Positions 1 to 32,467 of a stretch of 32,467 nucleotides of DNA are shown here, one piece after another. The stretch is from Candidatus Woesearchaeota archaeon (GTDB lineage Archaea; Nanobdellota; Nanobdellia; Woesearchaeales; DSVV01): positions 1 to 32,467 of the forward strand of contig JAGVYW010000007.1 in the NCBI GenBank assembly GCA_018303075.1, read 5' to 3'. The position numbers and the translations under genes were made by a program. Numbering within the stretch: the first letter of the stretch is position 1; each line of letters opens with the position of its first letter. The notes below the pieces were generated by a model. It was not told the DNA's origin. It saw only the letters and a program-made list of their open reading frames with translations, and did no database searches.

Positions 1-141
1 AAATTTAGGTGGCTATTCCAATATGTATTTTTCGCTTTTTACCTTGATTTCATGTGGAAGAACAAGTTGATTCAATCACTTGCTGGATTGGATGGCACTT
101 TCACCCTACTAATTTATAAAGAGGAGCACATTTATACCTAA
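1..141 (+). CDS. C-terminal end of an unidentified protein (partial)
   Basis: An open frame enters from the left edge and ends at the TAA at 139-141, giving 46 residues. The peptide starts with an aromatic, hydrophobic stretch (FRWLFQYVFFAFYLDF) followed by a more polar tail ending in EEHIYT. It is too short to assign a family. A base-paired structure begins about 30 bases after the stop and could end this transcript. The frame could be chance, but its composition looks coding. Confidence 0.45.
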   Translation, partial: KFRWLFQYVFFAFYLDFMWKNKLIQSLAGLDGTFTLLIYKEEHIYT

Positions 142-170
142 AAAAGAAGTAAAAATCAGTAAAAGAACAA

Positions 171-239
171 TATTAAGAACTAAAAATTGTGAAAGAATTC
201 ACAATTTTTAACTTACAAATAAGAAGTGGGTTCTTAATA
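171..239. other. Two stacked inverted repeats: terminator or helicase leader structure
   Basis: A 13-bp perfect inverted repeat (181-193 with 198-210, 4-base loop) sits directly inside a 10-bp perfect repeat (171-180 with 230-239). This gives about 23 bp of nearly continuous stem with a 19-base bulge on one side. It lies between the end of the upstream frame and the DEAD-box helicase. It could terminate the upstream gene. If the TATA-like TTTATA at 130-135 is used, it would instead form part of a long helicase leader. Confidence 0.5.
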
Positions 240-289
240 GAGAAGAAGACCTGCTTGAATTAAAAAATAAAGTTTGATGTCTTTTTCTT

Positions 290-312
290 ACAAATTCATT
301 ACATGAATTTGT
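290..312. other. 10-bp hairpin upstream of the DEAD-box helicase
   Basis: ACAAATTCAT (290-299) and ATGAATTTGT (303-312) are perfect inverted copies around a 3-base loop. This is the second structured element in the 272-base gap before the helicase. A more proximal TATA-like sequence lies near 355-366, so whether this hairpin is transcribed with the helicase is uncertain. Confidence 0.4.
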
Positions 313-413
313 GGTATGTATCAATAACAAATGTTGAATACTATTCTTTTACATGATAAATTTATGCAATTTTAACAAAAACTGCATGAATTTATAATGG
401 AGGAATTAATTAA

Positions 414-1754
414 ATGGAAATAAAAAATATGAATATAAACAGTAATTTAATGCAGGCAGTAACTGAATTGGGTTATACAGAAGCAACAGGAATTCAAGAA
501 AAATGTATCCCTGAAATATTAGCTGGAAAAGATGTATTTGGGCATTCAAGTACAGGTTCTGGAAAAACAGCAGCATTTGGCTTGCCAATCTTACAGATGA
601 TGCAGTTAAATCAAGGTCTGCAAGTATTAATATTGACACCAACACGTGAATTATGTGTGCAAGTAACAGATTCTTTACGAGATTTTGCTAAGTACATGAA
701 ATATAAGATTATCAGTATTTATGGCGGGGTAAGCATCCAGAATCAGTTTGAACCAATCAAAACTGCAGATATAGTTGTTGCAACACCGGGAAGGATTCTT
801 GATCATCTTGAAAGAAGAACAATAAATCTTAATAATATTAGATACTTTGTATTAGATGAAGCTGACAAAATGTTTGAAATGGGTTTTGTTGAAGACGTTG
901 AAAAGATCATAAGGCATATTCCAAAAAAACGGCAAACATTGTTGTTTTCAGCAACATTACCACAAACTGTAATGCATATTGTGAGAAGGCATATGATTGA
1001 TCCTATTACAATCAAAAGTGATTTGTATATTGATAAAAGCTTGATGAAACAAGTATATTATGATATTCAGCCGCAAGAGAAATTCTCACTGCTTACACAT
1101 CTATTGCGCAATGATACTTCTGGATTAGCACTTGTATTTTGTGCAACAAGAAGAGAGACAAACAATGTTTCTCGAAATCTAAAATTTCAAAAGATAAATG
1201 CTTTGTCTATACATGGCGGATTAACGCAAAACAAAAGGCTGTATGCATTAAATGCATTGAAAAATAATCACATAAATGTATTGGTTGCAACAGATGTAGC
1301 TGCGCGTGGGTTGGATATCAAAAATGTTTCGCATGTCTACAATTATGATGTTCCAAAAACACCAGAAGAGTATATACACAGAATCGGAAGAACTGCTCGT
1401 GCTGGAGAAGAAGGAAATGCAGTTACATTATTGACTGAATATGACCATGACAATTTTGGAAGAATTCTGCGCGATCGTACATTGCATATTGAAAAAACAG
1501 AAGTTCCTCAATTTGAGAAAGTATTCTTTAAGAAACAAGAATTGCAGACTAATGATGGTCATTATGGCAAGAGAGGATTTCATGAACGAAGAAATGGTTC
1601 ATCTGGTGGAATCTACGGAAGATCAAGAAATCACCAATCAGGAGAAAGATCAAGCTATGGTCAATCGTCTGGTGGATTCCAACGATCATCTTCAGGATTC
1701 AGAGGAAGATCACATATAAGAAGCGCAGGAAGTTCTGGTTCTTGGAGAAGATAA
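414..1754 (+). CDS. DEAD-box ATP-dependent RNA helicase with Arg/Gly/Ser-rich tail
   Basis: A 446-residue ATP-dependent RNA-unwinding enzyme. All core motifs are visible: Q motif (Q28), motif I TGSGKT (47-52), Ia PTREL (76-80), TPGR (124-127), DEAD (148-151), SAT (179-181), V ATDVAARGLD (292-301) and VI HRIGRTAR (322-329). Residues 380-446 form a low-complexity tail rich in Gly, Ser and Arg, of the sort that gives DeaD/CsdA-like helicases extra RNA affinity. The ATG follows a strong SD (GGAGG at 401-405). It is a single-gene unit convergent with the DNA ligase gene; the T-rich 44-base gap between them probably terminates both. The likely role is rRNA and ribosome maturation or mRNA unfolding; the exact subfamily is not assigned. 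Confidence 0.95.
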   Translation: MEIKNMNINSNLMQAVTELGYTEATGIQEKCIPEILAGKDVFGHSSTGSGKTAAFGLPILQMMQLNQGLQVLILTPTRELCVQVTDSLRDFAKYMKYKIISIYGGVSIQNQFEPIKTADIVVATPGRILDHLERRTINLNNIRYFVLDEADKMFEMGFVEDVEKIIRHIPKKRQTLLFSATLPQTVMHIVRRHMIDPITIKSDLYIDKSLMKQVYYDIQPQEKFSLLTHLLRNDTSGLALVFCATRRETNNVSRNLKFQKINALSIHGGLTQNKRLYALNALKNNHINVLVATDVAARGLDIKNVSHVYNYDVPKTPEEYIHRIGRTARAGEEGNAVTLLTEYDHDNFGRILRDRTLHIEKTEVPQFEKVFFKKQELQTNDGHYGKRGFHERRNGSSGGIYGRSRNHQSGERSSYGQSSGGFQRSSSGFRGRSHIRSAGSSGSWRR

Positions 1755-1798
1755 ATTATTTTTATTTTTTTATTATCTTTATATTATTAAATTCCTAC

Positions 1799-3661
1799 TT
1801 ACTGCGTACCAAACATCTCTTTTATCTGTCTTAAATCACTGATCTCATCAACTCTTCTGTCCTCTCGCAATCGTACAACTCTTGGAAATCTTAATGCAAA
1901 TCCAGAAGAATAACTTGGTGAAACTTGGATCTCTTCAAAATTAACTTCAATGACAATCTTTGGTTTTACTCGTGCAACTTTTCCTTTTTCAGAGATGATT
2001 AATTGTTTCAATAATTCTGTCATCTGCTGGAATGTAACTCCTTCTCCTTCTAATTCCTTAAACCCAGTGCCTACTTTGCCAATCTCTAAAAAATCTCCGT
2101 TTTCATCAATGCATGCTAATGTAAAGCTTGTTAACCAACTTGTTCTTTTGCCTTCTCCCCATTCTGCTCCAGTTATTACTAAATCTAAACTTTCCATAAC
2201 TGGCTTTATTTTAACACCGAATCCTACACGAGAGCCTGGTTTGTAGATGCCATCTAAATTCTTTCCCATGATTCCTTCTTCTCCTGCATCAAGAGCTTTG
2301 TGATAGAATTTTGTCGCTTCTTCTTCATTATCAGTCACAATTATTTGAGATAATACTATTGCTCTTGCTTTTGGTTCAATTATCTTGTTAAGTAAAGCTC
2401 TTCTTTCATGAAATGGAAACTCTATTGTTGATTTTCCATTGTAATACATAATATCAAATAGATTTAGCTCAACTGGAAATTCTTTTGCCAGCTTTTCAAT
2501 GTCAAATTTCCTTTTTATTCTTTGTGAAACATGTTGAAATGGTAAATATTTATTGGTTTTCTTATCGTAGCCAACAGCTTCACCATCTAAAATAATGTAA
2601 TCTGCTGTAATATGTTCTTTGACTGTTTTTACAACATCTGGAAATTGTGCAGTGACATTTTCAAAACCTCGAGTAAATAATTGGATATCTCCTCTATAAA
2701 TATGTATTTGTAGTCTAAATCCATCATACTTATATTCAAATGCAGCAGGTTTGCTAATCATAGCAAATGCATCTTTGATATCTTTTGCTTTTTGGAATAA
2801 CATAGGTTTTATTGGATTACCTGGAGTTAATGAGATTGTTTGCAATCCTGCTAATCCTTTTTCTGCAAGTGCTGCTGCAACTTTGCTCCAGTCGTTGCAT
2901 TTGCTATAAGCATCATCAATCTGTTCAAGAAAATAATTATAAATTTCTCTAGCTATTATTCTTTGCTTGTTTTTGTCTGGATCATTGATTGAGATAAATC
3001 CATAATTATCTAATCTTTTTTTTGTAAGCTCTTCTTTGTTCTCAACAATCAATGTTTTTCCTTTGCTTAATGATAAATATTCTTTATTGCTTTCTCCTAG
3101 CTCTAATTCTTGTAGTTTTGGCAAATATGTATATGCAAATGAATCTCTAATTACACCATCCCCAACTCCAATACGTAAATCTTCTAATAATGTTCGTGTG
3201 ATGTATTTTGCTTCAATATGGCTAGCGCTTGTTAATAACTCGGCAATTATTTTAAGTTTACTATCAACTGTGCCAGTACCTTCAATTGTTGCTAGTTTCT
3301 GGAGATTAGAGAATACTTTCTTTACTTGCAATGGCGAGGAGAATAAAGTTGCTTGTTTTTTCGTTGCAATTGTTTGCTCAGCAACTAAACCAAGATCTCC
3401 TGTTTTTTTCCAAAGTTTTTCAAGATCATCTAAAGAAATACCTGTTGAGATATTGATTGCTTTCAAAACTAATCTATCTGCTATTCCTATTCTCTTAGAA
3501 TCCCATATAGGAAAAACTATTCCCTGCAATAATAATGTAGTTATCTCTAAATCTTCAACTTTTGTCTTCTGCAAGAATTGTGCAACAATTGTTGTTTTAT
3601 CTAATCGTTTTGAAGTTGATTCCAATTGTTGGTATGTTTCTGCTAAACTAAGATATTTCAT
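1799..3661 (-). CDS. lig: ATP-dependent DNA ligase
   Basis: A 620-residue archaeal replicative ligase that joins nicks through a ligase-AMP intermediate. The N-terminal helical DNA-binding region covers about residues 1-230. The adenylation domain has the active-site Lys311 in EYKYDGFR, then ILDGEAVGYD (motif III), EEGIMGKN (IV) and VKIKP (V). The C-terminal OB-fold domain follows, ending in RFPRVVRLREDR. It is slightly longer than the usual 550-600 residues. A TATA-like box (3681-3691) lies about 25 bases from the ATG, so the mRNA is probably leaderless. The gene is divergent from thyA. Confidence 0.95.
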   Translation of the reverse strand: MKYLSLAETYQQLESTSKRLDKTTIVAQFLQKTKVEDLEITTLLLQGIVFPIWDSKRIGIADRLVLKAINISTGISLDDLEKLWKKTGDLGLVAEQTIATKKQATLFSSPLQVKKVFSNLQKLATIEGTGTVDSKLKIIAELLTSASHIEAKYITRTLLEDLRIGVGDGVIRDSFAYTYLPKLQELELGESNKEYLSLSKGKTLIVENKEELTKKRLDNYGFISINDPDKNKQRIIAREIYNYFLEQIDDAYSKCNDWSKVAAALAEKGLAGLQTISLTPGNPIKPMLFQKAKDIKDAFAMISKPAAFEYKYDGFRLQIHIYRGDIQLFTRGFENVTAQFPDVVKTVKEHITADYIILDGEAVGYDKKTNKYLPFQHVSQRIKRKFDIEKLAKEFPVELNLFDIMYYNGKSTIEFPFHERRALLNKIIEPKARAIVLSQIIVTDNEEEATKFYHKALDAGEEGIMGKNLDGIYKPGSRVGFGVKIKPVMESLDLVITGAEWGEGKRTSWLTSFTLACIDENGDFLEIGKVGTGFKELEGEGVTFQQMTELLKQLIISEKGKVARVKPKIVIEVNFEEIQVSPSYSSGFALRFPRVVRLREDRRVDEISDLRQIKEMFGTQ

Positions 3662-3680
3662 ATATTCTTAAAAGAATGGG

Positions 3681-3691
3681 TAATTTATATG
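3681..3691 (-). promoter_or_regulatory. TATA box of DNA ligase
   Basis: Read on the minus strand this is CATATAAATTA, centred 25 bases upstream of the ligase ATG at 3661. That spacing implies transcription starts at or next to the start codon. Confidence 0.55.
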
Positions 3692-3772
3692 TGTTTTGCA
3701 GATATCTACACAATCTAAACAAAAACAATTTAAACAGTATAGATTTCCTTTTTTGAAAAAAGGGGATTTAAT

Positions 3773-4618
3773 ATGCAAGAATACTTAGATATTGTCAAAA
3801 CAGTGCTTGAAAAAGGGCAGATTAAAAAAAATCGTACAGGTATTGATACACTTTCTTATTTTGGTGCGTATTATAAAATAGATTTAGCAAAAGGTTTTCC
3901 TTTGTTAACTACAAAAAAAGTAAAATTTGATTCAATTCTTCATGAATTATTATGGTTTCTTTCAGGTGAAACACATATTCGAAATCTAAAAGATAAAACA
4001 AAGATATGGAATGCTTGGACTTCTGAAGAAAAAAATTGGGAGCTTGGTCAGACATATGGTTATCAATGGACAAAATGGGATCAATTTATTAAAGATCATG
4101 CGAATGGAGAAGTAAGAATAAATCATATCAATCAGATACAAAAAGTTATCAATGACCTGAAAACAAATCCTTATAGCAGAAGAATGGTTGTAAGTGCATG
4201 GAATCCTGCTGATTTTTACAGACAAGAAGGTGATCCTAAAAAAACTGTGCAACCTTCTGCTTGTCATACAATGTTTATGTTTTTTGTATCGCCTGACAGG
4301 AAATTATCATGTCATCTAACACAACGTTCAGGGGATCTGATGTTAGGTGTTCCATTTAATCTTGCTTCTTATGCAATTTTGACGCAGATGCTTGCTCAAG
4401 AATGCGGATATGAACTTGGAGAATTTAGTCATTATATCAATGACTGTCATATTTATGTTAATCATATCGAAGGAGCGAAGATGCAGCTGCAGCGAGAACT
4501 TAGAGAGCTGCCGCAACTGCGTATTGCAAAAAAACCTTTTTGGGAATTAAAGTTTGAAGATTTTGAATTGTTAGAGTATAATCCAGATTTGCCTATTAAA
4601 TTTGAGATAGCAGTATAG
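3773..4618 (+). CDS. thyA: Thymidylate synthase (ThyA type)
   Basis: 281 residues. It converts dUMP to dTMP using methylene-tetrahydrofolate and releases dihydrofolate. Seen: the RTGIDTLSYFG start, FPLLTTKKV, HELLWFLSGET, SRRMVVSAWNP, the nucleophile Cys164 in PSACHTMF, the Arg pair and dUMP-binding QRSGDLMLGVPFNLASYA, and HYINDCHIYVNH. A GGGGA SD precedes the ATG. Only 7 bases separate its stop from the DHFR-Nudix gene, which recycles its dihydrofolate product. The classical ThyA/DHFR pair, rather than flavin-dependent ThyX, is typical of some DPANN groups. Confidence 0.97.
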   Translation: MQEYLDIVKTVLEKGQIKKNRTGIDTLSYFGAYYKIDLAKGFPLLTTKKVKFDSILHELLWFLSGETHIRNLKDKTKIWNAWTSEEKNWELGQTYGYQWTKWDQFIKDHANGEVRINHINQIQKVINDLKTNPYSRRMVVSAWNPADFYRQEGDPKKTVQPSACHTMFMFFVSPDRKLSCHLTQRSGDLMLGVPFNLASYAILTQMLAQECGYELGEFSHYINDCHIYVNHIEGAKMQLQRELRELPQLRIAKKPFWELKFEDFELLEYNPDLPIKFEIAV

Positions 4619-4625
4619 GTGTACA

Positions 4626-5525
4626 ATGGAAACAATAATCATTGCAGCAGTTGCAAGAAACAATGTCATTGGTAAAAACAATAAACTGCCATGGCATTAT
4701 AAAGAGGATTTTCAGCATTTTAAGAGATTAACTTTGAATCATGTTGTTGTGATGGGAAGAAAAACATTCGAAAGCATAGGTAAGCCATTGCCTAACAGGG
4801 TAAATCTTGTTGTTTCTAGAAATAAAGAGCTACAGATTCCTGGATGTGTTGTTGTTGGTTCTTTACAAGAGACAAAAGAATATGCTGAAGCTAAAGTAAA
4901 TGCAGAAAAATTGTTTATTATCGGCGGAAGCTCTTTGTTTAATGAGGGATTAGCTGTTGCAGATGCAATGGAATTGACATTAGTACACAAGGATGTTGAA
5001 GGGGATGTGTACTTTCCAAAATGGAATGTTGAAGAGTGGGAGGAGAAATCAAGAGAAGATAGGGGGGAGGTTAGTTTTGTGAGATTTGAGAGAATGAAAA
5101 CAAAAACAAATGCAATTGTTATTCTTTATACAGATGATAATAGAATTCTTATGCAGGATCGAAGAAATATAAAAAAGTGGGGAGAAGAATGGGGTTTTTG
5201 GGGGGGTGGAGTTGAACATGGAGAAACAAAGGAAGTTGCTGCAATAAGAGAAATTAAAGAGGAGCTTGATTATGACCTTAAAGAGTTCCAATACATTGGT
5301 CAAGTAATTGGTGTTGCTAAGCGTTTTAAACTACCGCATGAGCAATGGCACATTGTAACAGAAGTGTTTGTTACAAAAATATCAGATGATATCTCGCAGT
5401 TTATTGTGAATGAAGGGTTAGCTGCGCAATTCTTTACAATCGATGAAATTAAGAACATAATTCTTACACCAGATATTGATTTGAAAATCCTGAAGTTGTT
5501 TGAAGAGTTTGTTGATATAAATTAG
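4626..5525 (+). CDS. Dihydrofolate reductase fused to a Nudix hydrolase
   Basis: 299 residues in one uninterrupted frame. Residues 1 to about 156 are DHFR: IIIAAVARNNVIGKNNKLPW, the catalytic acidic residue in KEDFQHFK, the NADPH-binding VVMGRKTFESIG, and FIIGGSSLFNEGL. Residues 157-299 are a Nudix domain with the box G-x5-E-x7-REIKEEL (about 194-215); the usual Gly near its end is Asp. Met157 sits where a separate Nudix gene would begin, suggesting fusion of adjacent genes. DHFR regenerates tetrahydrofolate for ThyA. The Nudix part plausibly cleans up or hydrolyses nucleotides and might supply dUMP, but its substrate cannot be read from sequence. Co-transcribed with thyA. Confidence 0.93.
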   Translation: METIIIAAVARNNVIGKNNKLPWHYKEDFQHFKRLTLNHVVVMGRKTFESIGKPLPNRVNLVVSRNKELQIPGCVVVGSLQETKEYAEAKVNAEKLFIIGGSSLFNEGLAVADAMELTLVHKDVEGDVYFPKWNVEEWEEKSREDRGEVSFVRFERMKTKTNAIVILYTDDNRILMQDRRNIKKWGEEWGFWGGGVEHGETKEVAAIREIKEELDYDLKEFQYIGQVIGVAKRFKLPHEQWHIVTEVFVTKISDDISQFIVNEGLAAQFFTIDEIKNIILTPDIDLKILKLFEEFVDIN

Positions 5526-5561
5526 CTAAAAAATGATTGTTTTCTGACATATAATAGTAAT

Positions 5562-5571
5562 CTATATAAAC
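5562..5571 (+). promoter_or_regulatory. TATA box of nitroreductase gene
   Basis: CTATATAAAC is centred about 27 bases before the ATG at 5594, with no SD between them, indicating a leaderless transcript. Confidence 0.6.
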
Positions 5572-5593
5572 TCCTGTTTCTAGAAATAATAGA

Positions 5594-6295
5594 ATGGATA
5601 CATTAGAATGCATCTACACACGACGTTCTATTAGAAAGTACGTCGATATTCCAGTTGAATGGGAACTAGTAGGAAGAGTTGTTGAAGCTGGTACATTGGC
5701 TCCAACTGCAGGTAATCTGCAAGAATTCCGTTTTATTATTGTCACTGATGAAAGCAAGAGGAAAGCAATTGCAGAAGCTTCTCTACAGCAGTATTGGATG
5801 GAGCAAGCTCCTGTGATAGTTGTAGCGTGTGCAGAACTAAAGCGTCCAAAACAATTCTATGGTTTAAGAGGAGAACGTCTTTATACAATACAGAACGTTG
5901 CAGCTGCATGTGAGAATATGCTATTGGCTGCACATCATTATGGTTTAGGTGCTTGCTGGGTTGGAGCATTTGATGAAGTTGCATTAAAAAGAATCTTGAA
6001 TATTCCTGATTATTCACGACCACATGCGATTATTACTTTAGGATATCCTGATGAAGTTGTGCCTATGCCGCAAAAATATAAGATTGAGAATCTTGTATAC
6101 CTACAGAGATATCACAACAGAATCAGAAATATTCACACAGTGTTGGGTGAGTTCTCTCCAAATATTGCAAAAGCAGTTGCTGCAACAAAACATGCAATTG
6201 ACAAACATGCAGCAAATTTTGTTGAAAAAATAAAAAATACAGTCTCCACAATGAAAGACAAGATGAAATCAAGGCATGGAAAGTATAAACATTAA
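5594..6295 (+). CDS. Nitroreductase-family FMN oxidoreductase
   Basis: 233 residues. The N-terminal RRSIRKY motif, the PTAGNLQEFRF segment and the GLGACWVGAFDE region are standard FMN-contact parts of the nitroreductase fold (about residues 1-165). Members reduce nitro compounds, quinones or flavins with NAD(P)H, normally as dimers; the substrate here is unknown. The last 60 residues are a Lys/His/Ala-rich, probably helical extension not found in the minimal family. The gene has its own TATA box, and a strong hairpin overlaps its stop codon. Confidence 0.9.
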   Translation: MDTLECIYTRRSIRKYVDIPVEWELVGRVVEAGTLAPTAGNLQEFRFIIVTDESKRKAIAEASLQQYWMEQAPVIVVACAELKRPKQFYGLRGERLYTIQNVAAACENMLLAAHHYGLGACWVGAFDEVALKRILNIPDYSRPHAIITLGYPDEVVPMPQKYKIENLVYLQRYHNRIRNIHTVLGEFSPNIAKAVAATKHAIDKHAANFVEKIKNTVSTMKDKMKSRHGKYKH

Positions 6296-6326
6296 TTGTT
6301 CAGCTTTTGCGAAAGCAGAACAATTA
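6293..6326. terminator. Bidirectional stem-loop between convergent genes
   Basis: A 9-bp arm (6293-6301 with 6318-6326), one A/A mismatch and a 5-bp inner stem GCTTT/AAAGC close a TGCG loop. It overlaps the stop codons of both the nitroreductase and the convergent metallopeptidase, and probably ends or protects both mRNAs. Confidence 0.65.
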
Positions 6327-7070
6327 TAAAACAAATAAATAATTAAAATCGACATGAATCTCCATTTTTTTAAGCCATTGTTCTTGTTCTTTATAACATG
6401 GTATTGCTTGCTGCACTATGTTCCAGAAATTAGTTGAATGGTTTTGTTCAATCAAATGGGCTAATTCATGAATACAAACATATTCCAATACAATCTCTGG
6501 TGCAAACAGCAATCTTGTTGATATGTTTATATTTGCATTTTCTGAACAACTTCCCCAGCGTGAGTTCATATTCTTGAAGAAAATCCGGTTTATGTTTTTT
6601 TGAAAATGTTGTTGATTGAGTTCATGAATCTTCTTTTCTAATATTGGCAGACGTCTTTTTGCAATAATTCTACTCAACAATGTTACGATATGTTCTTTCT
6701 TTATTTCTTCGCTTAATCTACTTGATATATTCAATATAATTTTATTATTTATAATCCTTCCAGAGCTTGAAACATTATTAGAGTAATCTATCTCAAGCGA
6801 AAACTGTTCATCATTTATCTGTAAAATATCGCCTGATTTGTATTGTTTTTCTTCTCTCCTCTTGAATCTTTCAGGATTACTCATTATTTTCTTCATAGCC
6901 CATTGTTTCATTTGGAGAATATGACGAAATTGCTCTTCTCTATTAATATTGATTGGAACTCTAATAATAATCTTATTTTTTCTTATAGATACAGTTGCGT
7001 TATTTCTCTCCTCTGTATAAATCTCAACAATATACTCTTGGTTATTGATTAATAGTTTTTCAGTTCTCAT
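6324..7070 (-). CDS. YgjP-like (DUF45, M48-type) zinc metallopeptidase
   Basis: 248 residues from the ATG at 7070, which overlaps the end of the upstream gene by 11 bases; a start at 7121 is possible but would overlap by 62. It carries the family signatures NSRWGSCS (169-176), the zinc motif HELAH (201-205), and NHSTNFW just after, which supplies the third ligand. These cytosolic SprT/WLM-like proteins are predicted zinc proteases; bacterial members are often linked to restriction or repair loci, but no substrate is established here. Translational coupling to the RQC/HTH gene suggests joint function. Confidence 0.88.
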   Translation of the reverse strand: MRTEKLLINNQEYIVEIYTEERNNATVSIRKNKIIIRVPININREEQFRHILQMKQWAMKKIMSNPERFKRREEKQYKSGDILQINDEQFSLEIDYSNNVSSSGRIINNKIILNISSRLSEEIKKEHIVTLLSRIIAKRRLPILEKKIHELNQQHFQKNINRIFFKNMNSRWGSCSENANINISTRLLFAPEIVLEYVCIHELAHLIEQNHSTNFWNIVQQAIPCYKEQEQWLKKMEIHVDFNYLFVL

Positions 7071-7734
7071 GTTCAGATACCATCTTAGTACGCAACGATG
7101 CAAGATAACATTTGATTTCATTATATGATATCTCTTCAGGCAATAATCCTTTTAACTCACTCAATCGTCTGTATTCCCTCGGTTGTATTATTCTTTTCAT
7201 TTGATCTATTTTTTCTTGTGGAATTACTTCTTCGACTGCTAAAATCTTATGCAAGATACAATCTACAAGATGGTCATAGATTGTATTAATTTTGAGGTTT
7301 CTCTCAAATGCAACGCTATCAATAGATTTCTTGATTTTGAATAATTCATATGTTTCTATGATTGTTTCATTTAGTTTATGGTAATTGATAGAAATATTCT
7401 CTGGTATCTCAAAAGGAATGTCTTCATTTGTTTTAACTGCAGCTTTTGCTTTTTCAGTGAGGTAAATCTTAAATACAGGAAAATCTAATCCTAATTCGTC
7501 TGCTATATTTTCATATCTCAGATAATTGTCTTTCAAAAGCTTGTCAAAAATATATGTGATTTCTTCTTCAGAAAACCAATACAATGCACCAAAACATTTG
7601 TTGAGATGATAATTGTTTGCAAGAATATCCTTTGCTTTTGAGCCTTTTAAAATCTTCACTAAAATTGTTTTGCCTAATGATTTTTCTTGAATTAATGCAA
7701 AAATAATCTTGGAGATGTTGGTGATAGGCTTCAT
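7060..7734 (-). CDS. Stand-alone RecQ C-terminal (RQC) + HTH domain protein
   Basis: 224 residues. Residues ~15-95 resemble the RQC winged helix of RecQ helicases (ILKGSKAKDILANNYHLN, then the FSEEEITYIFDKLLKDNYL helix pair). Residues ~135-170 (SIDSVAFERNLKINTIYDHL) match the HTH that follows RQC or HRDC in many RecQ proteins. There is no helicase domain and no Walker motif. The protein may bind DNA or act as a detached helicase subunit. A minus-strand TATA-like sequence (7754-7765) lies 26 bases upstream, so it is probably leaderless and first in a two-gene operon. Domain calls are by eye. Confidence 0.65.
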   Translation of the reverse strand: MKPITNISKIIFALIQEKSLGKTILVKILKGSKAKDILANNYHLNKCFGALYWFSEEEITYIFDKLLKDNYLRYENIADELGLDFPVFKIYLTEKAKAAVKTNEDIPFEIPENISINYHKLNETIIETYELFKIKKSIDSVAFERNLKINTIYDHLVDCILHKILAVEEVIPQEKIDQMKRIIQPREYRRLSELKGLLPEEISYNEIKCYLASLRTKMVSEHEN

Positions 7735-7753
7735 TCAATTATTGTGGAGTTTA

Positions 7754-7765
7754 GGATTTATATTG
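7754..7765 (-). promoter_or_regulatory. TATA box of the RQC/HTH-metallopeptidase operon
   Basis: Minus-strand CAATATAAATCC is centred about 26 bases before the ATG at 7734. Confidence 0.5.
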
Positions 7766-7802
7766 TTGATGGAAAAATTTGAAAGATGAAATCTTTTTAT
7801 TC

Positions 7803-7907
7803 AAAAAAAATGGGTATAATACTCCGCAGCTCTGCTGCAACCAATTTTTAAGAATAAAAATCCCTCACTTTGTATTAAATACCCCGCAACTCTGCTGCGA
7901 TTGGGAT
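7803..7907 (+). repeat. Composite palindromic repeat, copy A
   Basis: One of three copies (others 19701-19795 and 29515-29604). Two palindromic modules sit side by side. The first has AAAAATGGGT / ACC(A)ATTTTT arms around CGCAGC-TCT-GCTGC. The second has TAAAAATCCC and ...GGGAT arms around CCCCGCAACTCTGCTGCG. This copy is the most diverged, lies between two minus-strand genes and contains no gene. The GC-rich cores stand out from the AT-rich surroundings. Confidence 0.8.
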
Positions 7908-7934
7908 AGGCGATGTCTAAAGTAGTTTTATTCA

Positions 7935-9311
7935 TTATCTATCTGCTGGCATAAGATGATTGATTATTGCAGTAAAATGATTGTATATTCTATCAAAGAT
8001 GTTTCTCTCTTTTTTATAGGGTAATATAGGATATGTTGTATTATAACCAAAAGGTTCAAGTGTTGTAATTAATGCCAGATAAAAAAAATTTGATATTAAA
8101 CGATTGTATGCCTTTGGATGAGTCAGTTTTGAGCCAAAAGCAGCAAAATCAAGATTTTGGAATAATGTTGGATTATTTATAATTTCTTCAATCTGTTGTT
8201 TAAACTCTTCTGGATTTCTCCATTTTTTATTTCCTGGAACAAATGGCTTTGCTAGATATGGTCGAGAAATACCTTTGTATTGGATAGTACGAACAACTGT
8301 GTAAATATAATTATGTAATAATGTATAAAAATCATCTTCTGAAAATCCCATGACCATCAAGATCTCAGGTTTAATTCCAAGATTCTTGCATAAATCTAAT
8401 GCTTGATCAGCTTCGGAAATATTTTTCTGTGATTTATGCTGTGCTTTCCAGATCTTTTCAGTTGTACCATCTAAGCCAAATGCAATGCATTCTAAGTTTG
8501 CAGCTCTAATAGTTTCTCGTAATTGTGGATAATCAATAACTGCTTTTACAAAAGAATCTATCCTGCTTAGACCACGCAGATGAAATACAACTTCGTTTGT
8601 AGTTTTATTATTCTCATCTACAAATAAAGATAATGCTTGTTCTAATAGTTGAGGACTTTGGAAAAGATCCAATGAGGAGAGGTAAAGAGAAATATCTTTT
8701 ATCCCAAGTTTTTTTGCAGCTGTTTTTAGAGCAACAATATCTTCTAGAATTGCTTTTTCTGAGCGGTATTTTTCTTTTTGCTGCTTATCTGCTGGGCAAA
8801 AATTGCAGCCATGCTTGCAGCCTTGTGAGAGAAAAAAACCAAATTCATTCTGTAAATATCTCTCTAAATTATTCTTTGAAATAGTTTCAAGTGCAGGAGC
8901 AATTGATGTATCATAAGGATCTGAGATTTTGCTTGATACTCCTAATATTTCTGCCAAAAAATTGTTATTTGCTTTTATAATCTTTTCTCCAAAGATACGC
9001 TTAAATTGATTCTCTGGAAGTTTGTTTACTAGTTGACCTCCAAGAATAATTGGTGCCTCACTTTTTCTTCTTATTTGATCAATAATCTTTATTGCACCAG
9101 GAACATAAGGAGAACCAAATATTGTTATTCCTATAACATCATATACTTCATAATCTTCAGGTAAATCATCAATATTAAGATCACGTATTTCTGTTTCTAT
9201 TCCTGCATTTATTATTTGAGATGCTGCAATGTATAAAGAGGTAGGCATATAGATTTGTTGTTTGCCATAGGAATGCGCAGGATTTAATAATAAACTTTTT
9301 GTTACTGTCAT
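7935..9311 (-). CDS. B12-binding-type radical SAM protein, unknown function
   Basis: 458 residues. The N-terminal ~125 residues form a Rossmann-like B12-binding-type domain (DVIGITIFGSPYVPGA, APIILGGQLVN). The radical SAM core follows, with the 4Fe-4S cluster ligands Cys165, Cys169 and Cys172 in CKHGCNFC. A cobalamin-type His is not obvious. Such proteins do methylations or rearrangements on RNA, lipids, tetrapyrroles or peptides; no substrate is evident. It is divergent from the double-Lrp regulator, which may control it. Clear as a family member, unknown in function. Confidence 0.85.
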   Translation of the reverse strand: MTVTKSLLLNPAHSYGKQQIYMPTSLYIAASQIINAGIETEIRDLNIDDLPEDYEVYDVIGITIFGSPYVPGAIKIIDQIRRKSEAPIILGGQLVNKLPENQFKRIFGEKIIKANNNFLAEILGVSSKISDPYDTSIAPALETISKNNLERYLQNEFGFFLSQGCKHGCNFCPADKQQKEKYRSEKAILEDIVALKTAAKKLGIKDISLYLSSLDLFQSPQLLEQALSLFVDENNKTTNEVVFHLRGLSRIDSFVKAVIDYPQLRETIRAANLECIAFGLDGTTEKIWKAQHKSQKNISEADQALDLCKNLGIKPEILMVMGFSEDDFYTLLHNYIYTVVRTIQYKGISRPYLAKPFVPGNKKWRNPEEFKQQIEEIINNPTLFQNLDFAAFGSKLTHPKAYNRLISNFFYLALITTLEPFGYNTTYPILPYKKERNIFDRIYNHFTAIINHLMPADR

Positions 9312-9376
9312 GTGATGATGTAACGAGGGGACTAATATTAAGCTTTTGAGCTGTTTTTAACCATTTTATGAAAAAA

Positions 9377-9385
9377 TTTATATAG
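9377..9385 (+). promoter_or_regulatory. TATA box of the double-Lrp gene
   Basis: TTTATATAG is centred 29 bases before the ATG at 9410, in the 98-base divergent region shared with the radical SAM gene. Confidence 0.55.
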
Positions 9386-9409
9386 AATAACATATAATGG
9401 TCAATAATA

Positions 9410-10372
9410 ATGGAAAAAATAAAAATTGATTTAATTGATAAGAAGATTCTGTCTGAGTTAGACAAGAACTCAAGAATCTCTGCAACACAACTTGGAAAAA
9501 AAGTGAAAAGATCAAGAGAAGCTGTAAAATATAGGATACAGCAATTGGTAAATAAAGGTATTATTACAGGATTTATCACTTCGATTAATCCAAATATTTT
9601 AGGTTATTATATGTTTAAGGTTTATTTGAAACTTGAAAATATCTCAGCAGAACGTGAAAAATTCTTTCATGAACTAAAAAATAATAAAGATATCTATTGG
9701 TATGGCATCTGCGATGGCGCGTTTGACTGTGTTTTTGCGATTGTTTCAAAATCAACTACAGAATATTTCGAGAAAGTCAATCTTTTGTTTTCAAAATGGA
9801 AGCACTTGATTATCAGTAAAGTCTTAGGAACAATGGTAGATACACGGCAATATAACAAAAAATTCTTTCTCAATGAAACTTCTGGAGATTCTGTTATTTT
9901 TGGTGGAGAAACTCTCAATTATAAAATGGATGAATTGGATTCTAAAATACTTTTTGTGCTCACAAATAGTGCGCGCATACCCTTGCTGCAATTAGCAAGA
10001 AAAGTAAACAGTTCTATCGAGATTGTGCGAGGAAGGATCAAAAAGCTGGAGCAGAAAAAAATTATTTTAGGTTATAGGATTGCAGTTGATCTCAATAAAT
10101 TAGGTTTGGAATTTTTTAAAGCAATCATCTATTTCAAGACATTGACTAAGAAGGATGAAAAAGCAATGTTTGAATGGATGAGAAATCATCCAAATTCTCT
10201 CTATTATATCAGAAGTTTGGCACCTTGGGAAGTTGAGTTTGAGTTTGCAGTTGAAAATTATCTGCATTTTAATAAAATTATTAATGAGTTACGGCAATTA
10301 TTTCCACATGTGATCAGAAATCACGAACATTTGATTATGAGTTATGAATCTTGGTTGCCTGCGCATCACTAG
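9410..10372 (+). CDS. Lrp/AsnC-type transcriptional regulator with two tandem HTH units
   Basis: 320 residues, twice the size of a normal Lrp. HTH 1 is at about 6-55 (DLIDKKILSELDKNSRIS... YRIQQLVNKGII) and HTH 2 at about 174-225 (DELDSKILFVLTNSARIP... RIKKLEQKKIILGY). Each is followed by a diverged AsnC/RAM-like effector region. This reads as an internal duplication that could act as a built-in dimer. It is leaderless. Its neighbours are a divergent radical SAM gene and ftsZ downstream, so either could be its target. Confidence 0.88.
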   Translation: MEKIKIDLIDKKILSELDKNSRISATQLGKKVKRSREAVKYRIQQLVNKGIITGFITSINPNILGYYMFKVYLKLENISAEREKFFHELKNNKDIYWYGICDGAFDCVFAIVSKSTTEYFEKVNLLFSKWKHLIISKVLGTMVDTRQYNKKFFLNETSGDSVIFGGETLNYKMDELDSKILFVLTNSARIPLLQLARKVNSSIEIVRGRIKKLEQKKIILGYRIAVDLNKLGLEFFKAIIYFKTLTKKDEKAMFEWMRNHPNSLYYIRSLAPWEVEFEFAVENYLHFNKIINELRQLFPHVIRNHEHLIMSYESWLPAHH

Positions 10373-10384
10373 ATTTTTTCACTT

Positions 10385-10399
10385 TTTCTCGTCGAGAAA
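10385..10399. terminator. Short perfect inverted repeat after the double-Lrp gene
   Basis: TTTCTCG and CGAGAAA flank a single T, 12 bases after the stop codon. It could be a terminator hairpin or a small palindromic operator. Confidence 0.4.
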
Positions 10400-10440
10400 T
10401 TGGTTTTGTAACCTTAATATATAGTTTTTACAATAGAAAT

Positions 10441-10450
10441 CTTTAAATAC
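10441..10450 (+). promoter_or_regulatory. Distal TATA box upstream of ftsZ
   Basis: CTTTAAATAC resembles the TATA boxes of the tRNA-Gln and of the gene at 32045. Transcription from it would begin near 10470, just before the three TTGGCG elements, giving ftsZ a ~250-base leader or a separate small RNA. Confidence 0.4.
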
Positions 10451-10497
10451 AAGTTAACTCATTAGAAATGAAATAAAAATTAATTGAAATTAAGTTT

Positions 10498-10563
10498 TTG
10501 GCGAAACTCAATTCAATTTGGCGTTTGTATGAATTATATATTGTGTTCGAAAACATATTGGCG
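10498..10563 (+). promoter_or_regulatory. Three phased TTGGCG motifs before ftsZ
   Basis: The hexamer occurs at 10498-10503, 10518-10523 and 10558-10563, with start-to-start spacing of exactly 20 and 40 bases. The first and third are flanked by inverted arms (AGTTT/AAACT and ACATA/TATGT, the latter inside TTCGA/TCGAA), so the motif also forms the loop of hairpins. The middle one has the arms AATTCA/TGAATT further out. Regular spacing suggests a protein-binding array on one face of the helix; the loops allow an RNA reading. All lie upstream of the proximal ftsZ TATA box. Confidence 0.5.
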
Positions 10564-10606
10564 TATGTGTCGAATCTGAATTCTAAGAAAGATTAATGAA
10601 TATACT

Positions 10607-10617
10607 ACTATATAAAC
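10607..10617 (+). promoter_or_regulatory. Proximal TATA box of ftsZ
   Basis: ACTATATAAAC would place the transcription start near 10640 and leave an ~80-base leader that ends in the SD GGGGAGGGG at 10708-10716. Between 10373 and 10722 no other gene is visible. Confidence 0.5.
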
Positions 10618-10722
10618 ATTTTTGTAGTGTTAACTATATTATGAAATATATAGTATTAAGTATCTATTTATTAATCAAGTGTTTAAAACAAAAGTAAAGA
10701 CAAAAAAGGGGAGGGGTATAGT

Positions 10723-11802
10723 ATGGATTTTGCATCAAAAAATACAATTGGTTCTAACGACTATTCTGACATTGTTGTTGGTCAGGCAAATATTAAAGTT
10801 ATTGGCTGCGGCGGTGCTGGAAATAATATGGTCAATTGGCTGTATAGGAAAGGAGTGAAAGGCGCAGAAATTATAGCATGTAACACTGATAAACAACACT
10901 TAGATGTTACTGAAGCTGACAAGAAGTTCTTAATCGGACGTGATGTTACTCGAGGATTGGGTTGTGGAGGCTTTCCGCAGAAAGGAGCTGAATCAGCACA
11001 AGAATCAATTCAAGAGATAAAAGAAGTATTAAAAGGATCAGACATGGTATTTGTTTGTGCAGGAATGGGTGGAGGAACAGGAACTGGTTCAGCTCCAATT
11101 GTTGCACAAGTTGCAAAAGATACTGGTTCTATTGTAATTGGTACTGTAACAATGCCATTTAAGATAGAAAGAGCAAGAGTAGACAAAGCTGAATTTGGAT
11201 TACAACAATTGCGTGAAGTAACTGATACAGTTATTGTTATTGATAATAATCGATTAGTACAAATCGCTGGAAACTTGCCAATACAGCAAGCATTTGCAGT
11301 TGCTAATGAATTAGTATCAACAATGATTAAAGGAATTGTTGAAACAATTGCTATTCCATCATTAGTTAACTTGGATTATGCAGACGTTAAAGCAATTATG
11401 ATAAATGGTGGAGTTGCAGCTATTGGTGTAGGTGCTTCTGATACAAACAATAGAGTTGAAGAAGCTGTAAAAGGTGCATTAAGCAACCCATTGTTAGACA
11501 TAAGTTATGAAGGAGCAACAGGAGCTTTAATTCATATCTCAGGCGGTCCTGATTTGACATTAGAAGAAATTAACAAGGTAGGTGAACTTGTAACAGAAAG
11601 CATGGATGATGATGCAAACTGTATCTGGGGAGCAAGAGTTAGTGAAGATATGAAAGGAAAACTAACTGTCATGACAATTGTTACAGGAGTAAAATCACCT
11701 TGGATCGTTGGAAAATCTGACAGAAGGTCAGCAAATGTTTCAAAACAAAGAGCTGAATTTCATGAAATAAACGACGAATTAGGTATTGAAGTATTGAGGT
11801 AA
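10723..11802 (+). CDS. ftsZ: Cell division GTPase FtsZ
   Basis: 359 residues. The tubulin signature GGGTGTG is at 116-122. The nucleotide-binding GCGGAGNN (28-35), NTDKQHL and the catalytic T7 loop NLDYAD (216-221) are intact, so the protein should polymerise and hydrolyse GTP to build the division ring. There is a short N-terminal extension (1-20), and the C-terminus ends soon after the tubulin-like domain with ELGIEVLR, a possible partner-binding tail. A very strong SD precedes the ATG, and a hairpin plus T-tract follows the gene. Whether it is FtsZ1 or FtsZ2 cannot be decided here. Confidence 0.97.
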   Translation: MDFASKNTIGSNDYSDIVVGQANIKVIGCGGAGNNMVNWLYRKGVKGAEIIACNTDKQHLDVTEADKKFLIGRDVTRGLGCGGFPQKGAESAQESIQEIKEVLKGSDMVFVCAGMGGGTGTGSAPIVAQVAKDTGSIVIGTVTMPFKIERARVDKAEFGLQQLREVTDTVIVIDNNRLVQIAGNLPIQQAFAVANELVSTMIKGIVETIAIPSLVNLDYADVKAIMINGGVAAIGVGASDTNNRVEEAVKGALSNPLLDISYEGATGALIHISGGPDLTLEEINKVGELVTESMDDDANCIWGARVSEDMKGKLTVMTIVTGVKSPWIVGKSDRRSANVSKQRAEFHEINDELGIEVLR

Positions 11803-11850
11803 ATACTTCATTTCATAATACCCCAATATGTCTTTAGGCAACTATTTTCT

Positions 11851-11898
11851 TGCCTTCATCTCTTTTCACCCCCAACACTTTAGAAAACGATGAAGGCA
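11851..11898. other. Long-loop inverted repeat downstream of ftsZ
   Basis: TGCCTTCATC (11851-11860) and GATGAAGGCA (11889-11898) are perfect 10-base inverted copies separated by 28 bases. The first arm can instead pair as GGCA/TGCC with 11837-11840. Probably part of the 3' untranslated structure ahead of the terminator. Confidence 0.5.
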
Positions 11899-11904
11899 CT
11901 TTTT

Positions 11905-11936
11905 GGTCCCTTGCAGGGATCTTTTTTCTTTTTTCT
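11905..11936 (+). terminator. Intrinsic-type terminator of ftsZ
   Basis: GGTCCCT (11905-11911) pairs with AGGGATC (11915-11921) around a TGC loop, with one G/T pair, and is followed at once by a T-rich run. This looks like a factor-independent terminator. Confidence 0.65.
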
Positions 11937-11986
11937 AGAGTATTCAATTCTATCAATTCTAAAGTATAGAATATAGTCAATTTCAA

Positions 11987-13582
11987 TTACATATTATATC
12001 TCTTACTGCTAAATGTAGGTTGTTTTTTTGAGGTTATACCTTTTCTCTCTAAACCTTTTTTGATAGAATCAGCAAAAAAAGATGCATATATACCTGTTTT
12101 TAATAAAAATTTATAACTGTGTGTGCCAACTTCTTCAACTATTCTTGACTGTATCTCTTTAATTCTTTCTTTTATCTCAGGATTTGGATGTATATGTCCT
12201 GCTAAAGAAAGAATTGCCAAAGATTTTTCTAATGTTTCTTTAGTTTCTCTCATTCTTTCTTTTATAATTGGGACATTTGATGTTTTAAAATTATGATATG
12301 CTCTTAACTTAACATCAATAGCTCTCATAATACTTGATCCTAATTCAAAGTAATCTCTTTTTTGTGCATCAACAAGAATCTCTTCAAGCTCATCTTTTGA
12401 TAGATGAGGATGTCTAAACACAAGATGTAAACCATCAAAATATTTATATCTATTCTCAGTAATCTCAAGCGTATTAGAAATTCTAGTGTGTGGGAATGGT
12501 GTGAGTATTGTATATTGATTGCCATATGCACCTAGTTTTATAACCTTGTTTATTGTTTCAATACAATCCTCTTTTTTTTGTGTTGGCGAACCTATAAATG
12601 AAGATAATATCAACATAATTCCATGATCTTTCATAGTCTCTATAAAATCATTTATCTTTGAATAATCATTCTTACTATGTATATTTGAAAAATCTTCAAC
12701 TCCTATCCATATTTGATTATAACCAATCTCTAATAATTGAATAGGGTCATATTGTTGTACACTATCCATTCTGCTAAAACATGTTATTTGAGTTAATGCT
12801 TGAGTTCTTTCTTCAAGAGAACCTATATTATGTAATGTTCTATATATTCTTAAATTTCTTTCTTTATATTTTAAGTAATCATCATTAAACACAATAAATC
12901 TATATATTCCATAATCTAGATATTCTCTAAATAAATCAATCATCTCTTTTTCATTTAGTAATATTTTAGGTGTTGGATGATATGAAGCTGTTGTGCAAAA
13001 ATCACAATTACCATTGCAGCCTACTTTCTCAAGAATTACTCCACTTGTATCTGTAATCTTAAAACCAGCAACATAATGTTCAACTGGGAAAAGAGGATGT
13101 TTTATTGGTGAAGTGTTTTGTGTTTTCTCACCAAGCAATTTTCTTATCCTAGATATTCCTTCGCCGATTAACATTTCATCTGCAGAACCTATCTCTGGAG
13201 GATAACCGCCATATATGATTTTTATAGAAGGTTTTATTTTTCTAGCAAACTCACTCATATTTTCAGCTCTTTCAAAAGTAGCTGTAGTGACAGGAATAGC
13301 TAGATAATCATAATCCTTTTTCATTAATTCTCGTTGTAATTGTTTATATGTTGGCCAATGCAATACAGTTGAAGGAGCAGTGATATTTGCAGCAATCAGA
13401 TCCAATGGCCAATGATCGTACTGTGTTCTAATTGCAAGTGGATCATATTTCATGATAAAAGGATAGATATGTTCACAGATTGAGTTTCCTGTTAAATCAT
13501 CACTTTCTATGCCAATTGGTTTTGTTATACTGCTGAATAATATTTTTGTCATTTCTTTTGCCTTGTTGTTGTCATTGGACAT
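11987..13582 (-). CDS. B12-binding-type radical SAM protein, unknown function
   Basis: 531 residues. Residues ~12-150 look like a B12-binding-type Rossmann domain (DYLAIPVTTATFERA, IKIIYGGYPPEIG). The radical SAM cluster ligands are Cys189, Cys193 and Cys196 in CNGNCDFC. A basic C-terminal helical region follows. Met11 (MTKILFSS) is a possible alternative start. The gene is distinct from the radical SAM protein at 7935-9311 but has the same overall plan. It runs convergent with ftsZ and divergent from dphB. The reaction is not predictable. Confidence 0.83.
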   Translation of the reverse strand: MSNDNNKAKEMTKILFSSITKPIGIESDDLTGNSICEHIYPFIMKYDPLAIRTQYDHWPLDLIAANITAPSTVLHWPTYKQLQRELMKKDYDYLAIPVTTATFERAENMSEFARKIKPSIKIIYGGYPPEIGSADEMLIGEGISRIRKLLGEKTQNTSPIKHPLFPVEHYVAGFKITDTSGVILEKVGCNGNCDFCTTASYHPTPKILLNEKEMIDLFREYLDYGIYRFIVFNDDYLKYKERNLRIYRTLHNIGSLEERTQALTQITCFSRMDSVQQYDPIQLLEIGYNQIWIGVEDFSNIHSKNDYSKINDFIETMKDHGIMLILSSFIGSPTQKKEDCIETINKVIKLGAYGNQYTILTPFPHTRISNTLEITENRYKYFDGLHLVFRHPHLSKDELEEILVDAQKRDYFELGSSIMRAIDVKLRAYHNFKTSNVPIIKERMRETKETLEKSLAILSLAGHIHPNPEIKERIKEIQSRIVEEVGTHSYKFLLKTGIYASFFADSIKKGLERKGITSKKQPTFSSKRYNM

Positions 13583-13693
13583 TTATTGTTCTTTTATTCA
13601 TTATCTAGTTCTCGAACATTTTTGGGATTATTAAAGAGTATTCTTAAGCTGATTTAAATAATTTTTTATATCTAATCCAAAATCTATATATAA

Positions 13694-14449
13694 ATGGTGC
13701 TTTATTTAATTGGTCTAGGATTAGGAAATGAAAAAGATATTACTGTAAATGGTTTGGAGGCAGTTAAAAAAGCAGAAATTGTTTATATAGAAAGCTATAC
13801 TTCTTTATTGCAGTGTTCGCAATTAGATCTGGAAAGATTCTATAGGAAAAAGATCTTGGTTGCTCAACGTATGGATGTTGAAGAAGAGCAGAATAAAATA
13901 ATTGAAGAAGCAAAGAATAAAACTGTTGCACTGCTTGTTGTTGGAGATCCAATGTCTGCAACAACTCATATTGACCTATTGTTTCGTGCAAAAAAAGAAA
14001 AAATAGAATGCAATGTGATTCATAATACATCTATTCTTACAGCAATTGGGATTGTTGGATTACAGTTGTATAAATTTGGCAAAACAACTTCTATACCATT
14101 TCCTCAGGATAATTTTAAGCCGGAAACTTGTTATGATGTGTTGAGGGTTAATAAGAAGAATGGTATGCATACATTACTTTTGTTTGACTTAAAACATGAA
14201 GAAAACAAATATATGGATGTAAATCATGCATTAAAGTATTTGTTAGAGATTGAACAGAAAAAAAAACAAAAGGTTATTGCTGAAAAAACACTAGTGATAG
14301 GGTGTGCTCGTATTGGTAGTGATAATTTTATCAAAGTTGGAACAATAAAAGAGCTTATTTCTGTTGACTTTGGCAAAGCTCCTCATTGTTTGATAATTCC
14401 TGCAAAAATGCATTTTATGGAAGAAGAAGCATTGAAAATGTGGAAATGA
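13694..14449 (+). CDS. dphB: Diphthine synthase
   Basis: 251 residues. A SAM-dependent methyltransferase that modifies the ACP-substituted His of elongation factor 2 on the way to diphthamide. Seen: MVLYLIGLGLGNEKDITVNG at the N-terminus, ESYTS (34-38), the VGDPMSATTH segment typical of the tetrapyrrole-methylase fold, NTSILTAIG, FGKTTSIPFPQ and a C-terminal FGKAPHCLIIPAKMHFME. Length matches the archaeal family. TATA-like sequence near 13663-13676 suggests a leaderless start. Confidence 0.96.
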   Translation: MVLYLIGLGLGNEKDITVNGLEAVKKAEIVYIESYTSLLQCSQLDLERFYRKKILVAQRMDVEEEQNKIIEEAKNKTVALLVVGDPMSATTHIDLLFRAKKEKIECNVIHNTSILTAIGIVGLQLYKFGKTTSIPFPQDNFKPETCYDVLRVNKKNGMHTLLLFDLKHEENKYMDVNHALKYLLEIEQKKKQKVIAEKTLVIGCARIGSDNFIKVGTIKELISVDFGKAPHCLIIPAKMHFMEEEALKMWK

Positions 14450-14468
14450 GCGTTTTCTTGTAGTTAAA

Positions 14469-14476
14469 TTTAAATA
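14469..14476 (+). promoter_or_regulatory. TATA box of tRNA-Gln
   Basis: TTTAAATA followed by CC lies about 50 bases before the tRNA 5' end. Initiation about 25 bases downstream (near 14498) would leave a ~24-base leader. Confidence 0.55.
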
Positions 14477-14531
14477 CCACTAATTTTCCTCAATGTTAGC
14501 TTGGCCTGGAAATGATTGGATAGCCCCGTAG

Positions 14532-14570
14532 AAAAGTTTTTTAATGGCAACTGAAAGAAACTTTGCGGAG
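14532..14570 (+). other. tRNA-Gln intron 1 (non-canonical, after position 10)
   Basis: A textbook bulge-helix-bulge is visible: exon CCGT pairs with intron GCGG (4 bp), the bulges are AG^A and AG^T, and the inner stem is AAAG/CTTT. Cutting after the second bulge base gives a 39-base intron between tRNA positions 10 and 11 in the D arm. The splicing endonuclease would be the enzyme. Confidence 0.82.
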
Positions 14571-14598
14571 TGTAGCGGCCAATCATTTCGGACTTTGG

Positions 14599-14628
14599 AA
14601 TTGGATGTAATTATCATCTGATGCAGAA
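14599..14628 (+). other. tRNA-Gln intron 2 (37/38)
   Basis: Located just 3' of the anticodon, the usual archaeal site. TTTG of the anticodon loop pairs with CAGA near the intron 3' end (one T/G pair), and the intron has its own GGATG/CATCT hairpin. The exact cut can shift by one base without changing the mature tRNA. Confidence 0.8.
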
Positions 14629-14659
14629 ATCCGAAGACCTCGGTTCGAATCCGGGCGGG

Positions 14660-14689
14660 GCTATTTTATTCTTCTAATCATAAAATAGC
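14660..14689. terminator. 10-bp hairpin overlapping the tRNA 3' end
   Basis: GCTATTTTAT (14660-14669) and ATAAAATAGC (14680-14689) form a perfect stem that includes the last bases of the acceptor stem. It may act in 3' end formation or termination; it would have to open for the tRNA to fold. Confidence 0.45.
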
Positions 14690-14765
14690 TTAGCAAGGAT
14701 TCGAACTATAATTCAAACTCCTCAATAAATCCAAGGATTAATCAGTATTTCTCTAAATATGCAAA

Positions 14766-15067
14766 TCATTTATCTGTTAATGTAATGTATTTCTTTCCTT
14801 TTGTATCAGTTATCTCTTTTATGAACTCTTTTGAGAGTAATTCTTCATAATACTCAGAAAAGCTATTTGAGGATAAATTAGCAGATCTAAGTAGTGATAA
14901 TAAATCCCTTCATGTTTTGTCAATTCATACATTTCTCGTGTTTTTGAAAATATCAAAAAGCAGAGAATTACAGAGATAAATGTAAAGAAAAATTCAATAA
15001 TTAGCAAAGTTGGTTCAAAAAAAGGAAATACCTTTATTAAGATTAGGATATTGCCTTTATTCTCCAT
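14766..15067 (-). pseudogene. Membrane segment + winged-helix protein, frameshifted
   Basis: The minus strand first encodes hydrophobic segments (ILILIKVFPFFEPTLLIIEF, FFTFISVILCFLIF) and KTREMYELTKHEG. Near 14910 the reading then moves to another frame, which continues as a winged helix (RDLLSLLRSANL, FSEYYEELLSKEFIKEI, DTKGKKYITLTDK) to the TGA at 14766-14768. The original frame ends early at 14819. One inserted or two deleted bases around the GGG run would explain it. It may be a real pseudogene or a sequencing error. Start uncertain (ATG 15067 or GTG 15085). Confidence 0.5.
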
Positions 15068-15125
15068 AAGTTTTTTATATAACACTTGTTTTTTTACTAT
15101 GTTTGATGATTTTGAGGTTAATAAA

Positions 15126-15584
15126 ATGTATGGATTATTTGAAGCATTAAGTAGATGGTATGAACGCAGATATGCAATGGTTTCTAATAGATATTGGACC
15201 TCTAGTGGAAATGGTGTTACTAAATTAGTTGGAGAAGAACAATTAACATCAGTTTTAGAAGGAATTGTAGATGATTTTAATCATAGAAATCAATCTTGTC
15301 CTGTTAGAAGAGTATATGTAGTTGGTCGTGTTGCTGAATTAAAAGGTACAAGGACTTATCGTAGATATAAAGAACCTCATAGATTTTCTATTTATTTTCA
15401 AACTGATGGTGTTTGTTTAGATGAAACCAAAGAGTTAATAGGAACTATGAGAAAAGTTCCCCTTTTTGAAAATTTACCTTATCAAGTTCATGTTTGGCCA
15501 TATCATCCATTTGATAATGATGAGATGCTTGTTTTAGCAGCTCATAAATTGAAAGAAATCGACGTTTCTCCGCTGGTTAGGTAA
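15126..15584 (+). CDS. Uncharacterised protein (152 residues)
   Basis: Not recognised. The start at 15126 is preceded by GAGG with 8-base spacing; an upstream ATG at 15099 lies about 25 bases after a TATA-like TTATATAA (15072-15079) and would add 9 residues. The protein is soluble, Arg- and aromatic-rich. The central stretch (RRVYVVGRVAELKGTRTYRR, then HRFSIYFQTDG and a later VHVWPYHP) loosely recalls a nucleotidyltransferase-fold beta-strand pattern, but the GS and DxD catalytic signature is not clear. It stands alone before rps15. Confidence 0.7.
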   Translation: MYGLFEALSRWYERRYAMVSNRYWTSSGNGVTKLVGEEQLTSVLEGIVDDFNHRNQSCPVRRVYVVGRVAELKGTRTYRRYKEPHRFSIYFQTDGVCLDETKELIGTMRKVPLFENLPYQVHVWPYHPFDNDEMLVLAAHKLKEIDVSPLVR

Positions 15585-15633
15585 GGATTAGCACTTGAAT
15601 TTTTGGTAAGTTGAATTTATACCTCGCAAAACC

Positions 15634-15641
15634 TTTATAAA
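15634..15641 (+). promoter_or_regulatory. TATA box of rps15
   Basis: TTTATAAA; initiation about 25 bases on (near 15662) would begin the transcript just before the first helix of the leader. Confidence 0.55.
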
Positions 15642-15661
15642 CTAATAATTATTCTTATGTT

Positions 15662-15752
15662 TATTCGAGAGATAAGCTTGTCTAGGCTTGCTTATACTGG
15701 AGATAAAGTCTAAATTCTTTACTCCTTATCTCTGTTATTGGAGGAAATTAAC
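15662..15752 (+). promoter_or_regulatory. Folded mRNA leader of rps15, candidate autoregulatory element
   Basis: About 90 bases between the predicted start site and the ATG can form three helices. P1 is AGAGATAA (15668-15675) with TTATCTCT (15726-15733). P2 is ATAAGC (15672-15677) with GCTTAT (15690-15695). P3 is GGAG-A-TAAAG (15699-15708) with CTTTACTCC (15717-15725). P1 trimmed to 4 bp, P2 and P3 make a three-way junction; full P1 excludes P2. The SD GGAGG follows immediately. S15 binds a three-helix junction in 16S rRNA, so feedback is plausible. Confidence 0.45.
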
Positions 15753-16208
15753 ATGGGAAGAATGTATTCAGGAAAACATGGAAGATCTGGTTCAAAAAGG
15801 CCTGCAAAAAAAACAGTGCCAAGTTGGGTAAGATATAAACCAAAAGAAGTTGAGATGCTTATTGTAAAGCTTGCAAAAGAAAAAAATACTCCTTCACAAA
15901 TAGGAATTATCTTAAGAGATACTTATGGTGTTCCAAGTGTCAGAGTATTGCTGAATAAGAGCATATCGCAATTCTTGGAAGAAAAGAAATTACAAGGTGC
16001 ACTGCCTGAGGATCTGCTTGCTCTAATTAAGAATAGCATCATGTTAAAAAAACATTTAGAACAGAATAAGAAAGATATGGTAGCAAAACGAGGTTTGCAA
16101 TTGACTGAATCAAAAATCAAGCGTATAGTCAAATACTATAAAATATCTGATAAATTGCCAAGTGGATGGACATATGATCCAGAAAAAGTAAGATTATTGA
16201 TCGAATAA
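15753..16208 (+). CDS. rps15: 30S ribosomal protein S15 (archaeal/eukaryotic type)
   Basis: 151 residues from the ATG after GGAGGAAATTAAC; an in-frame start at 15738 would overlap the SD and is rejected. The N-terminal extension MGRMYSGKHGRSGSKRP and the PSQIGIILRDTYGVPSVR segment are typical of archaeal S15/eukaryotic S13. It binds 16S rRNA in the small-subunit body. The C-terminal region (ESKIKRIVKYYK, the YDPEKVRLLIE end) corresponds to the bacterial S15 core. It is monocistronic behind a structured leader. Confidence 0.96.
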   Translation: MGRMYSGKHGRSGSKRPAKKTVPSWVRYKPKEVEMLIVKLAKEKNTPSQIGIILRDTYGVPSVRVLLNKSISQFLEEKKLQGALPEDLLALIKNSIMLKKHLEQNKKDMVAKRGLQLTESKIKRIVKYYKISDKLPSGWTYDPEKVRLLIE

Positions 16209-16298
16209 AAATTAGCATATTTAATTGTTAATTTTTATCATTTTTTTATTTTGAATTGTTATTTTTATATTAAATTATCTCAAAAAAAGAGTGATTAA

Positions 16299-17519
16299 AT
16301 GGAGTTTCAAAGTTTAAAAGATATTAGTGTAACAAATAAGCGTGTTCTTGTCAGAGTTGGCTATGATGTTCCTTTAGACGATAATGGCAATATTGCGGAT
16401 AATGCAAGGATCAAAGAATCTTTGTCAACATTAAATTATCTTCTAAGAAATAAGGCAAAAATTATCTTATTAACTCATCTTGGAAGACCAAAAGGTAAAA
16501 TAGTTGAAAAACTGCGCTGCAATGCTGCAGCAAAAGAATTGTCTTCTTTACTTAATAAATCTGTGAAAAAACTAGATTATTGTATTGGTAAAGATGTTGA
16601 AAAACAAGTTGCAGCAATGAAGCAAGGAGAAATAATTCTTTTAGAAAATGTAAGATTTTATCCTGAGGAAGAATCTGATGATAAAGCAATAAGAGATTCT
16701 TTTGCAAAACAAATGGCGGCAAATGCTGATATTTATGTTAATGAAGCATTTTCTGTTTCTCATAGAGATTCTGCTTCAATGTCATCATTGCCTATGTTTT
16801 TACAATCATGTGCAGGTTTGCATCTTGAAAAAGAAGTCACAACAATTATTTCTGCATTAAATAATCCAAAACATCCATTTGTTGCAATTATTGGCGGGAT
16901 TAAATTAGAAACAAAGATCCCTGTTATTAAATATATTTTACCTAAAGTTGACAAAGTATTGCTTGCAGGAGCAATGATATTTACGTTCTATAAAGTTTTA
17001 GGTTATGAAACAGGTAATTCTGTTGTTGATGTCGCACAATTAGAAAAAGCACGAGAATTACTAGAACAGTACAAAAATAAAATTATCCTGCCAATTGATG
17101 TTGTTATAGCAGATAAAATAGACAAATCTGCTAAATATAAAACAGTAGATTGTACCAAAATTCCTGAAAAAATGCTTGCTTTAGATATAGGCAAGAAGAC
17201 AATTGATAATTTTACTATGCATCTTACAACAGCAAAGACTGTTCTATGGAATGGTCCATTGGGTGTTTATGAGATAGAACAATTTTCACATGGAACAAAG
17301 CAAATAGCACATTTTTTATCTGCAATTGATGCAACTGTAATAATTGGCGGCGGTGATAGTAGTGCTGCACTAGAAAAACTAGGTGTAGCACATAAAATTA
17401 CTCTTCTTTCAACAGCAGGTGGAGCTGCATTAGCGTTATTTTCTGGAGAAAAATTACCAGCATTGGCTGCATTGGAAGAAAGTTATAAGATTTCTAACAA
17501 TCACAGGAAAAATTTATAA
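16299..17519 (+). CDS. pgk: Phosphoglycerate kinase with altered 3-PG site
   Basis: 406 residues. Transfers phosphate between 1,3-bisphosphoglycerate and ADP. The family motifs are clear: THLGRPKG, LLENVRFYPEE, GGIKLETKIPVI, VLWNGPLGVYE, GGGDSSAAL and STAGGAAL. The usual substrate-contact motif RVDFNVP reads RVGYDVP here (Gly21, Asp23), losing the conserved Asp and swapping the Asn; the other basic contacts (Arg in ARIKES, His/Arg in THLGRP, Arg in VRFYP) are present. Start follows GAGTG at normal spacing. Alone in its unit. Confidence 0.95.
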   Translation: MEFQSLKDISVTNKRVLVRVGYDVPLDDNGNIADNARIKESLSTLNYLLRNKAKIILLTHLGRPKGKIVEKLRCNAAAKELSSLLNKSVKKLDYCIGKDVEKQVAAMKQGEIILLENVRFYPEEESDDKAIRDSFAKQMAANADIYVNEAFSVSHRDSASMSSLPMFLQSCAGLHLEKEVTTIISALNNPKHPFVAIIGGIKLETKIPVIKYILPKVDKVLLAGAMIFTFYKVLGYETGNSVVDVAQLEKARELLEQYKNKIILPIDVVIADKIDKSAKYKTVDCTKIPEKMLALDIGKKTIDNFTMHLTTAKTVLWNGPLGVYEIEQFSHGTKQIAHFLSAIDATVIIGGGDSSAALEKLGVAHKITLLSTAGGAALALFSGEKLPALAALEESYKISNNHRKNL

Positions 17520-17523
17520 ATAA
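17513..17523 (+). promoter_or_regulatory. TATA box of the coiled-coil gene
   Basis: TTTATAAATAA overlaps the pgk stop codon and is centred 29 bases before the ATG at 17546, consistent with a leaderless mRNA. Confidence 0.5.
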
Positions 17524-17545
17524 TTCGCTGATACTCTTTTTGACG

Positions 17546-18553
17546 ATGGAAGAAGCGATATTACCAGAGCATATTGAGAAAAGACTTACTCTCTCTTTTA
17601 AAGCAGTTAAGAATGATATTGAACTTCTTAAAAAGCAGGTTTTAATTGCGCAGGAAATTAATGCTGTTTCTCCATCTTATAGTGAATTAAAAAATGAGAT
17701 TATTGCATCTGTTGATAAATCAATCCTGCAGAAAGAACAGAAAATTAATATAAAACTTAATGAGGAACTTAAAAAACAAAATCAATTGCTGCAGCAAATT
17801 CTTGAGAGAGTAAAATCACAAGAGAAACTGCATGAGAAACAACAATCAGAAAGATCTATGGAGATTGATGAATTAAAGAATCTTATGCAGCAAAAACAAA
17901 AAAATGTTGTTGATGTAGAACGAGAAGAACTATCTGAAAAATTAGCAAAAATTTCATTATCTGTTAAGGAAACTAAGCAGCAGCTTGCAAAAATGAAAAA
18001 ACAACAAGATGTTCTTTTGAATGAATCTGTAGATTTTCAGGACGTTGAGCAGAATTTTATGACAAAAAAAGATGTTATGAAAGCTTTGAAATTAATAGTT
18101 GAACAATATCAACAACTAAATGATAAGAATAATCTTCAGATTTATGATAAAATGAGCGACCTGCGCCATGATTTCGATGAGATTGCAGTCTATAATAATC
18201 AGTTCCAAAAGAGAATGAAAGCAGTAGAAGAAACAATTGATTCTGGAGCAATTATCAGCAGATTAAAAACAATCGCTGAAAATCTTGTCAAAGAAAATGA
18301 ACAGTTAAAGCATAGAATGAGTAGTTTTGAGAAAGATGTGTTTTCATTGCACCATAGAAAACATAAAGAAGTTGATATTGATGTAATCCTAAATGATATT
18401 GCACGATTAAAACAAAGCTGTATGACAAAAGAAGATGTTCAGCATATGTTAGATGCATTTTCAAAAAAAATAAATGTAATGCGGCAAGAATTGGATAGTT
18501 TTGAACGTAATCTTGATGATGTTGATCTGCAGACAAAGCAGTTTAGGGTATGA
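17546..18553 (+). CDS. Long coiled-coil protein, unknown function
   Basis: 335 residues from the ATG at 17546 (a TTG two codons upstream is less likely). After a short N-terminal segment (ILPEHIEKRLTLSFKAVKND) nearly the entire protein is heptad-like and rich in Lys, Glu and Gln, with runs such as LKKQNQLLQQILERVKSQEK. There is no signal peptide or membrane segment, so it is probably cytosolic and structural. No catalytic motif is seen. It has its own promoter and is convergent with the lipid operon. Confidence 0.8.
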   Translation: MEEAILPEHIEKRLTLSFKAVKNDIELLKKQVLIAQEINAVSPSYSELKNEIIASVDKSILQKEQKINIKLNEELKKQNQLLQQILERVKSQEKLHEKQQSERSMEIDELKNLMQQKQKNVVDVEREELSEKLAKISLSVKETKQQLAKMKKQQDVLLNESVDFQDVEQNFMTKKDVMKALKLIVEQYQQLNDKNNLQIYDKMSDLRHDFDEIAVYNNQFQKRMKAVEETIDSGAIISRLKTIAENLVKENEQLKHRMSSFEKDVFSLHHRKHKEVDIDVILNDIARLKQSCMTKEDVQHMLDAFSKKINVMRQELDSFERNLDDVDLQTKQFRV

Positions 18554-18578
18554 TAATAACTATATTATTATTCAATTA

Positions 18579-19142
18579 TTATAACTTATTCTTTTTTATA
18601 CCAAGATAATAGCCAAGTAAATTAAATCCAATATGTAATAATGGTCCTGCAATAAATGCGAAGATGATGACTTTTAATGGGGGAAGATATACAAAGCTTG
18701 TGAATATTAATGCTCCAAATAATAAATCAAGCTGATCAAATGGAATCCATGGTTTTCCTGGAGCGATATTTGCTCTTCTTTTAAAAAAACTTTTGATAGC
18801 ATCTCCAGCCAATACACCAAATCCTAAAAGAAATCCGCATAGAAATGCGTTTACTTTTGAAAAATCAATAAGAGTAAGCTCAGCAAAATTTGGATATCTT
18901 GTGAGATATTTCTGCAATAATACAACTAGCATTGCTCCAAGTATCCCAAAGAAAAAACCACGGAATGTTTTGTGATCTCCAAATATTCTTTTTCCTTTAT
19001 ATTCTTTGCCAAAATCAATTGGGTAATTGAGAAAATTGATTTTCTTAACAAGTACTGGCATGATATTTGCAACAGCAGCTGGTATAAATAGATAAAGACT
19101 TTTTAGAATCAATTCACTTATTGTTGTTATAGTTTCTGACAT
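18579..19142 (-). CDS. carS: CDP-archaeol synthase
   Basis: 187 residues of integral membrane protein. Activates digeranylgeranylglyceryl phosphate with CTP, giving the CDP-archaeol used by headgroup transferases. Family signatures: FGDHKTFRGFFFG (after the first helix), then LAGDAIKSFFKRR and PGKPWIPFDQLDLLFGAL, plus a C-terminal HIGFNLLGYYLGIKKNKL. About five membrane segments are visible. It is the last gene of the four-gene lipid operon, 21 bases after the PAP2-like gene. Confidence 0.95.
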   Translation of the reverse strand: MSETITTISELILKSLYLFIPAAVANIMPVLVKKINFLNYPIDFGKEYKGKRIFGDHKTFRGFFFGILGAMLVVLLQKYLTRYPNFAELTLIDFSKVNAFLCGFLLGFGVLAGDAIKSFFKRRANIAPGKPWIPFDQLDLLFGALIFTSFVYLPPLKVIIFAFIAGPLLHIGFNLLGYYLGIKKNKL

Positions 19143-19163
19143 AAAATCCCTTTATTATCTTTA

Positions 19164-19652
19164 TCAACTTATTATGTATCGGATTAGCAATGGTATAATA
19201 ATCCCTAAAAGTGTTCCAACAATCACCTGTAATAATGTATGACCTTTGATTACAGACACTAGATTTAACTTAGTTTTCTGAGGTTTTATACTTTTTCTTT
19301 CTTTCCATTGCTTATTCATCTGTAAAATTATCTGGTTTAATGTCATAGAATGGTCACCAACAGATTTTCTTACACCAAAAGAGTCTCTTATTGTGATTGC
19401 TGTAAATACTAAGCTTATAACAAACAAAGGAGTAATTCCCTGATATAAGAATAATGAAAATGTTAATGCAGTCACTAAAGCAGAATGCGAGCTAGGCATT
19501 CCTCCTGTTTCAAAAAAGCTTACAAAACAAAGCTTTCCTTGTTCAATAGATGCAGTTATTGTTTTTATTAATTGTACTATTAATAATGTGAAAAAACAAT
19601 TGATCAGATATATATTTGTTATTAGTTCAATAATGATATTAGTTAACTCCAT
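19164..19652 (-). CDS. Divergent PAP2-family (DUF212) membrane phosphatase
   Basis: 162 residues. Characteristic segments: GGMPSSHSALVTAL, RDSFGVRKSVGDHS and GHTLLQVIVGTLLGI, spread among four or five membrane helices as in the acid-phosphatase-like DUF212 family. The position between archaetidylserine synthase and carS suggests removal of phosphate from a lipid intermediate, such as archaetidylglycerophosphate or a polyprenyl (di)phosphate. That role is inferred from context only. Confidence 0.85.
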   Translation of the reverse strand: MELTNIIIELITNIYLINCFFTLLIVQLIKTITASIEQGKLCFVSFFETGGMPSSHSALVTALTFSLFLYQGITPLFVISLVFTAITIRDSFGVRKSVGDHSMTLNQIILQMNKQWKERKSIKPQKTKLNLVSVIKGHTLLQVIVGTLLGIIIPLLIRYIIS

Positions 19653-19696
19653 TTTTTGTACCTCTTTATTTATAGACTAATTTTTAACGATTCTTC

Positions 19697-20329
19697 TTAA
19701 GTAAAAATCCCAATCGCAGCAAGCTGCGGGGCATTCAATAACAAAAAAGGGATTTTTACTCTTAAAAATGGGTCGCAGCAGAGCTGCGGGGTATTTGAAA
19801 TCATAAGTATTCCTAAAAAAAGATAAACATAAATAAATATATTGTTGAGGGGTATTGAAAGATACAATGTAACAAGATATATTAATGGAATCACAATACC
19901 ACTTGTAGTGATTGGAATTCCTATAAAATATCTTAATTCTAGTATGTTAAATCGTGCTAATCGTAATACACCGCATAGAGTAAAGAAAATTAGTATAATA
20001 ATGCTGTAAATGTTCTGAAGACCATGCATATATCCAAATATTGCTGGAGCAACACCAAAGGAGACTGCATCACTTAATGAGTCAAGATTCTTCCCTAATG
20101 CATTTTGTTTTTGTGAGAATATTGCGATTTTTCCGTCAAGGAAGTCAAACAAAACTGCAGCTAGCAATGCGATTGCTGCATAAGTGAATTCTTTTTGTAT
20201 TGAAAATAAAATTGAAAGCATTCCTGCAGCTGCATTTGATAATGTAAAAAAGTCTGCTAGTTTGATTAGTTTATGAATTCTAACTTCTTGTTGATTCTGT
20301 ATTTTCTTTGATTCTATTTTACTTCTCAT
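19697..20329 (-). CDS. Archaetidylserine synthase (CDP-alcohol transferase), repeat-derived C-terminus
   Basis: 210 residues. Exchanges CMP of CDP-archaeol for serine. The CDP-alcohol motif reads DFLDGKIAIFSQKQNALGKN then LDSLSD, so the conserved Arg of DG-x2-AR is Ile. VSFGVAPA is characteristic of the PssA group. Residues ~179-210, beginning NTPQLCCDP, are encoded by the palindromic repeat at 19701-19795, which replaced the natural end of the last membrane helix. Located between the decarboxylase and the PAP2-like gene. The enzyme may be altered or still active; the catalytic Asp residues are intact. Confidence 0.9.
   Translation of the reverse strand: MRSKIESKKIQNQQEVRIHKLIKLADFFTLSNAAAGMLSILFSIQKEFTYAAIALLAAVLFDFLDGKIAIFSQKQNALGKNLDSLSDAVSFGVAPAIFGYMHGLQNIYSIIILIFFTLCGVLRLARFNILELRYFIGIPITTSGIVIPLIYLVTLYLSIPLNNIFIYVYLFLGILMISNTPQLCCDPFLRVKIPFLLLNAPQLAAIGIFT
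19701..19795 (-). repeat. Composite palindromic repeat, copy B
   Basis: Read on the minus strand it matches copy C almost base for base through module 1, linker and module 2. Module 2 is complete: GTAAAAATCCC and GGGATTTTTAC arms (11 bp) around CGCAGC-TT-GCTGCG. Module 1 lacks its outer left arm, where the archaetidylserine synthase sequence joins. The element supplies coding sequence in frame; the stop TAA comes just after it. Confidence 0.85.
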
Positions 20330-20363
20330 ATTTTATCATTCTCTTCTTTTTCAATTATTATTC

Positions 20364-21044
20364 TTATTTTATATCTGCTATAATTGTTTTTCCACCATAT
20401 ACATATTGATTTTCTCTTACTTTTAAATTACAACTGCTTGGGATAATCAAGCTTACTTGGCTTCCTAAGGTGATAAGGCCAATATCTTCCCCTTTTTTAA
20501 TTTCTTTGCCTGCATGCACGAAACAAACAATTCTTCTTGCTAATACCCCAGCTATTTGTATTACTTTGACTGAAAATTTCTTATTTTTGAACTTTCTTGT
20601 AAATAACATCTCGTTTTTCTCATTTTCTAGGCAGCGCAATGAAGCTGCATCTTTGACAGCATTGTGAAATGCACCTTCCGTATATGAAACAAGTGTTACT
20701 GTTCCATCAATTGGAGCTTTTTGATAGTGGACATCAAAGGGTGTCAGCATTATTTGAATTAAATAACATTCTTTATCAACATCTTCAATCAATGTTTTGA
20801 TTCTGCCAAACATCCCTTTATTAAGAGTTAGATGATTATATTGAGTTTTAGAGCTTTTACCAGAAAAAAGCGGCGATACTCTCATTATTTTAACAATCTT
20901 TCCATCAGCTGGACTTACAATATTATCTCCTTTTGGAGCAGTTCTTTTTGGATTTCTTAGAAAATAAAATTTATAGAAAAGATAGAATGCAATTGCTATC
21001 GCTGCTAATAAAGAGATAATCATGAGTAATATATCAGTAAGCAT
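20364..21044 (-). CDS. Archaetidylserine decarboxylase (PSD-like, pyruvoyl enzyme)
   Basis: 226 residues. Decarboxylates archaetidylserine to archaetidylethanolamine. One N-terminal membrane helix (~5-27) is followed by SPADGKIV, MLTPFDVHYQKAPIDGTV, GAFHNA and ARRIVCF. The C-terminal LGSQVSLIIPS holds the Gly-Ser where self-cleavage would make the pyruvoyl cofactor (LGST in classical PSD). Its short size matches the archaeal/type II group. It is first in the lipid operon; a minus-strand TATA-like TTATTAAAAT lies near 21065. Confidence 0.92.
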   Translation of the reverse strand: MLTDILLMIISLLAAIAIAFYLFYKFYFLRNPKRTAPKGDNIVSPADGKIVKIMRVSPLFSGKSSKTQYNHLTLNKGMFGRIKTLIEDVDKECYLIQIMLTPFDVHYQKAPIDGTVTLVSYTEGAFHNAVKDAASLRCLENEKNEMLFTRKFKNKKFSVKVIQIAGVLARRIVCFVHAGKEIKKGEDIGLITLGSQVSLIIPSSCNLKVRENQYVYGGKTIIADIK

Positions 21045-21258
21045 TATTTGTTTATTATTCTCTATTTTAATAAAGCTTTCGGAATTTAATCATTTTCTTA
21101 ACTTATTGATACTAAATTCTACTTTCTTTTTTTTAAAAAATTATTAAAATTCACAACTATTATAAATCAGTACTTACAATAATACCTTATTATATAAAAG
21201 CGTATACTTGGCAATTAATATACTAATGAATGATTTGTAGTTAAAAAGAGGTAATGAT

Positions 21259-22530
21259 ATGGTGTCAATTCAATTTTTAGGCAGTGCTGAAGAAGTTGGC
21301 AGGTCATGTATTCTTGTTAATGATAAATATCTTCTTGATGCTGGAATTAAGATAAGCGGAGAAGGACAAGAATATCCACTCATCAATCAATTTGACCCTC
21401 GTCAGATCCAAGCAGTATTTCTAAGCCATGCACATCTTGATCATACAGGTGCATTGCCTTTATTAAATTATAATGGGTTAAATTGTAGTATCTATTGTAC
21501 AAAAATGACTAAAAAGATTACTAAGATATTATTGAATGATTCTATACATATTGAAATGTTATCTGCAACTGATCCAGCATATAGTGAAGAAAATATCACC
21601 AAAATATTGAGTTTTATGACGATAGTTGATTATAAACAACAATTGAAGCAAGGAGATATATCATTTAAATTTCTTGATGCTGGTCATATTCCAGGAAGCA
21701 GTTCTATACTTTTAGAAATCGATGGAAAAATAATCCTTTATACAGGAGATATTAATACTTTAACTACACGTTTAACAAATGGTATGCAATTTCATAAACA
21801 ATTGAAACAAAAGATTGATGTTATGATATGCGAATCAACATATGGTGATAGAGATCATAGTGTTAGAGCAGAAACTGAAACTAAATTTATCCAGGCAATA
21901 AAAAATACAATTAAGAAAGGTGGCAAAGTGATTGTTCCAACTTTTTCTGTAGCACGTGCGCAAGAACTGGTGATTCTCCTTTCGCAGCAGAATTTTACTG
22001 TTCCAATCTATTTAGATGGTATGGCAAAGAAAGTAACTGATACATTTCTTTCTGAAAGTAATTCAATAAATAATAGCTCTGCATTACGCCAGGCATTGAA
22101 AATAGTACAGTATGTCAAGAGTTATCAGCATCGTATAGATATTACAAAAGAGCAAGGAATCTTTATCACAACTTCAGGGATGGTTGCAGGCGGTCCTGTG
22201 TTAGATTATATTAAATTTCTTTATAATGATCCAAAAACAGCAATATTGCTTACAGGTTATCAAGCAGAAGGCTGTAATGGAAGATTGTTGTTAGAGCAAC
22301 AAAAGGCATTTATAGACGGAATTGGGCTGTCAGTAAAATGCTATATAGAACAATTTGATTTCTCTGCACATGCAGGAAGAAAAGATCTTATCCAAGTAAT
22401 TACTGCTCTCCAGCCAAAAAAATTAATCTGTAATCATGGTGATAAAGAATCATGTTTAGCATTGGCAAAAGCAATTCCAAAAAATATCAAAACAATTGTT
22501 CCAGAATTAGGAGAAATTATTGAGATATAA
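21259..22530 (+). CDS. Metallo-beta-lactamase/beta-CASP ribonuclease (aCPSF2-like)
   Basis: 423 residues. Zinc-dependent RNA-processing nuclease. MBL motifs: LDAG (27-30), SHAHLDHTGALP, DAGHIPGSSS and YTGDIN. Beta-CASP motifs: CESTYGDRDH, VPTFSVARAQEL, TTSGMVAGGP and FSAHAGRKDL, plus the late NHGDKES. No N-terminal KH domains are present, which fits the short archaeal CPSF2-like group rather than aCPSF1; an aRNase J is less likely. SD AGAGGT precedes the ATG, with TATA ATTATATAAA near 21190-21199. Confidence 0.9.
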   Translation: MVSIQFLGSAEEVGRSCILVNDKYLLDAGIKISGEGQEYPLINQFDPRQIQAVFLSHAHLDHTGALPLLNYNGLNCSIYCTKMTKKITKILLNDSIHIEMLSATDPAYSEENITKILSFMTIVDYKQQLKQGDISFKFLDAGHIPGSSSILLEIDGKIILYTGDINTLTTRLTNGMQFHKQLKQKIDVMICESTYGDRDHSVRAETETKFIQAIKNTIKKGGKVIVPTFSVARAQELVILLSQQNFTVPIYLDGMAKKVTDTFLSESNSINNSSALRQALKIVQYVKSYQHRIDITKEQGIFITTSGMVAGGPVLDYIKFLYNDPKTAILLTGYQAEGCNGRLLLEQQKAFIDGIGLSVKCYIEQFDFSAHAGRKDLIQVITALQPKKLICNHGDKESCLALAKAIPKNIKTIVPELGEIIEI

Positions 22531-22608
22531 TTAAGCGGCTAGATAAAGCGAGATAGATCAGTGCAGAGTACAGAGCACGGTGTGGCGGATTAAAAAGAGG
22601 TGGATTTC

Positions 22609-22905
22609 ATGAAGTTAAAAATTAATGAAGCAATTACTTGCATTGAAGATGAAGACTTGTATAAAGTACAGCACGATCTTAAGAATGGCGCGTTAGTAAT
22701 GCAGAAAATGATTGATGAAAGAATTAAAGCAATTGAACATCAAAAACGGCAGTTCTGCGCAATATGCGGCAATGATCTTAAAAGAAAAGAATCAACATTT
22801 ACTTTGATGTTTGGACCAGATGATTTTCGAAGAAAAGGCTCATTCTGTGAGATTGATTGTTTGGAATATTTTGTTAATACGCATATTAAGCAGATTAAAC
22901 AGTAG
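22609..22905 (+). CDS. Small zinc-finger protein, unknown function
   Basis: 98 residues from the ATG after GAGGTG (an earlier in-frame ATG at 22600 has no room for the SD). The N-terminal half is helical and charged. The C-terminal half has CAIC (CxxC) and CEIDC (CxxxC) flanking FTLMFGPDDFRRKGSF, a probable four-Cys zinc site reminiscent of treble-clef or L24e-like fingers but with unusual spacing. The 78-base gap after the RNase gene is relatively GC-rich and repetitive. It may be co-transcribed with the RNase. Confidence 0.8.
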   Translation: MKLKINEAITCIEDEDLYKVQHDLKNGALVMQKMIDERIKAIEHQKRQFCAICGNDLKRKESTFTLMFGPDDFRRKGSFCEIDCLEYFVNTHIKQIKQ

Positions 22906-22940
22906 GTCTTAGTTCTTAGAGAATTTTGTGGCATCAAGTT

Positions 22941-23708
22941 CTATTTTTTGTTTTTTACTTCTTCTGATGCGACATTCCATAAATGTTCAAAATGATTTTG
23001 GTACGTTTCGGCAATGGTTTTATTTTTTATCATAACAGCCATGACAGGAGTTCCCCATGTAACGATAACCACTTTATTGCCATATACAAAAGTATTAGTG
23101 GGATTAAATTGTTTCTCTTCTAAAAATCTATAATGTGTAGTAGGAGCTAGTTTTTTCTCGAATAAAAAAACATTTAGTTTCTTTAAGGTTATAACCCTCT
23201 CTTTAATATTGTTATTGCGAATATCCCGAAAATATTGTTTCATAAATATTGGAAGTGCCTCTTGATATTTTTGATCATCAATCCCTGTTATTAGCACTTC
23301 TTTTTTTGTTTTAATAATGTCTTTAAGGAAATATTTTAATCCCTCATTTCCTTTAAAGACTTCTACAAAAGTATCTTCTTTAGACATTTTAGTCATAGCT
23401 TCTAATTCAGGTAGAATAGAATCTACTGCTTGCTCTTGTACTTCCAACACTCTTTTTTGATCTTCAAGATAGTGTTTAATTTTACTAGGAGTGGTGGCTT
23501 GAAAATACTTCTTAGCTCCCCTGTATACATGAGTAACCAAGCCCTTGTCCATCAGTTGCTCAAGCTTATCATAAACGTGTACTCTATAGATCCCAGTTTT
23601 TTTGCCAATGTCATATGCCGTACTTAGACCTGTTTTGAGTAAATTGATGTATATTTTGATCTCATTCTCGGTTAAACCTATTTTTCGTAATATATCTGTG
23701 TCCATCAT
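22941..23708 (-). CDS. TrmB-family transcriptional regulator
   Basis: 255 residues. The N-terminal winged helix is typical of TrmB (LRKIGLTENEIKIYINLLKT, AYDIGKKTGIYRVHVYDKLE, LMDKGLV, about 6-70). A coiled linker (~80-105) and a C-terminal PLD-like effector region (~115-250) follow. No sugar-binding signature is recognisable. Minus-strand TATA at about 23727-23736 gives a leaderless start. It is divergent from the radical SAM/aldolase cassette and probably controls it through the palindrome at 23737-23761. Confidence 0.88.
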   Translation of the reverse strand: MMDTDILRKIGLTENEIKIYINLLKTGLSTAYDIGKKTGIYRVHVYDKLEQLMDKGLVTHVYRGAKKYFQATTPSKIKHYLEDQKRVLEVQEQAVDSILPELEAMTKMSKEDTFVEVFKGNEGLKYFLKDIIKTKKEVLITGIDDQKYQEALPIFMKQYFRDIRNNNIKERVITLKKLNVFLFEKKLAPTTHYRFLEEKQFNPTNTFVYGNKVVIVTWGTPVMAVMIKNKTIAETYQNHFEHLWNVASEEVKNKK

Positions 23709-23736
23709 AGTATGAAGGTAGTGGTTTTATTTAAAC

Positions 23737-23761
23737 TTTTCGTACCAGATTAGTACGACAA
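23737..23761. promoter_or_regulatory. Palindromic operator between TrmB and the cassette
   Basis: CGTAC (23741-23745) and GTACG (23753-23757) are separated by 7 bases, and the arms extend to 9 bases with one mismatch. It lies between the TrmB TATA box (~23732) and the cassette's TATA-like TTAATATAG (23765-23773), where bound protein would affect both. Confidence 0.55.
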
Positions 23762-23821
23762 GGATTAATATAGTTTCTAGGTTACTACTTTTGTAGAATA
23801 AATCAACAAAGAGTTGGCAAA

Positions 23822-24802
23822 ATGGACAATAATAATGTTGCTTACAAAATAAAATCAGCACTTAATCAGAATGGAGAGCAAACAAATAGATTAATGCTTG
23901 TCTTAAGGACTCCTCCATGTGAGTACAAGCAATGTATTATGTGTGGTTTTGATAATAATGCTGGCGAAAATGTTAGATTACAAAATATTCAGAGACAGTA
24001 TCAAAATGGCATTACAGAAGAAAATTTCTCAGATATAAAAAGAATAGATTTCCCAACAGCAGGCTCATTTTATAATGATAGAGAATTATCTATAGAATCA
24101 AGAAATTACTTGTTCTTTGAAGTAAGCAAACTTCCAGTTGATACAGTTATGGTCGAAACTAGAATTGATTATCTTACTGAAGAAAAGGTCAAAGAATCAA
24201 AAAGATATCTTAGAAAAGATCAGATAATTGAATTAGCAGTCGGACTTGAAAGTGTGGATGATATAATAAGGAACAAAGTATTGCGCAAGGGTCTTAAAAA
24301 AAAAGGTTTTGAACATTTTGCAGATATTTGTAATAATACTAACTCGCAACTTTTGGCTTATATCTTGATTAAATCTCCTACTTTATCAGAAGCTGAAGCA
24401 GTAGAAGATGCAGTTCGAACAGCAGATTATGTTTACAGAATTGCCAATGAGAGAGGTATAAAGGCAAGAGTTGCATTTAAGCCAATGTTTATTCCTGAAG
24501 GAACTGAGCTTGAAGAACAATATCTTAGTGGAGAATATAAATTACCAAAGTTATGGACTACAGTTGAAATTGTAAAGAGAACAACTAAATTGGCAAGCTA
24601 TCAACCAAATTCAATCTTTGTTGGTATGTTTGATGAAGACTTGTCAGGAGATAGATTCTCAAGTAATTGTTATAAATGTAATTCAGAGGTAGTTGATGCT
24701 CTAAAGATATTCAATGGAACTCAAGACTTGTCTGAATTAGAAAGACTAAGTTGTGAATGTAAAACAGAATGGGAACAAGAAGTAAGAGGTGAATCAAAAT
24801 GA
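23822..24802 (+). CDS. Radical SAM protein (RaSEA/Elp3-like core), cassette gene 1
   Basis: 326 residues. The cluster ligands are Cys33, Cys38 and Cys41 in TPPCEYKQCIMCGF, a C-x4-C-x2-C spacing reminiscent of the RaSEA (archaeosine)/Elp3 group rather than the classical CxxxCxxC. AVGLESVDD and AYILIKSPTLSEAEA also fit that group. A C-terminal set CYKC (283-286) and CECK (311-313) could bind metal. It overlaps gene 2 by 4 bases. No other archaeosine gene is nearby, so a role in a small-molecule pathway with the next three genes is as likely. Confidence 0.85.
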   Translation: MDNNNVAYKIKSALNQNGEQTNRLMLVLRTPPCEYKQCIMCGFDNNAGENVRLQNIQRQYQNGITEENFSDIKRIDFPTAGSFYNDRELSIESRNYLFFEVSKLPVDTVMVETRIDYLTEEKVKESKRYLRKDQIIELAVGLESVDDIIRNKVLRKGLKKKGFEHFADICNNTNSQLLAYILIKSPTLSEAEAVEDAVRTADYVYRIANERGIKARVAFKPMFIPEGTELEEQYLSGEYKLPKLWTTVEIVKRTTKLASYQPNSIFVGMFDEDLSGDRFSSNCYKCNSEVVDALKIFNGTQDLSELERLSCECKTEWEQEVRGESK

Positions 24803-25275
24803 AGGAATACATAGATGCTTCTATATTCTTAGGAATGCATAGCACTGATGAAAAAACAAGAATCGCCTGTAAAAATTACTTTGTTACTAGATTGAATGAT
24901 CAGGTTGGAATGAGTCTAGAGCAAGTAGGAAAATGTGACGATGTAATTTGGCAATATTCCAGACAAGAACAAGATGCCTACTATCCATTTATGGATAATC
25001 TTCATACTATAATGAATATACTGAGATTAGCCTATGATGAAAAAGATATCCAAGAAGCAACAACTAATCCAGACTTACTGGATTTAAGCATAGCAGATAG
25101 ATTGACTGCTGGAATGGCAATTGCACGAGGAACTGAATTGTATTCACTGAATCAAAAATTAGTTGGCAAAGAGTATGTTCGTTCTCCAGAAGCTAGTAAA
25201 GAACTTTCTTTTCCGCTGGACTTGGAAGATTTGTATCAACAATCTTTAGAGGTGAGAATATGTACTCAGGAATAA
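24799..25275 (+). CDS. PIN-like domain protein (possibly DUF6190), cassette gene 2
   Basis: 158 residues. The start YIDASIFLG resembles the first strand and Asp of PIN domains; Asp6, Glu41 (MSLEQVG) and Asp100 (LSIADRLTAGMA) are placed like the PIN acidic triad, and the late LYSLNQKLVG resembles the fourth motif with Asn. A nuclease activity is possible, but in this setting it could equally be an accessory protein. I recall a similar family (DUF6190) from actinobacteria; that needs a search. It overlaps both neighbours (4 and 16 bases). No antitoxin-like partner is visible. Confidence 0.65.
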   Translation: MKEYIDASIFLGMHSTDEKTRIACKNYFVTRLNDQVGMSLEQVGKCDDVIWQYSRQEQDAYYPFMDNLHTIMNILRLAYDEKDIQEATTNPDLLDLSIADRLTAGMAIARGTELYSLNQKLVGKEYVRSPEASKELSFPLDLEDLYQQSLEVRICTQE

Positions 25276-26033
25276 TCCCTCCATTAGTAACTCCTGTAGA
25301 TTATAAAGGGAATGTTTGCGAACAGAGTGTAAAGAATCTTGTTGATTTTGTTAGACTATACTCTACTGCTTTAATTCCAACACTAAGTTCAGGAGAAGGT
25401 TGGGCTTTAAACGATAAGCAATGGGAAGATATGATTAGATTCACAATTAAACATTCTTCAGAATTGCCAGTTTTAGCAGGAGTAGAATACAAAACAACTG
25501 AAGAAGTTGTGAACAAAGCTAGAGAAGCACAAAGATTGGGTGTTGATGCTGTTGTAGTGACTACTCCATTTGAGAAAGATATTACTCAAGATGAGATTTA
25601 TCAACACTTTCAACAAATCAAAGAAGTTGGTGTTCCTGTATTTATCTACAATGAAGAAGCAATCTCAAAAAATTCAATAGAATATGAAACAATTGAAAGA
25701 ATTTGTAGATTGGGAAATGTTGTAGGAATTAAAGAAGCTAGTGGCTCTGCTGATTTCACAAGAAGATTAGTTGATTCTAAGTTATGTGTTCCAGTATTCC
25801 AAGGATGGGAACATCTTTGTTATCAGTCTAAAGGAGTAGATGGATATATTGTACCATTAGCTAATTTAGAGCCAAAAGTATGTTCAGAGATGTTAAGAGA
25901 TCCTACTGCTGAAAAGCAGATTGGAATTGATTCTCTTTGTAAGAAGTACAACATTCTAGGAGAAGACTGGTATGTTTTCTTGAAAAAGGAACTACAACAA
26001 AGAGGAATAATAACAACCGAGAGAGTGATTTAA
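25260..26033 (+). CDS. DHDPS/N-acetylneuraminate-lyase family aldolase, cassette gene 3
   Basis: 257 residues, shorter than the usual ~290. TIM-barrel class I aldolase using a Schiff-base Lys. Lys158 in VVGIKEASG and Tyr130 in VFIYNEEAIS match the catalytic pair, and TLSSGEGWAL corresponds to the GTTGE carboxylate-binding loop. The Arg that binds the second substrate in true DHDPS (YNVPxRT) is absent: the position reads NEEAIS. So it likely condenses or cleaves pyruvate or a similar keto acid with a non-lysine substrate. Overlaps gene 2 and abuts gene 4. Confidence 0.88.
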   Translation: MYSGIIPPLVTPVDYKGNVCEQSVKNLVDFVRLYSTALIPTLSSGEGWALNDKQWEDMIRFTIKHSSELPVLAGVEYKTTEEVVNKAREAQRLGVDAVVVTTPFEKDITQDEIYQHFQQIKEVGVPVFIYNEEAISKNSIEYETIERICRLGNVVGIKEASGSADFTRRLVDSKLCVPVFQGWEHLCYQSKGVDGYIVPLANLEPKVCSEMLRDPTAEKQIGIDSLCKKYNILGEDWYVFLKKELQQRGIITTERVI

Positions 26034-27071
26034 ATGATATTTGATATGCTTAAGCAGAATAATTGTAATGAATTACATATCAGATATGATATAGACTCTG
26101 GTTGTACGTTTGTTGTTGCTCTTAATACAATCTATCATAATAAAGGTAATGGCGGAACTCGAATGAAGAACTACTCTTCAGTGGGCGAAGGAATAGAAGA
26201 TGCTTTAAAATTAGCAAATGCTATGACCAAAAAGTGTGTTGTAATTGGTGAAGAAGACAATGGAGGTTATAGTGGAGCAAAGGGAGTTATTATTGGAGAT
26301 CCTGCAATACAAAAAACTCCTAAAATGCTTAGAAATTATGGTAGATTTGTTCAATCTCTTAATGGTAGATTTCAAACTGGTTGTGATATGAATATATCTC
26401 CTAGTGATTTGGAGTATATGGCAGAAAGAACTCAATATGTTGATGGACTTCCATCTACTGGTTTGGGTGATGGTGGAGCTGCTACTGCATATGGCATAAT
26501 TGTTGCTATGAAAATACTTTGTGAACAAAGGTATGGAACTGATAGATTGAAAGATAGATTAATTGCTGTTCAGGGAGTTGGAAGTGTTGGGTCAGCTTTA
26601 ATTAGAAGATTATCTGATGAAGGGGCAGAAATTATTGTAACTGATGTTGATTCTGATAGATTAAAATCTGTTGCTGATAGATATAATGTAGAAGTTGTAA
26701 GTTCTGAAAAAATTTATTCAGTAAAATGCGATATCTTTTCACCTAATGCCTGCGGAGATATTTTGACAGCAGAAAATATTGAAAAATTGAATTGTGATAT
26801 TGTTATTGGTGCAGCTAATAATCCTCTTGCTGAAGGTTTACGTTCTGTCAGTCAAATGCAAAAGAGAGGAATTGTTTTTGCACCAGATTATGTTGTAAAC
26901 ATCGGTGCACAAGTTTTAGCTATCTGCGAAGTAGAAGGCAAAAGCTTTGATTATGCTAATAATAAAATTAAGGGTATTATTCAGAGGAGACTTCAACAAA
27001 TTAGTTTACAAAATGAAACAATGTATGAAGCTGCTGAAAAAATAGTGCATCAAGAAATGTTAAGAAACTGA
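26034..27071 (+). CDS. Leucine/Glu/Val-dehydrogenase-like amino acid dehydrogenase, cassette gene 4
   Basis: 345 residues. NAD(P)-dependent reductive amination of a 2-oxo acid. GGTRMKNYSS, the catalytic-region MTKKCVV, GGYSGAKGVIIGDP and the catalytic Asp in TGCDMNIS correspond to LeuDH motifs. The Lys-containing glycine loop has a small insertion relative to GGGKAV, suggesting altered substrate. The Rossmann motif is GVGSVGS. The ATG directly follows the stop of gene 3, so the pair is translationally coupled. Product is probably an unusual amino acid. Confidence 0.88.
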   Translation: MIFDMLKQNNCNELHIRYDIDSGCTFVVALNTIYHNKGNGGTRMKNYSSVGEGIEDALKLANAMTKKCVVIGEEDNGGYSGAKGVIIGDPAIQKTPKMLRNYGRFVQSLNGRFQTGCDMNISPSDLEYMAERTQYVDGLPSTGLGDGGAATAYGIIVAMKILCEQRYGTDRLKDRLIAVQGVGSVGSALIRRLSDEGAEIIVTDVDSDRLKSVADRYNVEVVSSEKIYSVKCDIFSPNACGDILTAENIEKLNCDIVIGAANNPLAEGLRSVSQMQKRGIVFAPDYVVNIGAQVLAICEVEGKSFDYANNKIKGIIQRRLQQISLQNETMYEAAEKIVHQEMLRN

Positions 27072-27096
27072 AGATAATGACAACTAAATATATCAT

Positions 27097-28275
27097 TTAC
27101 AGGAATTCAATCTCCACTTCAAAACCATCTTGTGTTGGATATTCCTCGACAAGCGCTGGAATAAGATTACTGTTGTATTTTTTTATTTTATCTGCATATT
27201 GTTTTGCACTGCTTCTTGGAATGATTAAACGGCATTTGTTAATATCAACTATTATCTCTTTTTCAGTGAGTGTCAAAAATTCTAGCAGCTCTTTGCGAAC
27301 AATTATCAGCTTCTCTAAAAGATAATTTCTGTCAGCATTTTTTAATTTCTCTTTATAGTTGAATCCTGGTGCAAGCTCTTTGAGATAAATGCAGCATCGC
27401 AGCAGAGTTCCATCTTCAGTTCTTTCGTCAAATGGAAGTGCAACATTTTTTGCCCGTATCTGTAATCTTTTCCTGATTTGTACACTATCTTTTAATTTTG
27501 CAGTGCAAAAATGAGCAGCTAATCCTTTCTGTCTGGTATATTCAAGTATCTTCATTGCCATCTCTTTGCTTCCTTTTACACCATAACTAATATTATCTTT
27601 TGTTTTAAATCCTTTTAATGGCAATGTATAATGTTTTGTTCCTGTATCTGAGAGTTCAAGCTCATTAAGATTAATGAATGATACTTTATCTGCGATATAG
27701 TCTATCAGTTTCATTGTCTTTTTTTCATAACCAGGAATTGCAGGGATTTCTATTCCAATATTCCAGTTAAACTGTTTTGCAATTTCAATCCTATTCCATA
27801 GAGAATCATCATCCAAATCTGGGTGAAATCGTATCTCATCAAGTCCTGTATTATATAATTGCTGTAATTTTTCTTTTGATACAAGTTTTAATGGAGTATA
27901 TAAGTGGATATGAAATCTTTTTCCAAACTTATCTTTTAATAATTTTATATAATTGCAGCATCTGTCTAGATTCGTCAGTGGATCTCCGCCAGTAATTCCA
28001 GCGCCTTTTGCCTGTGTTAATTCTGCTTCTTTTATTAATTCTATAGGATTGTTTGGATCTTCTAGTTTCCATTCATTAGCATAGACAACATCATTGCCGA
28101 ACTTCTGTTCTCCAACAGGGCAATAAAAACATCTTTGCGGGCATAATCCTGTAATAAATAACACTAATTTTCTTCCTTGCACGCAATATGCGCAGCCTTT
28201 TGCAATATTTCCAGTACACCATGAATGCCATGGGGTTTTGTTTATCTTCAGTATTTTCGTATTCATTTTGTTCAT
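27097..28275 (-). CDS. Radical SAM protein with extra N-terminal Cys motif (COG2108-like)
   Basis: 392 residues from the ATG at 28275, 30 bases after a TATA-like ATTTAAATTT; a TTG at 28296 is a weaker start. Cys45, Cys49 and Cys52 (CPQRCFYC) bind the radical SAM cluster. Upstream Cys20, Cys28 and Cys31 (WCTGNIAKGCAYC) form a second set. This arrangement and GITGGDPL match uncharacterised archaeal proteins related to pyruvate formate-lyase activating enzyme. The C-terminal ~100 residues are a separate alpha/beta region. Convergent with the cassette; function unknown. Confidence 0.83.
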   Translation of the reverse strand: MNKMNTKILKINKTPWHSWCTGNIAKGCAYCVQGRKLVLFITGLCPQRCFYCPVGEQKFGNDVVYANEWKLEDPNNPIELIKEAELTQAKGAGITGGDPLTNLDRCCNYIKLLKDKFGKRFHIHLYTPLKLVSKEKLQQLYNTGLDEIRFHPDLDDDSLWNRIEIAKQFNWNIGIEIPAIPGYEKKTMKLIDYIADKVSFINLNELELSDTGTKHYTLPLKGFKTKDNISYGVKGSKEMAMKILEYTRQKGLAAHFCTAKLKDSVQIRKRLQIRAKNVALPFDERTEDGTLLRCCIYLKELAPGFNYKEKLKNADRNYLLEKLIIVRKELLEFLTLTEKEIIVDINKCRLIIPRSSAKQYADKIKKYNSNLIPALVEEYPTQDGFEVEIEFL

Positions 28276-28300
28276 ACAGAAAATACTATTTATCAAGTAG

Positions 28301-28310
28301 ATTTAAATTT
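28301..28310 (-). promoter_or_regulatory. TATA box of the COG2108-like gene
   Basis: Palindromic-like ATTTAAATTT (minus strand AAATTTAAAT), centred 30 bases from the ATG at 28275; leaderless start expected. Confidence 0.5.
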
Positions 28311-28329
28311 TGTCTTTTCTTAAATCTGT

Positions 28330-28665
28330 TTATGGTTTGTAATTTGTGATATGATAACAACTATTCATGAATTGTCCTTCATATTCAATTGATTTTACTT
28401 TGTCGCCAATATTTAAGCTTTCAATGAATTTGTCTGGTCCAAAAAGCGGCGCTTTAAAGCCATCTACAATAATTGCACTTCTGTAATCAGCATAACTTCC
28501 TGCATTTGGACTTATACCGTTAAAAATATCACATTCTGTTTTTCGTACAACAGTTGCATCATTAATCTCTCCTGTACTGCATGATTTTACTATTGAAGCT
28601 CCTGTAAAATAAAGAAGTATACTTGTTGCTATTGCAAGTACTATTGGTTTTGGTTCTTTTTCCAT
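28330..28665 (-). CDS. Membrane-anchored or secreted small protein
   Basis: 111 residues. A Lys/Glu/Pro N-terminus precedes one hydrophobic segment (IVLAIATSILLYFTGASIV), and then Cys in VKSCSTGE. The remainder (ISPNAGSYADYRSAII, FIESLNIGDKVKSIEYEG) looks like a small beta-rich extracellular domain. Strong SD GGAGG precedes the ATG. It is the last gene of the minus-strand secreted-protein run but does not share the MLEKK start. Function unknown. Confidence 0.75.
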   Translation of the reverse strand: MEKEPKPIVLAIATSILLYFTGASIVKSCSTGEINDATVVRKTECDIFNGISPNAGSYADYRSAIIVDGFKAPLFGPDKFIESLNIGDKVKSIEYEGQFMNSCYHITNYKP

Positions 28666-28800
28666 TTCAAATAATTCCTCCTATAATCACAATGTCCAAA
28701 TATGCCATGAGCAACATTTAGTTTGTAGTAATCTGTTTGATGAGTGGAAGATATTAAGTATGTGTCCACAAGTGTTGAGAACAATCGTAGGTGTTTTTGT
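28666..28800 (-). other. 135-base gap with a 60-codon open frame lacking ATG
   Basis: Between two secreted-protein genes one minus-strand frame is open from within the preceding gene to a TAG inside the next gene. It reads plausibly in its middle (LVDTYLISSTHQTDYYKLNV). It has no ATG and no SD; GTG or TTG starts would be needed. It may be a gene remnant or chance. Confidence 0.25.
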
Positions 28801-29115
28801 TCAAATATACCAAAAGTCGTTTTTTAAAATATCGAAATCAGAATCTTCTAGATTTTCACATTCACAACTACAATCAGATTCAGGAGTGCCTTTTGGTTTT
28901 TTACATACATAAGATTCATTTGTTCCGCATTTTACGTCTTTGTAGTTGGATTCTGGATTAGAACATAGTTCATATTCTTCGTTGCATCCAACACTAGCCA
29001 ATGTAATTCCAACTGCAACAATAGCATTCCCAATATATTTCACAGTTGCAGACTTAACTCTATCAATCAATGAATTTTCATTAACTAATCTTACATATAG
29101 TTTTTTTTCTAACAT
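28801..29115 (-). CDS. Small secreted Cys-rich protein, MLEKK family (member 1)
   Basis: 104 residues from the ATG after AAAGGTGGGAAT. A ~27-residue polar start (MLEKKLYVRLVNENSLIDRV, KSATVKY) leads into a hydrophobic stretch and a lipobox-like SVGC. The mature part has about 8 Cys, including CSCEC near the end. Closely similar at the N-terminus to the genes ending at 29494 and 29996, so they are tandem paralogues. Likely exported and perhaps lipid-anchored. Mature function unknown. Confidence 0.78.
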   Translation of the reverse strand: MLEKKLYVRLVNENSLIDRVKSATVKYIGNAIVAVGITLASVGCNEEYELCSNPESNYKDVKCGTNESYVCKKPKGTPESDCSCECENLEDSDFDILKNDFWYI

Positions 29116-29152
29116 ATTCCCACCTTTGTTTATTTTTATTAATCTGATTAAT

Positions 29153-29494
29153 TTACCATTCCTTACCTGGTTCATCAGGAGTAGGATTATCTGACACACA
29201 ATGATATCCAGTTTTAGTTTCATCGTGTTTATTGGTATAAGTGTAAGACTCACAAGAATATCCTGGACTACATCCTGGTTCTGAATATCCTGTTGCTCTA
29301 TTTCCAACAGTGTGGGAACAACCTTCGCTAGATTCGCTTCCACCTCCACTTCCACATCCAGAATAAGATGCGCTTCCTAAAACAATTCCAACAGCAACTA
29401 CAGTATTTCTGGCATATTTCACAGTTGCAGACTTAACTCTATCAATCAATGAATTCTCATTTGCTAATTTTATATCTAATTTTTTTTCCAACAT
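29153..29494 (-). CDS. Small secreted Gly/Cys-rich protein, MLEKK family (member 2)
   Basis: 113 residues from the ATG at 29494 (SD GGGTGAG). N-terminal segment nearly identical to member 3: MLEKKLDIKLANENSLIDRV. The hydrophobic stretch ends at SGCGSGGG, and the mature chain has the Cys pairs GCSHTVG and GCSPGYSCES, ending in a polar, acidic tail. The first part of the gene and its upstream region (29433-29513) is an 81-base exact copy of 29935-30015, so the duplication is recent. Confidence 0.8.
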   Translation of the reverse strand: MLEKKLDIKLANENSLIDRVKSATVKYARNTVVAVGIVLGSASYSGCGSGGGSESSEGCSHTVGNRATGYSEPGCSPGYSCESYTYTNKHDETKTGYHCVSDNPTPDEPGKEW

Positions 29495-29498
29495 ATTC

Positions 29499-29654
29499 TC
29501 ACCCAAATTTATTCAAAAAAAATGGGTTTAATACCCCGCAGCTCTGCTGCGACCCATTTTTAAGAGTAAAAATCCCTTTTTTGTTATTGAATGCCCCGCA
29601 GCTTAGCAGACTCAAAGCTGTTAGAGCTGTAGCTATGCATGTTTTTATTTTCAT
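29499..29654 (-). CDS. 51-residue chimeric ORF: duplicated signal peptide + repeat-encoded tail
   Basis: The first ~16 codons (MKIKTCIATALTALSL) duplicate the start of the gene at 30017-30694, with SD TAGGTAG before the ATG. The rest, starting near LSCGAFNNKK, is read through palindromic repeat copy C and stops just before the next gene's ATG. The junction creates a LLSCG sequence resembling a lipobox. It is best seen as the remnant of a duplicated exported-protein gene whose body was replaced by the repeat. It may still be translated. Confidence 0.6.
   Translation of the reverse strand: MKIKTCIATALTALSLLSCGAFNNKKGIFTLKNGSQQSCGVLNPFFLNKFG
29515..29604 (+). repeat. Composite palindromic repeat, copy C
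   Basis: Module 1 is complete: AAAAATGGGT and ACCCATTTTT arms around CCGCAGC-TCT-GCTGCG. The linker AAGA leads into module 2 (GTAAAAATCCC...CCCCGCAGCTT), which stops before its distal arm, exactly where the duplicated exported-protein sequence begins (29605). It is nearly identical to copy B. Confidence 0.85.
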
Positions 29655-29657
29655 GAT
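29605..29657 (-). repeat. Duplicated gene start (copy of 30645-30697)
   Basis: 53 bases match 30645-30697 with about two differences, covering the ATG and signal-peptide codons of the exported beta-rich protein. Together with the exact 81-base copy 29433-29513/29935-30015 it shows that a two-gene unit was duplicated in tandem. Confidence 0.8.
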
Positions 29658-29684
29658 AATCTACCTAAACATATTTACAATTCA

Positions 29685-29996
29685 TTATTCAATATTAGGT
29701 GTGTAATAACAGGAGCAACAACTTAAATAATCAATACTTCCATGTTTAACAATACAATGAGATGCTTCATATTCACTAGCTGGCTTGCATCTACCTGAAG
29801 AACTTGCAGTTTCACAATAAAGTTCTATACAACATTCAGATTCTACATCTCCATTTTCTGATTCACATCCGACACTTCCAAATGCAATTCCTGCAGCTAA
29901 AACAGTTTTTCCAACATATTTTACAGCAGCTGCTTTAACTCTATCAATCAATGAATTCTCATTTGCTAATTTTATATCTAATTTTTTTTCCAACAT
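29685..29996 (-). CDS. Small secreted Cys-rich protein, MLEKK family (member 3)
   Basis: 103 residues. Same start as member 2 (MLEKKLDIKLANENSLIDRV), then a hydrophobic run ending at lipobox-like GSVGCESEN. The mature chain has Cys pairs (ECCIELYC) and a C-terminal SCCSCYY, comparable to CCWC in the gene at 30763 and CSCEC in member 1. SD GGTGAG precedes the ATG. It follows the beta-rich protein gene by 20 bases and is probably in the same mRNA. Confidence 0.8.
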   Translation of the reverse strand: MLEKKLDIKLANENSLIDRVKAAAVKYVGKTVLAAGIAFGSVGCESENGDVESECCIELYCETASSSGRCKPASEYEASHCIVKHGSIDYLSCCSCYYTPNIE

Positions 29997-30016
29997 ATTC
30001 TCACCCAAATTTATTT

Positions 30017-30694
30017 TTATTTTGTATAAGCTCCAACAAAAATGCCAGCTGTTAAACCAAGCTTTACATTTTCATCTCCTAATTCTGAAGATTCAAAATT
30101 AGCGCCAACTCCAAGTAATCCTTCACCTCTATAGCCTATCTTGAGAGATTGTCTGCTGGATTGATGTCCATCAATATTAACTATTGTTCGATTCTCGAAA
30201 TAAATCATTACAGATTTTTCGTTGGGAATATAACTTAATTCAGCTACAAACTCACCTGTAAAATTTTCACCAAGTATTACTTTTGCCCCTGCATAACTCT
30301 TAAAATAATCTTTTTCTCTTGAAAAAAAAACTCCGACTTTTGGAATCATCCATCCTTGTATATGCAGTTCACTTAAGATCCCAAAATTTTCTGCGAAGTT
30401 GAAATACATGCCATCTTCAATTGAAATTCTTGAACTTTCAACATAACCAAAATTATTTCTCATTGCAAACATTACATTTTCTGCAATCTTGGCATCAAGT
30501 CTCATCTCAAGATTAAGTTCAATTGGTGGAACATCGCTTCCACTGTTATAACTATATGGAGATGTATTCTTTATTTCATCTTCAAATTTATGATGATATC
30601 CTGCTCTAACTTCAAATGAATCTGCTTTAGCGGGGATGCTGTTCAGCAGATTCAAAGCTGTTAGAGCTGTAGCTATGTATGTTTTTATTTTCAT
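30017..30694 (-). CDS. Exported beta-strand-rich protein resembling a small outer-membrane barrel
   Basis: 225 residues. Clear signal peptide with predicted cleavage after AKA (22-24). The mature chain alternates polar and hydrophobic residues in many strand-sized blocks (FEVRAGYHHKF, ELNLEMRLDAKI, SLKIGYRGEGLLGVGANFES) and ends with KLGLTAGIFVGAYTK, like an outer-membrane barrel. Archaea of this type usually lack an outer membrane, so it may be a soluble beta protein, a cell-surface component or a transferred gene. SD GAGG upstream. Confidence 0.7.
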   Translation of the reverse strand: MKIKTYIATALTALNLLNSIPAKADSFEVRAGYHHKFEDEIKNTSPYSYNSGSDVPPIELNLEMRLDAKIAENVMFAMRNNFGYVESSRISIEDGMYFNFAENFGILSELHIQGWMIPKVGVFFSREKDYFKSYAGAKVILGENFTGEFVAELSYIPNEKSVMIYFENRTIVNIDGHQSSRQSLKIGYRGEGLLGVGANFESSELGDENVKLGLTAGIFVGAYTK

Positions 30695-30762
30695 GATAAT
30701 TAGCCTCGTTAATTATTATCCAAGAGGGCATCAATAAAAAAACTAATAATAATAATCAAACT

Positions 30763-31059
30763 TTAATCATCACACCAACAGCAGGTATAATCTTTTGATT
30801 CTCCTGTTTTATAACAACCATCTCTGCATCCATCAGCAGATAATGCACTTTCATAATAACCTAATTCTTTGTCTAGATTTCTAAGTGTAGTTCCTTTTTT
30901 TTCTTGACTTGCATAATCTGTTTTTAATGCAGAAGATCTATAATTCATTGAATTGCATGAGTCGTCTGTGCCATTTGAACATTTTCCTCCCATTAATACA
31001 CCAGTTGTTGCTAATGCTGCTAATCCAGTTACAATTTTTTTTGTTATATTTTCTAACAT
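30763..31059 (-). CDS. Small secreted Cys-rich protein
   Basis: 98 residues. MLENITKKIVTGLAALATTG forms a short signal-like helix ending at GGKCSNG. The mature part carries about 8 Cys and ends in YTCCWCDD, similar to SCCSCYY in member 3. The N-terminus is shorter than in the MLEKK members but keeps MLE. A strong SD (GGAGGGGAG) precedes the ATG. Not recognised as a known family. Confidence 0.75.
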   Translation of the reverse strand: MLENITKKIVTGLAALATTGVLMGGKCSNGTDDSCNSMNYRSSALKTDYASQEKKGTTLRNLDKELGYYESALSADGCRDGCYKTGESKDYTCCWCDD

Positions 31060-31080
31060 TTTTCTCCCCTCCTATTATTA

Positions 31081-31416
31081 TTAATTTTTTGGTACACATT
31101 CTTTATGTCCACTTTGGCCTTTATCCCTGTCGCTTCTATCTCTATCATATCCTCTATCATTCCAATCTTTGTCGAAAACGGATGATGATGAGCTAGATGA
31201 AGAGTTACTGGAGTAACTAGTCTTACTTGCGTTATATTTCTGAATAACTTCATAGCAAGGATGTCCAACTGGATAACTAACATTACTATGGCAATCATAC
31301 CAATCACCATTTTTTCCTTGTGTTGGAAAAATTGTTGATCCACATGATTCTACAACTGTAATTAATCCTAATGCTGCAATACCCTTAGATAATTTACTTA
31401 ATTGTTTTTCTAACAT
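31081..31416 (-). CDS. Small secreted protein with Ser run and charged tail
   Basis: 111 residues from the ATG at 31416 (SD AAAGGTG; a GTG three codons upstream lies within the SD). MLEKQLSKLSKGIAALGLIT leads to VESCGS, a weak lipobox. The mature part has a few Cys (DWYDCHSN, GHPCYEV), a ~10-residue Ser run, and an Arg/Asp-rich stretch (DWNDRGYDRDRSDRDKG). Likely secreted and partly disordered. Function unknown. Confidence 0.72.
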   Translation of the reverse strand: MLEKQLSKLSKGIAALGLITVVESCGSTIFPTQGKNGDWYDCHSNVSYPVGHPCYEVIQKYNASKTSYSSNSSSSSSSSVFDKDWNDRGYDRDRSDRDKGQSGHKECVPKN

Positions 31417-31495
31417 ATTATTCACCTTTTCAAAATATATTCTCTATACCTCTTTTGGCTTTCTGATTATTTCTCTGATGAATTATCTGAATCAA

Positions 31496-31903
31496 TTATT
31501 TTTGATAAACATCAAATCCTTTATTCGGATCTACTTTATCAAATCCCATTTTAATCTCCTGCCAATCGAATCCATTATAGATTGGCTTTCCATCAAATCC
31601 CATCTTCATTTCTTGTCCATCAAATCCACTGTAGATTTCTTTTCCGTCAAATCCCATTTTCATTTTTTGTCCATCGAATCCATTGTAGACTTTTCCATCA
31701 AAACCTTTATTTGGCTCTACTTTATCAAAACCCATCTTCATTTCATGTTCATCAAATCCATTGCTGATACCTGTTTGAGCTTGTGCACTTCTGCTCACAA
31801 ATTGCATTGCTGGTTCGTATGCAACAGGTACAACAGCTAATGACAATCCAATTACTGCACCGCCAATATATTTTTTTATTGAATTAATTTTGTTTTCTAA
31901 CAT
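31496..31903 (-). CDS. Secreted protein with ten GFD repeats
   Basis: 135 residues from the ATG at 31903 after GAGGTG (a GTG three codons upstream overlaps the SD). The signal region MLENKINSIKKYIGGAVIGL has a probable cleavage after SAQAQ. The mature part is almost wholly a tandem array of GFD units of 8-9 residues, alternating GFDGQEMKM-like and GFDGKPIYN-like forms, with GFDKVEPNK or GFDKVDPNK near both ends. No Cys. Could be a ligand- or surface-binding repeat. First gene of the minus-strand run. Confidence 0.78.
   Translation of the reverse strand: MLENKINSIKKYIGGAVIGLSLAVVPVAYEPAMQFVSRSAQAQTGISNGFDEHEMKMGFDKVEPNKGFDGKVYNGFDGQKMKMGFDGKEIYSGFDGQEMKMGFDGKPIYNGFDWQEIKMGFDKVDPNKGFDVYQK
31499..31759 (-). 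repeat. Tandem ~27-base repeat encoding GFD units
   Basis: Ten units, each 24-27 bases, in frame inside the first secreted-protein gene. Pairs of units form a ~54-base higher-order repeat (EMKM form then IYN form), typical of expansion by unequal recombination or slippage. Confidence 0.8.
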
Positions 31904-32013
31904 TTTATTCACCTCGAACTTTTATTCTGTTTAACACTTTGTCTAATCTATATCTTATTAGTCATATCAAATATAATAACTATCTTATCTAATATCTGAC
32001 AAAAAGCATAAAT

Positions 32014-32022
32014 TTTAAATAC
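32014..32022 (+). promoter_or_regulatory. TATA box of the truncated Lrp-like gene
   Basis: TTTAAATAC is centred 27 bases before the ATG at 32045, as in the tRNA-Gln promoter. It lies in the ~140-base divergent region shared with the secreted-protein run. Confidence 0.5.
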
Positions 32023-32044
32023 AATATATCATTTCCGTAGAATT

Positions 32045-32395
32045 ATGTTCAAGAACAAATTTATAGGTCAAGTAATGGAATATGATAAGTATGGAACTAA
32101 AAACTCAGAGGATTTCAAAATGAACCTTATAGATAGAAAGATTTTATATTTATTATGTTTAAATGGCAGAATCTCAAATACATGCATAGCTAAGAGATTA
32201 AGAATAAAGAGAGAAACAGTAAGCTACAGAATCAAAAGAATGTCTGATGAAAGTTTTTTACATGGTATAATGACTTTGCTTGACAACAGAAAACTTTGCA
32301 TCAAAAATTATCTCATCTACTTAAAGTTAAAGACAGTCTTGAATGAAAAAGAACTGTTAGACTTCTTATTTAAGCTGAGAATTCCACTAGTCTAG
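32045..32395 (+). CDS. Lrp/AsnC-like regulator, truncated after the HTH
   Basis: 116 residues if leaderless at 32045, or 91 from the ATG at 32120, which has SD GAGG and the usual MNLIDRKILYLL family start. HTH: DRKILYLLCLNGRIS, RLRIKRETVSYRIKRM. The AsnC effector domain starts (NYLIYLKLKTV) but stops at FKLRIPLV, inside a perfect inverted repeat. Compared with the regulator at 9410 it lacks most of the effector domain. It may be a pseudogene or a minimal DNA-binding protein. Divergent from the secreted-protein run, which it might control. Confidence 0.65.
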   Translation: MFKNKFIGQVMEYDKYGTKNSEDFKMNLIDRKILYLLCLNGRISNTCIAKRLRIKRETVSYRIKRMSDESFLHGIMTLLDNRKLCIKNYLIYLKLKTVLNEKELLDFLFKLRIPLV

Positions 32396-32419
32396 CGAAC
32401 GAAGTGAGCGGACTAGTGG
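32384..32419. repeat. Perfect inverted repeat interrupting the Lrp-like gene
   Basis: CCACTAGTC (32384-32392) and GACTAGTGG (32411-32419) enclose GCGAACGAAGTGAGC, which can fold with tandem G/A pairs and a GAA cap. It contains the stop codon of the Lrp-like frame. Could be a terminator or a small inserted hairpin element. Confidence 0.65.
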
Positions 32420-32424
32420 TAAAT

Positions 32425-32434
32425 CATATAAATA
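32425..32434 (+). promoter_or_regulatory. TATA-like box at the right edge
   Basis: CATATAAATA just after the hairpin; a gene probably begins at or beyond the right edge of the window. Confidence 0.35.
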
Positions 32435-32467
32435 ACTTCTTCTCAATAAAAACGAAGATTGACCTAA

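Follow-up and report, generated by a model that had tools for sequence, protein, structure and literature searches.

A four-gene operon from a Woesearchaeota genome probably encodes, in an archaeal and O2-independent form, the half of azomycin biosynthesis that leads from arginine to 2-aminoimidazole. We assign this reading, the best explanation of the operon, a probability of about 60%. Azomycin is 2-nitroimidazole, built on a 2-aminoimidazole core, and among its bacterial enzymes RohP is an arginine oxidase dependent on O2 and PLP while RohS is a heme-oxygenase-like N-oxygenase. In the literature found, the module leading from arginine to 2-aminoimidazole is described only for O2-using bacteria, where it is started by an O2-dependent enzyme. 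The bacterial steps carried out by RohP, RohR, RohQ, and RohS lead from arginine via 2-aminoimidazole (PMC10724926), and azomycin in Pseudomonas sp. DF41 requires rohPQRST (PMC12713392). If the archaeal reading is correct, a natural-product step has been reinvented for anaerobic life with a radical SAM enzyme and a dehydrogenase as the replacements, the RaSEA-like radical SAM family gains a testable small-molecule reaction, and the Woesearchaeota, whose metabolism is considered minimal, gain a concrete specialized metabolite.

The operon occupies the forward strand of the window, by which we mean the whole 32,467-nucleotide stretch of DNA that was analyzed. It opens with a RaSEA-related radical SAM gene (23822–24802), followed by a RohQ-type gene encoding a DUF6190 protein with a PIN-like fold (24799–25275), a RohR-type class I aldolase gene (25260–26033), and a Leu/Trp-dehydrogenase-like gene (26034–27071). 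The close packing described in the original prediction holds throughout, with overlaps of 4 and 16 nucleotides at the first two junctions and a gap of 0 nucleotides at the third. A TrmB-family regulator (22941–23708, reverse strand; PF01978, 1.4e-16) diverges from the operon and, as had also been proposed, faces it across a palindrome, TCGTACCAGATTAGTACGA (23740–23758), which forms the operator TCGTAC-N7-GTACGA. Just upstream of the operator lies a TATA-like block, TATTTAAA (23728–23735, forward strand), which is kept in all four archaeal loci in an alignment of the divergent intergenic regions and is a putative promoter element. The intergenic alignment also shows the operator to be conserved in the window, G001, G099, G126, and G252, and in the genomes that carry it the pattern occurs exactly once per genome, with a count of 0 for the control pattern. 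The trmB ortholog adjoins the same operon in G001 (94% identical), G099 (86%), and G126 (85%), and in G252 a close relative of the regulator (396 bits) lies upstream of a rohQ that stands alone. Through the predicted single operator by the promoter, the divergent TrmB would regulate this operon only. A second radical SAM gene (27097–28296) was rejected as a fifth member, being convergent and not found beside the operon in G099 or G126, and Rfam and tRNA scans of the window gave no matches.

The four-gene operon recurs in three further Woesearchaeota genomes (G001, G099, and G126), in the first of which the second gene, rohQ, has been cleanly lost while the other three are retained under the same operator. 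Because of this recurrence, because dN/dS is well below 1 for each of the genes, and because the operator occurs once per genome, the operon must be more than a chance arrangement. It is a genuine unit, conserved and evolving under purifying selection, in agreement with the earlier view of a single, dedicatedly regulated metabolic unit. RohQ itself is patchily distributed, occurring in 4 of 371 genomes; searches for DUF6190 in plasmids and in viral contigs gave no matches, and a literature search on DUF6190 found no papers.

The second gene is a homolog of RohQ, the azomycin cyclodehydratase, by sequence, fold, and invariant residues. Its product matches the DUF6190 profile (PF19689) at 1e-57 and RohQ (PDB 9c5w) at a sequence E-value of 1.6e-26 with about 36% identity; its AF2 model (pLDDT 95) has 9c5w as the top structural match at a TM-score of 0.88; and all 21 residues that are invariant over 40 RohQ-family sequences are kept. 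For all this likeness to the solved RohQ structures (9c5w and 9oq8), the archaeal proteins form a clade of their own with 99% support and are missing the partner RohP. That they form 2-aminoimidazole is a predicted activity. The original prediction had called this protein PIN-like, which is right at the level of fold because RohQ itself has a PIN/VapC-like fold, and VapC PIN domains follow RohQ among the matches to the model at a TM-score of about 0.6; the family assignment is refined here to a RohQ cyclodehydratase homolog. The absence of a toxin-antitoxin context was likewise read correctly, and a VapC-type toxin role was rejected because RohQ structures come closest to the model and the operon has no adjacent antitoxin.

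Judging from its sequence, the third gene belongs to the RohR-type retro-aldolase family. The protein is a class I member of the DHDPS superfamily with K158 as the Schiff-base lysine, and it carries the RohR signature (GEGW, YNExAxS, GxE, DWY, and K242). In the tree it is nested among actinobacterial RohR proteins, the closest being 55.6% identical, and stands apart from true DHDPS; the original prediction had anticipated such relatives in actinobacteria. Five leaves within the RohR clade that were labeled as paralogs are roh-type copies themselves. The arginine of the DHDPS motif YNxPxRT is missing, as noted earlier, the sequence here being YNEEAIS, and no other DHDPS-family gene turned up in a search of four archaeal genomes. 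A function as the DHDPS of lysine synthesis was rejected on the grouping with RohR and the missing arginine. In the characterized RohR and RohQ families, a 2-oxo acid derived from arginine is cleaved and the 2-aminoimidazole ring is then closed (PMC10724926).

A comparison of 55 rohQ loci in genome contigs reveals how the archaeal clusters depart from the rohPQRST clusters of Streptomyces eurocidicus and Pseudomonas. The RohQ-type and RohR-type genes are adjacent and in the same order in both, and both kinds of cluster begin with an arginine-oxidizing enzyme, which in the archaea is a candidate one. Where a rohR-type gene stands beside rohQ in bacteria, however, RohP is present in 49 of 49 loci and RohS in 47 of 49, whereas the archaeal operon lacks RohP, the RohS N-oxygenase, and RohT/Rieske and has the radical SAM protein, the LeuDH-like enzyme, and a TrmB regulator instead, in an archaeal host; the two locus types never overlap. 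No RohP lies beside the archaeal operon, and a search of the genomes returned none in the window genome (G000), G099, G126, or G252 and a generic match of 23% in G001. RohS gave no match in five archaeal genomes, in a search run without a positive control, and none in the archaeal loci. Homology to the roh genes and an exchange of enzymes relative to the roh clusters are evident, and a nitro product is not expected from the archaeal operon.

The radical SAM protein is proposed to stand in for RohP as an oxidant that works without O2. It shares the radical SAM core with RaSEA and, in a weak match, with queuine lyase (6p78). The cluster motif and the four extra cysteines reported in the original prediction are present, as C33-x4-C38-x2-C41 and as residues 283, 286, 311, and 313. 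The latter form a C-terminal CX2C...CXC of the TIGR01210 type that a family alignment shows to be common to the wider RaSEA-like family, whereas the CX4CX2C spacing differs from the CX8CX2C of several archaeal RaSEA-like proteins. The score against TIGR01210 (181 bits) falls below the family cut-off of 212.15, and the host lacks archaeosine genes. Orthologs in G001, G099, and G126 are 80% to 86% identical. RaSEA itself acts on an amino-acid-linked amidine, preQ0-Lys, a lysine-derived N-alkyl amidine (PMC11298593), which is chemically near the N-alkyl guanidine of arginine. The structure model (pLDDT 52, with Elp3 as its closest Foldseek match, TM-score 0.36) is too weak for use, and this poor model, together with the nearest solved relatives giving no function for the radical SAM protein, weighs against the arginine route.

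The fourth gene product contains the domains PF00208 and PF02812, matches LeuDH and TrpDH structures, and shares with LeuDH and the tryptophan dehydrogenase ScyB both the fold and the catalytic Lys/Lys/Asp/Asn (here K67, K83, D118, and N263). It departs from them in its pocket, in a 4-residue acidic insertion preceding the catalytic lysine, and in a score far below the ScyB cut-off. The altered glycine loop noted earlier consists of this 4-residue insertion and SGAK in place of GGGK. The hydrophobic side-chain pocket of LeuDH (L40/A113/V291/V294) is replaced here by a polar one of N39, G116, D137, Q293, and A296 (L40N, A113G, T134D, V291Q, and V294A), on which ground a function as a true LeuDH was rejected. 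The polar pocket and the Asp at the T134 position are consistent with a guanidino substrate. Pocket residue Q293 is not conserved in the G099 enzyme, a difference that counts against the arginine route.

In the route we favor, the RaSEA-like protein would oxidize arginine in its side chain, with desaturation at C3–C4 or C4–C5 as the simplest possibility, and the LeuDH-like enzyme would use NAD(P)+ to deaminate that product oxidatively to a 2-oxo acid; together these two steps would do the job of the O2- and PLP-dependent RohP. The RohR-type enzyme, whose family is clear and whose exact substrate we infer, would act through a Schiff base as an aldolase or hydratase-aldolase to give pyruvate and guanidinoacetaldehyde, and the PIN-fold cyclodehydratase, assigned to RohQ by family and fold, would close the ring to 2-aminoimidazole. 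The end product would be 2-aminoimidazole or some derivative and not azomycin, since RohS was not found in the genome, and it might serve as a signal, an inhibitor, or a waste product of arginine fermentation. The retention of the other three genes without rohQ in G001 counts against this route and implies that RohQ-free ring closure is possible or that a different product is made there. It also counts against the route that no gene for the further use of 2-aminoimidazole is linked to the operon. The broader proposition, that DPANN archaea convert arginine without O2 to 2-aminoimidazole or a new metabolite derived from it, with a radical SAM desaturase or oxidase and a guanidino-amino-acid dehydrogenase standing in for RohP under a TrmB switch, is tentative, and we place it slightly short of even odds. 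Four small proteins and arginine would be enough to test every proposed step directly. More widely, mini-clusters of TrmB and RaSEA-like radical SAM proteins suggest a broader unexplored class of archaeal specialized metabolism.

The same chemistry could instead serve catabolism, as an inducible anaerobic use of arginine that yields pyruvate and NADH and discards 2-aminoimidazole; in mechanism this overlaps the favored route and differs in purpose. TrmB-family regulators are often substrate-sensing, and a dedicated one with a single operator would suit this role, as would the value that pyruvate and a reduced cofactor presumably have for a reduced-genome archaeon. No tailoring or export gene is kept beside the operon across all hosts. 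However, the guanidino nitrogen would be lost as waste and the patchy spread of RohQ is more like that of specialized metabolism, which leaves a catabolic purpose doubtful.

The radical SAM protein might alternatively be a C–N bond lyase, like its relatives, whose substrate is some N-alkyl amidine or guanidine and not free arginine, with RohQ and RohR repurposed to build a different heterocycle. RaSEA and queuine lyase are its nearest named families, and other archaeal members of its subfamily lie beside unrelated partners (among them QueC, PALP, a carbamoyltransferase, and a methyltransferase), so that arginine oxidation may not be its chemistry; the loss of RohQ from G001 points the same way. 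We nevertheless consider a lyase unlikely, as RohQ and RohR have both kept the residues that never vary among azomycin clusters, and on arginine the release of guanidine would take away atoms that RohQ needs.

A synthetic direction, close to the original prediction, in which the aldolase joins an aldehyde with pyruvate and the resulting 4-hydroxy-2-oxo acid undergoes reductive amination by the dehydrogenase, would yield a γ-hydroxy amino acid such as 4-hydroxyarginine, with the radical SAM protein and RohQ acting before or after. LeuDH-type enzymes often run reductively, and the aldolase and dehydrogenase genes are contiguous and both persist without RohQ in G001. There is also precedent in vitro, where a DHDPS-superfamily hydratase-aldolase and aminating enzymes yield γ-hydroxy amino acids (PMC8482765). 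Against this, the characterized direction of RohR and RohQ is retro-aldol cleavage and cyclodehydration (PMC10724926), RohQ would use up the aldehyde that the aldolase needs, and no gene supplying guanidinoacetaldehyde is evident, making synthesis quite improbable. The original prediction was correct that the aldolase and dehydrogenase handle 2-oxo and amino acids, but its proposal that a 2-oxo acid is made and then aminated to an unusual amino acid is wrong or at least not the best reading: with gene two a RohQ-family and gene three a RohR-family member, it is likelier that arginine is broken down to pyruvate and 2-aminoimidazole and that the dehydrogenase works as a deaminating enzyme.

An assignment to archaeosine and ordinary amino acid metabolism, with RaSEA, a lysine DHDPS, and a leucine dehydrogenase as the best Pfam and NCBIfam matches would name them, has almost nothing left to recommend it and is refuted for the window genome, since TGT (PF01702) is absent from G000, G001, and G099 and the aldolase groups with RohR and is not DHDPS-like. 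The radical SAM score below the family cut-off and the polar dehydrogenase pocket also speak against it, and the original prediction was right to look beyond archaeosine, lysine, and leucine metabolism. An arcTGT (PF01702) is present in G126.

The archaeal cluster is real, conserved and horizontally patchy, and it joins the known RohQ-RohR pair to a new front end. The operon layout (window 23822-27071, +) and gene overlaps, the divergent TrmB gene (22941-23708, −) and the palindrome all match the original prediction, and among the collected genomes the close relatives of this one (1.24 Mb, 95% complete) are Candidatus Woesearchaeota. Pfam and NCBIfam assign the regulator facing the operon to TrmB, the second gene to DUF6190 and the third to the DHDPS-superfamily aldolases. 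The nearest family of the first gene, a radical SAM protein (rSAM), is the archaeosine enzyme RaSEA (TIGR01210; 181 bits against a cut-off of 212), and the fourth gene encodes a Glu/Leu/Phe/Val dehydrogenase for which ScyB is the closest family (213 bits against a cut-off of 600).

The archaeal DUF6190 protein matches solved structures of RohQ, the azomycin cyclodehydratase (9c5w, 1.6e-26), a confident predicted model of it (pLDDT 95) reaches TM 0.88 when superposed on RohQ-imidazole, and it keeps all 21 of the residues invariant across 40 homologues. The earlier description of this protein as PIN-like was borne out: in model superpositions VapC PIN domains rank after RohQ, at TM about 0.6, and RohQ is therefore a PIN-fold protein turned enzyme. 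Scanning the DUF6190 alignment against 84,980 species genomes gave 55 loci, found in Woesearchaeota, Nostocales, many actinobacteria, gammaproteobacteria including Pseudomonas syringae, and one Peregrinibacterium. Locus L036 from Candidatus Peregrinibacteria holds a solo rohQ homologue (8001-8486) that departs at R55, D59 and A60, residues near-invariant elsewhere; some 2.3 kb upstream of it lies a TrmB-like gene.

The archaeal aldolase carries the RohR signature, lacks the DHDPS motif, and in the tree is nested within actinobacterial RohR with support of 0.91-0.93, where the closest sequence shares 55.6% identity. True DHDPS-family paralogues encoded by those same bacteria (17-28%) lie far from it. 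Arginine is converted stepwise to 2-aminoimidazole by RohP, RohR and RohQ, with azomycin made by RohS (PMC10724926), and azomycin in Pseudomonas sp. DF41 needs rohPQRST (PMC12713392). A RohP-like PLP enzyme (6c3a/MppP family) is present in all 49 bacterial loci having a rohR-type gene beside rohQ, a heme-oxygenase-like RohS in 47 of the 49, and a Rieske protein in most. Two of the loci found (L025 and L056) are both in Streptomyces eurocidicus ATCC 27428, the original azomycin strain; two divergent roh-type loci per genome also occur in S. olivoreticuli (L016/L047) and S. albireticuli (L032/L050). In Nostoc and Desmonostoc (L011, L012, L013), the neighbours of RohQ are a RohS-Rieske fusion and a PRMT5-like methyltransferase, and the loci contain neither RohP nor RohR. 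No RohP-like gene above generic similarity was found in the two genomes searched (those of L011 and L012), and these three loci may represent a further variant of the azomycin pathway.

RohP and RohS were not found in the archaeal genomes. Where the azomycin rohPQRST cluster has these two enzymes, the archaeal loci instead hold the rSAM, in RohP's first position, and the dehydrogenase. The dehydrogenase keeps the LeuDH catalytic residues, and acidic residues are inserted ahead of its catalytic lysine. At what we take to be the side-chain specificity pocket positions of LeuDH, L40 becomes N39, A113 becomes G116, T134 becomes D137, V291 becomes Q293 and V294 becomes A296; such a polar pocket with an Asp would suit a guanidino side chain, which is supportive and not proof. 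The C-terminal cysteines and ExR motif of the rSAM are common to the RaSEA-like family. The substrate of RaSEA is preQ0-lysine (PMC11298593); this N-alkyl amidine resembles the N-alkyl guanidine of arginine. An archaeosine function itself is ruled out in the window genome, G001 (same genus) and G099 (another family of the order), because all three lack a tRNA-guanine transglycosylase gene.

In the azomycin pathway, RohP converts arginine to 4-hydroxy-2-ketoarginine, which RohR cleaves to guanidinoacetaldehyde and pyruvate, and RohQ then cyclises the guanidinoacetaldehyde. We propose an O2-independent route to 2-aminoimidazole in which the rSAM would desaturate the arginine side chain and the dehydrogenase would yield the 2-oxo acid; judging from family identity, the Schiff-base aldolase would hydrate and then cleave the 3,4-ene, and the RohQ-type protein would close the ring. 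The DHDPS superfamily includes hydratase-aldolase chemistry (PMC8482765), and desaturation, dehydrogenation and a hydrating aldolase would together reach the oxidation state of the RohP route without O2. Less probable alternatives are a forward, synthetic direction of the aldolase and dehydrogenase, an rSAM acting as a C-N lyase, and a catabolic purpose of the operon. The main weaknesses of the proposed arginine route are the loss of RohQ in G001 and the poor structure model of the rSAM; the archaeal cluster is highly testable.

DUF6190 occurs in just 4 of the 371 genomes of the phylum. Recurrence of the four-family cluster elsewhere, on which the original prediction turned, was found: the complete TrmB-rSAM-DUF6190-aldolase-dehydrogenase operon is also present, at 71-89% identity, in G099 and G126, which belong to other families of the same order, and dN is far below dS for all operon genes. 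The G001 operon (L099, contig C4, 7056-8821) lacks the DUF6190 gene and keeps rSAM, aldolase and dehydrogenase under the same operator. Here DUF6190 codons 1-2 are fused straight onto the aldolase start codon (ATGAAG joined to ATGTATTCAGG), translation of the aldolase now begins at what was the rohQ start codon, and flanking synteny is kept, a clean loss of rohQ. The operator TCGTAC-N7-GTACGA, adjoining a TATA-like block TATTTAAA, occurs exactly once in each of five genomes (the window genome, G001, G099, G126 and G252), where a control pattern had zero matches; the TrmB regulator is thus dedicated to the operon locus. G252 has a solo rohQ (L008/L010) with no rSAM, aldolase or dehydrogenase; three unknown small genes precede it, and a closely related TrmB gene and the same operator are adjacent. 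Between the window and G126, the regulator (22941-23708) is saturated at synonymous sites and the structural genes (23822-27071) have dS of about 0.5-1.0, as if the structural genes had passed between families later than the regulator did.

Related rSAM genes occur in other archaeal settings. At L094 (G141) and L095 (G192) a divergent TrmB (38% identity) faces a RaSEA-like rSAM (35%). Next come a radical SAM protein of the SPASM type and a PRMT-like methyltransferase, the latter a distant relative of the methyltransferase in some roh clusters. Further RaSEA-like loci (L096 in G259, L097 in G023, L098 in G162, L100 in G176, L101 in G196 and L102 in G211) have as partners PALP enzymes, QueC, an ATP-grasp ligase, PaaK-like proteins, a NodU-type carbamoyltransferase, a fatty acid desaturase and an aspartate-carbamoyltransferase fusion; these partners are natural-product-like, and the loci resemble a class of DPANN mini-clusters still to be explored. 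In the window, a second radical SAM protein (27097-28296, −; CX3CX2C, weakly HxsC/KamA-like), unrelated to the operon rSAM, is encoded in convergent orientation to the operon. Its orthologue sits next to the operon in G001 but not in G099 or G126. Two overlapping small ORFs (28801-29506, −) encode lipoprotein-like tandem paralogues, both with the near-identical N-terminal segment MLEKKL...SLIDRVKSATVKY.

What the first reader, a model, noticed from the sequence alone, without database searches (positions are those of the whole stretch)
28330..31903. Array of small secreted proteins sharing a long conserved N-terminal segment
Seven short exported ORFs lie head to tail. Three share MLEKK..ENSLIDRVK before the hydrophobic stretch, and three others keep MLE. 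Several have a lipobox-like Cys and C-terminal CCxC-type motifs, while the mature parts differ widely. Conserved leader plus variable Cys-rich cargo resembles a diversifying surface or effector system. A ~27-residue polar region ahead of the hydrophobic core is unusual for a signal peptide and may be a sorting tag.
Basis: partly seen in the sequence, partly recalled or inferred. Interest (0 to 1): 0.75.

Follow-up and report, generated by a model that had tools for sequence, protein, structure and literature searches.

The report
Shared-leader surface protein array in Woesearchaeota
A tiny uncultured archaeon carries a row of small exported, probably membrane-anchored proteins in which three unrelated cargoes wear almost the same export tag, and related archaea carry matching cargoes under different shared tags next to the same type of regulator gene, so the tag behaves as a swappable, genome-specific module.

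Summary
On the minus strand of a Woesearchaeota contig (31903-28330) lie seven small exported ORFs, plus a 225-aa exported protein (D) and a broken copy of it (F). E, G and H share a leader (66-77% identity, Z 27-30) but have unrelated mature parts (Z about 0). Each cargo has its own homologue in other Woesearchaeota: B Z 18, C 7, E 6-8, G 14, H 8, I 11. Those homologues carry different leaders, so the cargoes are old and the leader was made uniform afterwards. G is a nucleotide mosaic of E-like 5' and H-like 3' sequence. At least nine other Woesearchaeota loci, in several families, hold related islands; three more hold fragments or a single gene. Leaders there carry [NM][LI]Ex[KR] ahead of a hydrophobic core ending in Cys. 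All ten islands whose head is held start beside a divergent Lrp/AsnC-type regulator gene. Mature Cys numbers are mostly even, which fits disulfides. Best reading: a regulator-controlled island of surface proteins with exchangeable signal peptides, analogous to Borrelia Erp/Elp and Mycoplasma Vsp/Vpma lipoproteins but unrelated and archaeal. "Rapidly diversifying cargo" is not supported. A sorting role for the leader and lipidation are untested.

The parts
31496..31903 (-). A: exported 135-aa protein, MLENK start, AQA-type cleavage site, mature part of 13-residue GFDGQEMKMGFDGKxIYN-like repeats, no mature Cys
   Evidence: leader weakly matched by the multi-genome leader profile (E 0.012)
31081..31416 (-). 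B: 111-aa exported protein, Cys at end of hydrophobic core; cargo homologous to L114:4307 and L117:3423
   Evidence: Z 18-19, 0 of 2000 shuffles
30763..31059 (-). C: 98-aa exported Cys-rich protein; cargo homologous to L114:3985
   Evidence: Z 7.0
30017..30694 (-). D: 225-aa exported, probably beta-rich protein with relatives in other Woesearchaeota
   Evidence: single-sequence AlphaFold model too poor to use
29685..29996 (-). E: 103-aa exported Cys-rich protein with the shared leader; cargo homologous to L054:9082, L113:10338, L113:13953
29499..29654 (-). F: remnant of a D copy (first 63 nt 92% identical to D), interrupted by a dispersed repeat
29508..29604 (.). Copy of a dispersed twin-hairpin repeat (at least 13 copies in the genome) that breaks F
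29153..29494 (-). G: 113-aa exported Cys-rich protein with the shared leader (5' end like E, following part like H); cargo homologous to L114:9250
28801..29115 (-). H: 104-aa exported Cys-rich protein with the shared leader; cargo homologous to L120:6135
28330..28665 (-). I: 111-aa membrane-anchored protein of a family that recurs in the related islands
29865..29996 (-). Shared leader of E (44 codons to the Cys)
29354..29494 (-). Shared leader of G (47 codons to the Cys)
28984..29115 (-). Shared leader of H (44 codons to the Cys)
32045..32395 (+). Divergent Lrp/AsnC-type regulator gene, truncated after 116 codons; related to the intact 351-aa paralogue on contig C38 (L055:3755-4807)
31904..32044 (.). 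Divergent intergenic region; putative operator-like sites at about 31995-32005 (TCTGACAAAAA) and 32032-32043 (TTTCCGTAGAAT), both weak matches
   Evidence: motif chosen post hoc
32384..32419 (.). 36-nt palindromic repeat at the truncation point of the regulator, next to the contig end

Best explanation
This is an island of co-oriented, probably co-transcribed small exported proteins, headed by a divergent Lrp/AsnC-type regulator gene. Their signal peptides behave as a separate module. Shown by sequence: the leader of E, G and H is homogenised within the genome while the cargoes are old and separate families. Inferred: 5'-end recombination (gene conversion) copies one leader onto neighbouring genes; the long n-region with [NM][LI]Ex[KR] hands all cargoes to the same export or sorting step (Sec route); the Cys closing the hydrophobic core is lipid-modified; the mature part folds with disulfides on the outer face of the membrane; the regulator sets expression of the set. 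The likely use is a surface coat for contact with a host or neighbouring cells.
For: Leader against cargo: E/G/H leaders Z 27-30, mature parts Z -0.1 to 0.5; cargo homologues in other genera Z 6-19, mostly with unrelated leaders. The same incongruence occurs in G001 (L054:7610/7963/9082), in G004 and G294 (L114:4307/8939 leaders 80% identical, cargo Z -1.3; L117:3423) and in G295 (L152: MLEEKIE leader on three different proteins). Recombination: E and G differ at 1 of 63 leader nucleotides and 1 of 20 upstream nucleotides, then at 17 of the next 54; G matches E at 13 consecutive informative sites, then H at 6 (permutation p 0.018). Motif: 22 of 65 island exported proteins against 0 of 177 flank ORFs. 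Regulator: all ten islands whose head is held have a divergent Lrp-type gene, although loci were found by cargo or leader and not by the regulator. Disulfides and a special Cys: 37 of 45 proteins have an even number of Cys once the Cys at the end of the hydrophobic core is set aside (p 8e-6). Operator-like site in 8 of 11 divergent intergenic regions against a shuffle mean of 0.43.
Against: No localisation, lipidation or expression data. Most island proteins fail the strict PROSITE-like lipobox (12 of 48 pass). The motif and the operator were defined on the same sequences in which they were counted, and the proteins are related by descent, so those p-values are optimistic. The same-genus relative lacks the island beside the same radical SAM gene and has no match to the leader, E or I profiles, so it is dispensable. 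The window's regulator copy is truncated. One island (L054) has a different Lrp subtype. The archaeal lipidation machinery was not looked for.
Confidence: 0.6

Rival explanations
1. Plain tandem duplication: one exported gene was copied three times and its mature part then evolved very fast while the signal peptide stayed conserved.
For: E, G and H lie side by side; D-E and F-G look like a duplicated two-gene unit with matching 5' ends.
Against: E, G and H cargoes show no similarity to each other (Z about 0) but clear similarity to different proteins in other genera (Z 6-14), so they were separate families before the leader became common.
Confidence: 0.06
2. RiPP-type precursors: conserved leader, variable Cys-rich core, modified by an enzyme such as the neighbouring radical SAM protein.
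For: Leader and core logic; Cys-rich ends; radical SAM gene just downstream (27097-28296); an island in G004 (L114) holds a radical SAM-SPASM gene beside Tat-leader Cys/Pro-rich paralogues.
Against: The window's radical SAM gene stays in the same place in the same-genus relative that has no array. The leaders contain a hydrophobic export core and a closing Cys; no modifying enzyme is shared by the islands that were read.
Confidence: 0.1
3. Secreted antagonistic or nutrient-acquiring arsenal: the cargoes act on neighbouring cells as Cys-rich antimicrobial or enzyme factors rather than as a surface coat.
For: Related islands also carry an M15 D-Ala-D-Ala dipeptidase-like protein, a staphylococcal-nuclease-like protein, an M20/M28 peptidase, and VWA and MopE-type metal-binding proteins.
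Against: Most small proteins appear to stay membrane-anchored; no known toxin or defence family matches the window proteins.
Confidence: 0.2
4. The leader similarity is only a generic property of hydrophobic signal peptides.
For: Signal peptides converge in composition; weak profile hits (E 0.01-0.1) to many membrane proteins.
Against: The polar n-region itself is conserved at nucleotide level, and strong profile hits (E below 1e-5) fall in the islands and one further pair of leader-sharing exported genes.
Confidence: 0.02

Closest known systems
Borrelia Erp/Elp (OspE/F-related) lipoproteins
   Same: One leader (plus promoter) carried by lipoproteins with unrelated mature parts; reviewed as a single leader sequence joined to many independent origins by recombination (PMC10016077; PMC12018966).
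   Different: Bacterial, carried on cp32 prophage plasmids, with the promoter shared too; here a contig of an archaeon, a polycistronic-looking array, a divergent Lrp-type regulator, a long n-region motif, disulfide-type cargo; no sequence relation found.
Mycoplasma Vsp/Vpma variable lipoproteins
   Same: Conserved 5' untranslated region and signal peptide within a clustered multigene family, with divergent coding sequences beyond (PMC2268961).
   Different: Phase variation by an adjacent Xer1 recombinase; no recombinase seen among the window ORFs near the array, and cargoes are conserved between genera.
YSIRK/GXXS signal peptides of Gram-positive bacteria
   Same: A short motif in the signal peptide of a subset of diverse surface proteins that directs them to one export site (PMC5962339).
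   Different: Motif differs ([NM][LI]Ex[KR], roughly 20-40 residues before the core); no cell-wall anchor; location unknown.
Archaeal (haloarchaeal) lipobox proteins
   Same: Export with a Cys closing the hydrophobic core; AliA/AliB reported as crucial for lipidation in Haloferax (PMC12186497; PMC2945643).
   Different: Woesearchaeal sites often read G-x-Y-x-x-G-C and lie far from the N-terminus; lipidation not shown; AliA/AliB not searched for.

Membership tests
Borrelia Erp/Elp lipoproteins | Shared leader on unrelated mature sequences | tested here: met
   Leaders Z 27-30, cargo Z about 0
Borrelia Erp/Elp lipoproteins | Conserved promoter and operator in front of each gene or operon copy | tested here: not met
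   Identity ahead of E and G covers about 20 nt of short intergenic DNA only; one divergent promoter region heads the row
Borrelia Erp/Elp lipoproteins | Sequence homology to Erp proteins | tested here: not met
   No Pfam or NCBIfam family over its cut-off for any of the small proteins
Mycoplasma Vsp/Vpma | Adjacent site-specific recombinase and promoter switching | tested here: inconclusive
   No recombinase seen among the ORFs beside the array, but the contig ends 560 bp past it
YSIRK signal peptides | YSIRK/GXXS motif | tested here: not met
   Absent from all leaders listed
Archaeal lipobox proteins | Lipobox ending in Cys | tested here: inconclusive
   E and H fit a PROSITE-like pattern, B, C, G and I do not; 12 of 48 overall
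Archaeal lipobox proteins | Lipid on the Cys | not testable with these tools
   Needs mass spectrometry
RiPP precursors | Dedicated modifying enzyme travelling with the precursor | tested here: not met
   The radical SAM neighbour is conserved without the array in L035; not shared by the other islands read
RiPP precursors | Modified core peptide | not testable with these tools
   Needs mass spectrometry
Lrp/AsnC regulators (gene beside the islands) | AsnC-type HTH and ligand-binding domain | tested here: met
   PF13404/PF13412 (two matched stretches) and PF01037 in L120:7248-8306 and L055:3755-4807

The most novel reading that the evidence does not exclude
Woesearchaeota use a dedicated archaeal sorting signal: an extended signal peptide with [NM][LI]Ex[KR] that is read by its own export or sorting factor, is kept uniform within each genome by 5' gene conversion, and can be placed on new cargo, giving an exchangeable surface proteome under one Lrp-type switch.
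Probability: 0.3. Interest if true: 0.8.

Novelty: new variant of a known kind. Interest (0 to 1): 0.6.

Why it matters
How DPANN archaea attach to and interact with other cells is largely unknown, and their small secreted proteins have no annotation. This gives a recognisable marker (leader motif, divergent Lrp-type regulator, Cys-rich cargo families) for finding surface-protein islands in many Woesearchaeota genomes. It shows that leader-cargo exchange, known from bacterial surface lipoproteins, also occurs in archaea, and makes it testable whether an n-region motif acts as a sorting tag.

Tried and rejected
Leader profile in genome contigs and viral contigs: nothing, since those scans reach close relatives only. 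D in viral contigs: nothing. Pfam, NCBIfam, PHROGs and PADLOC for the small proteins: only chance-level hits. PDB sequence search with the I and E families: nothing convincing. AlphaFold single-sequence models of D and I: pLDDT 40 and 36, not used. The downstream radical SAM gene as part of the system: rejected, conserved without the array. First leader-profile hits in relatives at residues 15-38 (E 0.02-0.09): inside long frames, treated as chance.

Full report
What the window is. The window is one whole contig (C30, 32,467 bp) of a 1.24-Mb, 44-contig genome. A same-genus relative is labelled Candidatus Woesearchaeota (JACRKF010000021.1, radical SAM protein 78% identical, conserved gene order). 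That it is the same genus is inferred from this identity and gene order. The array lies on the minus strand from 31903 down to 28330 and ends 560 bp from the contig end.

Observation. Seven small exported ORFs (A, B, C, E, G, H, I) plus D and the D remnant F are all co-oriented with short spacers and ribosome-binding-like sequences. E, G and H share the leader MLEKKLxxxLxNENSLIDRVKxAxVKY; A, B and C start MLEN, MLEK and MLEN. Leader identity is 66-77% (Z 27-30), while the mature parts of E, G and H are no more alike than shuffled sequence (Z -0.1 to 0.5). Within this genome the leader profile and a start-site pattern find only E, G and H.

Relatives. E and I as queries hit the same small region of another genus in the family (G001, contig C33). 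It holds a row of small exported proteins whose shared leader is different (MAGNVQxQAKNVQVNLEQ...). Profiles then found further rows or members in G002, G330, G004, G005, G295, G294, G269, G157 and G290. The same-genus genome G006 has no match to the leader, E or I profiles, and the labelled same-genus record lacks the row at the syntenic place.

Cargo is old, leader is local. Mature parts were compared by local alignment against 2000 shuffles. B matches L114:4307 (Z 18.8) and L117:3423 (Z 18.2); C matches L114:3985 (Z 7.0); E matches L113:10338 (8.1), L054:9082 (6.1) and L113:13953 (6.0); G matches L114:9250 (13.2); H matches L120:6135 (7.5); I matches several (8-11) (repeats differ slightly). 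Leaders of these pairs are mostly unlike (Z 0.5-4.8). Leader sharing on unrelated cargo occurs again in G001, in G004/G294 and in G295. The last, L152, came from a leader-profile hit at a place not used to build the profile: MLEEKIE opens three exported proteins in a row, of 355, 198 and 103 aa.

How the leader spreads. E and G differ at 1 of 63 nt in codons 1-21 and at 1 of the 20 nt upstream, but at 17 of the next 54 nt. At sites where E and H differ, G follows E for 13 sites in a row and then H for 6, after which the pattern is mixed (permutation p 0.018). This fits recombination of the 5' end. Whether it is gene conversion or cargo replacement behind a fixed leader cannot be told from one genome.

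Leader anatomy. [NM][LI]Ex[KR] occurs in 22 of 65 hydrophobic-N-terminus proteins under 260 aa in the islands and in the first 45 residues of 0 of 177 flank ORFs. The motif was chosen on these proteins, and flank ORFs are mostly cytosolic, so this is description more than a test. The stretch up to the hydrophobic core varies in length and sequence. The core often ends G-x-Y-x-x-G-C. Only 12 of 48 Cys-ending leaders fit a PROSITE-like lipobox, and in 8 of those the Cys lies beyond residue 35, so standard predictors could miss them. Of 45 such proteins with mature Cys, 37 have an even number when the closing Cys is left out (p 8e-6 if independent). This fits disulfides plus one Cys with another role.

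Regulator. Ten islands have their head in the sequence held (window, L054, L112, L113, L114, L115, L118, L119, L120, L152). In all ten the gene divergent from the head is Lrp/AsnC-like. Nine are the roughly 350-aa type with two AsnC-type HTH stretches (Pfam on L120 and L055) or a truncated copy of it (window); L054 has another Lrp subtype. L116 and L117 end at contig ends and L121 is a single gene. An operator-like TTYTACRAAAANNCATAA occurs with up to 3 mismatches in 8 of 11 divergent regions (mean 0.43 in shuffles), post hoc; the window's own site has 4 mismatches, and L114 and L115 are close relatives. The window's own regulator is cut after 116 codons at a palindromic repeat (32384-32419); an intact paralogue lies on contig C38 near a second I-type gene.

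Neighbouring cargo in other islands. VWA with MopE-type motif, staphylococcal-nuclease-like, M20/M28 peptidase and M15 D-Ala-D-Ala dipeptidase-like proteins suggest a general extracellular set. The role in the window is inferred.

Comparison. The nearest described parallel is the Borrelia Erp/Elp family, reviewed as arising from a single leader sequence with mature parts of many independent origins (PMC10016077), with Elp proteins sharing leaders but having unrelated mature sequences (PMC12018966). Mycoplasma Vsp/Vpma share the 5' untranslated region and signal peptide (PMC2268961). YSIRK peptides show that a signal-peptide motif can direct localised secretion (PMC5962339). The window's system works like these in its architecture but is not a member of any. 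Paper searches on Woesearchaeota and DPANN with secreted, lipoprotein or signal-peptide terms returned no listed paper describing it; the library is partial.

Verdict. Real, recurrent and better explained as leader exchange over old cargo than as fast-diversifying cargo. Mechanism beyond sequence is inferred.

Noticed in passing
window 7796-7900, 19714-19795, 29508-29604; L002-L014: Dispersed twin-hairpin repeat of about 120 bp (GCAGCAGAGCTGCGGGGTATTAAACCCATTTTTTTTGAATAA end), at least 13 places in the genome, several overlapping gene ends; one copy replaces the C-terminus of a PssA-like gene (19697-20329) compared with the relative L035, another breaks F.
   Followed up: partly
L114:4999-8917: Four paralogues with a shared twin-arginine (RRDFLRKAGT-type) or related leader and Cys/Pro-rich ends beside a radical SAM-SPASM gene: a possible Tat-exported RiPP-like locus.
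   Followed up: no
window 30017-30694; L030-L034: D belongs to a thinly spread family of exported, probably beta-strand-rich proteins in Woesearchaeota, repeatedly encoded beside TrmB-like regulator genes; weak resemblance to a porin family (KdgM, E 0.14).
   Followed up: partly
L120:6428-7099: Archaeal exported M15 D-Ala-D-Ala dipeptidase-like protein (E 4e-38) in a related island, although archaea lack bacterial-type peptidoglycan.
   Followed up: no
L153:6356-7573: Two exported proteins in G278 share leader, Cys and the following tether (GDTIINNNYGSEDVEENG) and then differ, beside a possible toxin-antitoxin pair.
   Followed up: no
window 31496-31903: A is built of 13-residue GFDGQEMKMGFDGKxIYN-like repeats; no homologue was looked for by profile.
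   Followed up: no
L118:123-1154: A second Lrp-like gene of the same roughly 350-aa type a few kb from the island regulator; its own neighbours were not read.
   Followed up: no
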